Below the pieces are notes generated by a model that did not search any database, was not told the origin of the DNA, and saw only the letters and a program-made list of their open reading frames with translations. From Leptospiraceae bacterium (GTDB lineage Bacteria > Spirochaetota > Leptospiria > Leptospirales > Leptospiraceae), in NCBI GenBank assembly GCA_022402465.1, contig JAKRSH010000024.1, forward strand, positions 124,001-188,000: 64,000 nucleotides of DNA. Direction: 5' to 3'. How positions within the stretch are numbered: the first letter of the stretch is position 1; the number at the start of each line of letters is the position of its first letter. Position numbers and translations under genes: made by a program. Of the stretch, positions 1-64,000 are shown piece after piece.

Positions 1-74
1 GTTCCTGAACAATTGAATAAGGAAACTAAAATAAATAAAGAGGAGATAGTAAATACTAAATCTATATTTTTCAT
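1..74 (-). CDS. Partial lipoprotein, N-terminus only
   Basis: Only the first 24 codons lie in the window; the gene runs off the left edge. Reading from the ATG at 74, the peptide is a short polar start (MKNID), a hydrophobic stretch rich in Leu, Phe, Ile and Val, and then LFNCSG, which fits a spirochaete lipobox with Cys about residue 22. The product is therefore probably exported and lipid-anchored. No clear Shine-Dalgarno is visible upstream. It lies downstream of and on the same strand as the GH15 gene, 80 bases away, so it could be co-transcribed. Function cannot be judged from the signal peptide. Confidence 0.5.
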   Translation of the reverse strand, partial: MKNIDLVFTISSLFILVSLFNCSG

Positions 75-154
75 AATGGTTTTAATATTTTAAAAATTTC
101 TCTATCTGGCAAGCTGTAAAATTGAAAGCTATGATAAAATTGTAAAATTTTACT

Positions 155-1960
155 TTATTTCACATCTTGTAACTTTAAGAAGTCAGGTTTATCCATCTTG
201 CGCGAGATTCTAGATGCTGCATTCATAAGCCCTACATGAGAATATGCTTGTGGAAAATTGCCCCACTGGCTTCCATTCTTGGGGTCTACATCTTCACTAA
301 AAAGACCTAGGGTGTTGGAATACTTTACCAATTGATCAAATTCCTCTATAGCTTCGGGAATTTTACCAACACAAGCCAACGCCTCCACATACCAAAATGC
401 ACATACTAAAAATGCTACTTCTGGGATTCCAAAATCATCTGAATGCTTATACCTATAAAAAAGACCTTCTGGAGTTTTAAGTTCCTTTTCCAATTGTTTC
501 AGATGTGTTTTTGCAATTTCTGAATCTGGTTCTATGTAGCCTAGAGTTATCATCTGCAAGAGACTTGCATCCATATGTTTGGTTCCAATTGCTTGCGTGT
601 ATGCTTGCAGATCCTTATCAAAGCAAGCTTCAATTTGATTTTTCGCTCTTGTAATCAAATCTTTTGCTTTTTCTTCCATAGCAGTATCTCCTAAGACTTT
701 AGCGATTTGCAAACCAGCATTAGCACCTGCCCAGTGAAAGAGAAATGTATAACAGTGTTTTTGAGCTAGATTTCTAAACTCCCAAAGACCAGCGTCTGGC
801 TCATCCATAGTTTCTTCTATCATCTTTAAAATATGGTTGATGAGTTTGGGATTTTGGATTCTAGCCTTGCTATGAAATCTTTGGTCAACATAAAGTGGTA
901 GTATAGATAGTATCACCTGACCATATACATCGTTCTGAATATGAGTATAAGCTTGGTTGCCTACACGAACAGGTTGATTGCCAAGATAACCTTCTAAATC
1001 GAGGGTTTTTTCTTCTATGGTCTTCTCACCAAGAATTCCATACAGAGGTTGGTATCTTCCTGGTTCCGAAGCTGCTACATTTTCAATGTAATGAGAGTAT
1101 CTCTCCATTTCTTCAAAATGCCCTAGGCTAGTAAATGCATTCAAAGTATAATAGGAATCTCTCATCCAACAGTATCTATAATCCCAATTTCGTGTGGATA
1201 GATGGGATTCAGGTAGACTCATAGTTGCTGCTGCTATGATAGCTCCAGAATCTTGGAATTGATGGATTTTTAAAGCTAGTGCAGAGCGTATAACTTTATC
1301 TTGGCGAAAATTTCCTATTGAACAATGCTTTACCCAATCTCTCCAATACTTTCTTGTACTGTAGTAAAAATTTTCAAGAGTCTGCTCAAGCGGTGCATCA
1401 AAAGCGGAACCTGAGGTAAGAACTAAATATTTTGTTTCTGAAAGAACGAAAGGGATTCCATTGATGATATGATTCAGAGAAACATTGGTTGAAAGTCTAG
1501 TGCTTGGTTCAATTCCACTAAAGTTGATATGGTTGGATCCATTATAAGGATGAGGTGTAATACAGCCATAAGCAGAGACAGGGCGACATGATGCAACAAC
1601 ACGTGGATTTCCACTTAAGACTCGAACCTTTCGAACAAGCATATTTGGATAAAAATGTCTATTGTTCTGTAAGAATCTTGGTGCAAAATCTATCAGTTCA
1701 AAAGATCCATCCTCAGCCTCAAAACTAGTCCTAAGAATGTTTGTATTTTCAATATATTCTTGCTTAGAAGTATAATTCGGATCGGCTGGTCGGATAAAGA
1801 ATTCCCCACCTTTGTTTTTATCTAATAAGCCACCAAATAAAAAACTAGAATCAAATCTGGGCCAACAAAGCCATACTACATTTCCTGTCTTATCTATATG
1901 GGCAATATAGCCGCAGTTTCCAATAATTCCCATATCATATGTGTGTTTATCTGTGTTCAT
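155..1960 (-). CDS. GH15 family glycoside hydrolase (glucoamylase/trehalase-like)
   Basis: A 601-residue protein of the bacterial GH15 type, which hydrolyses alpha-glucosides with inversion; actinobacterial relatives are trehalases. Seen in the sequence: an N-terminal beta-rich super-sandwich region (about 1-220), then an (alpha/alpha)6 barrel starting with the family signature NWDYRYCWMRD (about 258-268), an internal HIQNDVYG segment, and a C-terminal GSQWGNFPQAYSHVG motif (about 560-574) that is typical of the active site in this group. There is no signal peptide, so it should be cytoplasmic. It follows the otsA-otsB fusion gene on the same strand after 110 bases, which makes trehalose or a short glucan a likely substrate. 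That substrate is inference from context. Confidence 0.88.
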   Translation of the reverse strand: MNTDKHTYDMGIIGNCGYIAHIDKTGNVVWLCWPRFDSSFLFGGLLDKNKGGEFFIRPADPNYTSKQEYIENTNILRTSFEAEDGSFELIDFAPRFLQNNRHFYPNMLVRKVRVLSGNPRVVASCRPVSAYGCITPHPYNGSNHINFSGIEPSTRLSTNVSLNHIINGIPFVLSETKYLVLTSGSAFDAPLEQTLENFYYSTRKYWRDWVKHCSIGNFRQDKVIRSALALKIHQFQDSGAIIAAATMSLPESHLSTRNWDYRYCWMRDSYYTLNAFTSLGHFEEMERYSHYIENVAASEPGRYQPLYGILGEKTIEEKTLDLEGYLGNQPVRVGNQAYTHIQNDVYGQVILSILPLYVDQRFHSKARIQNPKLINHILKMIEETMDEPDAGLWEFRNLAQKHCYTFLFHWAGANAGLQIAKVLGDTAMEEKAKDLITRAKNQIEACFDKDLQAYTQAIGTKHMDASLLQMITLGYIEPDSEIAKTHLKQLEKELKTPEGLFYRYKHSDDFGIPEVAFLVCAFWYVEALACVGKIPEAIEEFDQLVKYSNTLGLFSEDVDPKNGSQWGNFPQAYSHVGLMNAASRISRKMDKPDFLKLQDVK

Positions 1961-2070
1961 GCTACCTCTTTATCCATATTCATATTTTAATATATTCTAT
2001 TTAGATTAAATATTTTTATATTTATGATTTATATTCTTCTATAAATATCCAGTAAATTTCCTGTTTATTG

Positions 2071-4263
2071 CTATGAGAGGGCAAGACCTCGCAAAAACTC
2101 TCTTACTTCTTCATAATCTTTGACATTGTATTTTGCATTGGAAGGACCAATTCCAACTTTGATAGTGACAGCATGTTCTGGAAGTGCTGCAAAGAGAGAT
2201 TCATCTGTCCAATCATCCCCTATTGAAAGTATATTGTCCGGATTATAATAATTTACTAAATCTAATCCAGCATAACCTTTGCTAATTCCTGTGTTTTTAA
2301 TTTCAATCACCTTATTGCCCTGTAAGACAGTAACATCCATATTGGCTGTGTAATGGACCAAGTCATCAGTAAGTTCTTTAACCCTTACTTCGGCAAGTTC
2401 AAGATCTGCATTTCTATAATGAAATACTAAAGAAAAATTCTTTTCTTCTATAAAAGAACCTGGTAGTCTATCTACATTTTGTTCTAGTATGGGTTGGATT
2501 CTTGGCTTCCAATCATTCGGTGCTTGCTTAAACAGTCTCCATTCTTTACCTCTTTCACGAATCCAAGCACCATGTTCAGCAACGATAGATACATCCAGCC
2601 CTTGCATCCAATCAAGTAGGGTATCTTTGTCTCTACCACTTATGATGATAATCTCTGCATTTTTTATTTCAACCAATCTCCGAAGTAGTGTTTTTAATTC
2701 CTCAGAAGGAATGGCAAGTTCTGGTTTTTTCTGGAATGGAACAAGTGTTCCATCATAATCTAAAAAGATAAGTTTCTTCTCACCAACTGAAAATTTTCTG
2801 TAAATTTCTTTCTTTAGTTCCTTATCAATAAATCGACTGGATAGCTTGTCTTGGTAAGATTTGCGCAGATCTAATGTTTTTAGAAAGTCAGAAGCCCAAC
2901 GAACCACATCATATCTTTTTGTTCTAAGCTGCATGGTAGAATTCCTTTGGATTTGTTCTGCTTCGTTCATCCCTAAGGCTTCATGAATTGCATCTGCCAT
3001 CTCTTCTACGTTATTTGGATTTACTATGATAGCTTCTCCAAGTTCCTTGGATGCTCCAGCCATTTCACTTAGAATGAGAACTCCTTTTTTATCAATTTTG
3101 GATGCAATAAATTCCTTAGCTACTAGATTCATACCATCTCTATAAGGAGTAACTAAGATAGCATCACTCATTCGATAGAGAGGAACTAGTTCTTCTAGAC
3201 TTAGCATTCGGTATTGGTAGTGGATAGGTGTCCAATCTAGGGTTGCAAATTTTCCATTGATTCTTCCCACTATTTCATCAATTGCCTTTTTCATTTCTTG
3301 GTATTGTTCAACTTGTTCGCGAGAAGGAACAACCACCAAAAGAAGGTTAGCTTGGTTCCTCCATTTTGGAAATTTATCTAGAAATCTTTCAAAAGCTTCT
3401 AGCCTTGCATAAACTCCTTTAGAGTAATCTAATCTATCAACTGAAAGAATAAATTTGGAACCTATGAAGGCTTTTTTAGTATCCTCTATAATAGCCGTAG
3501 ATTGATCCGTGGCAGCGATTTTTGCAAACTTATCATAATTGATTCCCATAGGAAAGGTATCAACCTTCACTAAGCGGTTATCATAGATGATTTCTCCAAA
3601 ATTATTCTCAAGACCTAGAATTCTCAAGATACAGTGCAGATAGTATTGGGTGTAGTCATGAGTATGAAAGCCTATTAAATCAGAACCAAGTAGCCCAGTT
3701 AATAATTTTTTTCTCCACATACCAGGCATAAGGCGAAAAATCTCATAGGTAGGGAAGGGTATATGTAAGAAAAAACCGATTTCTAGTTTGGGGTATTTTG
3801 CACGAAGCAAACTTGGAAGTAGAAGTAAATGGTAGTCATGAATCCAAACCATATCCCCTTCTTGGATGATTTCCTCAAGAGTCTCTAGAAAGATTTGGTT
3901 AACTTCTTCGTAAGAATCCCAAAATCCAGGGTCATAATTGGCATAGCTTGGAAAATAATGGAAGAGAGGCCAGATGGTCTTATTACAGAAACCTGCGTAA
4001 AAACTTTCATTTAAGCTTTCTGGTATTTGAACTGGGTAGGCATTGTATTTCTGAAATGCCTCCTTTTTGACGATGTTTAGGGCATTTTCTGAGAGTTCTT
4101 TGCCAGGCCAGCCTACCCAAATGTATTCTAGTGAGTCTTTGACTGTATCCAAATAAGCGGAAATTCCCGTCACCAGTCCACCCACACTTGGGTGGATTTC
4201 TACAGATCCTTGGGACTCTTTTACATTGACGGGAAGACGATTCGAAACTAAAATAAGACGCAT
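2071..4263 (-). CDS. otsAB: Bifunctional trehalose-6-phosphate synthase/phosphatase
   Basis: A 730-residue fusion. Residues 1 to about 470 are a GT20 trehalose-6-phosphate synthase (opening RLILVSNRLPV, then GGLVTG, WIHDYHLLLLP, IGFFLHIPFP and DGMNLVAKEF), which joins UDP-glucose and glucose-6-phosphate. Residues about 490-730 are a HAD-type trehalose-6-phosphate phosphatase with the nucleophile motif LDYDGTLVPF near residue 500 and the late motif SIGDDWTDE. Both steps of the OtsA-OtsB route are therefore in one chain, as in plant-like and some bacterial enzymes. The neighbouring GH15 gene downstream may degrade the product. Trehalose commonly serves as an osmo- and desiccation protectant. 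Confidence 0.95.
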   Translation of the reverse strand: MRLILVSNRLPVNVKESQGSVEIHPSVGGLVTGISAYLDTVKDSLEYIWVGWPGKELSENALNIVKKEAFQKYNAYPVQIPESLNESFYAGFCNKTIWPLFHYFPSYANYDPGFWDSYEEVNQIFLETLEEIIQEGDMVWIHDYHLLLLPSLLRAKYPKLEIGFFLHIPFPTYEIFRLMPGMWRKKLLTGLLGSDLIGFHTHDYTQYYLHCILRILGLENNFGEIIYDNRLVKVDTFPMGINYDKFAKIAATDQSTAIIEDTKKAFIGSKFILSVDRLDYSKGVYARLEAFERFLDKFPKWRNQANLLLVVVPSREQVEQYQEMKKAIDEIVGRINGKFATLDWTPIHYQYRMLSLEELVPLYRMSDAILVTPYRDGMNLVAKEFIASKIDKKGVLILSEMAGASKELGEAIIVNPNNVEEMADAIHEALGMNEAEQIQRNSTMQLRTKRYDVVRWASDFLKTLDLRKSYQDKLSSRFIDKELKKEIYRKFSVGEKKLIFLDYDGTLVPFQKKPELAIPSEELKTLLRRLVEIKNAEIIIISGRDKDTLLDWMQGLDVSIVAEHGAWIRERGKEWRLFKQAPNDWKPRIQPILEQNVDRLPGSFIEEKNFSLVFHYRNADLELAEVRVKELTDDLVHYTANMDVTVLQGNKVIEIKNTGISKGYAGLDLVNYYNPDNILSIGDDWTDESLFAALPEHAVTIKVGIGPSNAKYNVKDYEEVREFLRGLALS

Positions 4264-4326
4264 GTTTCCAAAGTTTCATAAATTTCTCATGGAACCAGGG
4301 TTTTTTAAAAAAAAAGAATATGGCAA

Positions 4327-4379
4327 AAAATCATATTTATTTTAAAAAAAACACTTGATCGAAATAAAATCATATTTAT
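4327..4379 (+). repeat. Direct repeat in front of tetR-alkB, operator candidate
   Basis: The 14-base string AAAATCATATTTAT occurs at 4327-4340 and again at 4366-4379, start to start 39 bases apart, in the gap between the divergent otsAB and tetR genes. The second copy overlaps the spacer and the first bases of the -10 box of the proposed tetR promoter. Such placement suits a repressor site for the TetR protein encoded just downstream, but A+T-rich repeats also arise by chance in a genome like this. Confidence 0.4.
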
Positions 4380-4382
4380 ATT
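4355..4382 (+). promoter_or_regulatory. Sigma-70-type promoter for tetR-alkB
   Basis: TTGATC at 4355-4360 and TATATT at 4377-4382 are separated by 16 bases, a plausible -35/-10 pair. The start codon of the TetR gene follows 35 bases downstream of the -10, with a purine-rich AACGGAGAAAAAG just before the ATG serving as ribosome-binding site. There is no other promoter candidate between tetR and alkB, so the two genes are probably one transcript. Confidence 0.45.
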
Positions 4383-4417
4383 AGAACAAACGTTCGAAAT
4401 AAGAACGGAGAAAAAGA

Positions 4418-5017
4418 ATGCCTAAAATTGTAAATCACGATGAATACAGAGAGGAATTGCTGCATAAGGCCTTTGGGCTTTTTGCAAGGAAGGGTTATTC
4501 CAAGGTAACCATCCGTGAAATTGCCAAGGAGTTGGGGGTTTCGACGGGAACTCTCTACCACTATTTTGAGAACAAGGATGTTCTCTTTGAGCAAATGGTG
4601 AGACTTCTTGTAAGAGAGGATGTCAAAGAACTTCGGTTGATGGAAGTGCAGACTCGCATACAGTCACCTGAAAAGATTATTGAAGTCCTCTTTCAATTCA
4701 TTCAATCTAAGGAATTCTACTTTCAAAGTGTGGTTCTCATGGTATGCGATGTTTATCGCTACAATGAAGAGGGTCATAGTCTCAGTGTACTTAAGGATTG
4801 CTTGGGAATTTACCGCAATGCAATCAGCCAACACCTAGATCTTGGTAATAAGGATTTGGAAAATATGCTACTCAGCATAGTAATTGGAACTATCTTCCAA
4901 AGAATGCTAGATCCAGAAGAAATCAAGTACCGAGAAGTAAGTGATGTTTTAGAAAAACTCTATCCATTTCTTGCTACGGGTCTCTTATTTGAGACCAAGA
5001 AAACAGGAATTGTATAG
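4418..5017 (+). CDS. TetR/AcrR family transcriptional regulator
   Basis: A 199-residue regulator. Residues about 8-55 form the TetR helix-turn-helix (AFGLFARKGYSKVTIREIAKELGVS followed by GTLYHYFENKD, split here into its two helices); the remainder is an all-helical ligand-binding domain with no recognisable signature. It is 17 bases upstream of the alkane monooxygenase gene and has a direct-repeat operator candidate in its own promoter, so the natural inference is that it represses itself and alkB until an alkane, fatty acid or acyl-CoA binds. Ligand identity cannot be read from sequence. Confidence 0.9.
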   Translation: MPKIVNHDEYREELLHKAFGLFARKGYSKVTIREIAKELGVSTGTLYHYFENKDVLFEQMVRLLVREDVKELRLMEVQTRIQSPEKIIEVLFQFIQSKEFYFQSVVLMVCDVYRYNEEGHSLSVLKDCLGIYRNAISQHLDLGNKDLENMLLSIVIGTIFQRMLDPEEIKYREVSDVLEKLYPFLATGLLFETKKTGIV

Positions 5018-5034
5018 TTAACTATGGAGAAAAT

Positions 5035-6141
5035 ATGAAGGCTTTTAAAAAATATACTTATCTAATTTGTTTTATTCTACCTGTATTTGCCTATTTAGGT
5101 TATGTGCTAGGTGGATGGTACAACTATCTAACACCATTTTTGGTTTTTGTCGTATTGCCACTTTTGGATTTAGTCATCGGTTTGGATTCTACAAATCCAA
5201 AAGAAGAAGAAGTTCCTGCTTTGCAAAATGAGAAATTCTACCGATATATAACCTATTTCTGGGCTTATATGCAAGTTGCCTTCGTAGCTTGGGCTTGTTA
5301 TGCGGTAGTTGCCAATCCAATGGAAACCTATGCCTTAATTGGTTTTCTAATATCAATAGGTCTCAATACTGGTGGTCTTGGCATTACCGTAGGACATGAA
5401 TTAGGTCATAAGAATACCAAATACGAGCAATTTCTATCAAAGATGCTTTATATGACAGTATGCTATATGCATTTTTTTATTGAACACAACAAAGGGCATC
5501 ATGTAAATGTTTCCACTCCTGATGATCCCGCTACCTCAAGATTGAATGAATCCTTCTATACTTTTTACCCAAGAACAGTAATGGGTGGACTCAGTAGCGC
5601 TTGGAATATAGAAAAGAAAAGACTAGAAAAACAAAACAAATCGGTTTGGTCCTTCTCTAATGAAATGGTTGTGTATTTTTTTGTTACACTCGCTTATGCT
5701 GGTGTGATCTTTGCTGGTGTAAGTTTTCTAACCAGAGAATTGCAGTGGTTGGCGCTAGGGTTTTTCTTTCTGCAAAGCTGGCTTGCTTTCTCCTTATTGG
5801 AATTAGTAAACTACATTGAACACTATGGTCTTAGGAGAAAAGAAATCGCTCCAGGAAAATTCGAAAAGGTACAGCCTGTCCATTCATGGAACGCAAATCA
5901 TTTTGTTTCCAATGCCTTTCTCTTTCACTTGCAAAGACACTCCGACCACCATGCTAACGCTGGAAGAAGATACCAAAGCCTAAGACATTTTGAGGAAAGC
6001 CCACAGCTACCTGCTGGTTATGAAGCAATGATACTGCTTGCACTCTTTCCGCCGATTTGGAAAAAAATTATGAATCCAAAGTTAGAAAAATGGCAATCAG
6101 AATTTTTTGAAAAAACTACCAAAGAAAAAGTGGCAGCCTAA
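5035..6141 (+). CDS. alkB: Alkane 1-monooxygenase, AlkB type
   Basis: A 368-residue integral-membrane di-iron hydroxylase that oxidises the terminal carbon of medium-chain alkanes or related acyl chains to the alcohol. The family histidine boxes are all present: HELGHK at 121-126, EHNKGHH at 150-156, NYIEHYG at 259-265 and LQRHSDHH ending at 306. About six hydrophobic segments surround them, as expected for AlkB. It follows the TetR gene with a good GGAGAAAAT ribosome-binding site. No rubredoxin or rubredoxin reductase gene is adjacent, so electron donors must be encoded elsewhere. A strong hairpin terminator follows. Confidence 0.93.
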   Translation: MKAFKKYTYLICFILPVFAYLGYVLGGWYNYLTPFLVFVVLPLLDLVIGLDSTNPKEEEVPALQNEKFYRYITYFWAYMQVAFVAWACYAVVANPMETYALIGFLISIGLNTGGLGITVGHELGHKNTKYEQFLSKMLYMTVCYMHFFIEHNKGHHVNVSTPDDPATSRLNESFYTFYPRTVMGGLSSAWNIEKKRLEKQNKSVWSFSNEMVVYFFVTLAYAGVIFAGVSFLTRELQWLALGFFFLQSWLAFSLLELVNYIEHYGLRRKEIAPGKFEKVQPVHSWNANHFVSNAFLFHLQRHSDHHANAGRRYQSLRHFEESPQLPAGYEAMILLALFPPIWKKIMNPKLEKWQSEFFEKTTKEKVAA

Positions 6142-6163
6142 GCAAAAGCATCCTTCTTTCTCA

Positions 6164-6198
6164 CCTTCCTCTGCTTCGAACAGAAGGAAGGTTTTCTT
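6164..6198 (+). terminator. Intrinsic terminator after alkB
   Basis: CCTTCCTCTG at 6164-6173 pairs with CAGAAGGAAGG at 6181-6191 (ten base pairs and one bulged base), with a CTTCGAA loop and then TTTTCTT. It sits 22 bases after the alkB stop codon. Confidence 0.75.
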
Positions 6199-6397
6199 AT
6201 TTCCTCACTTAAAATACAATAAAAATATCACTTATCTCTTGAGGTAAATTGAAATTGTTTACACTATATCTAGTGAAAAGTATTCATTCTTATTTAGGTT
6301 ATGTTAATCCTGATAGATTTGAATCTGAAAATAGTGTCAACTGATTCGGGTCAGAGCAAAATTCAGATTTAAACATTAAGACGAGATAAAAAATACA

Positions 6398-6766
6398 GTG
6401 GATCAATTCGTAATTAAAAGTCAAACTTATGATGCTTCGGTTGAAAAAATGACAGAAGCTTTAAACTCTGGAAAATTAACTGATAGTGAGAAAAATCAAT
6501 TGGAACAAAATATTGCGTCTACTTTAAAGAAGAAAAGCGAAGTCATGAATGAGTTCAACAAAAATAATCTTACGTCTGAGGTTGCGGACTTTCGAGATCC
6601 GAATTTGCAAAATACTTCTCGAAATAATTTAAGCTATTATCTTAAGGCAAGACAAGAGAGGATTGGTCGGGACAAAGTGGAAGACCACATACCATATCAG
6701 CATCAAATGTCGATGCGGCAATCAATGGACATTCGATTCATAATTTTCAAGATTAAAGCAAGATAA
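6398..6766 (+). pseudogene. Probable 3' remnant of a larger gene, frameshifted near its end
   Basis: The frame would code for 122 residues from a GTG at 6398, but no ribosome-binding site precedes it. The body is polar and helical (for example KMTEALNSGKLTDSEKNQLE), with no domain that I recognise. After ...KVEDHIPY at about 6694 the reading frame turns into an odd Met-rich tail, whereas the frame two bases on reads SASNVDAAINGHSIHNFQD and then stops at 6756. That alternative tail looks far more like real protein, so a one-base deletion is likely. Just upstream, 6293-6345 also holds a protein-like stretch (LGYVNPDRFESENSVN) that ends in a stop. I read this as the decayed end of a longer gene; a small intact gene is the alternative. 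Confidence 0.45.
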
Positions 6767-6783
6767 CCATATAGGAGCGATTC

Positions 6784-7857
6784 ATGAAAAACCATTTAAA
6801 AACCAAAACTATTATCATACTAACATTGATATTCTTTACTCAACTCGATTGCTACAAGATCACAAGTAGTTTCAAAAGGGTAATCTACTCAGGGCATTTA
6901 CAAAAACCAGTTGATCCTGAGAGATTGACCCTGGGTTCAGATCGGGACTATCGGGTCTTCCAAAGAACGCCCGTTTGGGATCTTGCCTATGCATTGGCAG
7001 TGGGAGATCTTGGAGAAGTAGAAGAGCTTGCAAAGAAACACAATAAGATCATTAATACTCCCGAGCCGAAGTACGGAACTACACTACTTTCCTATGCAAT
7101 CAGAAACGGCCAGATAAACGCAGTAAAGATCTTGCTATCAAATGGAGCAAATCCGAATGTTTCCGCGAAACCCCCAGAATCACTAAAGAATACCCCTATA
7201 GCAAATGATCAACCTGGTAGTATCATGAATCCTGGGTATCCAGACGATTACAATGACTATAAGAATTACACACCTGTTCATGCAGCAGTTGCGACATCTC
7301 CCGAGATGCTTAGAATCATCCTTAAAAATGGTGGAGATCCTAACCTTCATTCAGACTTAAAATACTCTCATACAGACGAGTACGATTATTCTTATACAAT
7401 TACTGGGGGATATTCTCCTCTCATGTATGCAAAGGATATTGATACCTTAAAACTTCTTGTGGAGGGAGGAGGGAATATCCATCTTAAAAACAAATACGGA
7501 GGGAGCCTTTTGTTGCAAAAGTATTCAGTTTACGATCGCCTTGATCAAATCCTATATTTGTTAGAGCAAGGAGTTGATTATCAAGGCGTATTAAACTACT
7601 ATGGTGGATATAATGATAAAAAACCCAAAGAAGATTTGGTTCCTCATTATTTGGTAGACAAACTTCGATTCAAGGTTTTTGGGCTTGAATCGGATTGGTA
7701 TAGACAAAAAATCCAGATCGTTCAATTCTTAAGTTCCAAAGGTATAGACTATTGGAAAACTCCAATTCCAATGCATGCATTAAATGAAATAGACAGAATA
7801 TCTAAAACCAACAAATGGTCGGAAAGTAAAAAGCAGGAGTTTATTTCTAAATATTGA
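6784..7857 (+). CDS. Ankyrin-repeat protein, probable lipoprotein
   Basis: A 357-residue protein. The first 23 residues are a lysine-rich start and hydrophobic core ending in FFTQLDC, a tolerable spirochaete lipobox, so it is probably exported and lipidated. At least three ankyrin-type units follow: one with the classical TLLSYAIRNGQINAVKILLS and NGANPNV pattern at about 98-125, one around YTPVHAAVATSPEMLRIILK (about 160-190) and one around YSPLMYAKDIDTLKLLVE (about 208-235). Ankyrin repeats bind partner proteins; no enzymatic domain is seen. The ATG follows a GGAGCG ribosome-binding site. It is followed after 21 bases by another lipoprotein gene, likely the same transcript. Confidence 0.8.
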   Translation: MKNHLKTKTIIILTLIFFTQLDCYKITSSFKRVIYSGHLQKPVDPERLTLGSDRDYRVFQRTPVWDLAYALAVGDLGEVEELAKKHNKIINTPEPKYGTTLLSYAIRNGQINAVKILLSNGANPNVSAKPPESLKNTPIANDQPGSIMNPGYPDDYNDYKNYTPVHAAVATSPEMLRIILKNGGDPNLHSDLKYSHTDEYDYSYTITGGYSPLMYAKDIDTLKLLVEGGGNIHLKNKYGGSLLLQKYSVYDRLDQILYLLEQGVDYQGVLNYYGGYNDKKPKEDLVPHYLVDKLRFKVFGLESDWYRQKIQIVQFLSSKGIDYWKTPIPMHALNEIDRISKTNKWSESKKQEFISKY

Positions 7858-7878
7858 AATTGACTATTTCTTATAACC

Positions 7879-9042
7879 ATGGAATCTATTTCAAATAAGA
7901 AAGGGTTCATTCCGAGTATTTTTATTTTAATTCTTTGCCTGACTTCAACTTTCTATGTTAGTTGCTCGCGAAGTTGCTCGCCAATGAGAATACAGACGCA
8001 ACCATTGGGTGAAAATGAACTTGACAACTCACCCAAACTCGGGGTAGCAATCCTTCAAAAGGGGCAAAAGGAAAAACTTCCCTTTTCCTTAACCCTTGAA
8101 ATGGCAGAGATGATTTCCAATTCTCAAGAGAATTTAATAATATCTGATTGGAAGCCCAACCAATTTATTGAATGGATTCCAACCTATTCAAATGGAAGCT
8201 TTGATGAAACTCAAGATTACCTTAGCAAAACTAAGAAAAATATCTTGGAGATTCAAACAAGTTTAACTTATAAATCAGGTCTAGGATCGGAAGTCTTTCA
8301 CGCACTTACTTTCTCTTTAATTCCGAGAGTTTTCGATTACAAATTACAAATGAAATCTTATTTCTATGATTCAGATGGGGTTCGTCATCAGCTTATGATC
8401 CAAGAAAGTTTTTCCATAGTTGATAAGAAAGGAAAGTTTGTTGATCATGATGCTTTCGAGAACAATGCTGAACAACAAATTCAATCTAGACTAGTTGAAA
8501 TGATTCAGAAATCTTATTCTATGATTCGAGAGAAAAATATTTCGCATACAAATTTTGAACCTATTCAAAGAAGTAAAAGCACAAATCCGTTTCTACTAAG
8601 CATAGATTATATTTCTTGTTTCAATAAATACCAATTTGATTACGGACCAGGTGTTCTAGATACAGTCATATTTGATAATAAAGAATACTCTTTCTGTAGG
8701 ACAGAACTTCATTTTTATAACCGAACAGAGAAAACAATATCTATAGATTCTAAAGATTTTTATCTTATTTCAAATAAGGATCAAACCCAAGCACTTGAAG
8801 ATATTCCTGTGCAATATGTGGAAAGCAGGGGTAATGGAAATTTTCTTCGAAAGAATACTTCAAGAAATTTTTCTAAAACTGTTATTCTGAAAGGAAGAGA
8901 TAAACCAAGCGAAGAAAGCATGGAATTATTTTTCATGCTTCCAAACCATTTTGACAGAAGCAATATTAGGCTTCGATGGAAGAGTCCAGATTCTGAAACG
9001 CAAAATGTGGAAGGGTGGGTTGGTGAGATTGACCTAAAGTGA
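7879..9042 (+). CDS. Hypothetical lipoprotein
   Basis: A 387-residue protein that I do not recognise. The N-terminus has a basic start, a hydrophobic core (about residues 12-27) and FYVSC, a good lipobox, so the product is most likely a lipoprotein. The mature part is a mixed alpha/beta polar chain without repeats or visible catalytic motifs. It begins 21 bases after the ankyrin-repeat gene, suggesting a joint role at the cell envelope, but nothing in the sequence says what that is. The start at 7879 is well placed for the signal peptide although no strong ribosome-binding site precedes it. Confidence 0.75.
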   Translation: MESISNKKGFIPSIFILILCLTSTFYVSCSRSCSPMRIQTQPLGENELDNSPKLGVAILQKGQKEKLPFSLTLEMAEMISNSQENLIISDWKPNQFIEWIPTYSNGSFDETQDYLSKTKKNILEIQTSLTYKSGLGSEVFHALTFSLIPRVFDYKLQMKSYFYDSDGVRHQLMIQESFSIVDKKGKFVDHDAFENNAEQQIQSRLVEMIQKSYSMIREKNISHTNFEPIQRSKSTNPFLLSIDYISCFNKYQFDYGPGVLDTVIFDNKEYSFCRTELHFYNRTEKTISIDSKDFYLISNKDQTQALEDIPVQYVESRGNGNFLRKNTSRNFSKTVILKGRDKPSEESMELFFMLPNHFDRSNIRLRWKSPDSETQNVEGWVGEIDLK

Positions 9043-9051
9043 TTGTATGAG

Positions 9052-9089
9052 ATTCCTAAGAGCAAATTCTTTCTGAATTCCTTAGGAAT
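9052..9089. terminator. Inverted repeat after the 7.9 kb lipoprotein gene
   Basis: ATTCCTAAG at 9052-9060 is exactly complementary to CTTAGGAAT at 9081-9089, and AATTC/GAATT can pair inside the loop. The hairpin lies ten bases after the stop codon at 9042. There is no convincing T-run, so it may be a weak terminator or an mRNA 3' stabiliser. Confidence 0.45.
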
Positions 9090-9167
9090 AGTTTATTAAA
9101 TTTTCAGATTGAAGTTAAAGGCAGTTTTTAATTGTATCTATTCACTTCAAATTTAAATTGAAATCGT

Positions 9168-10079
9168 ATGTTATTTTTACATGAGAACAAGAAGCAAGCC
9201 TCCTTTTTTGGTTACTGTGATGATTGGAATCTTATCCAGGAAGCACATATGAGTAGAAAAGGAATACTTCATATATTATGGAATAGAACTTCTCATTCAA
9301 AATCAGTCTACTGTGATGATCAATGGATAGTTCTTCCAGCGAATTCGATAGCAACATTGACCTCTTTTTATCATTTAAAAATGAGTGAATCATCAAAGGG
9401 AATTGTAAGCTTTTTCTTCAATCGTGAATTCTATTGTTTGAGAGACCATGACCACGAAATTTCTTGCAATGGAATTTTGTTCTTTGGAGCCCAGTCTATT
9501 CCATTGATAATTATCCCCCAAGATAAAAGGAAAATGTTTGAATCCTTGTGGAATGTCTTCATGGATGAATTTAAAATTCAAGATATCGTTCAGAACGAAA
9601 TGCTGCTTGCTTTATTAAAAAGATTGATAATCCAAATCACTCGAATCGCCAAAGAGTCATTCCATTACAATCAATTGGAGCCAAGTAGAATTGATACCGT
9701 ACGAAAATTCCATATGCTAGTTGATGAACATTACAAAGCTAAGAAAAAGGTGAGTGATTATTCTCTTCTTATGGGGATAGCTGCCAAAACTTTAACGAAT
9801 ATTATGTTAGTAGCAAAGCAAGAATCTCCTTTGCAAGTCATTCACAATCGAATCATATTGGAAATTAAACGATTGTTGCTATATTCCAATAAAGCACTAA
9901 ATGAAATTTCGACAGAATTGCAGTTTGAAGATATAGGTCAAATGGCAAAGCTATTTAAAAAGAAAACTGGTTTCTCTCCAATAGAATTTCGACGTAGCAT
10001 TCTAAAAATGCAGGAGCAATTGCCTAAAGGAAATCCTGCCATAAAAAAAGGTAAATCTGACATTTACAGACTCAACTAA
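9168..10079 (+). CDS. AraC family transcriptional regulator
   Basis: A 303-residue protein. The C-terminal third (about 185-285) is an AraC/XylS double helix-turn-helix: a first HTH around YSLLMGIAAKTLTNIM and a second with LNEISTELQFEDIGQMAKLF followed by KKKTGFSPIEFRRS, the family signature. The N-terminal part (about 1-150) is a probable small-molecule sensing domain of beta type with no close match that I can name. It sits 32 bases ahead of the AhpD-like gene, which it may control. No good ribosome-binding site is visible before the ATG. Confidence 0.85.
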   Translation: MLFLHENKKQASFFGYCDDWNLIQEAHMSRKGILHILWNRTSHSKSVYCDDQWIVLPANSIATLTSFYHLKMSESSKGIVSFFFNREFYCLRDHDHEISCNGILFFGAQSIPLIIIPQDKRKMFESLWNVFMDEFKIQDIVQNEMLLALLKRLIIQITRIAKESFHYNQLEPSRIDTVRKFHMLVDEHYKAKKKVSDYSLLMGIAAKTLTNIMLVAKQESPLQVIHNRIILEIKRLLLYSNKALNEISTELQFEDIGQMAKLFKKKTGFSPIEFRRSILKMQEQLPKGNPAIKKGKSDIYRLN

Positions 10080-10111
10080 TTCCTATAAGATATTATGCTA
10101 TAGGAGTTTTT

Positions 10112-10645
10112 ATGAAAACAATTACCGTTCCAAGCAGAGAAGAAGTCAGCACAGTCAACCAAGGTATTTTTGATAGTTTAAAAGCAGGGCTAGGCTTTGT
10201 TCCAAATTTATATGCAACTATAGGCAAATCAGAATTTGCACTTCAGTCCTACCTAAATTTGCAGAATTCAAAATCATCTTTGAATGGCAAAGAAAGAGAG
10301 GCAATTAATCTTGTAGTAAGCCAGTTTAACCAGTGCAAATACTGTCTGAGTGCTCATACAGCTATAGGAAAGATGAAGGGTTTCTCAGACCAAGAGATCA
10401 TTGAAATTAGAAAAGGGAATGATAATTTTAACCCCAAGTTAAAGTCTCTTACTCGATTGATTAAGGCTGTTATGGAAAGCAAAGGCAAGCCAGATTCATC
10501 GGTAGTAGAAAATTTCTTTAATTCTGGTTATACGGAAGAAAATTTAATTGATGCCATCGTTATTGTTGGGGATAAAATCATTTCGAATTATATCCATGGA
10601 ATTACCCAGATTCCTATAGATTTTCCTTTGGCACCTGAAATTTAA
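10112..10645 (+). CDS. AhpD-like carboxymuconolactone decarboxylase-family protein
   Basis: A 177-residue protein of the CMD/AhpD fold. The redox motif is complete: C75-K-Y-C78 followed by H82 in QCKYCLSAHTAIGK, the arrangement used by alkylhydroperoxidase AhpD-type enzymes for thiol-based peroxide reduction. The start LNGKEREAINLVVSQFNQC is also typical of the family. A TAGGAG ribosome-binding site precedes the ATG. The AraC gene lies directly upstream, so this may be its target. Many family members have unknown substrates, and a peroxidase role is inference from the CxxC. Confidence 0.85.
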   Translation: MKTITVPSREEVSTVNQGIFDSLKAGLGFVPNLYATIGKSEFALQSYLNLQNSKSSLNGKEREAINLVVSQFNQCKYCLSAHTAIGKMKGFSDQEIIEIRKGNDNFNPKLKSLTRLIKAVMESKGKPDSSVVENFFNSGYTEENLIDAIVIVGDKIISNYIHGITQIPIDFPLAPEI

Positions 10646-10686
10646 AAGCTGAATCTAAACTAGGTAAATGACCTAGTCTTCCAAAG

Positions 10687-10732
10687 ATTAGAGTTCTCGG
10701 TGGAGCTGGATGAATTCAAGCAGAACTCTAAT
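10687..10732 (+). terminator. Hairpin with T-run after the AhpD-like gene
   Basis: ATTAGAGTTCT at 10687-10697 is perfectly complementary to AGAACTCTAAT at 10722-10732, followed by TTTT. The 24-base loop is long for a textbook intrinsic terminator, but the stem and T-run are clear. Confidence 0.5.
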
Positions 10733-10979
10733 TTTTGTATATGATAGAAGAGTCCAGATTTTGAGTTATATATTGTAGAAGCTTGAATTGGTGGAATCGA
10801 AGTAAAGGAATTCTAGGAAGAAAAGGTTTAAGTGAGAGAAGTCTTTGCCTTATGTCAACTCTTTGCTAGGTGAATGTAACTAACTATGAAGATGTGAAAT
10901 AGGCATTTATTCTTCTTGTTTCTCTTTTAGTTTTTATCATCTATTCAAGAAATAAAAATCTGGCTAATAAGGATTGTTA

Positions 10980-11018
10980 CCAGGATTTATCCTGGACTAA
11001 TTTGGGACTTAGTGTCCC
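10980..11018. other. Two tandem hairpins in the hisB leader region
   Basis: CCAGGAT at 10980-10986 pairs with ATCCTGG at 10989-10995 with a two-base loop, and GGGAC at 11004-11008 pairs with GTCCC at 11014-11018. They lie 180-215 bases before hisB. I find no His-codon leader peptide, so classical his attenuation is not supported. Confidence 0.35.
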
Positions 11019-11194
11019 TTAAAAATGTATTCCCAGCGCCCCAGACATAGCACCAGGATTAATCAAGAAATGAGATATTCTTAAGAAATTTTTTTTTAAA
11101 AAGGTGCTAGGGAGCAGGAATTGGCGCCCGTATTCTTCATAACAGCATCCAAAGTATTTGACAGGATGCAGTATTTTCGGGAGGCTATTCTCAA

Positions 11195-11776
11195 ATGACT
11201 GAATCCCGAAAAACACAAGAAACGGATATTCGTTTAAGCTTAAATCCAAGAGGAAAGGGCACATACAGCTTTGATACTGAGATACCTTTCTTTGAACATA
11301 TGCTTTCTCATATTGCAAAACATGGAATGATAGATTTGGATGTTTGGCTTAGAGGCGACATAGGAATAGATTGCCACCACAGCGTGGAAGATACAGCAAT
11401 CCTTATGGGAACAACCTTACACAAGTTATTGGGCGACAAATCAGGAATTCGTAGGTATGGACATTTTACTATTACCATGGATGAAGTTTTAACTACTGTT
11501 GCTGTGGACTTAGGTGGAAGATTTTTCTTCAAATATACAGGTCCTGAACTCACTGGTAAATTCGGAATCTATGATGCAGAACTTAGTTTAGAATTTATGC
11601 AAAAATTTGCACTCAATGCTAAGATGAACCTTCATATAGTAGTTCACTATGGAGAGAATAGGCACCACATTCATGAATCTATTTTTAAGGGACTCGGAAA
11701 GGCATTACGTATGGCACTCTCTCTAGATCCTGATGCAGAAGGTGCTATTCCTTCAACCAAGGGTGTACTTGAGTGA
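11195..11776 (+). CDS. hisB: Imidazoleglycerol-phosphate dehydratase
   Basis: A 193-residue enzyme for the sixth step of histidine biosynthesis, converting imidazoleglycerol phosphate to imidazoleacetol phosphate. Family motifs: [13 protein letters not shown], the metal-binding [10 protein letters not shown], and the second half [16 protein letters not shown]. Length is that of the monofunctional enzyme, without the N-terminal phosphatase of enteric HisB. A GGGAGG ribosome-binding site stands ten bases before the ATG. The stop overlaps the GTG start of hisH by four bases, so the two are translationally coupled. Confidence 0.96.
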
Positions 11777-12402
11777 TTGCTGTATTGGATTTTGGAATGG
11801 GAAATATCCATTCATGTCTTAAGGCACTTTCTCTTTATTCTAAGGACGTTGTGTACACCAAAGACTTAGAAATTATAGCCAAAGCTGATAAATTGGTCCT
11901 TCCAGGGGATGGTGCTTTTAAGAAGGCTATGTTGAATCTACAAGAATTACATCTTCTACCTGCCATACACAACCATGTATCTAGGAATAAGCCCCTACTT
12001 GGGATTTGTATTGGCTATCAGATTTTATTTCAGGATTCAGATGAACACCAAGAAAAACCAGGCGAGGTTGTTAAAGGACTTTCTCTAGTCGACGGTCATA
12101 TTCGTAAATTTCGGGATAAGAAAAATACTAAGGTTCCACATATGGGTTGGAACCGTCTAAAAAGTATCGCAAGCAAGAGAACTCAACTTCTGAAAGGCAT
12201 AGAAGATGGATCTTTCATGTATTTCATTCACTCGTATCGCCCAATCGGTGTTAAACGAGAAGAAGTTTCAGCTTCTTGCAATTATTATGGAGAATCTTTT
12301 CCTGCGGTGATAGAAAAGGATTCTATTTATGGAACTCAATTCCACCCTGAGAAATCAGATAAGTTTGGATTGAAGATCCTTGAGAACTTCATAAGGATTT
12401 AA
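11773..12402 (+). CDS. hisH: Imidazole glycerol phosphate synthase, glutaminase subunit
   Basis: A 209-residue class I glutamine amidotransferase that feeds ammonia to HisF. It starts at a GTG overlapping the hisB stop and opens with the expected [13 protein letters not shown]. The nucleophile is C79 in LLGICIGYQ, and the His-Glu pair is in [14 protein letters not shown] near the C-terminus. The oxyanion and fold elements (LVLPGDGAF) are normal. Its partner hisF is not in this window, so the synthase must be assembled from genes at two loci. Confidence 0.95.
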
Positions 12403-12405
12403 ATA

Positions 12406-13143
12406 TTGTTAGTTATTCCAGCTATAGATTTATTAGACAATAAGGCCGTTCGTTTGTACCAAGGGGATTATTCTAAGAGTAAAATTTATTCTGAGTCTCC
12501 CTGGGATTTGGTAGCAGAATTCATAGATGCTGGGGCTGAATTGATTCATTTGGTGGATCTAAATGGAGCCAAATTAGGCAAACCCAGCAACGAAACTGCC
12601 ATTCGTAATATAGTTCAGAAGAATAAAGTAAAGTTAGAGTTAGGTGGTGGAATTAGATCTTTGGACACTCTTCGCTTCTATAACGATTTAGGTATTCATA
12701 GATTTATACTTGGAACTGCCGCTGTCAAAAATCCTGAGTTAACTGATTTGGCTTTGAAAGAGTTTGGGGAAGATAGAATTGTTCTCGGAGTGGATGCCAA
12801 AGATGGTTATGTTAAGACCCAAGGCTGGGAGACTGATTCAGGACTTCACTATGAAGATTTCATGAAACAAATTTTTAACCAAGGTGTAAGGCATGTTGTT
12901 TTTACAGATATATCCTTGGATGGAACACTTGCTGGACCAAATTTTGACTCCTATTCATGGATATTAAAGAATTTTCCTTTTCATTTGATCGCATCAGGTG
13001 GAGTTTCTTCCTTAGAGGATTTGGAAAGACTTGCCAAATTAGAAAATCCACCTATCTTCGGAGCTATAGTGGGGAAGGCCTATTATGAAGGTAAGGTTGA
13101 TTTGAAAGAAGCTATTCGTTTTTGTAATAAGAGTGTAGGATAA
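12406..13143 (+). CDS. hisA: ProFAR isomerase
   Basis: A 245-residue TIM-barrel enzyme that isomerises ProFAR to PRFAR, the Amadori step of histidine biosynthesis. It starts at a TTG four bases after the hisH stop. The two catalytic aspartates are in place: D8 in LVIPAIDLLDNKAVRL and D130 in VLGVDAKDGYVKTQGW. Phosphate-binding loops LGGGIRSL and IASGGVSSLEDL are intact. In many bacteria hisF follows hisA; here the next gene is instead a VKOR-DsbA fusion five bases downstream. Confidence 0.95.
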   Translation: MLVIPAIDLLDNKAVRLYQGDYSKSKIYSESPWDLVAEFIDAGAELIHLVDLNGAKLGKPSNETAIRNIVQKNKVKLELGGGIRSLDTLRFYNDLGIHRFILGTAAVKNPELTDLALKEFGEDRIVLGVDAKDGYVKTQGWETDSGLHYEDFMKQIFNQGVRHVVFTDISLDGTLAGPNFDSYSWILKNFPFHLIASGGVSSLEDLERLAKLENPPIFGAIVGKAYYEGKVDLKEAIRFCNKSVG

Positions 13144-13147
13144 AAAT

Positions 13148-14374
13148 ATGGATTTAAAAAATAGTAACAAATTAGTATTAGGCGGACTTGGTGCTGCTGT
13201 CATTGGAGTTTTTCTTTCCTTTCTTCTTGTATTGGAATACTTCGGATCAGCTGGAGCTCTGGGCCAAGGACTTTGTTCCGTTGTAGGTTCGGGTGATTCC
13301 TGCCACCAAGTAGCAAGTTCATCTTACTCAGCCATACGGAATCTTCCTTTCTTAGGAGATATACCCATAGCCTTGTTCGGTCTAGGTTTTTATGGTTCTA
13401 TGGCTTTTGGATACTTTCGACTCAACCAAGCTAAGGACGAGCTTGAAGCCAAGTCAACGGTAGATCTTTTATTTATCTTTGCCTGCCTTGCTCTTGCAAT
13501 CGATTTAGTCTTATTTATTATATCTGTTGGTGTCATTGGTACAATTTGTAGTATGTGTGTGATGACATATTTTGTGAGCATAGCACTGCTTGGAATTGCT
13601 TATCTTCTCAAGAAAAAAATGGATGTAGTCGAAAAGGTCGACCTAGTTACAAATTTAAAAAAGAATATTCTAAACTACGCAATTGCCTTTCTTGCTTTCT
13701 TCTCACTTGGACAGGCAATCGGAAAGTCATCTTCTAACCAGATAAATCTTGGCTCAGAAAATGGATCAGGCTCCTTTCAGGCAAAGATTACCGCTTTCGA
13801 AGCAAAACCTAATTTGAATCTAGATCTTAAGGGTTCTGCCATAGCCGGGAATCCTGATGCTCCTATAGTCATTGTCAAATATGCAGATTTCAATTGTGGA
13901 CATTGTATGCATACCTCTCATGTTCTAAATGATATGATCCGTGAATTTGATGGTCTGGTGAAAATTGTTTATATGAACTTCCCTCTAGATGGGAATTGCA
14001 ATCGATTGGTTCAAGGCCAGAGACCAGGAGCTTCTTCCTGTATTGCAACAACTGCAGCTCTTTGTGCAGATAGACAAGGGAAATTCAAAACCATATACGA
14101 CGGCTTATACAAAGATACTGAAAATGGTGTTATGCATTCGCCTAGCACAGTATTGAACCTTGCTTCCAAATCAAGTCTAAATATGAATGAATTTAAAGCT
14201 TGCATGGGATCAGGTGTAACAACTGCTCAATTAAATAAAGAAATAGACCAAGCGGAAAAATTGAATATCCAATCCACTCCGTCTCTTTTCATTAATAACA
14301 AGGCATTGGATCCAGGTAGTCCAGATGAAGATTATTTGAGAGCCTTACTCAAATATCTAGTTAATAAAGCTTAA
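13148..14374 (+). CDS. VKOR-DsbA disulfide-forming fusion protein
   Basis: A 408-residue protein combining a vitamin K epoxide reductase-type membrane domain (about 1-200, five hydrophobic segments) with a DsbA/thioredoxin-like domain (about 215-408). The VKOR part has the loop cysteines C43 and C52 and the quinone-side pair C134-S-M-C137. The thioredoxin part has C250-G-H-C253 in DFNCGHCMHTS and a TPSLF cis-proline region. Such fusions take electrons from newly exported thiols, through the DsbA part and VKOR, to quinone, forming disulfides in the periplasm. It lies five bases after hisA, so it probably shares the his transcript, and it overlaps the convergent M23 gene by four bases. Confidence 0.92.
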   Translation: MDLKNSNKLVLGGLGAAVIGVFLSFLLVLEYFGSAGALGQGLCSVVGSGDSCHQVASSSYSAIRNLPFLGDIPIALFGLGFYGSMAFGYFRLNQAKDELEAKSTVDLLFIFACLALAIDLVLFIISVGVIGTICSMCVMTYFVSIALLGIAYLLKKKMDVVEKVDLVTNLKKNILNYAIAFLAFFSLGQAIGKSSSNQINLGSENGSGSFQAKITAFEAKPNLNLDLKGSAIAGNPDAPIVIVKYADFNCGHCMHTSHVLNDMIREFDGLVKIVYMNFPLDGNCNRLVQGQRPGASSCIATTAALCADRQGKFKTIYDGLYKDTENGVMHSPSTVLNLASKSSLNMNEFKACMGSGVTTAQLNKEIDQAEKLNIQSTPSLFINNKALDPGSPDEDYLRALLKYLVNKA

Positions 14375-15543
14375 TAAGTTTTAAAGAAAATGCTTAGCAA
14401 TTGGTAGGATTGACTCGCTTTCAATCCTTTTCCTAGGAATTCACCTTTGTACCAAATCTCAAAGTGCAGGTGGATTCCTTCTTCGCTTCCTTCCGCTTCC
14501 CCTTTCAAACCCGAATTTCCAACTCTACCTAAAATCTGACCTTGTTTCACTGTAGCTCCAACTTTTATTTTGGAATCTATAGATGAGAGGTGGTTGTAGG
14601 ATGTGATCACATCATTTCCATGATCTATCCAAATTTGTCTTCCTCCAAAATCTCTATCAACATAGGTAAGCATTTTTGTGTTGGTAAGTTCCTTTTGTTT
14701 TTCAAATTCTTCAAGGTTCATAGGCAAATAGTTCCAATCCGCTCGAATGATTTTCCCTTTTGCTGTTGCTAATACTTCAGTTTCTTGGGTAAGAGGAATG
14801 AATTCTGAGCTTGGACTCTGCCTTGTATAAAGGATGTCTACTCCTTTGTGATAGCCATTTCGATACGATCTTGGAGCACCTGGAAGGGCATGGCTTTCGG
14901 ATGGAAGATGACCATTAAGAATTGGAAAACTATGACCTGTTAGTTCTTCAGGAATTCCATTGAGAAGAGAATTCTCAAGAAAAATTTTAAAATCGGATAC
15001 TGTCAAATGGATGTTCGTAGACTTGGGAAAGAGAACCCTTACCATAGATGCATCCATTCCAGGCAAGGAATGGGAATTGTCTTTATTTACTTTATTATTT
15101 GTGAAAATTGTTTTCCAAGTTCCCCAGACATTAACCTGAATTTCATAATTTTTAATATCTTTATAGCTCCAAGCTGGAAAACTAAGGTCGACTCGATTCA
15201 TCAGCCGCTTTTCTTTGAAGTCTACTAATATCCAAGGTGGAAGCTTGGTTTTTTCTGACATCCATAGTGTGGATGGATTTGAATCAAAAAGATGAAAAGC
15301 ACCAAACATGCCTGACATAGAAGAGGACACTTCATACTGAAAGGGAGTTCTAGTATAATTCCCAAAATCTATGCTACCTTTTCGTTCATCAACTTCTCTT
15401 GCATTGAAAATTAAAGATTTTTCATCAGTCGATGGTAAATTTCTTTCTGCTTGCGAATTGGAACCGTTTAGAAAAAGAAAACAAAGAAGGATATTAAGTA
15501 GAACAAAATACCTAGAGTCAAGTTTAGTGGATCTAGCTTTCAC
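14371..15543 (-). CDS. M23 family metallopeptidase with N-terminal discoidin-like domain
   Basis: A 390-residue exported protein. A signal sequence covers about residues 1-32 (hydrophobic YFVLLNILLCFLFLNGSNSQA). Residues about 55-185 resemble an F5/8 type C (discoidin) fold: LFDSNPSTLWMS, PPWILVDFKEKRLMNRVDLSF. The C-terminal part is a LytM/M23 endopeptidase with the zinc-binding YHKGVDI near residue 230 and HLHFEIW near 361. M23 enzymes cut peptidoglycan cross-bridges or act as activators when degenerate; here the visible ligands are intact. The start lies inside the end of neuB (11-base overlap), so the genes are coupled. Confidence 0.88.
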   Translation of the reverse strand: MKARSTKLDSRYFVLLNILLCFLFLNGSNSQAERNLPSTDEKSLIFNAREVDERKGSIDFGNYTRTPFQYEVSSSMSGMFGAFHLFDSNPSTLWMSEKTKLPPWILVDFKEKRLMNRVDLSFPAWSYKDIKNYEIQVNVWGTWKTIFTNNKVNKDNSHSLPGMDASMVRVLFPKSTNIHLTVSDFKIFLENSLLNGIPEELTGHSFPILNGHLPSESHALPGAPRSYRNGYHKGVDILYTRQSPSSEFIPLTQETEVLATAKGKIIRADWNYLPMNLEEFEKQKELTNTKMLTYVDRDFGGRQIWIDHGNDVITSYNHLSSIDSKIKVGATVKQGQILGRVGNSGLKGEAEGSEEGIHLHFEIWYKGEFLGKGLKASQSYQLLSIFFKTY

Positions 15544-16549
15544 TTCTTCGTATCGCAGAGTATTGATTTGATGATTTAAGTTGCTTATTGAGATCCAAAT
15601 GAATGTATTCCCAGGCTTCTAAAACATCCTTATCCTCTGCAGCAAGATTGGGTCTCATAGATAGTATTTCCCCCTGGGGAGATCGATACAAGGATCTTCT
15701 TCCGAATAAATGAGATGCTTCCTCTTTGGGATGTAAGATTTTTCTTCGAGTTCCTTTCATGAGAAAAGCATCCTTGATGGTTTGGGCGAGTTTTTTTAAT
15801 TCTTCGGGATCAGCTGAAATTGTGTGATCTGGTCCATCCAATGTTTTATCTAGCGTAAAATGTTTTTCGATTACAGAAGCATCCATTGATACAGCGATAC
15901 CTGCTGCAAGATCACCCTTACTATGGTCTGAAAATCCCAGAGGACCTTCTGTAAAATCTTTGTAGAGATTGATGGTGTTTAAATTAAGAGTTTCGGTTGG
16001 TGCTGGATACAGTGAGACACAATGCATTAGACAAAGGCTTTTTACATCCCTATCTTTAAGAAATTCAAGTGCTCGTATAACTTCGGATAGAATTGAAGCA
16101 CCTGTAGAAAGGAAAATAGGGATTTTGGTAGCTGCAACCTTGTTCAATAATTCGGAATTCACTAAATCACCCGAGGCAATTTTGAGAATTGGTACATTTA
16201 AACTTACAAGAAGATCTACTGAGATAGAATCTAAGGGAGTTGAAAAAAATACCAATCCATTGTCTTTGGATGTTTGTTGGAACTCTTTATGCATCTTTTC
16301 GTTCAATTCGTACTTTTTGAAAATGTCATATAGAAATTTTGCTTTGGTTTCATCTGGGCTTATGAAATGGTCCGTACGGTAGGTTTGGAATTTGACCGCT
16401 TGGGCACCTGATTTTGCTGCTGCCTCTATTGTGCGCTTTCCTATATCCAAATCATTGTTATGATTTAAGCCAATCTCTGCCACTAGAAAGGGTGGATCTT
16501 CTTTAGATATAATAAGATCTTCGTGAATTTCTATGAGTTCTTGGAACAT
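15533..16549 (-). CDS. N-acetylneuraminate synthase family protein (NeuB/PseI/LegI-like)
   Basis: A 338-residue nonulosonic acid synthase that condenses phosphoenolpyruvate with a hexosamine-type sugar. The TIM barrel is clear: EIGLNHNNDLDIGKRTIEAA, AVKFQTYRTD, FFSTPLD, LKIASGDLVN, FLSTGAS, and GFSDHSKGDLAAGIAVSMDA with VIEKHFTLDK. The usual C-terminal antifreeze-like SAF domain is represented only by a short, atypical tail after RRSLYRSPQGEI. Whether the product is sialic, legionaminic or pseudaminic acid cannot be told from this gene alone, and no other nonulosonate gene is adjacent. It is followed by the overlapping M23 gene. Confidence 0.85.
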   Translation of the reverse strand: MFQELIEIHEDLIISKEDPPFLVAEIGLNHNNDLDIGKRTIEAAAKSGAQAVKFQTYRTDHFISPDETKAKFLYDIFKKYELNEKMHKEFQQTSKDNGLVFFSTPLDSISVDLLVSLNVPILKIASGDLVNSELLNKVAATKIPIFLSTGASILSEVIRALEFLKDRDVKSLCLMHCVSLYPAPTETLNLNTINLYKDFTEGPLGFSDHSKGDLAAGIAVSMDASVIEKHFTLDKTLDGPDHTISADPEELKKLAQTIKDAFLMKGTRRKILHPKEEASHLFGRRSLYRSPQGEILSMRPNLAAEDKDVLEAWEYIHLDLNKQLKSSNQYSAIRRSES

Positions 16550-16618
16550 GCAAATTTTCCCATCCGAATAAATTATACAAGTAAATACTAAGCTCTTCTT
16601 GCATACTTAAAGTATCGG

Positions 16619-18694
16619 CTAGTATCCCAAAAACCCACCGACTTGGTAAACGAAAAAGGATGAAAGATAAGCAAGTAAAGTCATGTACGTAAATTGGAAA
16701 AAAGGCCAAAAATAAGAATTGGTCTCTCTTTTTACAACTGCTAAGGTCGACATACACTGGGAAGCATAGGCAAAAAAGACTAAAATGCTGAATCCTGTAA
16801 GAGGTGTCCAGAGTTTAGAACCATCTTCCCTGGTATCGTTTCGCATTGCTTCTCTAAGGCTCGGATTTTCTTCATCAGCTTCATCTACCCCGTAGAGAAT
16901 CGCTAGAGTTGAAACCATGACTTCTCTTGCTGCAAAAGAGGTGAGAAGAGAAATTCCTATCTTCCAATCAAATCCCAAGGGTTGTATGATGGGTTCAATT
17001 TTCTTACCAAAAGAAGCAGCATAGGACTGTGTTATCTTAGTATCTATTCCTCCTTCTTGGTCTATCTGAATGGGATAATAAGATAAGAACCAAAGAATTA
17101 CTGAAATATAAAGAATAATCTGTCCCGCATTCTTAAGAAAGGTATTAATTTTAGAAAGAACATTCTGCATGATACTTAACAGGGATGGGATCTTATAATT
17201 GGGAAGTTCCATGAGAAAGTAGGAAGAGGAAGATCTAAAAATTGTTTTCTTAAATAATAAACCAAACACTAGAGAAGTGAGTAGACCAAGTAAGAATAAA
17301 AAAAATAACATAAAGCCTTGTAGGTTGAAGATTCCAAAAACAGTTTCTGAAACAAATATAGTTCCAATAATGAGGATGTAAACAGGATACCTAGCCGAAC
17401 ACATTACCAAGGGAGAGATAAGAATTGTAGTTATGCGATCGCTTTTGTTTTCTATGGTTCTTGCTCCCATAATAGCTGGAACGGCACAGGCAGCAGAGGA
17501 AAGTAGGGGGATGAAACTTTTGCCAGAGAGACCGAACTTACCCATAACTCTGTCCATCACAAAAGATACTCTCGCCATATATCCAGATTCTTCCATGATT
17601 CCAATAAAGAAGAAAAGCAGTCCAATTTGTGGAATGAAAACCAATACAGCTCCAACTCCACCTAAGACACCGTCTACGAGAAGGGCTGCTAGAGGCCCTT
17701 GAGGAAGTTGGTCAGAAACAAAGGTTTGGATTTGGGAAATTATCCAATCGATACCATCCATGGGAATTTCCGCCCAGGAAAATAAAAATTGGAAAACAAG
17801 GCCCATAATCACAAAGAAAGCTAAGATGCCATATATGGGATGAAGCAAGATTTTATCAGCCTTAGAAATGACTGCTTGATTTTTTCCTGATACAGATAGA
17901 CATGCAGAGAGAATTTTCTTGATTGCTATTGATTTTGCAATCAATTGACTTTGGATTGAAAAATTTCCCTTACTTGCTGATGCAAGGATGAATTTCTTAG
18001 TCTGCTCGGGAAAAAGATTGGAAAAGCGTATCTCTAAATCATTTTGAGATTCTTTAATCGTTTCATTGATTGCAAATTGCAATTCTAAACTTTCACTTGC
18101 TTCCAAGGATTTCGTGATTTTCTTGAGGATAGTTTCTTCTTTGGCTTCCCATTTCCAAACATGTTTCCCTTGTTGGAAATTTTCAGCTTTGAACAAATCT
18201 TCTCGTATAGAATCTAGATCTGAAAATGATTTAGCGTTGATTAAGTAAAATTTTACTCCAAATGCTTTCTGTAATGCATTGGTATCTATAGAAATATTTC
18301 GTCTTTCCAGGAGATCCTTCATTGTAAGGACAACCTGTACTTTTGCACCTGAGTCAATGATAGAAATGAGGAGTTGTAAACTTCTCTCTAATTGTAAGGA
18401 ATCCAAGATATAGATAATTCTGTCTTCTTTGTGACGAGATAAGATTTGTTTGCTTGCTATCTTTTTGTCTTCACTGTTTCCATCTAGACTAAAGATTCCA
18501 GGAAGATCCCAGATTTCTCTTTCTGTCTCTGCGGTGCTTATCAATCCAGTCTTTTTCTCAACTGTGACACCTTGGAAATTACCTGTCTTTTGTTTAAGGC
18601 CCGTTAATCGATTGAAAAGGGTGGATTTACCACAATTGGGATTACCAACTAGTAAATACTTAAACTTATACTCATTCTCAGTTTTTTTGGACAT
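16619..18694 (-). CDS. feoB: Ferrous iron transport protein B
   Basis: A 691-residue inner-membrane Fe(II) transporter. The N-terminal G domain has G1 GNPNCGKST at 17-25, DLPG near 64-67 and a G4-like TMKD. The C-terminal half carries eight or more membrane segments with the Gate-type cores (VGAVLVFIPQIGLLFFFIG, SGYMARVSFVMDRVM and SAACAVPAIMGARTI) and the second Gate region FAAREVMVSTLAILYG. Length is slightly below the common 700-770. Its start overlaps the end of feoA by 17 bases, indicating coupled translation. Confidence 0.95.
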   Translation of the reverse strand: MSKKTENEYKFKYLLVGNPNCGKSTLFNRLTGLKQKTGNFQGVTVEKKTGLISTAETEREIWDLPGIFSLDGNSEDKKIASKQILSRHKEDRIIYILDSLQLERSLQLLISIIDSGAKVQVVLTMKDLLERRNISIDTNALQKAFGVKFYLINAKSFSDLDSIREDLFKAENFQQGKHVWKWEAKEETILKKITKSLEASESLELQFAINETIKESQNDLEIRFSNLFPEQTKKFILASASKGNFSIQSQLIAKSIAIKKILSACLSVSGKNQAVISKADKILLHPIYGILAFFVIMGLVFQFLFSWAEIPMDGIDWIISQIQTFVSDQLPQGPLAALLVDGVLGGVGAVLVFIPQIGLLFFFIGIMEESGYMARVSFVMDRVMGKFGLSGKSFIPLLSSAACAVPAIMGARTIENKSDRITTILISPLVMCSARYPVYILIIGTIFVSETVFGIFNLQGFMLFFLFLLGLLTSLVFGLLFKKTIFRSSSSYFLMELPNYKIPSLLSIMQNVLSKINTFLKNAGQIILYISVILWFLSYYPIQIDQEGGIDTKITQSYAASFGKKIEPIIQPLGFDWKIGISLLTSFAAREVMVSTLAILYGVDEADEENPSLREAMRNDTREDGSKLWTPLTGFSILVFFAYASQCMSTLAVVKRETNSYFWPFFQFTYMTLLAYLSSFFVYQVGGFLGY

Positions 18695-18935
18695 AAATTT
18701 TTTCTGCTAAGGAATAGGGTAGAGCTACGGTGGACTGCTCAGCAAGCATAGCTACTAGTTTGTTCTGTGATTTAAAATCAGCTAAGATTTGGACATTGGT
18801 TCCAGGCAGAAAGCCTTGTTCGAGACAGTCACGATACAATTCGGGTTCTAGCTCAACTACATCAATTCGTGTGATAAGATAAGAATTCTTCTGTATGGTA
18901 CATGAGAGTAAGTTCATTTCAGAGTTTTCCTTCAT
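18678..18935 (-). CDS. feoA: Ferrous iron transport protein A
   Basis: An 85-residue SH3-like protein that associates with FeoB. It has the family features: small size, a central DVVELEPELYRDCLEQGFLPGTNVQIL (positions about 24-50, given here as the region) and a following VAMLAEQSTVALPYSLAEKIYV that corresponds to the conserved ...VALRxxxAxxI segment. It sits directly upstream of feoB with overlapping frames and starts within the stop of the UbiB-like gene (ATGA overlap). Confidence 0.85.
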   Translation of the reverse strand: MKENSEMNLLSCTIQKNSYLITRIDVVELEPELYRDCLEQGFLPGTNVQILADFKSQNKLVAMLAEQSTVALPYSLAEKIYVQKN

Positions 18936-20212
18936 GAAATAAATTTCTTCTGGTCACGGATGATATCAATTTCGGGTGCAAGAATCTTCACATAACGATC
19001 AAAGTAGAGAATTTGTTTGAATAAAAGCCCGAATTCTCTTGGTATCTTGAGTCCATTATTTTCTGTGATAGCTTTGATATCGAACATAATGGAATTCAAT
19101 TTGGATTCATCTAGGCTAGAAGGATTTCCTGTTTGAATAGAATTTAAAATTCCTGTCATATCACGAAATACAGTATCTAAGTCTTTGATAAATTTCTTCC
19201 TATCTATATTAGGGTTGGTTGAGTCCATAGCTATCAGACCATCAGCAACTAACTCTGCCTCAGAGAAACTAAGACCTTGCATAAAGATCATTAAGCCTTC
19301 CCAAACCTTAGGTGAGATCCTTCCCACAATTCCAAAATCAATAAAACCAATCTTTTCATCTTTTAGAATTAATAAATTGCCTGCGTGAACATCTGCATGA
19401 AAAAAGCCAGAATTCGAAAGAGAGGAAAACCAAACTTCCAAGGCAGTTTCTAGAATTTTTTTGGGTTTATTGGTATATTGCAGCAATGCCTTTTCATCTG
19501 TGATCGCTGCCCCGTAAAATCTTTCCATAGTTAAAACCTTGCGTGTGCTATACGAATGGTAAACTCTAGGAACCTTAGCCCTTGTTTCATTTACTCCCAG
19601 TAGATAGCTTTCAAATTCTTCAATATTTCTAGCTTCTCGTATGAAATCGGTTTCTTCCAGGATGGACTTTCGAAACTCTTCAACCATTCCAGTAAGACCA
19701 GAGGATTTAAATTCGGGAGCGATTTTTTCTAAAATCCAAGTTAGGACTGCAATAAGATTCATATCAGTCTCAAGTATATCTTGTATATCTGGACGTTGGA
19801 TTTTCACAACTACATCCAGACCTTCCTTGGTGATTGCCGCATGAACCTGGGCTATGGATGCAGAGGCAAGAGGTTTTTCTGCAAAAGTATGAAATACCTC
19901 TTTTACATCTCCACCTAATTCTGATTTTATGATTTTTTGAATATCTTTGTAGGGAACAGGCCGCACGTCATCAAGGCATTTCTGCATTTCATCCACAAGT
20001 TCAGGTGGAAAAAGAGAAGGAGCTGAAGCAATAAATTGACCTAACTTAATGTAGGTGGCGCCAAGGCTTTCGAAGGCTTCTCTTAGTTTCAGTGCAATGG
20101 ATTTCATGGGAGGATTTCCAGTAAGAATTTCCCATCCTAATCCTCCTATTTTTGTGGAAAATATCGCCCCTGATTGAAGGATTCTAAGTCCTCCGCTGAA
20201 AAGATTCTGCAT
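18932..20212 (-). CDS. ABC1/AarF/UbiB family atypical kinase-like protein
   Basis: A 426-residue member of the UbiB/ADCK family, ATP-dependent proteins that support ubiquinone or other quinone-lipid handling. Signature elements: the KxGQ motif in YIKLGQFIAS, the alanine-rich loop ASASIAQVHA, the catalytic FHADVHAGNLLIL and the metal-binding IGFIDFGIVG. It is the first gene of a minus-strand unit with feoA and feoB, joined by a four-base overlap. Most family genes lie with quinone or lipid genes; the link to iron uptake here is unusual. The start at 20212 follows an AAGGATAAGG ribosome-binding region. Confidence 0.9.
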   Translation of the reverse strand: MQNLFSGGLRILQSGAIFSTKIGGLGWEILTGNPPMKSIALKLREAFESLGATYIKLGQFIASAPSLFPPELVDEMQKCLDDVRPVPYKDIQKIIKSELGGDVKEVFHTFAEKPLASASIAQVHAAITKEGLDVVVKIQRPDIQDILETDMNLIAVLTWILEKIAPEFKSSGLTGMVEEFRKSILEETDFIREARNIEEFESYLLGVNETRAKVPRVYHSYSTRKVLTMERFYGAAITDEKALLQYTNKPKKILETALEVWFSSLSNSGFFHADVHAGNLLILKDEKIGFIDFGIVGRISPKVWEGLMIFMQGLSFSEAELVADGLIAMDSTNPNIDRKKFIKDLDTVFRDMTGILNSIQTGNPSSLDESKLNSIMFDIKAITENNGLKIPREFGLLFKQILYFDRYVKILAPEIDIIRDQKKFIS

Positions 20213-20302
20213 AATACCCTTATCCTTCTTTGTAGAAATTGGGAAAACCTTTTTATTTTGGTTTACTTGCGACCCCTTCGTTTAAAATGAAGCTTAAACT
20301 CC

Positions 20303-22297
20303 ATGTCTAAAGAAAGTGTTCTCTACCAAGAGCTAGAAAAGCTCGACATGGCTGAACTGAAAAAAACAGCCCAACTCTGGAATCTTCCAAAATTTCCAGC
20401 AAGCAAAGACAAGAAAACTGCAATCCAATATCTTTTTGAATCCTTTCAGGATGAATTTTATTTGAAATGGGTCTTGGAAAAATTTTCCACCGTTCAAGTA
20501 ACAATCATTTCTAATATTCTAAAAAATAAGAATGTAATGACTCTAGGGGAAATTTCCCGAAAAGTAAACATTCCTCCTATTAACGTAGAGATGGAATTGA
20601 ATGTTCTTCGAAAATACTGTTTGGTCTACCAAAGAAAGAACAGAGAAAGATTAACTAACAATTTAGATAAATACCATTTCTATGAAGAAATCGCTTCCTT
20701 AGTAAAAGTTGAGCAGAATCTCAAATCTGAAAAGTTTAAAGTTTCTATAGACAAAGAAGTTGGTAAAACTGAGTCCTTAATTTCCAAGGAATGGTTGGAG
20801 GCACAGGGTCAGAAAAAGGCTGATGCTAGTTTTGTGAAACAAGCACTTAGCCAAGAAGGAATCCAAAAAACCTTAGATTCCTTGGACGATTTTCATAGAG
20901 ATGTTCTGCATAAGATCTACATCCATGGTGGTGTAATCGAAATGGACATTATTCGAAATTATATCATCTCAAACCGAGGTAAATTTGAAGCAGTCATCCC
21001 ACATCTTACTAATTTATTCTTAATACGAGACACCTATTTCGTAGAAGATAAATTCATAAGAGTTGCTGTAATTCCCAAAGAAATTCTTGAACACATTCAG
21101 ACCAATCCTTTGCTTCCACCTATCAAGAAGGGGACCAAGCAAAGAACAGAAAAGAAGACTTCCAACCAATTGGATTTCTATCTCAATGTGAAGAAATTAA
21201 TTTCTTATATCTCAAGAAAAGGATTAAACTTAGCAAAATCTGGTAAGATTAAACAGGCTGATCATAAAAGAACTGAAACAGATTTGTTGAATCCGGACAT
21301 TGATATTTTCCCTGAGAAAAGCCAAGTCTACCAAATTGAATTGATACTGCCCATCCTAAAACTCATGAACTATGTAGACATCAAGGGTGAGAATGTGATT
21401 CTTACCGGCGATATAGATGAGTTCCAGACCAGGGATATTTTTGAAGTAATGAGGCAAACAATTCATGAGGTGAATGAGGCGCGAACAAGACGCTTGAATC
21501 CGCCTGAAGTTTTCATGGCAACAGAAGTTCCTTTTTATGATAAACCTATACTTGACAAATGTGTTAAGATTATCATGAATTACGGTGTAATCAATGTTCA
21601 TGTTATTTTCTCAAATATCATAAGAGAACATCTCATTTTTGCTCCTGGATTTCGTACCAAAACATTCGAAGAAGATTTAGCCGATTTACGAAAAGAAATC
21701 CAATCAGCTATTTTCTACCTTCATTTATTTGGTTTGATTGAGGTAGAATACCCGAATCGCCACCTAACTCTTTCTGATTTAGGAAGGCATTACTTCAACC
21801 AAGATGATCTTCCTTCAGCTACCGAAAAAGGTGGAATCACTATCAATCCTGATATGTCCATCATTGCATTCCCAGATCGGGTCTCCCTAGTTGGGATCAA
21901 TCTTTTGAAAGCCTTCTCTGAACTTAAAGATTATGATAGGGTCTATACTTTCATTCTTACAAAAGATTCTTTTCAATCGGGAATTCTATTAGGCTATAAT
22001 CCTAAACATTTTATTCAATTCTTGAAAGAAAGCAATCGTGGTGAACTCGCACAGAATCTCTTATTCTTGTTAGAAGATTGGGGATCAAATCTTCCTATCG
22101 TAACCATAACTGAAGATTCTGTTCTCGTTCGAACTAAGGATGCCAATACCATGGAACTACTCATGGGTCAGATTAAGGGTAAGAAGTTTGTTGTTGAAGA
22201 GATTTCCACGACAGGGATTATCATTGATAAGAATAAGGTTATGGAAGTTATTGCTATTGCTGAAAGATTGAATCTTATTATTCGATTGAACCGCTAA
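20303..22297 (+). CDS. Helicase-associated (XPB/Ssl2 N-terminal-like) domain protein
   Basis: A 664-residue cytoplasmic protein with no signal peptide or membrane segment. The first 110 residues look like a winged-helix/SAP-like region ([20 protein letters not shown], then [20 protein letters not shown]). The last about 150 residues (from [16 protein letters not shown]) match the pattern of the helicase-associated domain found next to XPB-type helicases: opening beta segment, [20 protein letters not shown], a leucine-rich helix, then [13 protein letters not shown] and a closing [12 protein letters not shown] region. No helicase motifs (Walker A, DExH) are present, so it is a stand-alone form. 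The family assignment is from memory of the pattern and is not certain. Confidence 0.6.
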
Positions 22298-22346
22298 GTA
22301 AGATACTTTCCAAGAGTGAAAAGTTCAACTGACCCCAGAAAGTAAA

Positions 22347-22374
22347 AAACCCGGCCTAGGCTGGGTTTCTTTGT
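22347..22374. terminator. Bidirectional intrinsic terminator between convergent genes
   Basis: AAACCCGGCC at 22347-22356 pairs with GGCTGGGTTT at 22359-22368 (one G-U pair). It is flanked by an A-run on the left and TCTTTGTTT on the right, so it can serve both the plus-strand gene ending at 22297 and the minus-strand gene ending at 22440. Confidence 0.75.
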
Positions 22375-22439
22375 TTCGAAAATGAAAACTAAGCTTTCCT
22401 TCTAAGGTTTTAGAATAAAAATTCTTAAACCTTAGTGAA

Positions 22440-22718
22440 CTACTTGTCTATGTCTGTGATTTTTATTTTTGTTTTAAAATTCCACTTACGGAATTGAGCA
22501 ATAGCATCGATTCTTTCGTCACTTACAAAAAAAAGTCTGTCTCCATATTTCACTAAACCGCCCTTATAATGAGCGTATTTCGTCTTGTGGTCAACTAGAC
22601 CAACTTCTATCACTTTATTCCAATCGTCTGCTGTCTTGAGAGTTGGAACCTTTCTAAGATGAAGTTCCTTAATGGAGTTTCCTTGGACAGCGTCACGTAA
22701 TACTTTTTCCCATTCCAT
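22440..22718 (-). CDS. Small hypothetical protein
   Basis: A 92-residue soluble protein I do not recognise. It is basic, without signal peptide or membrane segment, and has a mixed helix-strand pattern (an opening helix MEWEKVLRDAVQG, a strand-rich middle YAHYKGGLVKYGDRLFFVSD, an end with KTKIKITDIDK). It is 75 bases downstream of the GNAT gene on the same strand and may be the last gene of the glyS unit, though a hairpin lies between. Codon use is like its neighbours, and the ATG is the only sensible start. Confidence 0.65.
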   Translation of the reverse strand: MEWEKVLRDAVQGNSIKELHLRKVPTLKTADDWNKVIEVGLVDHKTKYAHYKGGLVKYGDRLFFVSDERIDAIAQFRKWNFKTKIKITDIDK

Positions 22719-22726
22719 ATGAAACC

Positions 22727-22765
22727 ATTCCTGAGTAAAACTCAGTAAAGGAAAGGAATTTTTTT
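22727..22765 (+). terminator. Hairpin with T7 run, plus-strand orientation
   Basis: CTGAGT/ACTCAG at 22731-22745 forms a six-base-pair stem, and the outer ATTCC (22727-22731) can pair with GGAAT (22755-22759), followed by seven T. The T-run is on the plus strand, opposite to the flanking genes, so it would stop antisense transcription; alternatively the small stem acts in the minus-strand leader of the 92-residue gene. Confidence 0.35.
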
Positions 22766-22793
22766 AACTTCGTAAAATATCAAAGGAAAAAGC

Positions 22794-23264
22794 CTAGAGC
22801 CTTTTGCGAAAGCGAACATAGAATTCTTCAAAATTTTTTGATTTCCAATATTCCATAGCTTCTTCGTTCTCCTTTATAGCTCTGAGTTCCATGGATTGGA
22901 TTCCTTGTTCTCTGGTCCATTGCTCTGCAGATTCCAAGAGAGAAGTCATGTAGCCTTTTTTCTTTTTTCCTCGTTTGGTGACAGCAATGTCTATGTAGAC
23001 AGTTCGTTCTTCCTGAAGAAAGGGCTTTTCTTCTATTCTTGCTATCAATAAGGAAACCAATTCTCCCGATTCATCTCTATAGCCTTGGAATAGAACTCTA
23101 TTGGTACAAGCGAGTTTTAAATAAATGTCAACAAATTTTACAGCAGCTCTTGGACGAATTTTGAACAATCCGTCCAGATCCAGAGAGTTGATTTTCTTAA
23201 AGAACTGGTTAACTAATTCTATAGATTCTTCTCTGTCCTCGAATCCAAGACTTATGACTGGCAA
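22794..23264 (-). CDS. GNAT family N-acetyltransferase
   Basis: A 156-residue acetyl-CoA-dependent acyltransferase. The fold order is visible: N-terminal helices, strand YRDESGELVSLLIARIEE, strand VYIDIAVTKRGKKKKGYMTSLLESA containing the acetyl-CoA pyrophosphate loop (here RGKKKKGYM rather than the usual R/QxxGxG/A), then SMELRAIKENEEAMEYWKSK and F-E-E-F-YVRFRK. The substrate is unknown. It starts two bases after the glyS stop and so is co-transcribed with glyS; this does not by itself imply a role in translation. Confidence 0.8.
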   Translation of the reverse strand: MPVISLGFEDREESIELVNQFFKKINSLDLDGLFKIRPRAAVKFVDIYLKLACTNRVLFQGYRDESGELVSLLIARIEEKPFLQEERTVYIDIAVTKRGKKKKGYMTSLLESAEQWTREQGIQSMELRAIKENEEAMEYWKSKNFEEFYVRFRKRL

Positions 23265-23266
23265 GT

Positions 23267-24664
23267 TTAGAGTTTCTCTATAAAATAAGCTTTCAGTGAA
23301 GTAACAGGAATTCGCTCTTGGTTCATGGTATCCCTTTCTCGAATCGTGACTGTATTATCTTCCAAGGAATTATAATCTATAGTCACACAAAAAGGTGTTC
23401 CAATTTCATCTTGTCGTCTGTACCTCTTTCCAATAGCACCACCCTCATCATAATCGCAGTACCAATGTTCTGAAAGTTCCTCATAGATTTGCTTGGCTTT
23501 TTCTGCGAGACCATCTTTCTTCATAAGAGGAAAGATCCCAATTTTAACTGGTGCAACCTGAGGGTGGAGATGGAGAACAGTTCTTACATCACCATCCTCT
23601 AAGGTTTCTTCTTCATAGGCATCCGCAAGAACAGCTAGGAATAGACGATTCAAGCCAAGAGCAGGTTCTATAACAAAGGGTAAGAATTTTTTCTTATTTT
23701 CTTGGTCTATGTATTTTAAATCTTCTCCTGAGAACTTCTCATGTTGGCTTAAATCAAAATCAGTTCTTGAGGCAACACCCCAAAGTTCCCCCCAACCGAA
23801 GGGATATTTGAACTCAATGTCAGAAGTTTTATCACTGTAATGGGAGAGTTCTTCTGCCTCATGTTCACGCACTCGAAGTGATTCTCTTCGAATTCCAACT
23901 GTTTTAATGAGCCAGTCCATACAAAAAGTAACCCAATGTGTAAACCACTCAGCCTGAGTTCCTGGCTCGCAAAAGTATTCCATCTCCATTTGTTCGAATT
24001 CTCTGGTCCGAAAGATAAACTGCCTTGCCATGATTTCGTTTCGAAAGGATTTTCCTATCTGGGCTATTCCAAACGGAATCTTCCTTCGACTAATCTGTGA
24101 TACATTTTTGAAATTAATAAAAATGCCTTGGGCAGTTTCTGGTCTTAGGTAGATCTCTGTTGCATCTTGTTCGGAAGCTCCATGCGAGGTTTTAAACATT
24201 AAGTTGAATTGTCTTGCTGGGGTGAAGGTCTTTTCGGAACCACAATTGGGGCATTTGTAGTTCTCATCAAGTATGACTTGGGTCATTTCTTCCAGGGACT
24301 TTCCTGTTGAGAAACCTTCTCCCTTTTTATCATCTAAGAATTTATCAACTCGGTAGCGAGTCTTACAATTTTTGCAATCCATCAAAGGATCATTGAAGTT
24401 AGAAACATGGCCAGAGGCCTCCCAGACTTTTGGGTGCAGCAAAATGGAAGAATCCAAGCCCATGACATCATCTCTTTTGTGGACAAAATGCTTCCACCAA
24501 AGTTTCTTTAGATTCAATAGAATCTCTATTCCTTGGGGACCATAGTCAAAGGTATTGGAAAGTCCACCATAGATTTCTGAACCAGAAAATACGAAACCAC
24601 GACGTTTTGCTAAGGATACAATTTGCTTTAAGGAAGAGTCTTCCTTGGAATTTTCTTTTGCCAT
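23267..24664 (-). CDS. glyS: Glycyl-tRNA synthetase, single-chain class II type
   Basis: A 465-residue alpha2-type glycyl-tRNA synthetase that charges tRNA-Gly. Recognisable are RRGFVFSGSEIYGGLSNTFD near the N-terminus, the zinc-like cysteines in MDCKNCKTRYR and YKCPNCGS, class II motif 2 FRNEIMARQFIFRTREFEQM with METEF-like MEYFCEP, motif 3 around VIEPALGLNRLFLAVL, and the C-terminal anticodon-binding domain ending ERDTMNQERIPV. It is the archaeal/eukaryal-like homodimeric form, not the GlyQ-GlyS tetramer. It is divergent from the TonB-like membrane protein gene. Confidence 0.96.
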   Translation of the reverse strand: MAKENSKEDSSLKQIVSLAKRRGFVFSGSEIYGGLSNTFDYGPQGIEILLNLKKLWWKHFVHKRDDVMGLDSSILLHPKVWEASGHVSNFNDPLMDCKNCKTRYRVDKFLDDKKGEGFSTGKSLEEMTQVILDENYKCPNCGSEKTFTPARQFNLMFKTSHGASEQDATEIYLRPETAQGIFINFKNVSQISRRKIPFGIAQIGKSFRNEIMARQFIFRTREFEQMEMEYFCEPGTQAEWFTHWVTFCMDWLIKTVGIRRESLRVREHEAEELSHYSDKTSDIEFKYPFGWGELWGVASRTDFDLSQHEKFSGEDLKYIDQENKKKFLPFVIEPALGLNRLFLAVLADAYEEETLEDGDVRTVLHLHPQVAPVKIGIFPLMKKDGLAEKAKQIYEELSEHWYCDYDEGGAIGKRYRRQDEIGTPFCVTIDYNSLEDNTVTIRERDTMNQERIPVTSLKAYFIEKL

Positions 24665-24744
24665 ACGTCAACCATGGTTTGAAGAAAGTATTAAAAGGAA
24701 AAGAATTTTCTTGGAATAGGATAAAACTCTTTAATGATGGTATT

Positions 24745-26445
24745 ATGACTCAAGGAATCAGTCTTCTTTTATGGATGAGTCCATTTATTAATCTAGGAAT
24801 ATTCTTTCCCCTGGGAGTCTGGATACTTTATTTCAAGAACTCAGTCCTTAGAACCCAAAGTTTTATTTTAATTCTAACTCAATCTTTTGTTTTCCTTGTT
24901 TTCACTTTTTTGGAACTTAGCTCCTTACTTGATTTTAGTTGGGAGAGCTCTGTTTATGCCTTCATTCAAATGAATGCTTTTGTTTGGCTTGGTGCTGTCT
25001 ACAGCCTTGGATTTTTCTTTTTACTTGGAAATCTGATATGGAACCGAGTGGTGAAGCGCAGGCAGACCTTGATCCAGAACAAGGTTGGTAAGAAAAGAAA
25101 CAGAATGAACTCTTTAGGATTTGTAATTCTTGCTACCTTTCTTGCTATCTGCTTCTCTCTTTTTAAATTGTATCTGCAAGAATCCAAGGCTCAGAATCCT
25201 TTGCTTTTTTTTCACTGGGCTTTGGAAAAAAGTTTTGTCCTAGATTATTTCCTTTCCTTAGCTTTGTTTCATTCTTGGTTTTCTAGAGCTCAGGCTTTTG
25301 CAACAACAAGAAGTTTGTATAAGGCATTCGTTTGGTCGGGATTTCGCAGAAGATATTTCTTATCTCAGTTGAGCGAGAACTTAAGACCCAGTGGAAATCT
25401 ATTGCATAAAATTTCAGGATCAGCCTTCGCAAGAAATTGGACCATTCCAGGTTGGGGTCATATTTACTTTGGTGATTTCTGGAAAGGTTTTCCAATCTTG
25501 TTCTTATTTTTGCTAGCCGTATTTCTTCTCCTAACAGCTATCTTCTCTTTCATAAGCCCACTTCTTGGAATCCAATACCTAAGCTCATGGGGATTGAAGC
25601 CTGGAGTTCCTGACAAAGAATTTTTCATTAAGGCAGGTAGACTAATCTATCTTCTTCTGCCAGTGTTATTCCTTCCTCTATTGTATACAATTTCTCATCT
25701 TCTGCTTCGCAAAAGTTTTCATAACCTAAGAACCAATTCCGAAAATGAGCGAGTCTCTTTGAGGCAAGGATTCTTAAATTATTTTCCCGTTTCCCTGCTC
25801 GTACATATTACCTTTCTTGTTTTCCTCATTATCATACCTTTTACACTGCAAAGACAGAAACCAAAAGATTCCAAGAAAGACCAGGCTTCTCACTTTCAAC
25901 CTGAGAAATTAGAATTTTATTTTATCGATCCAAATATCCCAGAGGATGTGGAAAACCTAAATGGTGGTGTAATGACAGGAACGGATACACCTAACCAGGA
26001 ACAAGGTGAGAAAATCTCGGATGAAAAACCTTCGGACAATGGCCCAACTATGGGTTACATTAAGAAAATAAGAGGGAAGAAGGTTCCTGCGACTTATTCT
26101 AATTATATTTCTGCTAAGATGCGAGGCCCAGAAAATTATTTGGACTATTGGACAAGAGCACCTAAGCCATATTCGTCGGTAGTCGCTTACACCATAACAC
26201 AAGAAGGGGATATCATTGATATTGAAATAGTGGAAGGCTCAGATTATCCTGACCAAGATCTTCTCACTCTGGAATTGATTGAAGGGCTTGGTCCTGTTAT
26301 GGCACCTCCTTCTGCTAATGGAAATGACATCCGAGTGACAGAACTTTTTTGGAACGGAAGCCTTGATCCAGAAATCATGCCTACGCCTCTTCAGAAAGAA
26401 ATGGTTCAACATTTTGATGGAAGGTATATGGAGGAGATAGAATGA
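24745..26445 (+). CDS. Polytopic membrane protein with C-terminal TonB-like domain
   Basis: 566 residues from the ATG at 24745. An upstream in-frame start at 24607 would read through the first codons of glyS on the other strand and is unlikely. The order is: two to four hydrophobic segments, a TM2-like turn PGWGHIYFGDFWKG near residue 234 with further membrane helices, a basic loop, a last membrane helix (SLLVHITFLVFLIIIPF) resembling the TonB anchor, a Pro/Asp/Glu/Lys-rich linker, then a C-terminal TonB-like domain (YSSVVAYTITQEGDIIDIEI, then DLLTLELIEGLGPVMAPP). TonB proteins couple the proton gradient to outer-membrane receptors. No exbB/exbD or receptor gene is adjacent. It overlaps the next gene by four bases. 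Confidence 0.7.
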   Translation: MTQGISLLLWMSPFINLGIFFPLGVWILYFKNSVLRTQSFILILTQSFVFLVFTFLELSSLLDFSWESSVYAFIQMNAFVWLGAVYSLGFFFLLGNLIWNRVVKRRQTLIQNKVGKKRNRMNSLGFVILATFLAICFSLFKLYLQESKAQNPLLFFHWALEKSFVLDYFLSLALFHSWFSRAQAFATTRSLYKAFVWSGFRRRYFLSQLSENLRPSGNLLHKISGSAFARNWTIPGWGHIYFGDFWKGFPILFLFLLAVFLLLTAIFSFISPLLGIQYLSSWGLKPGVPDKEFFIKAGRLIYLLLPVLFLPLLYTISHLLLRKSFHNLRTNSENERVSLRQGFLNYFPVSLLVHITFLVFLIIIPFTLQRQKPKDSKKDQASHFQPEKLEFYFIDPNIPEDVENLNGGVMTGTDTPNQEQGEKISDEKPSDNGPTMGYIKKIRGKKVPATYSNYISAKMRGPENYLDYWTRAPKPYSSVVAYTITQEGDIIDIEIVEGSDYPDQDLLTLELIEGLGPVMAPPSANGNDIRVTELFWNGSLDPEIMPTPLQKEMVQHFDGRYMEEIE

Positions 26446-27212
26446 AATTCACTGATCTAACACCGATTTCGTTGGTTTGGGGATTTTTTTCTATTTTGCC
26501 TTGGGCAATTGCGCTTTTTATGAGCTTTCCTAAGAGTAAAATACACTTCCCAGATAAGAATTCTACAGAAATTTTTGTTAGACTCCTATTCTTTTCCTTG
26601 CTTGCTTTTCTTGCTGGTATTCTTTCCACTTATTTGATTCTTGAGATCAGTCCATTGATTTGGCCGAATATAGATTTGAAACCCAAAAGACCCAAATCTC
26701 TTTTAACCCAGACCATACATCTTGCTTTCATTCAGGCTGGAATGGTAGAAGAGGCGTTCAAGATTGGCTTTATTTTTTTAATCAGTTTCTTTTTGCTTAG
26801 AACCAAAGATGGAAAATGGAAGAAAGAAATCTTTATGGTTGCAGGGTTTACCGCTCTAGGATTTGCTTTCATAGAGAATTCACACTACATCATCAGCGAA
26901 ATTCCAGATAAAAGGATAGAAACCTTTATTGGTCGTTCCATTCATTCCAGTAATATTCATATGCTGATTAATCTAACATTTGCTTTATTTTGCATTAAAT
27001 CCAATGCAATAATTGATACTACTCAGAAGTGGTTCTATCTTGCAGCAGCCTTCCTACTCGCTGTTATTCAACATGGCGTTGTGGATTTTTTTCTCATTCC
27101 TTCCTCTATCATTGGTGGATGGATAGCAACGGCTATGTTTGTTGGAATTTGGGTTTGGGTAGTGAATGATTTTAGAAGCTATGTTTTAGAACTTAAGAAA
27201 CGTAAGATTTAA
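26442..27212 (+). CDS. PrsW-type intramembrane metalloprotease
   Basis: A 256-residue integral-membrane protein with about seven hydrophobic segments. The PrsW (M82) motifs are present: E103-E104-x-x-K107 in MVEEAFKIG, FAFIEN with E145-N146, a middle His pair in SIHSSNIHML, and H211 in IQHGVVDFF. PrsW proteases cut single-pass membrane proteins such as anti-sigma factors. The gene begins within the stop of the TonB-like gene (ATGA overlap), so the two are coupled. A natural substrate cannot be named; the neighbour or one of the lipoproteins downstream is conceivable. Confidence 0.82.
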   Translation: MKFTDLTPISLVWGFFSILPWAIALFMSFPKSKIHFPDKNSTEIFVRLLFFSLLAFLAGILSTYLILEISPLIWPNIDLKPKRPKSLLTQTIHLAFIQAGMVEEAFKIGFIFLISFFLLRTKDGKWKKEIFMVAGFTALGFAFIENSHYIISEIPDKRIETFIGRSIHSSNIHMLINLTFALFCIKSNAIIDTTQKWFYLAAAFLLAVIQHGVVDFFLIPSSIIGGWIATAMFVGIWVWVVNDFRSYVLELKKRKI

Positions 27213-27335
27213 TTTGGTTCTATAAACAATACTTTCTAAATAATTTATCTCAAATATCTTATCTTCTTTCTTGAATTAGGCTTGTCAATTTTTTGTGAAT
27301 CTGAAAACTTCTAAAGTTCTAGGAGACTACATTCT

Positions 27336-27854
27336 ATGAACTTTTATCGAAATTGGATTGCATTCACTATTTTAATACTAATGTATTTTGCTTGTGCCAG
27401 TTCCAAACCAAGTGCGGAAGAGATGGATAATAATTTATCAGCTGCTTCCCAAGAAGAACGAGTGTCCGATAGAGATTTACTCTTTCTTCCAGAATCAGCT
27501 TGTTGTAATTTAAATCAGTCCTTCAAGGGAATTGTAATTTTAGATAAAATTTGTCTATCCGCTAAACAAACAAGCTTAAGCCTTCATTTAGTTGAGAAGA
27601 AAAAAGTATGCGTGCTAAATGAGGGCTTGATTTTCCAAGATAATAATTCCAATCAATACAATCTAGAAGGAACTCTTGGTGTGGATCTTTGTCCTAAGAG
27701 AAGGATTATGGTTGATACATCTTTTTCCTTATTGTTTCCAAGAATTAAAGAAGGTTTTACTAGCTTTGATCTTATTGAAAATGAGAAGGCTAAGCATGCA
27801 CATAATCCCTGGGCATTTACTTCCGTAGATATAACTAATTGCAAGTGGTATTAA
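27336..27854 (+). CDS. Hypothetical Cys-containing lipoprotein
   Basis: A 172-residue protein with a signal sequence ending YFACASS (lipobox, Cys about residue 22) and an AGGAG ribosome-binding site 10 bases before the ATG. The mature chain has several cysteines (ESACCNLN, DKICLSAK, KKVCVL, VDLCPKR, TNCKWY), which could pair in the periplasm. No domain is recognised. It is 53 bases upstream of the first papain-like protease and is the first half of a small-protein/protease pair that is repeated in the next genes; a role as partner, chaperone or inhibitor of the protease is guesswork. Confidence 0.7.
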   Translation: MNFYRNWIAFTILILMYFACASSKPSAEEMDNNLSAASQEERVSDRDLLFLPESACCNLNQSFKGIVILDKICLSAKQTSLSLHLVEKKKVCVLNEGLIFQDNNSNQYNLEGTLGVDLCPKRRIMVDTSFSLLFPRIKEGFTSFDLIENEKAKHAHNPWAFTSVDITNCKWY

Positions 27855-27907
27855 TCTATTTGCTATCTAAAGAAAAAATTAATTTAAGAATATAAGGTAA
27901 AAATAAT

Positions 27908-29500
27908 ATGCCAATTCGAATGACGGATGATGAGGACAAAGATGAGAATAAAAAATCAAAAGGGAAGGGCTCATCGTCTTTTTCGTCTCTTCCTTTCTTA
28001 GGTGCAGTCTTTTCTTTAGTATTCAAATATCCTAAAGTTATGATTCCACTTATACTCTTGCTTGGATTCTTAAGTCTACCTACACTTTGCAAGAAAGAAG
28101 ACACTTCAGATTCCAATCCAACTTCAATAGAAAATGAAACAGAAGAAACTCTGCTTAGACCTAAGGGTGCCATTTTTGATGCTGAAAAATATGCTTCAAC
28201 GAAAACCTACCAAGCAGTAGAGGAAGGTTTTGGAAATAAAATTCCAAAAGCTATTTCCTTGAGAAAATACGCACCCGAACCCAAAAACCAAGGCTCCCAA
28301 GGATCTTGTGTAGGTTGGGCTGTTTCCTATGCTGCGAGAACAATACTGGAAGCAAAAGCTACTGGCTCAAATCCAAATTCTATCGCATTCAGTCCAGCTC
28401 ATCCTTTCAATCAAAATACAAGTGCTAAATGTGATGGCTCCTATCCATCCGAAGTATTGGAAGATCTTAAAAAAGATGGTGCCTTACCCTTCACAGAATT
28501 TCCCTACAATGAATCAACTTGCCGCACCAAACTTAACATTAGCCAAAAAGAACGTGCTAAGGTCTTCCGCATTGAAGGATTCCAAAGACTAACAAAAGAT
28601 GGTGATAATTATAATACAGATATTAATTCTGTAAAACAATACCTTGCTTCAGGTTCTCCTGTAATCATAACAATGGATGTTGGTGGAACTTTCAATCAAT
28701 TGTCATCACCTGATTGGATACCATCAAATAATGATTATAAAAAGGTCAAACAATTTCAAAATTCAGGAAAACGTGATAGAGATTGGGGACCTCATGCCAT
28801 GACAATAATTGCATATGATGATGATCGCAATGGTGGCTCTGTACAAATTATGAATTCATGGGGAAGCGAGTGGGCTGAGAAGGGAACTTTCTGGTTTAGA
28901 TATTCGGACTTTGATACCTTTGTTCTAGAGGCCTTTTCTATTTACCCATCGGTCTCAACTAAGAATCAAGAATCCAAGAATTTGCGCTTTGGACTTATTG
29001 ATAATGCCTCAAAAGATTTTATACCACTTAAGAAAATACGGGAGATGCATTATGAAACCAATAGTCCTATTAAGGTAGGAACAAGATTTAAGGTTTCCAT
29101 TGAAAATGATTCACCTGTTTTTGTATATATTTTTGGTAAGGAACTTGATGGAAGTTCTTACGTTTTATTTCCGTATAATGATAAGCATTCCCCATATTGT
29201 GGACCAAATGGAGTTCGAGTTTTCCCTAGGAAACAAAGTCTAGAAGCAGATAAAATAGGCAAGAGAGACACGATCGCTGTTGTATTTTCTTACCAAAATA
29301 TAGATTACAAGGATCTCAATTCTTTAATCAATAAGACAGATGGTATTGACTTAGGTAAACGATTACAAACTGTACTCGCATCAAAATTAAGTTCTACAAC
29401 TAAGTATAGCTCTAATGGTAAATTTATTGAACTAAATTCGAAAGAAAAAGATTCCAATAAAATTCATTTAATGATTATTGATTTTGATAAATTTGAATAA
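27908..29500 (+). CDS. Papain-like C1 cysteine protease, membrane-anchored
   Basis: A 530-residue protein. The N-terminus is charged (DDEDKDENKKSKG), followed by a hydrophobic segment at about 42-60 ending TLCKKED, so it is either a type II membrane anchor or an unusual lipoprotein signal. The peptidase domain has the full C1 set: the oxyanion Gln in KNQGSQGSCVGWA, C134, H296 in GPHAMTIIAYDD and N316 in MNSWGSEWAEKGTFW. The C-terminal 190 residues form a second domain (FKVSIENDSPVFVYIFGKEL, then YVLFPYND) of the kind seen in DUF4384-like proteins. It should act outside the cytoplasmic membrane. Substrates are unknown. Confidence 0.88.
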   Translation: MPIRMTDDEDKDENKKSKGKGSSSFSSLPFLGAVFSLVFKYPKVMIPLILLLGFLSLPTLCKKEDTSDSNPTSIENETEETLLRPKGAIFDAEKYASTKTYQAVEEGFGNKIPKAISLRKYAPEPKNQGSQGSCVGWAVSYAARTILEAKATGSNPNSIAFSPAHPFNQNTSAKCDGSYPSEVLEDLKKDGALPFTEFPYNESTCRTKLNISQKERAKVFRIEGFQRLTKDGDNYNTDINSVKQYLASGSPVIITMDVGGTFNQLSSPDWIPSNNDYKKVKQFQNSGKRDRDWGPHAMTIIAYDDDRNGGSVQIMNSWGSEWAEKGTFWFRYSDFDTFVLEAFSIYPSVSTKNQESKNLRFGLIDNASKDFIPLKKIREMHYETNSPIKVGTRFKVSIENDSPVFVYIFGKELDGSSYVLFPYNDKHSPYCGPNGVRVFPRKQSLEADKIGKRDTIAVVFSYQNIDYKDLNSLINKTDGIDLGKRLQTVLASKLSSTTKYSSNGKFIELNSKEKDSNKIHLMIIDFDKFE

Positions 29501-29563
29501 ATATTTTATTGATAAAATTTGGAATGTATTTATAGTAATACAACTATGGAAATACAAATAGAT

Positions 29564-30070
29564 ATGAACTATTTAAAATATTTCTGTATGATTCTATCTA
29601 TCTTTTTCGTTTCGACTATTGAAGCTAAATCGACTTATGCTTTTCCATTGAACATTCTAAAAAATGACCAAGGAAGGTGGAGGGTTCTACATATTGAACT
29701 TGATGAAACATCTGGTCCCATCTCTCCTGAGTTTACATATTCCCACAAGATTTATATACAAGCTGTTCGAGATGGCTTTTTTATTTTTAGATCCTCATCG
29801 GAAAGAAATAAATTAATTCCACCTAAACGAAGAAGAATCAATCAAAATGTTTATATTGAGATACTTAGCAAGCTCTTAAGGAATGATATTCATTTACTGG
29901 AAAATGAAGTATTACCAGAGACACAAATTTTAGGAGTAAGTTATAATTCTATTACTTATAAAATGGGTACTGAATCTAAAAAATTTTACTATCTCTTAGA
30001 TGAGTTGGATAGAAGTGAAAACAAACAAAAGAAAAATATAGTTAGAATACTTAAGGAAATTCAACCATGA
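29564..30070 (+). CDS. Small exported hypothetical protein
   Basis: 168 residues from the ATG at 29564; an earlier TTG at 29519 would put 15 polar residues in front of the signal peptide and is less likely. The start MNYLKYFCMILSIFFVSTIEA is a typical signal sequence with cleavage probably after EA. The mature part is basic and mixed alpha/beta (YIQAVRDGFFIFRSSSER, PPKRRRINQNVYIEILSKLL). No family is recognised. Its stop codon overlaps the start of the FN3-bearing protease by four bases, so the two are made together; it may be a dedicated partner of that enzyme. Confidence 0.7.
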   Translation: MNYLKYFCMILSIFFVSTIEAKSTYAFPLNILKNDQGRWRVLHIELDETSGPISPEFTYSHKIYIQAVRDGFFIFRSSSERNKLIPPKRRRINQNVYIEILSKLLRNDIHLLENEVLPETQILGVSYNSITYKMGTESKKFYYLLDELDRSENKQKKNIVRILKEIQP

Positions 30071-32556
30071 ACAAAACATACAATTTCAATTTTTCTCTAT
30101 GTCGGTTAATATTTTTCGTCTCAACATTAATTTTTTTATTCAATTCTGGACTTTCAAATCTTTCTGCTGAAGACTTCGACCCAAATTCAGTAAGATCTTC
30201 AGATTGTAAACCAGGAGGATTTCGCTGTGGATATATACCATCTCCCGTAGATGTTCAAGAGAACATTCCTCTATCAAGAAATTATAATAATCTTGGAAAC
30301 CTTCCTTCTTCTTTTGACTTATCACCTAATATGCCACCAGTCGGAAGCCAAGGACGCCAGAATAGTTGTGTTGCTTGGGCAACTGGATATGCTATGAAAT
30401 CTTATCTTGCTAAAAAGAATGGGAAAGTTCCAAGTTACGATCCACCATTCTCAGGAGGATCAGGTCAAAATATATTTTCTCCTGCTTTTATTTACAACCA
30501 ACAAAATGGTGGTAAAGACGCTGGACTTTATTATTACAAGACTCTCGACTTTTTACAACAAAATGGAGTAGCCACTTGGAAAAGCATGCCTTATAAGGAC
30601 AGTGACTATCTAGAGCAACCAAGCAAAGAGGCACAACAAGAAGCCTTGGATCATAGAATTAAATCTTATACTAGATTGAATCATAAAAAACCAGACGATA
30701 TCAAACAAGTGATTTCAGCGGGTAACGTAGTCTTAGTTGGAATAATTATCGATGATGCGTTCTATAAATTAAAAGGAAATGAAGTTTATGATGCAAGTGG
30801 TGGCCAAGCCTATGGTGGTCATGGTATGGTTATAGTTGGCTATGATGACAATAAAAAATCAAAATCAGGAAAGAAAGGAGCATTCAAACTACAAAATTCT
30901 TGGGGTACAAATTGGGGTGACAAAGGTTTTGGTTGGATCTCTTATTCTATGCTTGCAAGAGTAGGCCAAGAAACTTATGCGATGATAGAACAAGCTCCAC
31001 AAACTAACACATCTATTTCTTTAACACCTTCAACAAATATTAGTTTATTACCACCAAATGAAGTCCATGCCTCACGTGGAGAATTTTCAGATAAAATTAA
31101 TCTGACTTGGACTGAAAGTACGGGAGCTGTCACTTACAGTATCCAAAGAAAAGATTCTAATTCTAATTCTGATTTTATAGATTTAGGATATAGCAATTCA
31201 ACATCGTTTACAGATGCTAATCTAGCACCTAGTTCCACTTTTTTTTATAGAGTAAGCTCCATTTCTGAATCTGAAATTTCATCATGGTCCCAGCAAGTGG
31301 AAGCTTACACCAATGAAGGAAATCAATCTACTGGCAGACTAGAGAAAGTTATAGGAGTCAAATTCAGCAATGTAAAAGAAAAGAATACAAATCGCCTACG
31401 AATTACTTGGTCTGAAGTGAGTGGTGCTGATGGATATATTATTTCCAAAAATACAAATGGAACAAAATGGAAAGATATCGCTAAAACGAAGACGACAGAA
31501 TTTGTTGATAAATCTTTTTCTGCTAAGGGTACACATGTTTATAGAATCTGTGCATCAAAGAATAATAAAAAAGCTGGTGATTGGAGTGATAGCTATGCAG
31601 TAAATCTAGAATCTCCTAAAAAAATTCCTGAGGCTATAACTTCTTTCCAAGCAACAGATGGCAATCATTCTGATAAGATCATGATATCATGGAATGAATC
31701 TCCTGGTTCATCTGGTTATTACCTTTTCCGTTTCAATGAAAATTATGAAATAGATGGAGAATTTGCAACCACAAATCCTTACTACGAAGATAAAGATCCT
31801 AAGGTTTTAAATGGCAAATATTTTTACTACACAGCTTATGCATATAATGAGCTAGGATATTCTAATCAAAGTGAATTTACTTTAGGAAGAATTCAAACAG
31901 ATCAACAAAAGAGATCAGCAGGACTGACTTTAGATGCACCTCAAAATTTAATAATAAAACTTGATTCAAAATTACAAAATGTAAATCTAAAATGGGATCC
32001 AGTAAAAGATGCCTATGAATACTATGTTTATAGAAAACCAAAAAACCCAAACAGCAAAGATAGTAAATTTATATTTGTAAATTCGGTTACAGGATCACAA
32101 ACCTCTTATTCTGAAAAATTTCCTGGCAATCCTGGTGATCTATATTTTTATACGATAAGATCCAAGTCGGAATTTGGTTCAGAATCTAAAAATTCTAATC
32201 TAACAACTGCTTATTGGAATCAAGCAAAAACTCAAATAAAGAAACGTTCTATGAGTTTGGATGAAATTCCATTAAAGATGCTAGGCAATTGGAATGGATC
32301 TTATTGGAATCCGAGATTTGGTCCCCAAACTCTTAGTTTAGTGATTGCATCCAAAAACCAAGAGTTCGATGCAGTTTTAAAAATTAATGATAAGATTGCT
32401 AAGCAATTCAAAGGTAAGTGGATACAAGGTAGCACTGGTTTTCGTACGAATGGTTTTCAATTGGATCTATCAAATTTGGAAGGAAATGCTAATGTTCGCT
32501 TTGATTCAATTCCTGACCTTGAAGAAGGAATTGAATTTAGTTTCAGTAAAGAGTAA
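30067..32556 (+). CDS. Secreted papain-like C1 protease with fibronectin type III repeats
   Basis: An 829-residue exported protein with signal sequence (about 1-36). The C1 peptidase domain (about 75-310) has GSQGRQNSCVAWATGYAMKS with C101, H252 in YGGHGMVIVGYDD and N277 in LQNSWGTNWGDKGFGW. Four fibronectin type III-like modules follow (roughly 333-415, 420-512, 518-605 and 620-710), each with the pattern KINLTWTES...YSIQRK...SFTDANLAPSSTFFYRV, given here in pieces. A C-terminal domain of about 90 residues ends the chain. FN3 repeats usually tether or present enzymes to polymers or surfaces. The gene starts inside the stop of the small exported protein. Confidence 0.88.
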   Translation: MNKTYNFNFSLCRLIFFVSTLIFLFNSGLSNLSAEDFDPNSVRSSDCKPGGFRCGYIPSPVDVQENIPLSRNYNNLGNLPSSFDLSPNMPPVGSQGRQNSCVAWATGYAMKSYLAKKNGKVPSYDPPFSGGSGQNIFSPAFIYNQQNGGKDAGLYYYKTLDFLQQNGVATWKSMPYKDSDYLEQPSKEAQQEALDHRIKSYTRLNHKKPDDIKQVISAGNVVLVGIIIDDAFYKLKGNEVYDASGGQAYGGHGMVIVGYDDNKKSKSGKKGAFKLQNSWGTNWGDKGFGWISYSMLARVGQETYAMIEQAPQTNTSISLTPSTNISLLPPNEVHASRGEFSDKINLTWTESTGAVTYSIQRKDSNSNSDFIDLGYSNSTSFTDANLAPSSTFFYRVSSISESEISSWSQQVEAYTNEGNQSTGRLEKVIGVKFSNVKEKNTNRLRITWSEVSGADGYIISKNTNGTKWKDIAKTKTTEFVDKSFSAKGTHVYRICASKNNKKAGDWSDSYAVNLESPKKIPEAITSFQATDGNHSDKIMISWNESPGSSGYYLFRFNENYEIDGEFATTNPYYEDKDPKVLNGKYFYYTAYAYNELGYSNQSEFTLGRIQTDQQKRSAGLTLDAPQNLIIKLDSKLQNVNLKWDPVKDAYEYYVYRKPKNPNSKDSKFIFVNSVTGSQTSYSEKFPGNPGDLYFYTIRSKSEFGSESKNSNLTTAYWNQAKTQIKKRSMSLDEIPLKMLGNWNGSYWNPRFGPQTLSLVIASKNQEFDAVLKINDKIAKQFKGKWIQGSTGFRTNGFQLDLSNLEGNANVRFDSIPDLEEGIEFSFSKE

Positions 32557-32609
32557 ATAGGAAAAGAAAATCATTTAGAAGTTATCGACTAAGAAAAATT
32601 CGACTAAAC

Positions 32610-34394
32610 TTATAAATCTTTCTTTTCCCAGTCGAACTTGTCTCTTGCTATCTTCATACAAGTATCAAAGGAGGATTTAGCTTTCAAGAATGTAAATTTT
32701 TCTTCTTCGATTGCCTTGGATATCTTTGTATCAGAAATTAAATCATTGATTAGAGGCTTAACCTTTTTAAGAGCGAGTTCCTTACAGATTTCTCCAAAAT
32801 TGGTTTCAATCGAAAGTCTTGCTCCATAATCTTCTGTCCATTGGTCTAATTTACGATCATTGAGTACGGATTGAATCAGTAGAGCCCAGATTAAAGTTTT
32901 ACCTCTTTTTAGATAATAAAATTTGTTAGGTGCAGATTCAATAATTGTTTCTATTACTTTGCCAAGTCTTGCTTGGGTTTTATAGACTAAAAGAATCTTC
33001 TTAGCATTTACATCTAGGTATTTTCTCTTAAACATCGCATTATAGAGTGATTCATTCTCAAATACTTCCTTGAGTCTAGAAAGCTTATCTACATCACCTT
33101 GTACAGCAAGTAAGGTCTGGGCTAATTTCTTAATTGATAGAAATTTATTCTGCTCATCAATGCCCATTTCCTCTAAATCTTCATAACTCAAGGATTCGAA
33201 AGCATTTTCTTGGCGTTCATAAAATACATTTAACTCTTCACGAAATTTATCAGAGAATTCTAACTGTATGAGATCAGAGGCTCTAAGATTCCAAGGCTCA
33301 ACAGGATTCTGGCGATTGGTATTAATTGTAACTCGGACTATAAAGTCTTTGAGTGTTTCTTGGGATTGGGAAGTTATTACTTTTGCTAATACTTCTATAG
33401 ATTCTAATGCCTTACGATTGGCTTCTAAGTTAGCATTGCCCTCATGTTCATCCATAAATCCTGCGAAAGAAGAAATTGTTTGAGCACCATTCAATACTCT
33501 TGGTTCAGTGATAATTACGGAGTTCTCTTCCCAGACAACATTTTCAGCAAAAATTGTGACACCATTATGATTGAATACAAACTCATCAGCAGGAGTCTTC
33601 TTTTGGATAACAATATTTTTTAAAGCATTACGAATTGCTCGGTTAGGATTATTGTCCAAAGATAGGGCAGAGCGAATGTTTCGTTCAAATAGTCTATGCC
33701 CCATTTCTTTGTACATTTTGTACAAATCATTTAATCTTAATATGCAAAGATTCATTTCTTCACTAGTAGCAGTTTTCTTTCGTATTGGAGCATTTGTTAA
33801 TTTACATTTATAAGTATGCGTTGTGCTTGTATGCGATAGACCTGCCCTGCGTCTAGTTTGATTCGAGAGAAAATCTATCGTCAAAGATATGTTTCTCTGA
33901 AAAAAAGTATCCAAAACATGTTTCTTATTTTCTAAGTCTTCTCTGAGGCTTCCTATAGCTTCGGATCGTTCTGCTGCATCTGGATCTCCATTAAAAACAA
34001 AATAAATAAAAACTCTTTGAATAAGACTTTGATTTTCTAAACATTCGGATCTAAGTTGGTTGATGAATTTTTTTTCTGCGGATTCAGGAGCAACATTTCC
34101 AAGTAATTTATCCATTCCTTCATGGGCAAGCTTACGAATAGAATCCTTGAAAACAGCAGCCGAATTGGACCAAGTATATTTATATAGATATAGATTTTTT
34201 CTTTGGTGGTCTAGGTAATAGGCATTGATACCCAAATTATCGTTAGGTAAATAAACTTGGTGCTTGAGACTAGCAATATCTTTCTTTAATTCACGACTTA
34301 GATGTAGGAGGGCAAAACTAGTATCCTTGGTGCCGCCCATTTCGTTTTTAAATTTAGAATGGTGAGAGTCGAGATCTTTCTGAGTAACCAACAT
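32610..34394 (-). CDS. AIPR family (abortive-infection type) protein
   Basis: A 594-residue protein with the AIPR domain in its middle: RNIRSALSLDNNPNRAIRNA, then DEFVFNHNGVTIFAENVVW and RVLNGAQTISSFAG (about 295-308), then a region with FIVRVTINTNRQNPVEPWNLRA. AIPR proteins are named for abortive phage resistance, and many carry an N-terminal nuclease-like part. Here that part (about 48-76) has D52, then GIN at 55-57 and YKYTW at 71-75, where related proteins tend to have GID and QxK, so the nuclease site may be dead. It lies 72 bases downstream of clpS on the same strand. No other defence gene is near. Confidence 0.8.
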   Translation of the reverse strand: MLVTQKDLDSHHSKFKNEMGGTKDTSFALLHLSRELKKDIASLKHQVYLPNDNLGINAYYLDHQRKNLYLYKYTWSNSAAVFKDSIRKLAHEGMDKLLGNVAPESAEKKFINQLRSECLENQSLIQRVFIYFVFNGDPDAAERSEAIGSLREDLENKKHVLDTFFQRNISLTIDFLSNQTRRRAGLSHTSTTHTYKCKLTNAPIRKKTATSEEMNLCILRLNDLYKMYKEMGHRLFERNIRSALSLDNNPNRAIRNALKNIVIQKKTPADEFVFNHNGVTIFAENVVWEENSVIITEPRVLNGAQTISSFAGFMDEHEGNANLEANRKALESIEVLAKVITSQSQETLKDFIVRVTINTNRQNPVEPWNLRASDLIQLEFSDKFREELNVFYERQENAFESLSYEDLEEMGIDEQNKFLSIKKLAQTLLAVQGDVDKLSRLKEVFENESLYNAMFKRKYLDVNAKKILLVYKTQARLGKVIETIIESAPNKFYYLKRGKTLIWALLIQSVLNDRKLDQWTEDYGARLSIETNFGEICKELALKKVKPLINDLISDTKISKAIEEEKFTFLKAKSSFDTCMKIARDKFDWEKKDL

Positions 34395-34466
34395 GGTGCA
34401 AATCTGCTCTTGGATTCAATGTATGGCAAGTATTTTTAAAGCTAGCGAAAATTTAATTTAAGTTTG

Positions 34467-34736
34467 TTATTGAATGGCAACGGTAAGGCCCTGCTCAGTG
34501 AGCTTTTCTGCAACAGTTTCGCATTCTTCAAGACTTGCGACATAACAAACAGCACGCCCTTTGCTATGAGCCTCCTGTGCAATCTTCTCAGCTTCTTTTC
34601 TGGACTTAAAGCAAATCTTCATAATACAATCTTCTACATGGTCGAAATTATTCACATCATCGTTGAACAGAATTACTGATCTTTTGTAAACAGCATTCGA
34701 AATCTGCTCTGTCTTCTCAATGATTTCTGAATTCAA
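34467..34736 (-). CDS. clpS: ATP-dependent Clp protease adaptor
   Basis: An 89-residue ClpS, which delivers N-degron substrates to ClpAP. The pattern is clear: VILFNDDVNNFDHVEDCIMK with the N-end-binding NDD, then SRKEAEKIAQEAHSKGRAVC and SLEECETVAEKLTEQGLTVAI. The N-terminal tail is short. The start overlaps the photolyase stop by four bases, so it is translated from the same message. Neighbouring clpA is not in the window. Confidence 0.93.
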   Translation of the reverse strand: MNSEIIEKTEQISNAVYKRSVILFNDDVNNFDHVEDCIMKICFKSRKEAEKIAQEAHSKGRAVCYVASLEECETVAEKLTEQGLTVAIQ

Positions 34737-36259
34737 AATAGGCTTCCTTGGGAATTCGTCAATGAATCTATATAATCCAAATAAGCAGCTAGTTTGAATT
34801 TTTTACGAGTTGAATCAGATGACATATAGCGAACATTGCCTAAGACATTTCGTTCGGGAAACCAGGGCCTATCGAATAAACCAAAGCACCATAGAATTCC
34901 AGTATAAGAATTAGGATTTCGTCCATCGTAAGCATAGAGATTGTTAAATTCTTCCAAAAGGTCAAAAGCCTCTTCAATGCTAGGGCTCCATTCAATAATT
35001 TTTTTCCCCCAAAGCATTCGCATATAATTGTGCATTCTTCCTGTGTGAACAAGTTCAGTTTGGGCAGCATTCCATATTGGATCATGGGTTTTAGAATTCG
35101 ACCATTCTTCCTTATTGTATTTGTATTCTCGTTTATCTTTTTTGTGACGTGCAAAATTTGCTTTAATCCAATCTGGTAAAATTTCAGTATTTTTTCTGAA
35201 CTCTTTTTTATGCCAGAACATTTGGTATCCTGTATCCCTCCAGGTGATTAATTCATCCAAATAGGAGTTAGCTGATGAGACAGGAGAATAAAAATTCTCC
35301 CTCTTTCCTTTAAAGTCAATATTTATTCTTTCAGGTGTCCAGCATGAAGATTTACCCTTAGTGTAGATTTCTTCGGACCAATCTAAGACTGCAGTAATAA
35401 TTTCCTCAGCTGAAATGTGTCCAAAGTGAAGATAAGCAGATAGATTAGAGACTGCTACTTGACTAGGGTGGTCTGGTTTGGATCGAAGAGTTTCGTAGTT
35501 TGTAATTTTGTGATGAAGGAATTCTTTCAAAAATTTCAAAGCCTGAATTCTGCCACCCTTAGTGCCAAGAACTGGTTCAACATTATTAGAGAATGAGATT
35601 TCACTTAGAACTTGAGAAATCTCACTTGAAGCCGCTTCAAACTTTGGAAAAGGAGCAGAGCTTCCATGGTTTAAGTTGGCAAGTTCTGACTTCTTATAAC
35701 TTGGTTTAGCTTTTAGCAGATAATGATTGGCAAATAATTTATGGATTCTTGGTCTTAGAATTCTCGCAGCGGAAGCAAAATTTCCGTATTCACTGAGAGG
35801 TATAATTCCATTCCCATCAATCGCAATTACTTGGCAGTCAACTTTACAAGAAAGCTTTTCAATTTGCTCTGGAATTATAAAACAGGGAAAATCATCGGTG
35901 ATAATAGATACTGCATTTTCTGCAATCTTCTTCAATAAACCTTGAGCCGGATTCTTAGGTGTCTCAACATACGACCAGTAATTTGCAGAAATTCTTTCTG
36001 CTTCCTTCGCATTATCAATCATTCCTTCAAGAATAAATTGGTGCAAGCGCTTGGAGTTCCAAGGATAATCCTTACGAAGCCCTTCGTAGATTACTAACTC
36101 CTTACCAAGCTCTTTTGCAAGTCGAACTGCATAATCTAAGCTATGATTGGAAGCAAGTCTTCGATTTGCTTGCATCCAATACAAGACATACTTTCGATTA
36201 TTTAGAATTGGTTTATCATTGCAAAAACGAATTCTAGATTGAGGAAATGGAACTAACAT
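34733..36259 (-). CDS. phrB: Class II CPD photolyase
   Basis: A 508-residue flavoprotein that repairs cyclobutane pyrimidine dimers with light. The start VLYWMQANRRLASNHSLDYA is characteristic of class II enzymes, as is the FAD-binding C-terminal region: ELVHTGRMHNYMRMLWGKKI, EEFNNLYAYDGRNPNSYTG, and LWCFGLFDRPWFPERNVLG. Class II photolyases are scattered in bacteria, and this one suggests exposure to sunlight, as in surface water or soil. It starts the unit with clpS. A gene symbol is by function. Confidence 0.92.
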   Translation of the reverse strand: MLVPFPQSRIRFCNDKPILNNRKYVLYWMQANRRLASNHSLDYAVRLAKELGKELVIYEGLRKDYPWNSKRLHQFILEGMIDNAKEAERISANYWSYVETPKNPAQGLLKKIAENAVSIITDDFPCFIIPEQIEKLSCKVDCQVIAIDGNGIIPLSEYGNFASAARILRPRIHKLFANHYLLKAKPSYKKSELANLNHGSSAPFPKFEAASSEISQVLSEISFSNNVEPVLGTKGGRIQALKFLKEFLHHKITNYETLRSKPDHPSQVAVSNLSAYLHFGHISAEEIITAVLDWSEEIYTKGKSSCWTPERINIDFKGKRENFYSPVSSANSYLDELITWRDTGYQMFWHKKEFRKNTEILPDWIKANFARHKKDKREYKYNKEEWSNSKTHDPIWNAAQTELVHTGRMHNYMRMLWGKKIIEWSPSIEEAFDLLEEFNNLYAYDGRNPNSYTGILWCFGLFDRPWFPERNVLGNVRYMSSDSTRKKFKLAAYLDYIDSLTNSQGSLF

Positions 36260-36306
36260 AGTAATATCCTATATGAAAGCAATAATTTTTAAATTGTTTA
36301 GTCCTA

Positions 36307-37554
36307 TTAGATTTCCCCTAAGTCTTCTGGAGTTACGATAGGACTTGTTGACAAGCTGGCTGTTTTCATTAGTGTTTCTAAATCTTTGCGAAGTCTATCT
36401 GTTACAGTTTGAACGGCTTTTCTTTTATCTTTTTTATATTCTTCCATATAATCGTTCAATTGAAAGAACGGTGCAAAATGAACCTGAGCCTCTCTTGCTC
36501 TATAGTTTGTTCTTCCAAAGACTACAGTTTCGTATCTATACAACCATTCATAAAATCTTTCAGCAGTCGGATAAGTAACTAGATGTTGTGGTTTGGTTAC
36601 TAGAAAAGTATAGGCTTTTTCTACCTCGCGTCTTGCTTCTTCGCATACTTCACCTGTTACATGCTCTAAACCTTTTTTTGGAAAACCAGCCTGGATGCTA
36701 TCTATGGCAGTAAATAATTCACGAATTTTATCTATAGCATTCTCGCCTTCTGTAAATTTCAAACGGAGTATTTCAGCAGCCCTGTTCAGTGCTTCGTGGC
36801 GAATCTTTCCCACTCGAAATTCATAGTCATGGTCTGGATCTGGAACTATACCGTATTCTGACTCGGTTCTTTCCAAAAGAAATCTTCCCACCATCAAGAA
36901 TCTTCTAAGTAGATTTCGATTCCCTGGATCAAGATGCAAGGCGAGTTCTATTCTATGTATGGAAAGTTTGATAGATTCTATCATACTTGCTTTAGAGCCA
37001 GTAGCTACATATTTTACAAAAGCGGGAACGACTGTGATTTGTGCATCTGGATCTAATTTCAATGCATCTTCCAAGCCCCAAAATCCAATCTGTGCGGTGC
37101 CTGGAAGAAATGGTAGAAGGTTATCATTTTCTCCAGAGCACATACCTTCCGGATAGATTGCAAGCTTCCCATCTGGTTTGGTTAAAATCTGTCTAGACAT
37201 TTTGACAGCATCTCTATCTGCTCCACCAGCTAACACAGAAAATGCTCCTATCCGACGAATGACTTCTCCAACGACTCCAGCGCCCCAATCAAAAACATTT
37301 CTAGATGCCATGAAGTGAAATCTAGATCCCATAGCATTTGCAATCGAATAAGCAACAGGAGGCTCTATGGTAGTTGGATGGTTGGAGAAATAAAGAACTC
37401 TTTTATTAGAAAGCTCTCTTAGCTTCCGCTTGTCTTGGTGTGAAATGATAACTTGGTCAAGATTGAAGAGAAGTTTTGTGAGAAGAGGCATAGTGGCATC
37501 AAAGGTCCATGCCAAAGGAGCTTCAAACTTAGGTGGAATAAAAAAGGTTTTCAA
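36307..37554 (-). CDS. PlsC-like acyltransferase
   Basis: A 415-residue lysophospholipid acyltransferase-like protein. Block I is SNHPTTIEP with H59 and E64, so the expected HX4D has become HX4E. Block III is YPEGMCSGENDNLLPF and block IV VVPAFVKYV. The C-terminal 200 residues are helical and outside the usual PlsC length (about 240), which recalls larger glycerol-3-phosphate or other acyltransferase relatives. No membrane segment is evident at the N-terminus. It probably acts at the inner face of the membrane in phospholipid remodelling, but its acyl acceptor cannot be named. Confidence 0.75.
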   Translation of the reverse strand: MKTFFIPPKFEAPLAWTFDATMPLLTKLLFNLDQVIISHQDKRKLRELSNKRVLYFSNHPTTIEPPVAYSIANAMGSRFHFMASRNVFDWGAGVVGEVIRRIGAFSVLAGGADRDAVKMSRQILTKPDGKLAIYPEGMCSGENDNLLPFLPGTAQIGFWGLEDALKLDPDAQITVVPAFVKYVATGSKASMIESIKLSIHRIELALHLDPGNRNLLRRFLMVGRFLLERTESEYGIVPDPDHDYEFRVGKIRHEALNRAAEILRLKFTEGENAIDKIRELFTAIDSIQAGFPKKGLEHVTGEVCEEARREVEKAYTFLVTKPQHLVTYPTAERFYEWLYRYETVVFGRTNYRAREAQVHFAPFFQLNDYMEEYKKDKRKAVQTVTDRLRKDLETLMKTASLSTSPIVTPEDLGEI

Positions 37555-37752
37555 GATTTCCTCCGATTTAACTTCAATTTACTCAGAAAGCATTCTTCGT
37601 CAACCATTGAATCTCTCAATGAATGGAAAGAGTGCCCTGATCCCGAATTAGTTGACACTATTTTCATATTCAAATCTACCTCAAATCAAATTGTGTTTAT
37701 TTATTCCTAAAATGAATTTGACTGAAAGGGAACTGTCAAGTCGAGGTATACC

Positions 37753-40131
37753 TTATTCATGAATATAGCCCCAAGATTCTAAGATCTTGCGAACTTCTTG
37801 TCCCATAATAGCTTCCGTTTCCGACTCATATTCCCCAGACAATCTTCCATTATTATAAATCCAAGGTAAATTAGATTTACGAAATCCGTTAGGTTCTCTG
37901 GTGGAAAGGATAATTGCATTTTCCTTACTTAATACGCTCGAATTCGATTCTATCCCCCATTTCCCGACTCTATAATTCAAGTTCTTACCATTGCAGTTAA
38001 AGTTGGCCGAAATAGTTGGTTCGGGATTAACAGTATGAATTTTGATAAGATTGTTCTGCTCATTTCGATAGCCTGATATGTTTGTTGATCTTAATTGTTC
38101 TTTACTTGCAAGAAAGCCTTGCGGTAGTTCTATCTTATAGATTCCTGCGGGTATAGAAAGAGAGATCTTGTATAGATTCGACTCCGAGCCACAATCCGGT
38201 AGGAAAATTATAAATTGATTTTTTGTTAAAAAGTTTCCGTCTTCTAGATCTTTTCTTGCATTCAGCAATAAATTCTTTCCTTCACTCAATACAGCAAGAT
38301 TCTTATATTCTTTAGGATCTGATTTTAGGTCATACAATTCTTCTGGCATAGAATGTCTTTCCCCATTTAAGGTTTTACTAAGGCTTGTATATCCTTGGTA
38401 TCTGCGAATATATTTATAATTCGTTGTTCGTATTGACTCCGACATCCGACCCTCCGTGAAGATGATTTTTTCTTGGGGGCATTCTTCTCTTGAGAAAATG
38501 CACTTCGAATAATCTGCTGCTTTCTGAATGGGAGTCTCTTTTGGTAGATTTGCAAGACCGAGAAGAGTAGGGAGTAGAGAGAGAAGGGATTGTTGTCCCT
38601 TCACTAATGATTTGCTAGGTGTAGGATGTAAATTTTTCGCTATCTTTATAATATAAGGAACATTTATTTCTTCGTCGTAATGAGTTTCACCATGTCCGTA
38701 GATTCCTTGCAGAATAAACCTATAATGATAGTCATGTCTTTCGTCAAATAATTCGCCGTGGTCACCAGTAATTAGTATCACAGTATCATCATAAAGATTT
38801 AATTGTTTTAGCTTATCTATGAATTTACCAATTAAGGCATCGGTGTAGTAAAGCTCTCCTATATAACGACGTATAGGTGCAGGGTAAGAATAGAACTCCT
38901 TTTCTGGAATGATTTTGCGAACAGCCTCCATCATCTCAGGTGGTGGTGCATATCCTCCATGTGGAGTATTTAGATTCCAGTGTAAGAAAAATAGATCACC
39001 TCTATGTCTGTCCAAAAATTCTACAGCTTGTTTAGTGAGTTCTTCTGAGTCGTCTATGTCCTTTCCTACTTGGTAGCTAGAATGAAATCCTATATCCACT
39101 CCAACTGAAGTATATTCCAATAAAAAAACATTATTCATGATAGTTTCTGTATAAAATGAATTCTGTCTTAAAACTTCCGTTAGACTAGGAATATTTTTCT
39201 TGTAAAATACCTTTTTATGGCTGGGAAGGGTCGCAAACCAAAGATTGTGTATCCCTAAATTTGAACTGTATTCAGAATGAAAAAAAGAAATCATAGAAGG
39301 CTTGGTCCAATTTCCATTGGAAAAGGGATTTTCAAGAATTATAGATTCTTCAGCTAACTTACTTATTTTGGGTGTAATTGGATGAGGAAATCCATAAGTA
39401 GGAAAGAAATCTTTTCGAGCAGAATCAATGACAATAAGTACAATATTGGGCGATTTGGATTCTTTCTTTTCAGTTAAAATAGGATTGCCCAGTGCAACTA
39501 TAGAATTGTGGGAGGTCCATTCAAATTTTAACTCATTTCTTACTTCTAAATCAATGCGAATTTGTTTCCATACTTCTTTGGCGATTTCCCCTGCATCCAT
39601 TTCAAAGACTACTTTATCACCTGTAAGTATTCGAAACTTTCCTTGGGTTTTGTTGGTTTCTTGAAGAGGGAGAAATCCAATTGAGAAATACAAATTGTAT
39701 TTTTGGGAAGGAAGGGAGAACTGAACCGAACTTTGATCTTTGTCGGAAGCTGGAAGTAGGATACTATCTTTAGAGTCGTTGATGAATAAATTCTTATCTG
39801 TATTGAAGGTAATTTGGGTATTCCACCATTTCTCTACAGAAGGAAGCTTAGAATATCTACCAGGATTTTTCTTCCAATGGTAGGGTAAAGGATCCCTGTC
39901 ACTTCCTTGGTTGGCAAACTTGTTTTGAAAGTTGCCAATTTTTACAGTTGATGGATCGGAGAGAAGTCGCGTCAGATCCTTGGCTATTATTTGAATCTGT
40001 CTTTTCTTTGAGTTGCATGAAAGGCCAGAAAAGATAAGCGCAGCTACAAAAACTAAGAAATAGATTAAGCGGATTCTATTTTTTGTATTTTTGAAATGAT
40101 TTCCGTTTTCTTGTCTATCCATTCTTTCCAT
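37753..40131 (-). CDS. Sulfatase/alkaline phosphatase superfamily lipoprotein
   Basis: A 792-residue protein with a basic N-terminus, a hydrophobic stretch and the lipobox FSGLSC (Cys about 39), so probably anchored to a membrane. The catalytic domain is of sulfatase type: PNIVLIVIDSARKDFFPTYG, GNWTKPSMISFFHSEY, a long middle, and VILITGDHGELFDERHDYHY with the metal-binding DH. The nucleophile position reads T-x-P-S, not the C/S-x-P-x-R of true sulfatases, so a phosphatase, phosphoethanolamine or other transferase is as likely. The start lies inside a small upstream ORF (40065-40238). A second domain of about 200 residues forms the C-terminus. Confidence 0.8.
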   Translation of the reverse strand: MERMDRQENGNHFKNTKNRIRLIYFLVFVAALIFSGLSCNSKKRQIQIIAKDLTRLLSDPSTVKIGNFQNKFANQGSDRDPLPYHWKKNPGRYSKLPSVEKWWNTQITFNTDKNLFINDSKDSILLPASDKDQSSVQFSLPSQKYNLYFSIGFLPLQETNKTQGKFRILTGDKVVFEMDAGEIAKEVWKQIRIDLEVRNELKFEWTSHNSIVALGNPILTEKKESKSPNIVLIVIDSARKDFFPTYGFPHPITPKISKLAEESIILENPFSNGNWTKPSMISFFHSEYSSNLGIHNLWFATLPSHKKVFYKKNIPSLTEVLRQNSFYTETIMNNVFLLEYTSVGVDIGFHSSYQVGKDIDDSEELTKQAVEFLDRHRGDLFFLHWNLNTPHGGYAPPPEMMEAVRKIIPEKEFYSYPAPIRRYIGELYYTDALIGKFIDKLKQLNLYDDTVILITGDHGELFDERHDYHYRFILQGIYGHGETHYDEEINVPYIIKIAKNLHPTPSKSLVKGQQSLLSLLPTLLGLANLPKETPIQKAADYSKCIFSREECPQEKIIFTEGRMSESIRTTNYKYIRRYQGYTSLSKTLNGERHSMPEELYDLKSDPKEYKNLAVLSEGKNLLLNARKDLEDGNFLTKNQFIIFLPDCGSESNLYKISLSIPAGIYKIELPQGFLASKEQLRSTNISGYRNEQNNLIKIHTVNPEPTISANFNCNGKNLNYRVGKWGIESNSSVLSKENAIILSTREPNGFRKSNLPWIYNNGRLSGEYESETEAIMGQEVRKILESWGYIHE

Positions 40132-40238
40132 TCTATGGAAGACATGTTTCCATTGGCTAGTTTGAGCACAGATAACATTTCAGAATGTTCCCTTAAAATT
40201 TTTGTTAATAATTCGGGCGTGATTTTCGATTTGTCCAT
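40065..40238 (-). CDS. Small 57-residue ORF overlapping the sulfatase start
   Basis: From the ATG at 40238, preceded by AAGGATAAGGT as ribosome-binding site, the frame gives 57 residues of polar, helical character (MDKSKITPELLTKILREHSE at the start; SSIEWKEWIDKKTEIISKIQ near the end) and stops at 40065. It overlaps the sulfatase start in another frame by 67 bases. The sulfatase has no good ribosome-binding site of its own, so translation of this ORF may feed into it. No family is recognised; charge balance and length suit a small coiled protein. Confidence 0.45.
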   Translation of the reverse strand: MDKSKITPELLTKILREHSEMLSVLKLANGNMSSIEWKEWIDKKTEIISKIQKIESA

Positions 40239-40336
40239 TTTACCTTATCCTTTGCATATTTTTGCCATCGAAAGCTTGTTTTGAAAAAGAATTGAATAAT
40301 ATCGCCCAAGTTTTTTCCTAAGTGTAGGGGAAAAAC

Positions 40337-41203
40337 ATGCAAGGAATTCAAAACTACCAACTCACAGAATCATCTATTCAAACTTCAGATGGATTAAAAT
40401 ACCATTATAGAGTATACAGGCCTACATCTGGCAAGGCAAATAAAGTTTTAGTTGTTCACCACGGATTTGGGGAACACGGTGGAAGGTATGAGAATCTTGT
40501 TTCCATTCTTTCTGGTTCAGGCTATGTAATTTATATTCCCGATGCAAGAGGTCATGGAAAATCAGAAGGAGCAAGGGGAAATACACCTCAATTTGAATCC
40601 TTTGCGGAAGATTTGGACCGACTTGTTGACCTAGCTATGAAAGAAAATAAGGTGAATCAAATTTATCTCTTGGGTCATTCAATGGGTGCTTTAGTTACTG
40701 TTACATATGCAAAGAAGGCAGCAAGACACCAAAAATTGATTGCTTTGGTCGTCAGTGGTGTTCCTCTCAAAGTAAAGACAGACGCTGTTATGGAAGTGAA
40801 GAAGTTTTTTGCAGGTTTTCTCTCTGCGGTCACTCCAAGCTTGACTATGCCCGCTGGTCTGAATATAAATTATCTAAGTCATGATAAAGAGGTTGTTGAC
40901 GCATATGCAAAAGACCCTCTCGTGCATGGCAATGTTTCTTCTTATTTAGGAAACTTTATGTTAAAGTCAGAAGACAATGTTCTTCCGGGTGCTGAATACA
41001 TTCAGGTTCCTGCACTTGTTTTCCATGGTGAGGAAGATATGGTTGCACTCAAAGAAGGTTCTGAGTTGCTCTATCAAAGATTAGGCTCTAAAGATAAAAC
41101 CTTAAAAATTTTTCCAGGGCTCTTTCATGAGACCATGAATGAAGAGGGTGATAGCAAAATGGAAGTATTAAATTTAGTGAAAGATTGGTTAAACAAACAT
41201 TAG
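40337..41203 (+). CDS. Alpha/beta hydrolase, monoacylglycerol lipase-like
   Basis: A 288-residue serine hydrolase. The oxyanion region is [13 protein letters not shown], followed by [10 protein letters not shown], the nucleophile in [12 protein letters not shown], an acidic residue in FHGEEDMVA and the catalytic His in [11 protein letters not shown]. This pattern is that of lysophospholipase/monoacylglycerol lipase (Hydrolase_4 type). No signal peptide. It is followed at once by the MaoC pair, pointing to lipid turnover. Substrate is inference. Confidence 0.86.
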
Positions 41204-41211
41204 GAGAAAAT

Positions 41212-41661
41212 ATGGCGGAACAAACTCTGTCTAAGGACATCATCGGTAAGAAACTAGATCGATTTGAATTCACGGTTGAGAGAGGTAAGATCAAAGAATT
41301 TTGCCAAGCAATTGGTGAAACAAATCCTATCTATTTTGATTTAGAAGCAGCTAAGAAAGCAGGATATTCTGATATTCCCGCTCCACCAACATTCCCAACT
41401 GTGATTCAGTTTTGGGGTTATCCAAAGATTTGGCAAGACATGGCTGATCTTGGAATTGATTTAGCGAGAATCTTACATTTGAAAGAAGAGTATACTTACA
41501 ACCAAGTTTTATACCCAGGGCATGTTTGGGCACAATCAGAAATTTCTGATGTTAAGACAGGTAAGATGGATATGGTTTCTTTCAAGACAACTATTTATGA
41601 TTCCAAGGATACACCCATACTCAGCGGTGAGATGGCAATAGTTATCAGACCTAAGGATTAA
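41212..41661 (+). CDS. MaoC-like dehydratase, FAS1-type N-terminal domain (HadA-like)
   Basis: 149 residues from ATG 41212, which has TAGGAGAAAAT in front; an upstream TTG at 41185 is inside the previous gene. The chain has the hot-dog fold pattern of the N-terminal dehydratase half ([51 protein letters not shown]) and the [16 protein letters not shown] region. Such proteins lack the catalytic His and work with a MaoC partner, as in mycobacterial HadA-HadB or HadC. The partner gene follows nine bases on. Confidence 0.82.
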
Positions 41662-41670
41662 GGATATAAT

Positions 41671-42087
41671 ATGGCTAAAATAGAATTTGATAAATTAGAA
41701 GCTGGTCAAGAAGTTCATTCATTGAAAATTCCAGTCATTACTCATGCGAATTTAGTTCGTTATGCGGGAGCGAGTGGGGATTTTAATCCTATCCACAATG
41801 ATCCAGATTTTGCGAAAGCGAATGGTTTAGATGGGACCATAGCTCATGGTATGTATGTTATGGCTCAAATCGGTAGACTGTGCACAGAGTGGGCTGATCA
41901 AAAGCAGATCCGTTTCTTCGGTGTGAAATTCAAAGCTATGACCAAGCCAGGTGAAGTCTTAACTTGTTTTGCAACTGTAAAGCGTAAAAAAGAAGATAAT
42001 GGTGAGAAACTTGTGACCTTAACAGTCGAAGCAAAGAATGAAGCAGGTGAAGTCAAAGCAGGTGGAGATTTAATCATCGCTTGTTGA
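41671..42087 (+). CDS. MaoC family (R)-specific hydratase/dehydratase (HadB-like)
   Basis: A 138-residue hot-dog protein. The hydratase motif is present: ASGDFNPIHNDPDFAKANGL followed by IAHGMYVMAQIGR, with catalytic Asp and His. It acts on 3-hydroxyacyl thioesters. Together with the preceding catalytically poor HadA-like protein it should form a heterodimer that dehydrates 3-hydroxyacyl-ACP or hydrates enoyl-CoA. Start is ATG 41671 after AAGGATATAAT. The neighbouring lipase and ADH genes suggest fatty acid metabolism. Confidence 0.86.
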   Translation: MAKIEFDKLEAGQEVHSLKIPVITHANLVRYAGASGDFNPIHNDPDFAKANGLDGTIAHGMYVMAQIGRLCTEWADQKQIRFFGVKFKAMTKPGEVLTCFATVKRKKEDNGEKLVTLTVEAKNEAGEVKAGGDLIIAC

Positions 42088-42120
42088 TGTTTAAATTCTT
42101 TATCTAAAACGAAACTATAA

Positions 42121-43158
42121 ATGAAAGCTGCAGTCCTAGATTCAGGAAAGACTATCCTCGCCATTCGAGATGTTCCAGATACCAACCCTGGATATGGTGA
42201 GGTAAAGGTTGCAATCAAAGCCTGCGGTATTTGTGGTTCCGATGTTCATCTTGTTGCACATGGCACCTTAAAATGTAGGCACTACCCAAGAGTGCCTGGC
42301 CACGAGTCCTCAGGTGTAATTTCTCAGTTAGGTGAGGGTGTGGAAGATTATGCAATAGGTGATAGAGTTGTTATTGCAGCAGGGACCTGTTGTGGAAAAT
42401 GTGCCCACTGCCTCTCTGGTCGAGAAAATTTCTGCAAAGAAATCGGTGTTTTTGGTTTTGATAGAGACGGCAGCTTTGCTGATTCCCTTGTTGTAGAATC
42501 TCGCTATCTTTATAAATTACCCGAAGAAATTCCCTTTGAGGAAGGTGCTATCCTTGCCGATGCCGTCTCGACTCCCTACAACGCAATTAAGTATAGAGGC
42601 AATATCCAAGAATCAGATACAGTCGCTATCATTGGATGTGGTGGACTCGGTATACATGGTGTAGCCGTAGCTCGTGCACTTACTAAGGCTAAGGTGATAG
42701 CCATGGACATAGATGCTGGCTCTTTGGAAAATGCTCTTGCTTATGGAGCAGATGAGATCATCAATATTTCCCAAGTTCGTAATGCTGGCAAAACTCTCAA
42801 AGAAATCTCCAAGGGAGTTGATCTGCTCGTGGACTTTTCTGGTTATATGAAAAATGTAGAAGATTCCGTTCGCGCTTTGAATACTGGTGGGCGAATCGTA
42901 CTTGTTGGAATTGGTAGACAGCCGCTCAGTTTTCAAATTCCCTTCATTCTCATAGAAAAAATGATCTCAATCGTAGGCTCTTACGGATCAGACCATAGAT
43001 CTATTCCGGATTTAATTCAAATGTATTTAGATAAAAAAATAAATCTCAAACCATCTATCACTGGCATACATCCTCTCTCAGCTATCAATGATTGTATTAC
43101 TGACCTCGACCACCGTGTTGGAAATCCAATTCGATATATAATCAATCCTTCTTTGTAA
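42121..43158 (+). CDS. Zinc-containing alcohol dehydrogenase family protein
   Basis: A 345-residue medium-chain dehydrogenase. Catalytic zinc ligands are in CGICGSDVH and PRVPGHESSG, the structural zinc site is the four-Cys CCGKCAHCLSGRENFC, and the Rossmann motif is AIIGCGGLGIHG. The following MDIDAGSLENALAYGAD loop carries Asp at the strand end, which favours NAD over NADP. Substrate range cannot be stated; position after the MaoC pair suggests alcohols or 3-hydroxyacyl derivatives from lipids. Confidence 0.9.
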   Translation: MKAAVLDSGKTILAIRDVPDTNPGYGEVKVAIKACGICGSDVHLVAHGTLKCRHYPRVPGHESSGVISQLGEGVEDYAIGDRVVIAAGTCCGKCAHCLSGRENFCKEIGVFGFDRDGSFADSLVVESRYLYKLPEEIPFEEGAILADAVSTPYNAIKYRGNIQESDTVAIIGCGGLGIHGVAVARALTKAKVIAMDIDAGSLENALAYGADEIINISQVRNAGKTLKEISKGVDLLVDFSGYMKNVEDSVRALNTGGRIVLVGIGRQPLSFQIPFILIEKMISIVGSYGSDHRSIPDLIQMYLDKKINLKPSITGIHPLSAINDCITDLDHRVGNPIRYIINPSL

Positions 43159-43255
43159 TTTATAAGAATAATGTCTTTGGATAGCTTCCTTTAGTTACTT
43201 TTTAGAATCTTTGCAGTTTTTAAAATTGTTTTCTTGGACTTGATTATTCGAGAAA

Positions 43256-43276
43256 CACCTCCTTAAGGGGGTGGCT
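43256..43276. repeat. Inverted-repeat element, copy 1
   Basis: A stem of seven pairs (CACCTCC with GGGGGTG, one G-U) around TTAA. The same 21 bases occur on the opposite strand at 59397-59420. The stop codon (minus) of the gene at 43275-43859 lies in its right end. CACCTCCTTA is the textbook 3' end of 16S rRNA; the full rRNA is not present here. Confidence 0.6.
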
Positions 43277-43859
43277 ATTGAATCAAACCAACTTCCCGCA
43301 AGCAACCTGTATCACCTAGAAATTTGCCTCTCAGAGTAAGGATGGAAATCCCCTCAGGATAATTCGAAGTTGGTTTTAATTTCTTTCGAATGGAATCTAG
43401 AGGAATATTAATCGTGCCATCGATTTGTGTATCCGTTTCCTGAGTAAATACAAGGCTATCTTGGGGTAGGCGAAGTTCTTTGTCTATATTGATTGCTTCT
43501 CTGAGTACAATACTTAGAATTAGCTTAGAATGACTGCAGTTTGATATTGATATACTCTGTGGAAGTTTGGGACTGAACTCTTTTCCGTTCCATCTATGCG
43601 TAAGAGTTAGTTCGAGCTCAAAATCTTTGTCATCTAGTCCTTCAGCTAATTTTCGCCAAGAGCTTGAAGGATCTTTATCGAGAAGAAAGGAAAGTTTTGA
43701 TTCGGAAGAAATTTTGTAGGACTTGGTAAAGTCATCCAATCGAAAGGGCGGATTTTCGGAATATTTGAGAATGGCTGATTGAGAGCTAGTGAGAATATAG
43801 ATATTACCAAGCGCGATGGCTAATACAAAAATTAAGGGAAGCCAAAATCTACGGATCAT
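43275..43859 (-). CDS. Hypothetical membrane-anchored or secreted protein
   Basis: A 194-residue protein with an N-terminal hydrophobic segment at about 5-25 (FWLPLIFVLAIALGNIYILT), either a signal anchor or cleaved signal. The rest is beta-rich and polar, with a WRKLAEGLDDKDFELELTLT stretch and two cysteines. It resembles no family I know. The final stop codon is in the inverted-repeat element. It is flanked by the divergent TIGR01777 gene and the convergent ADH gene. Confidence 0.65.
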   Translation of the reverse strand: MIRRFWLPLIFVLAIALGNIYILTSSQSAILKYSENPPFRLDDFTKSYKISSESKLSFLLDKDPSSSWRKLAEGLDDKDFELELTLTHRWNGKEFSPKLPQSISISNCSHSKLILSIVLREAINIDKELRLPQDSLVFTQETDTQIDGTINIPLDSIRKKLKPTSNYPEGISILTLRGKFLGDTGCLREVGLIQ

Positions 43860-43961
43860 GCTACCAAATTAACTAGGAGAAATAGAATTCCAAGAATAAA
43901 ATCTTCTATTTTGCAAACATAAGATTGGCAACCTATAGAGGAGCCTAGAGGTCTAAACTAT

Positions 43962-44867
43962 ATGAAAATAGGAATATCTGGTGGAACTGGACTAATCGGA
44001 AGCAAACTCACTAAGGAACTCTTAGATAGAGACCATGAAGTTTATATATTCACTCGAAACAAAAGTCCTAATCGGATTTCTGATTCAAACCTGCTGAATT
44101 ACATATCCACAAATTCAATCCAAGCAAAAGATCTAGAGAACTTAGATGTTATTTTTAATCTCGCAGGAGAGAATATAGCAGGTGTTAGATGGACTAAATC
44201 AGCTAAGGAAGAATTTTATAAATCCAGAGTCGAGTATACAAAACATCTGGTTGATGCCATCAATGCTTGTAAAAATCCACCATCCATTTTCATCAATGCT
44301 TCTGCTATTGGATATTATGGAGCCTATCCGGATTCGAATTCCACATTCAAGGAAACGGACCAACCAGGTGAGGATTATTTAGGGCAACTTTGTGCAGATT
44401 GGGAATCTGCAACTAAGGGAATTTTAAATCTAAAAACCCAGGTTAGAATCGCGAGAATAGGCATAGTCCTCGACACCAAAGGGGGAGCCTTAGCTAAACT
44501 TATCCCTATTTTTAAAGCATTCCTAGGTGGACCTATAGGCTCTGGGAAGCAGGGTATGAGTTGGATCCATAGCCAAGATCTTGTTAATGCTTTCATTTTT
44601 ATGATGGAGCCCAAAAGAAAGAACTCTATCTTTAATTTAACGGCACCAGAACCTAAATCAAACTTTGAATTTGCGAAATCTCTTGGGAAAGCATTGAATC
44701 GACCTTCTTTTTTCCCCACTCCAAATCTTGCCTTAGATGCTATCTTTGGAGAAGGAAGCATTGTCGTAACGCAAGGGCAGTTTGTTAGCCCTACAAATTT
44801 AATAGAAGAAGGCTTTCATTTTCAGTTTCCTGATTTGGATATTGCATTAAAGAAACTTTTACAATAA
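43962..44867 (+). CDS. TIGR01777 family NAD-dependent epimerase/SDR protein
   Basis: A 301-residue short-chain dehydrogenase of the extended, atypical YfcH/SDR39U1 group. The N-terminal Rossmann motif is ISGGTGLIGSKLTKEL; then VIFNLAGENIAGVRWTKSAK, the family hallmark, INASAIGYYGAYP, and LCADWESATKG. The C-terminal DUF1731-like tail ALNRPSFFPTPNLALDAIFG and a following VTQGQFVSPTNLIEEGFHFQ are also typical. Physiological role is unclear in bacteria. It stands alone, with a cytochrome c gene after it. Confidence 0.92.
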   Translation: MKIGISGGTGLIGSKLTKELLDRDHEVYIFTRNKSPNRISDSNLLNYISTNSIQAKDLENLDVIFNLAGENIAGVRWTKSAKEEFYKSRVEYTKHLVDAINACKNPPSIFINASAIGYYGAYPDSNSTFKETDQPGEDYLGQLCADWESATKGILNLKTQVRIARIGIVLDTKGGALAKLIPIFKAFLGGPIGSGKQGMSWIHSQDLVNAFIFMMEPKRKNSIFNLTAPEPKSNFEFAKSLGKALNRPSFFPTPNLALDAIFGEGSIVVTQGQFVSPTNLIEEGFHFQFPDLDIALKKLLQ

Positions 44868-44936
44868 TATCTTATTTTGGTAGGCAATTCTGACATAGGT
44901 TTAAACATTGAAATAGATCAGGAGAACTACACAAAA

Positions 44937-45341
44937 ATGAAGAAAATCAACCTTTTTTCAATCACTATCTTACTTTCCCTATTTATAGTATCTTGTGGTG
45001 ATAAACCAGCTCCCGCTGAAGAAACTGCTGCTCCCGAAGTAGCTGCTTCCACTGGACTAGATGCTGATTTACAAGCTGGTAAGGAAGCTTATGAGATGAC
45101 TTGTGCTTCATGCCATGGAGAGAAAGGAGATGCGAATACCCCAACCGCTGCTGCTTTAAATCCTAAGCCAAGAAATTACAAAGCCCCTGCTTCTGAATGG
45201 AAAAATGGAAATACAGTTGCTGGCGTAACAAAAACATTAAAAGAAGGAATCAAAGGTTCTACTATGGTCTCTTATGCACATTTAGGCGACGAAACTATTG
45301 GCCAAATTGCACAGTACGTAGTATATTTATCTAAGAATTAG
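44937..45341 (+). CDS. Lipoprotein monohaem cytochrome c
   Basis: 134 residues from the ATG at 44937, preceded by CAGGAG; an earlier in-frame ATG at 44877 would place 20 polar residues before the signal. The signal ends FIVSC (lipobox, Cys 20), followed by an Ala/Pro/Glu-rich linker and one haem site C56-A-S-C59-H60. The axial methionine is probably the one in KGSTMVSYAHL. It is a small c-type electron carrier held to a membrane by lipid, on the periplasmic side. Redox partners are unknown. Confidence 0.9.
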   Translation: MKKINLFSITILLSLFIVSCGDKPAPAEETAAPEVAASTGLDADLQAGKEAYEMTCASCHGEKGDANTPTAAALNPKPRNYKAPASEWKNGNTVAGVTKTLKEGIKGSTMVSYAHLGDETIGQIAQYVVYLSKN

Positions 45342-45381
45342 AACAAAGAATACTTCTTCTCTGATTTGGATAAAGTCAAAT

Positions 45382-45415
45382 AGAAAAAGGATGGAAATTA
45401 TCCACTCCTTTTTCT
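45382..45415 (+). terminator. Hairpin after cytochrome c gene
   Basis: AGAAAAAGGATGG at 45382-45394 pairs with CCACTCCTTTTTCT at 45402-45415 with one bulged base; the loop is AAATTAT and the T-run is within the right arm. It lies about 40 bases after the stop codon and ahead of the STAS gene. Confidence 0.65.
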
Positions 45416-45456
45416 AGATTGGAAGCACAGGGAAGATTTTAGGAGAACAATTAAGA

Positions 45457-45801
45457 ATGGCTGAGGATTTTAAAATAAAAATAGAGTTTGAAGAAGGTGG
45501 TGCTACCCCTGTTCTTCATATTTCTGGTGAAATCACATCCGAGGCAGATGATGAGATCATGTCTTCTTATTCTTCCATCCCAGATAACAAGAAATCACGT
45601 GTCATTTTAAATTTCTCAGATACTAGTTACATAAACTCTGCAGGAATAGCCACCCTTATAAGTTTGATTACAAAAGCTTCTGAGAATTCAGGTAAAATTG
45701 AATTTGCTGGTCTTAATGCTCATTTCAGAAAGGTAATGGACATTGTTGGATTAACTGATTTTGTCATTATTCATGACAATTTAAAACAAGCTCTAAAATA
45801 G
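45457..45801 (+). CDS. STAS-domain anti-sigma factor antagonist-like protein
   Basis: A 114-residue single STAS domain. Core motif: VILNFSDTSYINSAGIATLI, where S (in NSAGI) is the phosphorylatable serine of SpoIIAA/RsbV-type antagonists. No other domain. A TAGGAGAAC ribosome-binding site is 10 bases before the ATG. It is seven bases upstream of the citrate-synthase homologue, so the two are made together; no RsbW-type kinase or sigma factor is adjacent. Confidence 0.9.
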   Translation: MAEDFKIKIEFEEGGATPVLHISGEITSEADDEIMSSYSSIPDNKKSRVILNFSDTSYINSAGIATLISLITKASENSGKIEFAGLNAHFRKVMDIVGLTDFVIIHDNLKQALK

Positions 45802-45808
45802 AAATACA

Positions 45809-47098
45809 ATGAATTATAAAAAAGCTGAACTTCTGATAGATGGGAAGAATTTCGAACTTCCTATAATCACAGGAACTGATGGAAGACAGGGTATAGATAT
45901 TTCTTCCCTCTACAAATCTACAGGCCTTGTAAGTCTCGATCCTGGATTATTTAATACCGCAATAGGACATTCAAAGGTTTCCCGCAGAGTACCAGAAAAA
46001 GGCGAACTTTTCTATAGGGGCTACGATATAGAAGAGTTAGTATTTAATTCTACCTTTGTGGAAACTTCTTACCTTCTCATTTATGGGGATCTTCCCAATA
46101 AACAAGAGTTAGAGGATTTCTCAAAGCGCCTATCCAAGCATTCTATGATTCATGAGGATATGTTGAATCTATTTGATGGATTTCCTGGAAAGGCAAATCC
46201 CCTGGCGGCTCTTTCTGTTATGGTAACATCTTTATCAAGTTATTACCCAGACGATTATGAAGAGAATTTGGACAAGGGAGTCGACCAAGTAACAAGGCTA
46301 CTTGCCAAGATACGAACAATCGCAGCCTTCACACACAGACACAGTGAAGGACATCCCTTCGTATATCCATTGGATAAACTTCCTTATTGTACAAACTTTT
46401 TGCATATGCTTCATTCAATTCCAGCTGAGGGTATTTATACTGTCCCAGATGAATTTGAGAAATTATTAAATAAGCTTTGGATTTTGTATGCAGACCATGA
46501 GCAGAATGTTTCTGTCACTACAGTTCAAATCATAGGTTCTACTAAGGCGAATCTTTTTGCATCTATTGCAGCTGGAATTGCTGCACAGTGGGGATCCCGA
46601 GAAGGTGGAAGACCCGTTGCCGCTGTTGAGCTACTGGAAGATATACAGAGATCAAAGTTAGATGCTGTTTCATATTTTGAAAGATTCAAATCTGGCGAAA
46701 AGGAATTGCATTCCAATGGCTTTGGACAGAAGGCTTACGACACCATTAGTCCTCGTGCTCGTGTTGCCAGGAAGGTATTTTTAGATTTTTATAAAAACCG
46801 AAAGCTTGATGCCATCGAAGAACTTGCTATGCAGGTTGATAATTTTATCTGGAAGGATGATTACTTCGTTTCAAAAATGCTTTACCCAAATCTAGAATTC
46901 TATAGTGGAATCATGTTCCATACTTTAGGCATTCCTAAGGAACTTTTTACCTCTATGCAAGTGATCGGAAGACTACCAGGTTGGATGGCACATTGGAGAG
47001 AGCTTCGAAAGAAAGGTGAGAGTTCTAAAGTTAGACCAAGGCAGATTTATGTAGGTGAGAATTCTAGAAAATATATACCGATTTCTAGCAGGGTGTAG
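45809..47098 (+). CDS. Citrate synthase homologue with altered catalytic residues
   Basis: A 429-residue protein with the full-length citrate synthase fold and the family's later arginine motifs (IGRLPGWMAHW, RPRQIYVG). Against E. coli GltA numbering, His229 is kept (H230 in ADHEQN), but the catalytic His264 is E265 (WGSREGGR instead of WGPxHGGAN), the His305 of GFGHR is Q307 (GFGQK), and Asp362 is E363 (YPNLEFYSGI). The first two changes in particular argue against ordinary citrate formation. It could bind acetyl-CoA or act as a regulator, perhaps with the STAS protein seven bases upstream. An active canonical paralogue elsewhere in the genome is expected but not seen here. Confidence 0.9.
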   Translation: MNYKKAELLIDGKNFELPIITGTDGRQGIDISSLYKSTGLVSLDPGLFNTAIGHSKVSRRVPEKGELFYRGYDIEELVFNSTFVETSYLLIYGDLPNKQELEDFSKRLSKHSMIHEDMLNLFDGFPGKANPLAALSVMVTSLSSYYPDDYEENLDKGVDQVTRLLAKIRTIAAFTHRHSEGHPFVYPLDKLPYCTNFLHMLHSIPAEGIYTVPDEFEKLLNKLWILYADHEQNVSVTTVQIIGSTKANLFASIAAGIAAQWGSREGGRPVAAVELLEDIQRSKLDAVSYFERFKSGEKELHSNGFGQKAYDTISPRARVARKVFLDFYKNRKLDAIEELAMQVDNFIWKDDYFVSKMLYPNLEFYSGIMFHTLGIPKELFTSMQVIGRLPGWMAHWRELRKKGESSKVRPRQIYVGENSRKYIPISSRV

Positions 47099-47108
47099 AT
47101 TCTTCTAA

Positions 47109-47135
47109 TTTAGTAGAATTTAATCTTCTACTAAA
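47109..47135. terminator. Hairpin between convergent genes
   Basis: TTTAGTAGAA at 47109-47118 pairs with TTCTACTAAA at 47126-47135 (ten pairs, seven-base loop). It separates the citrate-synthase homologue from the minus-strand thioredoxin gene, whose stop codon lies in its right arm. No T-run on either side, so termination is only probable. Confidence 0.5.
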
Positions 47136-47985
47136 TAGACTTCCACTCTTCTTGAATCATTTTCTTCTCTTCTTCGTCTTCACTGATTTCCGTTGCCTTT
47201 TTGAAATCCAACCTAGCTTTAGCCTTGTCCTTGGTTTCTTTATAGCAAATTCCTCTATGAAAGTAAGCCCCAGCTAGTTGAGGGCCCTTAGCGAACAAAT
47301 TGATATAATCTTTCCAAAGGACAATAGCCTCTTTGTATTTCCCAAGGTTCATATGAACTAAAGCTATATTGTATTTGGATTGTCTTTTGGTATCCCATTC
47401 TGAGGTTTTTGCTTTTTCAAAAGCCTTATTGAAGAAGTCTATAGATTTTTCTAGCTCTTCTTTCTGGTAGTAATAAACAGCCAATTCAAAGTTAGTTTGA
47501 GAGATCTCTGGATTTTTCTTCCAAGCTGCTATTAATTTGCCTTCGAGATTTGAATTTTTCTCAGCTAGCTTTGCTTCTCGAATCAGCAATTCTTTACTTG
47601 GCATTCCGGAAAGTCTCTGGATATAATTGGCATATTTGTCTAGAAAGAGCAAGGTAGGAAAACCCTGAACTTCATATCTTTCCATAAGGTTAGGAAATTC
47701 TTCCCCATTCAAACGAACTTTGATGTAACCGCTTAAGGAAGATTGAACTTCAGGATCTGGGAGGATATTTTTTTCTAAAGACTTACAGATTGTACACCAA
47801 TCTGCATACAATTCCACGAAGATGGGTTTATTTTCCTTTTTGGCAATTTCCATTGCTTTCAAGATAGAAGTCTGCCATACTATTTCTTTGGCAGTAAGTT
47901 CTAGAAAACTTAAACTAGTAGTGAAGAATAAAGTGGCAACGAAGAGCAGATACTTAGGAAAATTACTATATGTTCTCTTTTTCAT
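47131..47985 (-). CDS. Exported thioredoxin-fold protein with TPR repeats
   Basis: A 284-residue protein. A hydrophobic signal segment (about 8-30, LLFVATLFFTTSLSFLEL) leads to a thioredoxin domain with YADWCTICKSLEK (CTIC, the DsbD gamma/thiol type) and the cis-Pro GFPTLLFLD. Then two to three TPR units: LAVYYYQKEELEKSIDFFNK, NIALVHMNLGKYKEAIVLWK and AYFHRGICYKETKDKAKARL. It is likely a periplasmic thiol reductase or chaperone for secreted proteins, possibly alongside the VKOR-DsbA system. Partner unknown. Confidence 0.84.
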   Translation of the reverse strand: MKKRTYSNFPKYLLFVATLFFTTSLSFLELTAKEIVWQTSILKAMEIAKKENKPIFVELYADWCTICKSLEKNILPDPEVQSSLSGYIKVRLNGEEFPNLMERYEVQGFPTLLFLDKYANYIQRLSGMPSKELLIREAKLAEKNSNLEGKLIAAWKKNPEISQTNFELAVYYYQKEELEKSIDFFNKAFEKAKTSEWDTKRQSKYNIALVHMNLGKYKEAIVLWKDYINLFAKGPQLAGAYFHRGICYKETKDKAKARLDFKKATEISEDEEEKKMIQEEWKSI

Positions 47986-48064
47986 GACTTAGCTATTAGA
48001 CTTCAAACTTAAGGCTATTTTTTCGCTTTTCTCAATGGATGGTCTTCAGAAGATAAGCCTAACC

Positions 48065-48343
48065 ATGGATTTTATCAAGAAATTAGAAGATACTTTGAGG
48101 TTGCGTAAGTCGAATCCTCCCCAGAATTCCTATACTGCCAATTTATTTCGAGACGGTTTAGATCGTATCTTAAAGAAAGTAGGGGAAGAAGCAGGGGAAG
48201 TGATCATTGCCAGTAAGAATGAATCAAAACCTGAGCTTCTCCATGAAATAGCTGATTTGGTCTTTCATTTGGAAGTGCTTTTGGTTGAAAAAGATCTTAG
48301 TTTCCAAGATGTTATCAACGAATTGGAAAAAAGGCATTCCTAG
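48065..48343 (+). CDS. hisE: Phosphoribosyl-ATP pyrophosphatase
   Basis: 92 residues from the ATG at 48065; a start at 48035 would add ten residues not usual for the family. The MazG-like all-alpha fold is clear, with the metal-binding sequence [15 protein letters not shown] and [16 protein letters not shown]. It removes pyrophosphate from phosphoribosyl-ATP, the second step of histidine biosynthesis. It is separated from hisB-hisH-hisA by about 35 kb and is not fused to hisI. Confidence 0.92.
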
Positions 48344-48984
48344 TCAATATTCATTTTCTTCCAAGAAAAATCTGCCATTCCTCCAAAGGGAGAGATCACT
48401 CTTAGCTTATTAATCTCAGGATCTTCCTTAAGATTTTTAACTGAAAATAAAAACAAATATCCATGCTGCCAATTGAACTCAAGAGTGGATTGGTATCTTT
48501 GCCCAGGGTACGAAGAGTATACTCTCGTGTCTGGTGGATAGAATGTAAAAGGTGAGCCCATCCAAACAAAGCCTGGTTCATTTACAATCTTACCTTTTAC
48601 CTGAGTTGCATACGAAATAAAATCAGGATTGATACTTGTACCATTCCATTCAAAACTAAAGTTTAAATATTCAGGTATAACCATGGTCTCTGGAAAAAGA
48701 TAGAATCCTAGGTAATTTCCTTTAGGCAGATTTTGGATTTTATCCCAGACTTCTTTTCTATTGCTTGGATTCTCAAGCACCAAGGAATTTAAAAGTCTTT
48801 TTCGAATTGTTGGCAATTGTTCATCAGGAATGTAAAAAGCTTGGATGGAATACGATAAGCCATAATTTTTGGTTTCTTCAATTCCAAAACTTTCTGCTGT
48901 CTTTGTGAATTCATGATCGGAACTACAAGACAGTAGGAAAAGGAATAGACTTAAGATTCCAAGACTCGGTATTATCTTACTCAT
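48340..48984 (-). CDS. Hypothetical lipoprotein
   Basis: A 214-residue protein with signal [17 protein letters not shown] (lipobox, Cys about 20) followed by SSDHEF. The mature part is beta-rich and aromatic (YAFYIPDE-like, [20 protein letters not shown]), with a conserved-looking [20 protein letters not shown] segment. No known domain. It starts one base from the start of lpxK on the other strand, and its stop overlaps the end of hisE by four bases. Confidence 0.7.
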
Positions 48985-48985
48985 A

Positions 48986-50101
48986 ATGGTTTTTCTTCTA
49001 TATCTACTCTATCCGCTTTCTCTTTTGTATCAAGTGATTTTCTACCTTAATCAAAAAAGGAAGCAAGCCATTCGGCTTCCTATGGATCTAACAATCTCAA
49101 TAGGGAATCTTTCAGTTGGTGGAACAGGAAAAACTCCATTTACAATCCACTTAACAAAGCTTTTGGATTCAATTTATGGAGATTCTGCGGTTACTATTCT
49201 TTCTAGAGGATATGGAAGTAAGCTTTCTAATTCGGGTGCTGTGGTTGAATTGCATTCAAGTGCAGATGAAGTGGGTGACGAACCTTTTCTAATTAAGCAA
49301 GAGCTTAGAGAGGCGGAAGTAATCATTGGATCAAATAGAGTTCTAAGTTTTCACCGATTTTCTCGCCATGCAAATGAAAGCCCTGATAGTAAAATACTAA
49401 CAAACAAGAAAGTTTACAAATCTATCCTTATTTTAGATGATGGCTTCCAGCATCTTGCGATAGCTAGAGATATTGATATTGTATTGGTGGATGCAAGGAA
49501 ACCTATAGAAAATGGGCTGACACTTCCCATTGGAAGACTTAGGGAAACGGAAAAATCCTTATTACGTGCAAATGTTTTAATTTTTACAAGATGCAGAATG
49601 GATAATTCGGAATTAGTCTATAATCGCAATTGGGAAAATCGTATTCTTAGAAAATTTCCTCATCTTAGAGTTTTCCATGCCCAAGAATCTAAATTAGGAT
49701 ATTATAGCAAAAAAGTTTGGCTGGATTTGCAAAAATTAAAAAATGAATTTAAATATGGAAATAAATTTCTAAAAGGGAAAAGAATTTTCGCATTCTGTGG
49801 CTTGGCTTCACCTTCTTCCTTCTTCCAATCTATCCAAGAAGAAAATCCCGCAGAACTGGAATGTAAGCAATACAAGGATCATTTTAGCTTCCCAGAATTT
49901 GAACTTGAAAACTTGTTTCAAAAGTTAGAGTATTATGATCTTTTAATTTGCACTGAAAAGGATTTTGTAAAAATCTATTCCAGAATCAAACCTGAATATG
50001 AAAATAGAATTTTTTTTCTTAAAATCGAGTCATCTGTTTTCGAAAAAGAGCAGTGGATTACTTTTTGGAAAAACGTTCTGGACTCAAAGATTGTAAAATA
50101 G
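48986..50101 (+). CDS. lpxK: Tetraacyldisaccharide 4'-kinase
   Basis: A 371-residue lipid A kinase that phosphorylates the 4' position of the disaccharide precursor at the cytoplasmic face of the inner membrane. N-terminal membrane-associating helix (LLYLLYPLSLLYQVIFYL), Walker A in ISIGNLSVGGTGKTPFTIHL, and LDDGFQHLAIARDIDIVLVD with catalytic Asp residues are all present. Length is about 40 more than E. coli. It proves a lipid A-type outer membrane. It ends 44 bases inside the convergent mnmC gene. No ribosome-binding site is visible; the start is one base from the opposite lipoprotein start. Confidence 0.93.
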   Translation: MVFLLYLLYPLSLLYQVIFYLNQKRKQAIRLPMDLTISIGNLSVGGTGKTPFTIHLTKLLDSIYGDSAVTILSRGYGSKLSNSGAVVELHSSADEVGDEPFLIKQELREAEVIIGSNRVLSFHRFSRHANESPDSKILTNKKVYKSILILDDGFQHLAIARDIDIVLVDARKPIENGLTLPIGRLRETEKSLLRANVLIFTRCRMDNSELVYNRNWENRILRKFPHLRVFHAQESKLGYYSKKVWLDLQKLKNEFKYGNKFLKGKRIFAFCGLASPSSFFQSIQEENPAELECKQYKDHFSFPEFELENLFQKLEYYDLLICTEKDFVKIYSRIKPEYENRIFFLKIESSVFEKEQWITFWKNVLDSKIVK

Positions 50102-51971
50102 ATTTTGGAACAGGAATTGGTTCTTTGAGAATCAGTGAGGCTAGTATCTCTCCACCTAATAGGGAAGTAAGTAATCCTCTGGAACCCAAAGCTGTCATAA
50201 CCCAGGTTCCATTGTGGTTTCCAATGATAGGATTTCTATCTTTGGATTGACTTCGGTGTGAGATTCTGTATAGATTCGATTCAATACTATCTTGGTTTTC
50301 AATTTTTGTATGCTCCAAAAATTTCTCTTTCCTTCCTTCAATTATTTCCAGAAAATTTGGTGGGCTTTTTTCCTCTATCAATTCCATGGCTCTTTGTAAG
50401 ATACTTTCTTCGTCTTTATCACTCCAGGCTCTTTCCGTTTTGAATTCATCAAAGGTAGAACCTAGGATGAAACGATTTTTCTTATCCTTAGCTATATAAG
50501 AATCTGAGCTAATTGGGTAAAGAAAGCAGTTTAGTAAAGGGAAGATTGGATCATTTTCATCTGAGTAATACAACTGGCCTCTAACTTTTTTAATCGGTAG
50601 TTCTTGAGTGGATTCCTTATTTTTTAAGTGGTATGAATTGCAATATACCAAGTGATCAGAGATCTTTGCGAAATTATTGGAATTGAGATCTAATGACTGA
50701 TCATTTGATTTATCAGGTAGAATTTTATTGATAAACTTTACATCAGTTAATAAAAAGTTAACGTAAGACTTGGGATCTAAACTTCTCGCCTTCGCAAAGA
50801 AAATGCATTCACCTAAGGACTCATGCATGGTAAGTTTTGCTATCTTCTCAGGTAGAGAATGAGATTCTAAGCTTACCTTATAGCGATTTGCTTTTTCTTC
50901 ACTGTTGATTTTAAATAGCAGACCTTCTTGGGAAATGATTTTTTCTTTTTGGTTTGAAGTAAGCTTACTTAGTAATTGATCAGCATAGTAAAATGAAGCA
51001 AGGGAAAATCGGGAAGCTGGTGTTGGGAACTTGCTAAGATGTGGGTACAAGATTCCAACTGGATTGCCAGAAGCTTCTTGGGCGATACCTATAGGATCAT
51101 AAACTCTCACTGGAATCGATCTTTGCTTAAATGCAAATGCAAGACTTGCTCCAGCAACTCCCGCCCCAGCAATAGAAAATTCATTCTTCCATAAATGTTG
51201 AGAATCAAATTCTGAATCCAAAGTCGTAGATACATCTTTTGGATGGTAGTATCCAAAACACATTTCTCGTTTTTTACCGAATCCATTTTTTTTCTGAACT
51301 TGGAAACCTACAGCCTTAAGCCCCTTTCTTACAGCAGAGGACGAAGTGTAAGTGGCAAAGCTTGTTCCTATGTGACTAAGTCTTGCCATTTCTTGGAAGA
51401 CTCTATCTGACCACATATCTGGATTCTTACTTGGTGCAAATCCATCTAAGTACCAAGCATCAACATTTGCAACTAATTCAGGTAAGGTATTATTTATATC
51501 ACCATATAGCAAGGTTAATGTGATTTGAGATTCTGGGAAAATAAATCTATAAAAAGCTGGAGAATACAAATTGTATTTGGCAAGAAAGCAGTTCAATTGT
51601 TTTGAAATTTCTGGAATTTCACTTAGGTATTTATAAATATCAGATCCATTCAGTGGAAATGCTTCTGTTGAAACAAAATGAAGCCAACGCAAAGAATTTA
51701 TTTTAGATTCGCTTTTTTGGGAAGAGGAAACTGATTCTTCATCAGAAAAAGTATTGTGTTTATTCTGAAATTCTTCCCACAGCTTCCAAGTGTATAGGAA
51801 ATTAAGCCCAGTTCCAAATCCTGTTTCACAAATGGTGAAGATTGGATCTTTGGAACGATTCCAACGTTCCATGATCTGATTGCTTTCTATAAAAACAAAT
51901 TGTGTTTCTTCGATTCCGCCATCTGATGAATAGTAGATATCATCAAAGTCTTGGGAGTAGGGAATTTCCAT
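50058..51971 (-). CDS. mnmC: Bifunctional tRNA mnm5s2U biosynthesis protein
   Basis: A 637-residue two-domain enzyme acting on the wobble uridine of certain tRNAs. The N-terminal part (about 1-245) is the SAM-dependent methyltransferase MnmD: ETGFGTGLNFLYTW and WYLDGFAPSKNPDMWS. The C-terminal part (about 260-637) is the FAD-dependent MnmC1 oxidoreductase with the dinucleotide motif SIAGAGVAGASLAFAF and a C-terminal GSRGLLTSLLGGEILAS. It removes the carboxymethyl group, then methylates. The 3' end overlaps lpxK. It is the last gene of a minus-strand run starting near 55.2 kb. Confidence 0.93.
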   Translation of the reverse strand: MEIPYSQDFDDIYYSSDGGIEETQFVFIESNQIMERWNRSKDPIFTICETGFGTGLNFLYTWKLWEEFQNKHNTFSDEESVSSSQKSESKINSLRWLHFVSTEAFPLNGSDIYKYLSEIPEISKQLNCFLAKYNLYSPAFYRFIFPESQITLTLLYGDINNTLPELVANVDAWYLDGFAPSKNPDMWSDRVFQEMARLSHIGTSFATYTSSSAVRKGLKAVGFQVQKKNGFGKKREMCFGYYHPKDVSTTLDSEFDSQHLWKNEFSIAGAGVAGASLAFAFKQRSIPVRVYDPIGIAQEASGNPVGILYPHLSKFPTPASRFSLASFYYADQLLSKLTSNQKEKIISQEGLLFKINSEEKANRYKVSLESHSLPEKIAKLTMHESLGECIFFAKARSLDPKSYVNFLLTDVKFINKILPDKSNDQSLDLNSNNFAKISDHLVYCNSYHLKNKESTQELPIKKVRGQLYYSDENDPIFPLLNCFLYPISSDSYIAKDKKNRFILGSTFDEFKTERAWSDKDEESILQRAMELIEEKSPPNFLEIIEGRKEKFLEHTKIENQDSIESNLYRISHRSQSKDRNPIIGNHNGTWVMTALGSRGLLTSLLGGEILASLILKEPIPVPKSILQSLSPERFSKK

Positions 51972-51992
51972 GAATTATTCCAATTAGCAAAA

Positions 51993-52232
51993 TCAAGTTT
52001 GCTTTTTCAATCGGAATTGTATACTTTTTTGTAACCTTTTCCAATCGTAATCTATCTTAAGCTGATTCAATTCTTCTTCACAGCCAAACTTCAAAAAATC
52101 GAATACTTCAAATTTATCCATTCCAACCAAGGCTGCAATATCTGTGACCACTCTGTCCATTCTTCTTGCATCACGATCGCTTAGAGTAAATTCTAATTGC
52201 AATTCTTTTTCGAAAGAAGTCAGTTGAATCAT
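51993..52232 (-). CDS. Small hypothetical protein
   Basis: A 79-residue soluble, highly charged, helical protein (MIQLTSFEKELQLEFTLSDR, then DRVVTDIAALVGMDKFEVFD and a final FRLKKQT). It resembles no family I can name. Its ATG overlaps the stop of the Fe-ADH homologue (TAATG), so the two are coupled, and mnmC follows 21 bases on. Confidence 0.7.
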   Translation of the reverse strand: MIQLTSFEKELQLEFTLSDRDARRMDRVVTDIAALVGMDKFEVFDFLKFGCEEELNQLKIDYDWKRLQKSIQFRLKKQT

Positions 52233-53398
52233 TAGAATGCAGCTACTAAGATAGTTTCAATTTCATTCTTAGGAAGTTCTCTTGGCAGACTATCTAAGAA
52301 AGAATAGGTTGAAGCAAGGGTTGCAATTCCAGGAAGATCAATTTTCTTAACTTCATATTCAGAAAGTCTTTGAGGAATCTTTAATTCAAGGTAGATTTTT
52401 CGAATTCCTTCTACAGCCTTGATAGCTGCCTCAATTACTGAAATATTGGAAACATCCTCATCTAAAGCCTTTGCAATCAATACATATTTACCCGCTGATG
52501 AAGTAAGATTGTATTCCATAACATGTGGAAGAAGAATAGACATAGATTGAAATACATCTAGATTTGTGATTGTTGTTGCTGATAAGGAAAGCGCATAACA
52601 TAGACCTAGCGAACTTACTGACTGTGCAATTCCTGCTAAGATACTTGCGGAGTATAAAGCACTTTTGGGAGCTACACTTTTTAGTTCTCTTATGGCTGGT
52701 ACTATATTTTTGGAGACAAGCTCGATTGCTCTCAGTGCATTTGAATTGGTCAATTCATTGGAATACTTAGATAAGAGAGAGTCAACAGAAGCAGAGAGTA
52801 TGGCTATTCCAGTCTTTGCTATTTCTGTAGTACTTAGGCCTGATGAGATTTTCGGGTCACAGATAATAAGTTTAGGAAAAATCATTTCATTTGCAAAATA
52901 TTTTCTATTCCTATCTCTATCATCTACAACACTAAAGAAAGGACTCGCTTCATTTCCCATGACGGGGCGGGTAGGTATAATCACTAAGGGCAGTGGATTA
53001 TTTTTTATATTTTTTCTTCCAGAAAAAATTTCTTCTGCAAAACCATCGTTTGTAGCAAGTATTGATATCGCCTTACCCGCATTAATAGACTCAAAAGATC
53101 CATAGACAACAATGCAATTTGCATTGGCTATTCTTGCAAAATATGCAGCTGAATCTAAATCCTTATAACTAGGAATTTCTTCTATATCATCGTATACTAT
53201 GACACCATCGCAGTGCTTTTCTAAACTTGTTTTAATTATTGTTAGTTCATCTGGATTCTCCATCTCTTTTTGAGTGGAGAGTAGAATGATCCGGGAACCT
53301 ATCTGTTTGACAAAGTTCCCGGTCTTGTAAGTACAGTCTATTTCAAAGTGTATTTTAGGGGGAAAATGAAAGTTAACCCATTCCGGTAAGACTGGCAT
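52232..53398 (-). CDS. Fe-type alcohol dehydrogenase homologue lacking metal ligands
   Basis: A 388-residue member of the iron-containing ADH/dehydroquinate synthase-like fold, with PTRPVMGNEASPFFSVVDD and a late LLPHVMEYNL. All four metal-ligand positions known from FucO look replaced: Asp196 and His200 by A199 and A203, His263 by Y268, and the later His277 by V282 or F283. The glycine-rich NAD loop (GGGS) reads VYGSFES at 98-104. It is therefore probably not a normal dehydrogenase. It lies between the flgM-like gene and a small gene in the minus-strand run, so a regulatory or structural role is possible. Confidence 0.85.
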   Translation of the reverse strand: MPVLPEWVNFHFPPKIHFEIDCTYKTGNFVKQIGSRIILLSTQKEMENPDELTIIKTSLEKHCDGVIVYDDIEEIPSYKDLDSAAYFARIANANCIVVYGSFESINAGKAISILATNDGFAEEIFSGRKNIKNNPLPLVIIPTRPVMGNEASPFFSVVDDRDRNRKYFANEMIFPKLIICDPKISSGLSTTEIAKTGIAILSASVDSLLSKYSNELTNSNALRAIELVSKNIVPAIRELKSVAPKSALYSASILAGIAQSVSSLGLCYALSLSATTITNLDVFQSMSILLPHVMEYNLTSSAGKYVLIAKALDEDVSNISVIEAAIKAVEGIRKIYLELKIPQRLSEYEVKKIDLPGIATLASTYSFLDSLPRELPKNEIETILVAAF

Positions 53399-53438
53399 TT
53401 AGAGGATAGAGTCTTAAGGATAAGCAAGTTTTCTCTGA

Positions 53439-53759
53439 TTAGCCGAGAAATACTTCTGATATCCTTTCTGAAATTTTATTTAATACTTCAGGACTTAATT
53501 CTTCGTATTCGCCATTCTTCAATCGTTCCTTCACTTCTTTAAGCTTATCAGTTCTCTCTTGTGTTTCAGGTTGATTTACAATTTGCTTTGCAATTGTAGT
53601 CACCTCTTGTCTAACTTTCGCTTCTAAAGAAAGTTGTTTAGCAGTATCTGATATTGTAATACTATCTTGTTGCAAGCCAGTATCTTGCTTCTGAACACTT
53701 TGTGTTTTTTTGGGTTCGTAACCAGAACCACCAATTCTTCCGACTCTATCTATATTCAT
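53439..53759 (-). CDS. flgM: FlgM-like anti-sigma-28 factor
   Basis: A 106-residue protein, disordered at the N-terminus (GRIGGSGYEPKKTQSVQKQD) with the FlgM pattern DSITISDTAKQLSLEAKV and, in the C-terminal sigma-binding half, TDKLKEVKERLKNGEYEELS and SPEVLNKISERISEVFLG. FlgM binds the flagellar sigma factor FliA and is exported when the hook is complete. Homology is plausible, not certain; no flagellar gene is adjacent. Confidence 0.7.
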   Translation of the reverse strand: MNIDRVGRIGGSGYEPKKTQSVQKQDTGLQQDSITISDTAKQLSLEAKVRQEVTTIAKQIVNQPETQERTDKLKEVKERLKNGEYEELSPEVLNKISERISEVFLG

Positions 53760-53787
53760 TATTCCTATCCTCTATATTAAGTATCGG

Positions 53788-54504
53788 CTAGTCTCTGGAT
53801 GCCTTTAGTGAAAATTTTGAATGATTATTAATTAAAAACGTAAATTCACCTTTTGCCAGGGGCGGTTTTTCGAAACATTCCTTAGGGCTTTTATAGTAAA
53901 TTGACTCTTCGTGGATTTTTGTCAATTCCCTTCCAACAATCAATTCCTTATCAGGGAAGATGTCCACAAGCATTTCCATGAGAACCGGCAGTTTATGAAC
54001 TGATTCATAAAATACGATCAAACCATCCGTTTCACGGGCTTTCTCTAGCTGAGAGCGCTTTTTTCCTTTTTTCTCAGAGATAAATCCTAAAAATAGGGTT
54101 GGATTCGCTTGGAATCCAGAAATCGAAATCAAGCTAGCCAAGGCAGAAGGGCCAGGAATTGCCTTGGGTTCAAAACCTTTTGACCTGAGATAACGAATCA
54201 CATGAGATCCAGGATCGGATAGCCCAGGTGTTCCTGCATCTGAGACCAAACTGTAGTTCTTCCCAGAATGTAAACCTTCCCAAATCCAATCAAAATAATC
54301 ATCCGTATTGGGTTTGTGAAGGGTTTTGGCAGGAGTTTCAATTTGTAGATGTCTGAGTAGGGGAATGGTAACTCTAGAATCCTCACAAAGGATCAGATCT
54401 GAATTCTTTAAAATATGTATTGCTCTCAGTGTAATATCTTCCCTGTTGCCTATGGGTGTTGCAACAGAGTAGAATTCTCCTACTGGTCTTTCTTTGCTAG
54501 ACAT
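53788..54504 (-). CDS. rsmI: 16S rRNA (cytidine1402-2'-O)-methyltransferase
   Basis: 238 residues from the ATG at 54504, two bases after the stop of the upstream lipoprotein gene. An in-frame start 273 bases earlier would run through that gene in another frame and is rejected. Motifs: FYSVATPIGNREDITLRAI, LILCEDSRVT, SLVSDAGTPGLSDPGSHVIR, and IPGPSALASLISISGF, the SAM-dependent tetrapyrrole methylase pattern used by RsmI on helix 44 of 16S rRNA. It is followed by flgM 28 bases on. Confidence 0.95.
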   Translation of the reverse strand: MSSKERPVGEFYSVATPIGNREDITLRAIHILKNSDLILCEDSRVTIPLLRHLQIETPAKTLHKPNTDDYFDWIWEGLHSGKNYSLVSDAGTPGLSDPGSHVIRYLRSKGFEPKAIPGPSALASLISISGFQANPTLFLGFISEKKGKKRSQLEKARETDGLIVFYESVHKLPVLMEMLVDIFPDKELIVGRELTKIHEESIYYKSPKECFEKPPLAKGEFTFLINNHSKFSLKASRD

Positions 54505-54506
54505 GC

Positions 54507-55223
54507 CTAGCGGTAGCAACCAGGAGGATTTACTCCTTCGGGACAAGGGCATCCAAATTCTTCTGTTCCCGGATAATTGCATGGATTGCAAGTAGTTCCC
54601 ACGGGGCAATTCAAAGGAGTCGCACATGACGCAATTGTGCAAGCTTCTGGATTGCACCCACTTCCTGCCGGGCAAAGTGTAGGAGCTATAGAAGAGCAGC
54701 GGCTCACAGCTGTGGATGGATTGGAGAGAAGTCCTGAACTTAAGAAAGATCTCAGAGAAAAGGTATAAACCTGGCATCTTTGGAAAGGAATCAAACCAGG
54801 AGGTGGAACTTGGTTTTTTATTTTCTGAACAACTAATCTATTTGCCTCAGTTGATGCTTGGATAGGAAGAGCAGGAAAAGAAGGTGGAATTCCTTGTTCT
54901 AAATATTCACCAGTCAAGGTCTCAGCAATGGAGGGAGTAGAAGTGGTGATGTATAGATTGTAACCTACAAATTGAGGCTCACGGTTGGTAATAAAATACT
55001 TTAAAATATACTCTGGTTTGGGATTTATCTGTAAATTAGCAAGGTCTAAAGTAAGATCCTGCTTAACATTACTCGTAGAAGGAAGAACAGTGAGAATCTG
55101 AGGAACAGCTACTGGTACCAAGAACACAAAAGGTGCTACAGGGGTATCGGTATTCGTGCCGCATCGAACCAAACATATGGATAAAATTACGATTTGAATA
55201 ATCTTTCCAAAAAACCAGTGCAT
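54507..55223 (-). CDS. Cysteine-rich lipoprotein
   Basis: A 238-residue protein with signal IIQIVILSICLVRC (lipobox, Cys about 21). Residues 30-180 are beta-rich and proline-rich, with the QILTVLPSTSNVKQDL start. The last about 55 residues hold some twelve cysteines (AGSGCNPEACTIASC, LNCPVGTTCNPC, FGCPCPEG), probably a disulfide-knotted or metal-binding tail. No known family. It is the first gene of the run with rsmI and flgM, so lipoprotein and RNA-modification genes share a transcript. Confidence 0.75.
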   Translation of the reverse strand: MHWFFGKIIQIVILSICLVRCGTNTDTPVAPFVFLVPVAVPQILTVLPSTSNVKQDLTLDLANLQINPKPEYILKYFITNREPQFVGYNLYITTSTPSIAETLTGEYLEQGIPPSFPALPIQASTEANRLVVQKIKNQVPPPGLIPFQRCQVYTFSLRSFLSSGLLSNPSTAVSRCSSIAPTLCPAGSGCNPEACTIASCATPLNCPVGTTCNPCNYPGTEEFGCPCPEGVNPPGCYR

Positions 55224-55267
55224 TTAAGGATAGATTTTAAAAAAAACTTCCCAAGTAAAGGAGAAAC

Positions 55268-55963
55268 ATGGGTATTCAGAAAAAACTGACTTATATTGGA
55301 ATATTTTTCGCATTTATTGTTCTTTTGACTTTTCTTTTAACTTCTGGTGGTGGCAAAAAGAAAGAAAAATTAAAATCAGAAGATCTCTCCTTTCTTTTGG
55401 GTGGACCTGCCCCTGGTTCCTCCTCCGATAAGGGAAACAACTTCATGGGAACTCGTGGAGAGAATAGTAAATCAGTGTTTGATTCTGATTTCTATGAATC
55501 TGGTGGACTCAGATATGAAGAAGATGGCTCAGCTCCTGTTGCTGTAACTCCCAATGGCGAAATCCCTATCAACCCTCAAACGGGAAAGCCTTATCCCGAA
55601 GAGGCTATGGCTCAATTCGATCGTTTAAGAGATCTCTTTCCTGACAATAATTTGATACCGAAAAGACTCACTCCAGAAGTTAAGGCAGCAGAGCAGGCAA
55701 AAAATGATAAATTAGCAGAGAGCATGCGAAATGTTTTTGCTAATAATGCGAAACCAGATGAAATAGAATTCTACTACAGCAACTTAGAAAAGCAATCCCA
55801 GGATAGATTGCAAATCATTGAATATCTTATTGATGCCCAAGGTGGAGAAGATGAAGAAATGGATAAAAAGTTCAAAGATGTATTAGATGGTATCAAATCC
55901 CAAGCGGCTCAAATCCAAAAGGAAAAAGAAGAAGCTTATAAAAAATCTGGACTTCCTCTATGA
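55268..55963 (+). CDS. Hypothetical protein with N-terminal membrane anchor
   Basis: A 231-residue protein. One hydrophobic segment (about 7-26, YIGIFFAFIVLLTFLLTSGG) followed by GGKKKEKLKSEDL, which suggests a type II topology or a signal anchor. The rest is polar: a Gly/Ser-rich linker, then PEEAMAQFDRLRDLFPDNNL and a charged helical C-terminus (SQDRLQIIEYLIDAQ, IKSQAAQIQKEKEEAYKKSG). Possibly coiled-coil. A GGAGAAAC ribosome-binding site precedes the ATG. It overlaps the alpha/beta hydrolase gene by four bases, so both are produced together. Confidence 0.75.
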   Translation: MGIQKKLTYIGIFFAFIVLLTFLLTSGGGKKKEKLKSEDLSFLLGGPAPGSSSDKGNNFMGTRGENSKSVFDSDFYESGGLRYEEDGSAPVAVTPNGEIPINPQTGKPYPEEAMAQFDRLRDLFPDNNLIPKRLTPEVKAAEQAKNDKLAESMRNVFANNAKPDEIEFYYSNLEKQSQDRLQIIEYLIDAQGGEDEEMDKKFKDVLDGIKSQAAQIQKEKEEAYKKSGLPL

Positions 55964-56889
55964 GTTCTAAACTAAAAAAGATTCTACTATTGAATAGTTT
56001 TGCACTGCTACTTTTGGCTATGTATTTGGGTATTAGTAGTTTTTTTGCAGCAGAAGTTGTCGAATTTAGAAAATTTAGCTTGGAAGAAGACCAAAAAAGA
56101 TTAGACAACCTAACATTCCAATCTTTAGGTCTACCAAGTCCTGAAGATTTTTCTTTCCAAAATGGTCCTGTTACACTCAAGGCATGGTATTTTAAAAATC
56201 CTAAACCAAAAAAATGTGGAGTTCTGCTCTTACATGGTTTTGGGAGAACACGATGGTCCGTCTTAAAATACTCTCCCTTGTTCTGGAAGAGGGGTTGTGA
56301 CATCTTTGCCTTTGATCATAGAAGACATGGTGAGTCTGGTGGAGATTATGGAACCTTTGGATTTTATGAAAAGTTTGATTTAGAAAATGGGATAGATACT
56401 TTTTCAGATATATCTCAAATTCCTGAAAATAAGATAGCTGTGCTTGGTGAATCCTATGGAGCAGCAACAGCCTTAATGACTATGGGATTAGGTAAAAAAG
56501 TAGCCTTTGTTATTGCAGATTCACCTTACTCCGATATGGAAACTATCGTTACGAAAAAAGGTGTAGACATTTACGGACCTATCGTACGTTTATTTGCTCC
56601 CATGGCACTTTTAATAGCTGGAAAGAAGGCAGATTTTGAACCAGAGGATGTGAGTCCAAGGAAATATGCAACCTCCATAGAAGTTCCTGTTTTATTGATT
56701 CATTCAAATACCGATGCCTATACTCCCTTTTCACATTCTCAAATCATTTATGATGAAATTCAAAATTCCCAAAAGAAAATTTTCATCACTGATTGGGGGG
56801 CTGAACATGGTAAATCGATTAACAAAGATTATGCAAAATATGAGGCTATTGTGGATGGATTTTTGAAGGAATTCATTCCAAATTTTTGA
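55960..56889 (+). CDS. Alpha/beta hydrolase, membrane-anchored
   Basis: A 309-residue serine hydrolase with an N-terminal hydrophobic segment (about 5-28). The core: GVLLLHGFGRTRWSV, FAFDHRRHGESGG, nucleophile in VLGESYGAATALM (GxSxG), then IHSNTDAYTPF with acidic residue, and the His in WGAEHGKSINKD. This is the type of peptidase S9-like/hydrolase with HG oxyanion motif. It likely faces the periplasm. Its start overlaps the upstream gene stop (ATGA). Substrate unknown. Confidence 0.85.
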   Translation: MSSKLKKILLLNSFALLLLAMYLGISSFFAAEVVEFRKFSLEEDQKRLDNLTFQSLGLPSPEDFSFQNGPVTLKAWYFKNPKPKKCGVLLLHGFGRTRWSVLKYSPLFWKRGCDIFAFDHRRHGESGGDYGTFGFYEKFDLENGIDTFSDISQIPENKIAVLGESYGAATALMTMGLGKKVAFVIADSPYSDMETIVTKKGVDIYGPIVRLFAPMALLIAGKKADFEPEDVSPRKYATSIEVPVLLIHSNTDAYTPFSHSQIIYDEIQNSQKKIFITDWGAEHGKSINKDYAKYEAIVDGFLKEFIPNF

Positions 56890-56893
56890 ATCT

Positions 56894-57610
56894 ATGGCAC
56901 ACTATGCATTGTTAGTAATAGGGCTAGATGTTCACGAACAAATTGCACCATATTACATTCATTCGGAAGCAGAGACTTATCCCATGTATTTGCAAGAGTT
57001 TGAGATACTTAAAATTGAAAAATTGTATGGAGTTCGCAGAGAAAACATTATAGAATTTTCCCAAGCCTTGGAAGATTTTACCAAAATGAATTCTGGGTAC
57101 AATGATGATGGATATTTTTATCTATCCAATCTAAATCCCCAAGGTAAGTGGAAATACTATGAAATCGGAGGACGATGGTCCGGGATTCTCCGTTTGAAAG
57201 AGAATCTATCACAGGAATCTATTCTTAATAATCAAATAATTGAAAATCAAATTAAAAATGGTGCAAGAATCCGAAATCCAGAAATGCTTTGGGAAGATAC
57301 TCAAATTTTGAAACCAAGTTATGACAAGCTATCAAATACCTATCATTCAACAACAGCTAGGTTAAAGGATATTGATTTTAGTCGTATCGAAATGGTGTAT
57401 GATCCTAAATTAAGGGGATCTAAGTACGGAAACTTTCTAGCTTATGCCTTTCTTAAAGATTACAACTGGTTCGATAAAGGAAGATTAGGTGTTCAGGCTT
57501 ATCCTGATGTCTGCGAGAAAACAGATGCTGCGTGGATTCTTGAATGGACTGAACTTTTAGATAAGGTTGGAGAAGAAGAATACCTCACAGTTGTTGACTG
57601 CGAGGTATAA
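56894..57610 (+). CDS. Phage-type protein of unknown function (GGRWSG family)
   Basis: A 238-residue soluble protein. It opens with MAHYALLVIGLDVHEQIAPY, has a central KWKYYEIGGRWSGILRLKEN and a closing LTVVDCEV. That combination is one I know from proteins of tailed phages and actinobacteria, where the central segment is (N/D)P..KWDWY.(I/L)GGRW(T/S)G and the end is VDCH. No biochemical role is established to my knowledge. It follows the hydrolase by four bases. Nearby genes are not phage-like, so it is a chromosomal member or a lone phage relic. Confidence 0.65.
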   Translation: MAHYALLVIGLDVHEQIAPYYIHSEAETYPMYLQEFEILKIEKLYGVRRENIIEFSQALEDFTKMNSGYNDDGYFYLSNLNPQGKWKYYEIGGRWSGILRLKENLSQESILNNQIIENQIKNGARIRNPEMLWEDTQILKPSYDKLSNTYHSTTARLKDIDFSRIEMVYDPKLRGSKYGNFLAYAFLKDYNWFDKGRLGVQAYPDVCEKTDAAWILEWTELLDKVGEEEYLTVVDCEV

Positions 57611-57611
57611 A

Positions 57612-57636
57612 ACGATTTGAACTTCTTTTAAATCGT
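57612..57636. terminator. Hairpin between convergent genes
   Basis: ACGATTT at 57612-57618 pairs with AAATCGT at 57630-57636 around an 11-base loop, just past the stop codon at 57610. No strong T-run follows, so it is a weak terminator candidate for the gene ending there or for the minus-strand DUF368 gene. Confidence 0.35.
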
Positions 57637-57655
57637 GGTTCACTAAGACGGAGAT

Positions 57656-58681
57656 TTACTTTTTCTTGGGAGGATGACCTGGGTGTATTTCTTTGTATTC
57701 AGGACCTTTCAATTTTTCCAAATAATTTAAACCGAAACCCAAACCAAGCCCAGCAACAAGAGAGGCGATAACAATAAGAAGATCGTCATCTTTTGTTGGA
57801 AATTTATTGCTTGCAGTAGCAATTTGAATATCTCTTTTTACTTCACCAGATCTGCTCTTAACCGTCTCGGAGGTATCATAGTTTTTAAAAGGCCAAAGGA
57901 TCACAAAAGATCCAAGAATCAAACCTATTAAAAATGCCATAGTTGATGATTTCTTGTGGTCTAGAAGATATCGTATGAGTCTTGTAAAAAGTAAAAGTCC
58001 CAGTAGGCAACCTAAAGCAAAAGATCCAAGAAAAAGGATAGAATCCCATTGAAAGATATTCGCAATCTTCGCAAGAACAACTTGGTATTCACCTAATACT
58101 AACATAATATAGGAGCCACTCACACCCGGAAGAATCATGGCAGATATTGCTATGGCACCTGTTGCGAGACCTACCAAAGGATTGTCTGATCCTTGGGGAT
58201 TCATTTTCATAAGTATGGGTATTACTGCTAAGATTATTCCAGGTAGCATCCAGGATAGAGTTTTGGCTGTGCGAACTTCTAGCATCTTCCAAGGAACGGA
58301 AAGTGAGGGAATGATTAAACCTATAAAAAGAGCCAAAGTAGGAGAGGGGTGATTGGCAAGTAAGAATTGAATCAACTTGGCACCTGATAGTATTGCAAGA
58401 GCGATACCTATAAAGATAGAAACTAGAAAATAGAAATCTATTCTACGAAGCTCCTCAGCAAAAGAAACTCTTGCTTCTCGTTTATGTGGAGCCTTGATAA
58501 AGCCTAGAGTATTGTTAATTGTGGATGCGTCTATTCGAGTTGTAGCATTGATTAAACGATCATAGAGACCTAATACAAGTGCAAATGTTCCACCACTGAC
58601 ACCAGGTATAAGATTGGCTATTCCTATTAGAAAGCCATTGATAAGGGCAAAGATAAATTCTCTTGTTGTTAAAGGAAACAT
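57656..58681 (-). CDS. DUF368 family polyprenyl-phosphate transporter-like protein
   Basis: A 341-residue membrane protein with about eight hydrophobic segments. The N-terminal NGFLIGIANLIPGVSGGTFAL and the repeated half AISAMILPGVSGSYIMLVLG are hallmarks of DUF368 (two inverted repeats). Members, together with DedA proteins, were shown to recycle undecaprenyl phosphate across the membrane (PopT). That would serve peptidoglycan and lipid carrier turnover here. No signs of damage. The first ATG is the only one at the start of the hydrophobic region. Confidence 0.9.
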   Translation of the reverse strand: MFPLTTREFIFALINGFLIGIANLIPGVSGGTFALVLGLYDRLINATTRIDASTINNTLGFIKAPHKREARVSFAEELRRIDFYFLVSIFIGIALAILSGAKLIQFLLANHPSPTLALFIGLIIPSLSVPWKMLEVRTAKTLSWMLPGIILAVIPILMKMNPQGSDNPLVGLATGAIAISAMILPGVSGSYIMLVLGEYQVVLAKIANIFQWDSILFLGSFALGCLLGLLLFTRLIRYLLDHKKSSTMAFLIGLILGSFVILWPFKNYDTSETVKSRSGEVKRDIQIATASNKFPTKDDDLLIVIASLVAGLGLGFGLNYLEKLKGPEYKEIHPGHPPKKK

Positions 58682-58722
58682 AGCTCAAGTCTGAAATCTA
58701 TGAGTTCGCAAGCAAGTTAATT

Positions 58723-59388
58723 TCAAAGCCATCGAATGGGTTTTTCTTGGATAGATTCTAAATATTTATTTGCTAGCTTGAAGTGTCCATTTCCCAAAAA
58801 ACCACGGGAAGCAGAAAGTGGTGAAGGGTGGGCGGATGTTAACAAAAGATGTTCTTTGGATTGGATAAGTTCAGACTTGCGAATTGCATAAGCTCCCCAA
58901 AGTAGATAAACCAGCTTATCTCTTTGCAAGCTAAGTCTTTCTATGACTGCATCCGTAAATGTTTCCCAGCCTCGTTTTTGGTGGGAACCAGCTTGGCCCT
59001 CCCTAACAGTAAGGGTAGAATTCAAAAGTAGTACACCTTGTTCAGCGAGGTAGCTTAAATCTCCGGATTGGGGCATTGAACCTCCATATTCCGCTCTAAT
59101 TTCTTTAAAAATATTCAGCAAAGATGGGGGAATTTTGACTGACTTTTCTACGGAAAAACAAAGCCCATGAGCTTGGCCGGGCCCATGGTAGGGATCCTGT
59201 CCCAAAATCACTACTCTTACTTTCTGAACGGGAACCATATCAAAAGCTCTAAAAATATACTTAGCTTGTGGATACACTTTATATTTCTTATATTCATCCT
59301 TCACGAAATCTGTTAAGCTCTTGAAGTAGGGTTTTTGAAATTCGGAGTCTAGAAGTTCTTTCCAGGATTCGTGGATTTGGATGGGCAT
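58723..59388 (-). CDS. ung: Uracil-DNA glycosylase
   Basis: A 221-residue family I enzyme that removes uracil from DNA. The catalytic water-activating motif is VVILGQDPYHGPGQAHGLCF, followed by PPSLLNIFKEI, GVLLLNSTLTVREGQAGSHQ and the DNA-intercalating HPSPLSASRGFLG. Length is the usual one. The start is at 59388. The message upstream (minus strand) contains an inverted repeat at 59397-59420 in which AAGGGGG, the apparent ribosome-binding site, pairs with CACCTCC, so translation may be controlled by this stem. Confidence 0.95.
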   Translation of the reverse strand: MPIQIHESWKELLDSEFQKPYFKSLTDFVKDEYKKYKVYPQAKYIFRAFDMVPVQKVRVVILGQDPYHGPGQAHGLCFSVEKSVKIPPSLLNIFKEIRAEYGGSMPQSGDLSYLAEQGVLLLNSTLTVREGQAGSHQKRGWETFTDAVIERLSLQRDKLVYLLWGAYAIRKSELIQSKEHLLLTSAHPSPLSASRGFLGNGHFKLANKYLESIQEKPIRWL

Positions 59389-59396
59389 GATTACTC

Positions 59397-59420
59397 AGCC
59401 ACCCCCTTAAGGAGGTGGCT
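59397..59420 (-). promoter_or_regulatory. Inverted repeat before ung that can hide its ribosome-binding site
   Basis: On the minus strand the leader reads AGCCACCTCC-TTAA-GGGGGTGGCT, ten pairs including one near the loop of G-U type, ending 9 bases before the ung ATG at 59388. The AAGGGGGTGG arm would serve as Shine-Dalgarno, and the other arm copies the end of 16S rRNA. The same 21 inner bases occur at 43256-43276 (see there). It may act as a translation switch or a terminator. Confidence 0.5.
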
Positions 59421-59543
59421 AATTTCCCCTAATGTTTGGAAACCTGGTAAAAACCCAAGAAGTATCTGTGTCACGATTTAGGTGGATTCAAGATTTGTGT
59501 CGCAACTAAAGAAAAATAAACCAATTTTTATAGAAAGAATGAA

Positions 59544-59834
59544 TTATGCTGTCTTACGAACTTCTTCCCAATCCCAGGTTCTAAGAGCATTTAGAAAAAC
59601 AGATACGCCTGGTAAGTGTTTATCCTGTACATTGTGTATCACTAAGTCACAGAAGGCTTCAAAAGCGGTGAAATATTTTGCTTCTTCGCAAATGACTTCA
59701 AGATATCGTCCGGTTCCTTGCAGAATTTCGTGAACTTTTAAGAAAGTTGGTTTTCCTATGATGCGTACGGAATCAACTTCCCATGGTAGGGAGATGAGTA
59801 GAGAGATTTGTTCTTCATTTTTTGTGATTTTCAT
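59544..59834 (-). CDS. Small hypothetical protein
   Basis: A 96-residue soluble protein I do not recognise, mildly acidic and mixed alpha/beta (EEQISLLISLPWEVDSVRII, EILQGTGRYLEVICEEAKYF, VFLNALRTWDWEEVRKTA). No membrane segment or signal peptide. An opposing frame of 83 codons runs over the same bases but has a poor composition. The gene stands by itself with about 75 bases before the next gene. No strong ribosome-binding site is visible, which lowers confidence. Confidence 0.5.
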   Translation of the reverse strand: MKITKNEEQISLLISLPWEVDSVRIIGKPTFLKVHEILQGTGRYLEVICEEAKYFTAFEAFCDLVIHNVQDKHLPGVSVFLNALRTWDWEEVRKTA

Positions 59835-59910
59835 GGAATACAGCCTGTTTATGTCTCTTTAGTTATAACAGATATAAGTGACATAATTCCCTAGGTTGAC
59901 AAGGTTTTTT

Positions 59911-61197
59911 TCAATTTTTGGAAGAAAAAAATAAGGCACGTATAGAAAGTTTTCCTTGCGAGAAGTGAAGAGTTTCTAAGTTCCAATCTGTACGCCAGAT
60001 TTCTGAAGCTGCTGAGTAGGAATTTGCATCTGGGCAGAGTAAAAATCCATGGACTATTGTTTTAGCTGGTAGATCGAGACAGAGTTGGTTTATTTTTCGG
60101 GCAATTCTTTGGAAGAAGGAGGCTGAGGATTCAATATTTTTGTGTCGAATTCCATAGGGCGGATTCAAGGGAAGCAATAGATTCTTGGAAATTAATTTGG
60201 GAATCTTAGCACCAAAGAAATCCGCTGTGTTCCACTCCATGATTTGATCGAGTTTGGGGAGAGACTTGCATAGCATACTACCTAGGTTTTGGTCAAGTAT
60301 AGATTGAAGATTACTCACATTTAACAACGAATTCTCGACTATGTCAGAACGAAAATCAGAATTATGAATTTTTAGATTCAATGAATGATCAGCAATATTT
60401 TTATGAATTTGTTTGCAGGATTTATCGTGAAGAAATTTCCAAATTTTTCCATAATTCAATTGTTTAGAAAAATCGTCTTCTTTAGAAGTCAGCAATCCAG
60501 GAAGAATTTTATAGATCTGCATAAATAATTCAAAAGCAAAAGTACCTGTGCCAGAGAAAGGTATGAAAGCATCTAATTGAACAGTATTTTTGTCGAATGA
60601 AAACTTTTGCAGAATGAAGTTGATAAGAATTGATGCAAGGTCTTCGCTTAAAGGAGCTGAAAGTGGAAATGGGATTCGAAATCCTCTTTGGTAAAGAGGT
60701 TTTGATTTTACTGCAAAATACAAATCGGATTTATTTCTTAGTGTTGATACTAAAAATCTGGGGCCTCTTAGTTTGTTAGTTGGTTCTACTATTTCTATGC
60801 CACTAAGAGATTTGTGAATTAAACTTTTACATTCTTCCATAAAAGCTTCTTTGTCAAGATTGGGATTCTTTCTCACTTGTAGTTGAAGGGAAAAACTCTT
60901 TGTTTCTTTGATCCAATTGCGAAAAGTGTCAGGAAGTTCCTCTTCTATATTTTTTAATTCTAAACCATTTAACAGAATATAAAGATCTCTTAGAAAAAAA
61001 CTTCGAAAACAAATTCCCATGATGGATTGCAAGGAAGTATTTCGAATGAGGATTTTTTCAGGAAAGAGTATGAGCCTAGGAGAACTTGTATTCTTCTTTT
61101 CTGGAATCATGGGATCACTAAGTATGGATTCAATCTCAGTTAAGGCTTGCTTTCCTAATCCTGGTGGAAAGCTGACCAAGGCAGTAAGTGGTTTCAT
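59911..61197 (-). CDS. RNA methyltransferase, RlmL/TrmN-like N6-methylase fold
   Basis: 428 residues from the ATG at 61197 (the alternative at 61230 would overlap the divergent gene). The N-terminal part (MKPLTALVSFPPGLGKQALTE) resembles the ferredoxin-like/THUMP start of 23S rRNA guanine-N2 methyltransferases. The catalytic site is LNPPYGIRHKN (NPPY, motif IV), and an upstream FIPFSGTGTFAFELFM acts as the SAM loop. A target G in 23S rRNA or tRNA is likely; which one cannot be said. The RlmK part seen in E. coli RlmL is absent. Confidence 0.8.
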   Translation of the reverse strand: MKPLTALVSFPPGLGKQALTEIESILSDPMIPEKKNTSSPRLILFPEKILIRNTSLQSIMGICFRSFFLRDLYILLNGLELKNIEEELPDTFRNWIKETKSFSLQLQVRKNPNLDKEAFMEECKSLIHKSLSGIEIVEPTNKLRGPRFLVSTLRNKSDLYFAVKSKPLYQRGFRIPFPLSAPLSEDLASILINFILQKFSFDKNTVQLDAFIPFSGTGTFAFELFMQIYKILPGLLTSKEDDFSKQLNYGKIWKFLHDKSCKQIHKNIADHSLNLKIHNSDFRSDIVENSLLNVSNLQSILDQNLGSMLCKSLPKLDQIMEWNTADFFGAKIPKLISKNLLLPLNPPYGIRHKNIESSASFFQRIARKINQLCLDLPAKTIVHGFLLCPDANSYSAASEIWRTDWNLETLHFSQGKLSIRALFFSSKN

Positions 61198-61201
61198 TTG
61201 A

Positions 61202-62143
61202 ATGAATTTTAGTAAATCGATTTTTAGCATAAAAGCAGAGTTCTACCTCATATTGATGACCATCATCTGGGGTGGAACCTTTATTTTTATCAAGCTATCC
61301 GTTGAGAGCTTGCATCCTAGTTTCTTTCTCAGCATACGATTTGGTCTAGCCTTAGTCGGGTCCCTTCTTATTTGGAAGAGTAGCCTTAGAAAGATTCCTT
61401 TGGATTCTTTACGAATGGGACTTGGGGTCGGTGTCATTATGTTCTTAGGATATGCCTCTCAGACATTGGGACTAGAATATACATCTGCGACAAAATCAGG
61501 GTTTATTACTGGGGCTTATGTAATTCTTACTCCCATTCTTGAGGCCATTTGGAATCGAAAATTTCCAAGTAATAAATTAATTATTGCAGTGATATTAGTC
61601 ATGTTAGGTCTTTTTTTAATTAGCTTTGGATCAGGAAGCATATTTGATTTGAACTTTTCAGAGCCTATGAATATCGGAGACTTAATTACTTTAGTTGGTG
61701 CCTTGTTCTTCGCTCTTTATATCATTCTCATAGATAAGACAACGAAAATTTATAATGAAAGAGGACTGTATTTCGGGCAGTTATCTGCGGCATTTTTTCT
61801 TTCTTTAGTCTATTTTTGCATTCAATCCTTTTTGATGGGTATGTTTTTATTTCCAAAATCTTGGGAAGGAATAGCGATCTTTGGATTAGTTTACACTGGT
61901 ATCATTGCAACTATTATTCCTTTGCTAATTCAGACACGCTACCAAAAAGCTGTTACACCAACTAGGGCAGGAATTATCTTTAGCTTAGAGCCTGTTTTTG
62001 CAAGTTTATTTGCCTTTCTTGTGGCAGGAGAGTCCTTATCAGTAATTGGATGCTTGGGCTGCTTATTTGTGTTATTTGGAATTCTTATTTCAGAAATCCC
62101 ATTTCCTAAAATGAAAAATCAAACAAATAATTCGGTTACTTAG
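61202..62143 (+). CDS. EamA/DMT family transporter
   Basis: A 313-residue inner-membrane protein with ten hydrophobic segments in two EamA repeats. The first begins FYLILMTIIWGGTFIFIKLS and has SATKSGFITGAYVILTPILE; the second contains VTPTRAGIIFSLEPVFASLF, the typical EamA signature. It moves metabolites such as amino acids or nucleosides; substrate is unknown. The start is four bases from the divergent methyltransferase start at 61197. Confidence 0.9.
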   Translation: MNFSKSIFSIKAEFYLILMTIIWGGTFIFIKLSVESLHPSFFLSIRFGLALVGSLLIWKSSLRKIPLDSLRMGLGVGVIMFLGYASQTLGLEYTSATKSGFITGAYVILTPILEAIWNRKFPSNKLIIAVILVMLGLFLISFGSGSIFDLNFSEPMNIGDLITLVGALFFALYIILIDKTTKIYNERGLYFGQLSAAFFLSLVYFCIQSFLMGMFLFPKSWEGIAIFGLVYTGIIATIIPLLIQTRYQKAVTPTRAGIIFSLEPVFASLFAFLVAGESLSVIGCLGCLFVLFGILISEIPFPKMKNQTNNSVT

Positions 62144-62261
62144 TTTCTTTAAGATTGGGCAATCTGGCCTATGAATTCCATGGCAATTCTGTATATAAGA
62201 TTCAAAATAAATTCTGTGGGAAAGTTTTGTATTAAAAGCGGGAAGGATAAGATTTATCTTC

Positions 62262-62290
62262 TTGATATTTCTTTCAAAAGTCTTTATACT
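62262..62290 (+). promoter_or_regulatory. Sigma-70 promoter for the copper genes
   Basis: TTGATA at 62262-62267 and TATACT at 62285-62290 are separated by exactly 17 bases, each one base from consensus. An AAGGAG ribosome-binding site at 62333-62338 and the ATG at 62349 follow. A small palindrome GATAA-GAT-TTATC is just upstream of the -35 and might bind a regulator. Confidence 0.6.
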
Positions 62291-62348
62291 AAAGATTCTA
62301 AGGTTAATTCTGTAAAATACAATTTACCCATCAAGGAGAATTAGGAAT

Positions 62349-62561
62349 ATGAGTTTTGAATATAGAATAGATGGTATGACTTGTGGACACTGTGTTAAAA
62401 CAGTCGAAGAATCATTCTTGGAAATTGGAATCAAGGCAAAGGCTGACAGGGAAAGAAATCTTGTGATCTTGGACTCCGAATTATCAGATGAATCTTTGAG
62501 TAGAATAAAAGACAATTTACAAGAAGCGGGCTATTCTCTTGGAAACAAAATCAATTCATAA
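62349..62561 (+). CDS. copZ: Heavy-metal-associated domain protein (copper chaperone-like)
   Basis: A 70-residue ferredoxin-like HMA domain with the metal-binding motif [13 protein letters not shown] (C-x-x-C) and the expected beta-alpha-beta pattern through [19 protein letters not shown]. It should bind Cu(I) and deliver it to the ATPase encoded just downstream, whose TTG start overlaps this gene's end by 23 bases. Promoter and ribosome-binding site are strong. Other metals are possible but the ATPase favours copper. Confidence 0.88.
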
Positions 62562-64000
62562 AGAATTAAATACAGCCAATAAGGAAATTACTCTAGACTT
62601 ATTTGGTATGACTTGTGCAAACTGTGCGCTTAGAATAGAAAAAGGTTTGAACAAAGAAGATGGAATCGAGGAAGCAAGGGTTAATTTTGCAAGAGAAACA
62701 GCATATGTCAAGTATAGAGTTAACTTACAAAAGGATACAATCTTAGAGAAAGTAAAATCCTTGGGCTATTCAGCTTCAGAGCATTCAGCAGAAAATAAAT
62801 CTAAATCTGAAGATAAACACAAAGCAGAATTAAACAAATTGAAGCAGAGATTACTTCTCTCTGCTGCCTTATCTCTACCTTTGTTATATACTATGGTTTC
62901 GCATGTGAGTTTTCTTTCCTTTCTTCCGCTACCTCCCATTCTGATGCACCCTTGGTTCCAGTTTTTGCTTGCAAGTCCTATCCAGTTTTGGATAGGTTTT
63001 CCATTTATCTTGGGAGCTTACCGTGCACTACGTAATGGCTCATCCAATATGGATGTCTTAGTTGTTATGGGAACTTCTGCAGCGTATTTTTATAGTTTAG
63101 GATTTAGTATAATAGAAGGTTACAATCAGTCTGATATTTTCTTTCTGAATTCATTCGAACATTATGAACATCTATCTAAAGGCCATACTGTATTTCCTGC
63201 ACTGTATTATGAAACATCTGCTGTGCTTCTTACCATCATTTTAGTTGGTAAATGGATAGAAACTCTTGTTAGAGGAAAAAGTTCACAAGCTATAGAAGCT
63301 CTCTTTAATTTAAAGGCTCCAAGGGCATTGATCAAAAAGCAAGATTCATGGGTAGAAGTACCCTCCGAATTTATAAAGGTCAAAGATTTAATTATGGTAA
63401 AAGCTGGAGAAAAAATCCCAACTGACTCTTTAGTAATGGAAGGGAATAGTTCAGTGGATGAATCCATGCTAACAGGTGAAAGTCTTCCTGTTGATAAAAA
63501 GAAAGATTCCTTGGTTTTGGGTGGCACTATCAATGGTTCAGGAACCTTAATTCTCGAAGCCCAAAAAGTTGGGTCGGAAACTCTGCTTGCATCCATAATT
63601 CGAACTATTGAGGATGCTCAAGGTTCCAAGGCTCCTTTGCAAAAAATTGCTGATAAAATTTCAGGAATCTTTGTACCCATTGTTATTTCTATTTCAATTT
63701 TAGATTTTTTTATTTGGTTTCTATTTCTAGAACCGGGAAATATACCTGGAGCCTTGGAGAAAGCTATTGCCATTCTTGTAATAGCCTGTCCTTGTGCTTT
63801 GGGACTAGCAACACCAGTATCTTTGTTAGTTGGAACTGGGAAGGCAGCATCAAAAGGGATCTTATTTCGAAATGCCGAAAGTTTAGAGCTTGCTTCATCA
63901 ATACAGACAATTGCCTTTGATAAGACTGGGACACTTACTGAGGGTAGACCGTTCGTTGTGAACTATCTAACTAATACGGAAGGTGCTAAGATTCATAATT
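62539..64000 (+). CDS. copA: Copper-translocating P-type ATPase, N-terminal part (cut by window end)
   Basis: The frame opens to 62509 upstream; TTG 62539, inside the end of copZ, is the best start, as no ATG lies before the first metal site. Order: an HMA domain with GMTCANC, a linker, membrane helices, an actuator domain with [17 protein letters not shown] (TGES), the copper-transport IACPCALG (CPC) near 63790, and the phosphorylation motif [13 protein letters not shown] near 63919. The last part (ATP-binding domain and final helices) is beyond 64000. CPC points to Cu(I)/Ag(I) export. Confidence 0.93.

What the first reader, a model, noticed from the sequence alone, without database searches (positions are those of the whole stretch)
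45809..47098. Citrate-synthase homologue with the catalytic triad changed, coupled to a STAS protein
The chain is full length and keeps H230 (E. coli His229) and the late arginine motifs, but the position of E. coli His264 is Glu (E265 in WGSREGGR), His305 is Gln (Q307 in GFGQK) and Asp362 is Glu (E363 in YPNLEFYSGI). These three residues do the enolisation and condensation chemistry in known enzymes. The gene starts seven bases after a STAS anti-sigma-antagonist-like gene. This suggests a citrate-synthase fold used for something else, such as acetyl-CoA sensing, or an enzyme with a new mechanism.
Basis: partly seen in the sequence, partly recalled or inferred. Interest (0 to 1): 0.7.

Follow-up and report, generated by a model that had tools for sequence, protein, structure and literature searches.

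The report
Non-catalytic-looking citrate synthase relative in Leptospirales
One order of spirochaetes carries, beside its normal citrate synthase, a second copy whose key catalytic histidine has become glutamate in every member examined and which in many species sits in one operon with a membrane sensor kinase, so it probably carries signals rather than making citrate.

Summary
The 429-residue protein at 45809-47098 (+) is a full-length citrate synthase homologue with Glu, Gln and Glu at E. coli His264, His305 and Asp362, and it starts 7 nt after a STAS gene. It is not an isolated oddity. It belongs to one monophyletic paralogue clade found in 28 of 30 genomes of its order and in none of 363 other Spirochaetota. 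All 19 high-quality genomes of the order also have a normal (His264) citrate synthase. In the clade Glu replaces His264 in 27/27 sequences, while His305 is usually kept (25/27) and Asp362 is Asp or Glu; the full E/Q/E triad is unique to the window. The oxaloacetate-site residues His229, Arg314 and Arg407 are kept 27/27, but the small, CoA-binding domain has lost most of the residues that never vary in normal enzymes. dN/dS is 0.01-0.07. The STAS neighbour is found only in the window. In ten genomes (seven genera) of the sister family the gene is last in an operon RsgA - 7TMR-DISM histidine kinase - degenerate 7TMR-DISM protein; the degenerate protein shares its phyletic range. Best reading: a regulatory pseudo-citrate synthase working with that kinase. 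Its biochemistry is untested.

The parts
45809..47098 (+). citrate synthase-like paralogue (E264-type), 429 aa
   Evidence: PF00285 343.5 bits; below the cut-offs of all NCBIfam citrate synthase equivalogs; clade of 27 sequences
46496..46498 (+). codon of H230 (E. coli His229), kept 27/27 in the clade
46601..46603 (+). codon of E265 (E. coli His264); Glu in 27/27 clade members, His in 110/110 canonical enzymes
46604..46927 (+). small (CoA-binding) domain, residues 266-373, where the canonical residues are preferentially lost
   Evidence: domain limits transferred from PMC6386500
46727..46729 (+). codon of Q307 (E. coli His305); His in 25/27, Gln only here, Asn in one
46895..46897 (+). codon of E363 (E. 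coli Asp362); Asp 16, Glu 11 in the clade
45457..45801 (+). STAS (anti-sigma-antagonist-like) protein, 114 aa, 7 nt upstream; neighbour in this genome only
   Evidence: PF01740 1.9e-14, TIGR00377 50.5 bits, just under its 53.45 cut-off; no tblastn match in other clade loci
44877..45341 (+). cytochrome c-type protein upstream, 154 aa; no sign that it belongs to the system
   Evidence: PF00034 8.8e-11; not conserved beside the paralogue

Best explanation
It is a regulatory pseudo-citrate synthase: a paralogue that was present in the ancestor of this spirochaete order, gave up citrate synthesis, and now acts in signal transduction with a conserved membrane kinase pair (a 7TMR-DISM histidine kinase and a degenerate 7TMR-DISM partner). 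Shown: the fold family, the invariant His264-to-Glu change, preserved oxaloacetate-site residues, eroded CoA-domain residues, strong purifying selection, a canonical citrate synthase gene in the same genomes, the operon with the kinase pair in most of the sister family, and the shared phyletic range with the degenerate partner. Inferred: that it has no citrate synthase activity; that the kept pocket binds a di- or tricarboxylate (oxaloacetate, citrate or similar) and closes on it; and that this closure is read by the kinase pair, reporting the state of the TCA cycle. In the window's own family the kinase pair lies elsewhere in the genome, so the link there would act in trans. The STAS protein may be a lineage-specific added link or a chance neighbour.
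For: E265 in 27/27 clade members against His in 110/110 canonical enzymes; H230, R316, R409 27/27; R388 to Lys in 26/27; F384 to Arg/Gln 27/27. Canonical-invariant residues kept: 12/45 in the CoA-binding small domain against 60/98 elsewhere, Fisher p 1.4e-4; the small domain is the most variable part of the clade (45% mean identity) but the most conserved part of the canonical copies of the same order (78%). Clade monophyletic, SH-aLRT 100, with the two families as separate sub-clades, consistent with vertical descent. dN/dS 0.013-0.071. Canonical His264 copy in 19/19 high-quality genomes of the order. Operon RsgA / 7TMR-DISM kinase / degenerate 7TMR-DISM / paralogue: gap of 15-48 nt in 10 genomes of 7 genera, usually with a 4-nt overlap between the two receptor genes. 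The degenerate 7TMR-DISM protein is found in 7/8 window-family and 16/17 sister-family genomes searched, and in 1/18 genomes of other families of the class, at a marginal E of 9.8e-4. Precedent: Caulobacter CitA controls the cell cycle even when the His equivalent to this Q307 is mutated and activity is lost (PMC7083601); the citrate synthase homology domain of ATP citrate lyase has an allosteric role (PMC10115795).
Against: No biochemical data. One genome (G003) has the paralogue without the degenerate receptor, G010 keeps only RsgA beside it, and in G004, G006, G017-G019 the genes are apart. In the window's own family the paralogue and the kinase pair are never adjacent in the genomes seen. 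Position 265 is always Glu, and H307 and D/E363 are mostly kept, which is more than a binding-only pseudoenzyme needs and could mean a new reaction. Genomic linkage and shared range do not prove physical interaction.
Confidence: 0.5

Rival explanations
1. An enzyme with changed chemistry: Glu at 264, together with Asp/Glu 362 and usually His305, does a different reaction on an oxo- or hydroxy-acid (different acyl donor, a lyase, decarboxylase or tautomerase reaction), independent of normal acetyl-CoA use.
For: Glu at 265 is invariant, not merely lost; H307 kept in 25/27, D/E363 always acidic, three substrate-site residues kept 27/27; strong purifying selection.
Against: Two sequences have lost H307 (Gln in the window, Asn in L012) with the gene still intact; the usual genomic partners are signalling proteins, not metabolic enzymes; no conserved metabolic gene accompanies it in the window's family.
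Confidence: 0.23
2. A regulatory subunit of the canonical citrate synthase: it forms mixed dimers or hexamers with GltA and changes its activity or allostery; each active site takes Arg407 from the neighbouring subunit.
For: Same fold and full length, C-terminal Arg (R409) kept 27/27, a canonical copy in every high-quality genome of the order.
Against: Only about 41-46% identical to the canonical copies of the order, 46% in the own genome; does not by itself explain the operon with the kinase pair.
Confidence: 0.12
3. A low-activity or back-up citrate synthase (or 2-methylcitrate synthase), with Glu standing in for the histidine.
For: PF00285 full length, 343.5 bits; substrate arginines kept.
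Against: Scores below all NCBIfam citrate and methylcitrate synthase cut-offs; both catalytic histidines gone in the window; substitution of the His305 equivalent in Caulobacter CitA abolished complementation of an E. coli gltA mutant (PMC7083601); no PrpD-family gene in the genome; CoA-site residues lost.
Confidence: 0.07
4. Acetyl-CoA sensor that signals through the adjacent STAS protein.
For: STAS gene 7 nt upstream, same strand.
Against: The STAS neighbour occurs in no other clade locus; the CoA domain is the eroded part.
Confidence: 0.05

Closest known systems
Bacterial hexameric-type citrate synthase GltA (TIGR01798 / PRK05614; E. coli, Hymenobacter 7e8n, A. aceti 2h12)
   Same: Full-length fold, best sequence and structure matches, His229, Arg314, Arg387, Arg407 equivalents
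   Different: His264 to Glu, His305 to Gln, Asp362 to Glu; CoA-loop residues lost; below family cut-offs
Caulobacter crescentus CitA, a citrate synthase that controls the cell cycle independently of its activity (PMC7083601)
   Same: A citrate synthase paralogue with a regulatory role; the regulatory role survives loss of the His equivalent to Q307
   Different: CitA is still a working enzyme with its triad; no operon with a 7TMR-DISM kinase reported in the passages read
Citrate synthase homology domain of ATP citrate lyase (PMC10115795)
   Same: Citrate-synthase fold used allosterically rather than for its own chemistry
   Different: A domain of a larger enzyme that binds CoA and keeps the essential Asp
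7TMR-DISM sensor histidine kinases (PF07695 + PF02518)
   Same: The conserved operon partner is of this kind
   Different: The window protein itself is not a kinase; a citrate-synthase-like accessory of such a kinase was not found in the literature searched

Membership tests
Citrate synthase (EC 2.3.3.16) | Citrate synthase fold over the full length | tested here: met
   PF00285 1-357/357; AlphaFold2 mean pLDDT 86.9, pTM 0.89, the 50 best PDB matches shown are all citrate synthases, TM up to 0.85
Citrate synthase (EC 2.3.3.16) | Catalytic His264, His305, Asp362 | tested here: not met
   Glu, Gln, Glu
Citrate synthase (EC 2.3.3.16) | Oxaloacetate-site residues His229, Arg314, Arg387, Arg407 | tested here: met
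   H230, R316, R388, R409; R388 is Lys in the other 26 clade members
Citrate synthase (EC 2.3.3.16) | Conserved CoA-binding small domain | tested here: not met
   12/45 canonical-invariant positions kept by the clade
Citrate synthase (EC 2.3.3.16) | Curated score of a citrate synthase equivalog | tested here: not met
   PRK05614 432.5 against 505; TIGR01798 374.4 against 485.15
Citrate synthase (EC 2.3.3.16) | Enzyme activity | not testable with these tools
   needs purified protein
2-methylcitrate synthase (PrpC) | Family score and methylcitrate pathway in the genome | tested here: not met
   TIGR01800 258 against 421.3; no PrpD-family match in the genome
Regulatory citrate synthase paralogue (CitA-like role) | Regulatory function independent of enzyme activity | not testable with these tools
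   needs mutants; genomic context is consistent
Regulatory citrate synthase paralogue (CitA-like role) | Separate citrate synthase with intact catalytic residues in the same genome | tested here: met
   canonical-motif copy in the own genome and in 19/19 high-quality genomes of the order; its activity was not tested
STAS-linked regulatory system | Conserved neighbourhood with a STAS gene | tested here: not met
   found in the window only

The most novel reading that the evidence does not exclude
A previously undescribed signalling module of Leptospirales in which a catalytically dead citrate synthase is the cytoplasmic metabolite-binding subunit of a 7TMR-DISM receptor kinase and its pseudokinase partner, coupling oxaloacetate or citrate level to gene control; Glu264 would have been selected as part of the new ligand site or conformational switch.
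Probability: 0.33. Interest if true: 0.82.

Novelty: new variant of a known kind. Interest (0 to 1): 0.6.

Why it matters
Databases would call this gene a citrate synthase, and metabolic models of these spirochaetes would count it as one. If it is a sensor subunit, it gives a direct example of a TCA-cycle enzyme turned into a dedicated signalling part in one operon with a receptor kinase, and a testable link between central metabolism and two-component signalling. It also offers a natural series (E/H/D, E/H/E, E/N/D, E/Q/E) in which the steps of losing citrate synthase chemistry can be followed.

Tried and rejected
STAS linkage as the conserved context: rejected, no STAS beside any other clade member. 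2-methylcitrate synthase: rejected, family score and absence of PrpD. Pseudogene: rejected, full-length ORF and dN/dS 0.01-0.07 (synonymous sites are near saturation in several pairs, so these values are rough). Horizontal import into this one genome: rejected, the tree follows the two families. Recent copy of the own canonical gene: rejected, 46% identity and a separate, fully supported clade. RNA element in the window: no Rfam family reached threshold. Plasmid records: 239 with citrate synthase-like matches, all under 60% identity, their triads not checked. Literature for a citrate synthase pseudoenzyme or for the Leptospira copies: no description of this paralogue found, but the library is partial. 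A search centred on another phylum failed for technical reasons; 28 genomes outside the window's class were used instead, 0 matches. The AlphaFold2 model was used only for the fold: Foldseek reports rmsd of 9-13 A beside TM 0.8, so the relative domain placement and active-site geometry were not interpreted.

Full report
Observation. The gene at 45809-47098 (+) encodes a full-length citrate synthase homologue of 429 residues. Aligned with solved citrate synthases, it has Glu265, Gln307 and Glu363 at the positions of E. coli His264, His305 and Asp362, and keeps His230, Arg316, Arg388 and Arg409 (E. coli His229, Arg314, Arg387, Arg407). The start codon lies 7 nt after a STAS gene. The E. coli numbers and the roles of these residues are from established knowledge of the family.

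Second copy. The same genome has a canonical copy with His, His, His, Asp on contig 25, so the window gene is not the only citrate synthase. Three aconitase-family genes are present and no PrpD-family gene.

Distribution. A DNA pattern joining the D/E-H-E-x-N motif to W-G-x-x-Glu at fixed spacing finds the Glu264 type in 28 of 30 genomes of the window's order and in 0 of 363 other Spirochaetota; the two misses, G007 and G021, are 67% and 77% complete. The same pattern ending in His finds a canonical copy in 25 of 30, including all 19 high-quality genomes. In 28 genomes from other phyla the Glu pattern is absent. Organism names are withheld; neighbouring records are labelled Leptospiraceae and Leptospirales, so the order is taken to be Leptospirales by inference. 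No record of the genus Leptospira itself was returned.

The clade. In 27 full-length sequences Glu265 is invariant; canonical enzymes have His in 110/110. Position 307 is His in 25, Gln in the window, Asn in one. Position 363 is Asp in 16 and Glu in 11. Arg388 is Lys in 26, and Phe384 is Arg or Gln in all. H230, R316 and R409 are invariant. The clade is monophyletic (SH-aLRT 100) with the two families as separate sub-clades, so it dates at least from the ancestor of the order; its root among canonical enzymes is uncertain because of its long stem. It is less conserved than the canonical copy in every one of the genome pairs compared (56% against 76% mean identity) but is under strong purifying selection (dN/dS 0.013-0.071).

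Which half changed. The small domain of citrate synthase begins just after the His264 position and forms the acetyl-CoA pocket (PMC6386500). Of positions that are at least 95% invariant in canonical enzymes, the clade keeps 12 of 45 in that domain and 60 of 98 elsewhere (Fisher p 1.4e-4; sites are treated as independent). The residues after His305 in the loop GFGHRVYK, the GGANQ segment and the basic residues at 308, 311 and 356 vary freely. This speaks for loss of CoA binding and retention of a carboxylate pocket, and against an acetyl-CoA sensor. It is an inference from sequence, not a binding result.

Partners. No STAS gene is found next to any other clade member. In the sister family the gene typically follows RsgA, a 7TMR-DISM histidine kinase (HATPase_c plus 7TMR-DISM_7TM) and a second 7TMR-DISM-like protein in which no kinase ATPase domain is detected. 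The gap to the paralogue is 15-48 nt in ten genomes of seven genera, and the two receptor genes usually overlap by 4 nt; an eleventh genome (G001) has one extra gene between. In the window's family the kinase pair also exists but elsewhere: in the window's own genome directly behind fliF-fliG-fliH, in two others behind polyphosphate kinase. The degenerate receptor is found in 7 of 8 and 16 of 17 genomes searched of the two families and, apart from one marginal match (E 9.8e-4), in none of 18 genomes of the other families of the class, the same range as the paralogue. Exceptions are G003 (paralogue without the receptor) and G010 (RsgA only at the locus).

Reading. The evidence is best explained by a citrate synthase paralogue recruited into signalling with this kinase pair. 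Precedents exist for regulatory use of the fold: Caulobacter CitA controls the G1-S transition even when its His303, the equivalent of Q307 here, is mutated and activity lost (PMC7083601), and the citrate synthase homology domain of ATP citrate lyase is allosteric (PMC10115795). What differs here is a dedicated, lineage-wide loss of His264 and an operon with a receptor kinase. The main rival is an enzyme with new chemistry, because Glu265 is invariant rather than merely lost. Neither has been tested at the bench.

Limits. Linkage and shared distribution are correlational; the clade is a single evolutionary event, so counts of sequences are not independent; the AlphaFold2 model supports the fold only.

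Noticed in passing
L222:1070-8677 (G000:C20, window's own genome, outside the window): The 7TMR-DISM kinase and its degenerate partner lie directly behind fliF, fliG and fliH with 4-nt overlaps, as if part of the flagellar operon.
   Followed up: partly
L224:6773-12702 and L225:2798-8663: In two relatives the same kinase pair follows polyphosphate kinase 1.
   Followed up: partly
L148:4295-6226, L222:6650-8677: A second 7TMR-DISM-like protein with no detectable kinase domain is translationally coupled to the kinase across the order; it looks like a pseudokinase partner.
   Followed up: partly
L173-L188 (G035-G047 and others): A neighbouring family of the class carries up to three or four citrate synthase-like matches per genome, including short types; L188 has the unusual motif LFPNADYPIALL around the catalytic Asp.
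   Followed up: no
G000: C9, C42 and C36: Three aconitase-family genes in the window's genome.
   Followed up: no
L012 / L232:6985-8313 (G010): A second independent loss of the His305 equivalent (Asn), in a genome where only RsgA remains beside the gene.
   Followed up: partly
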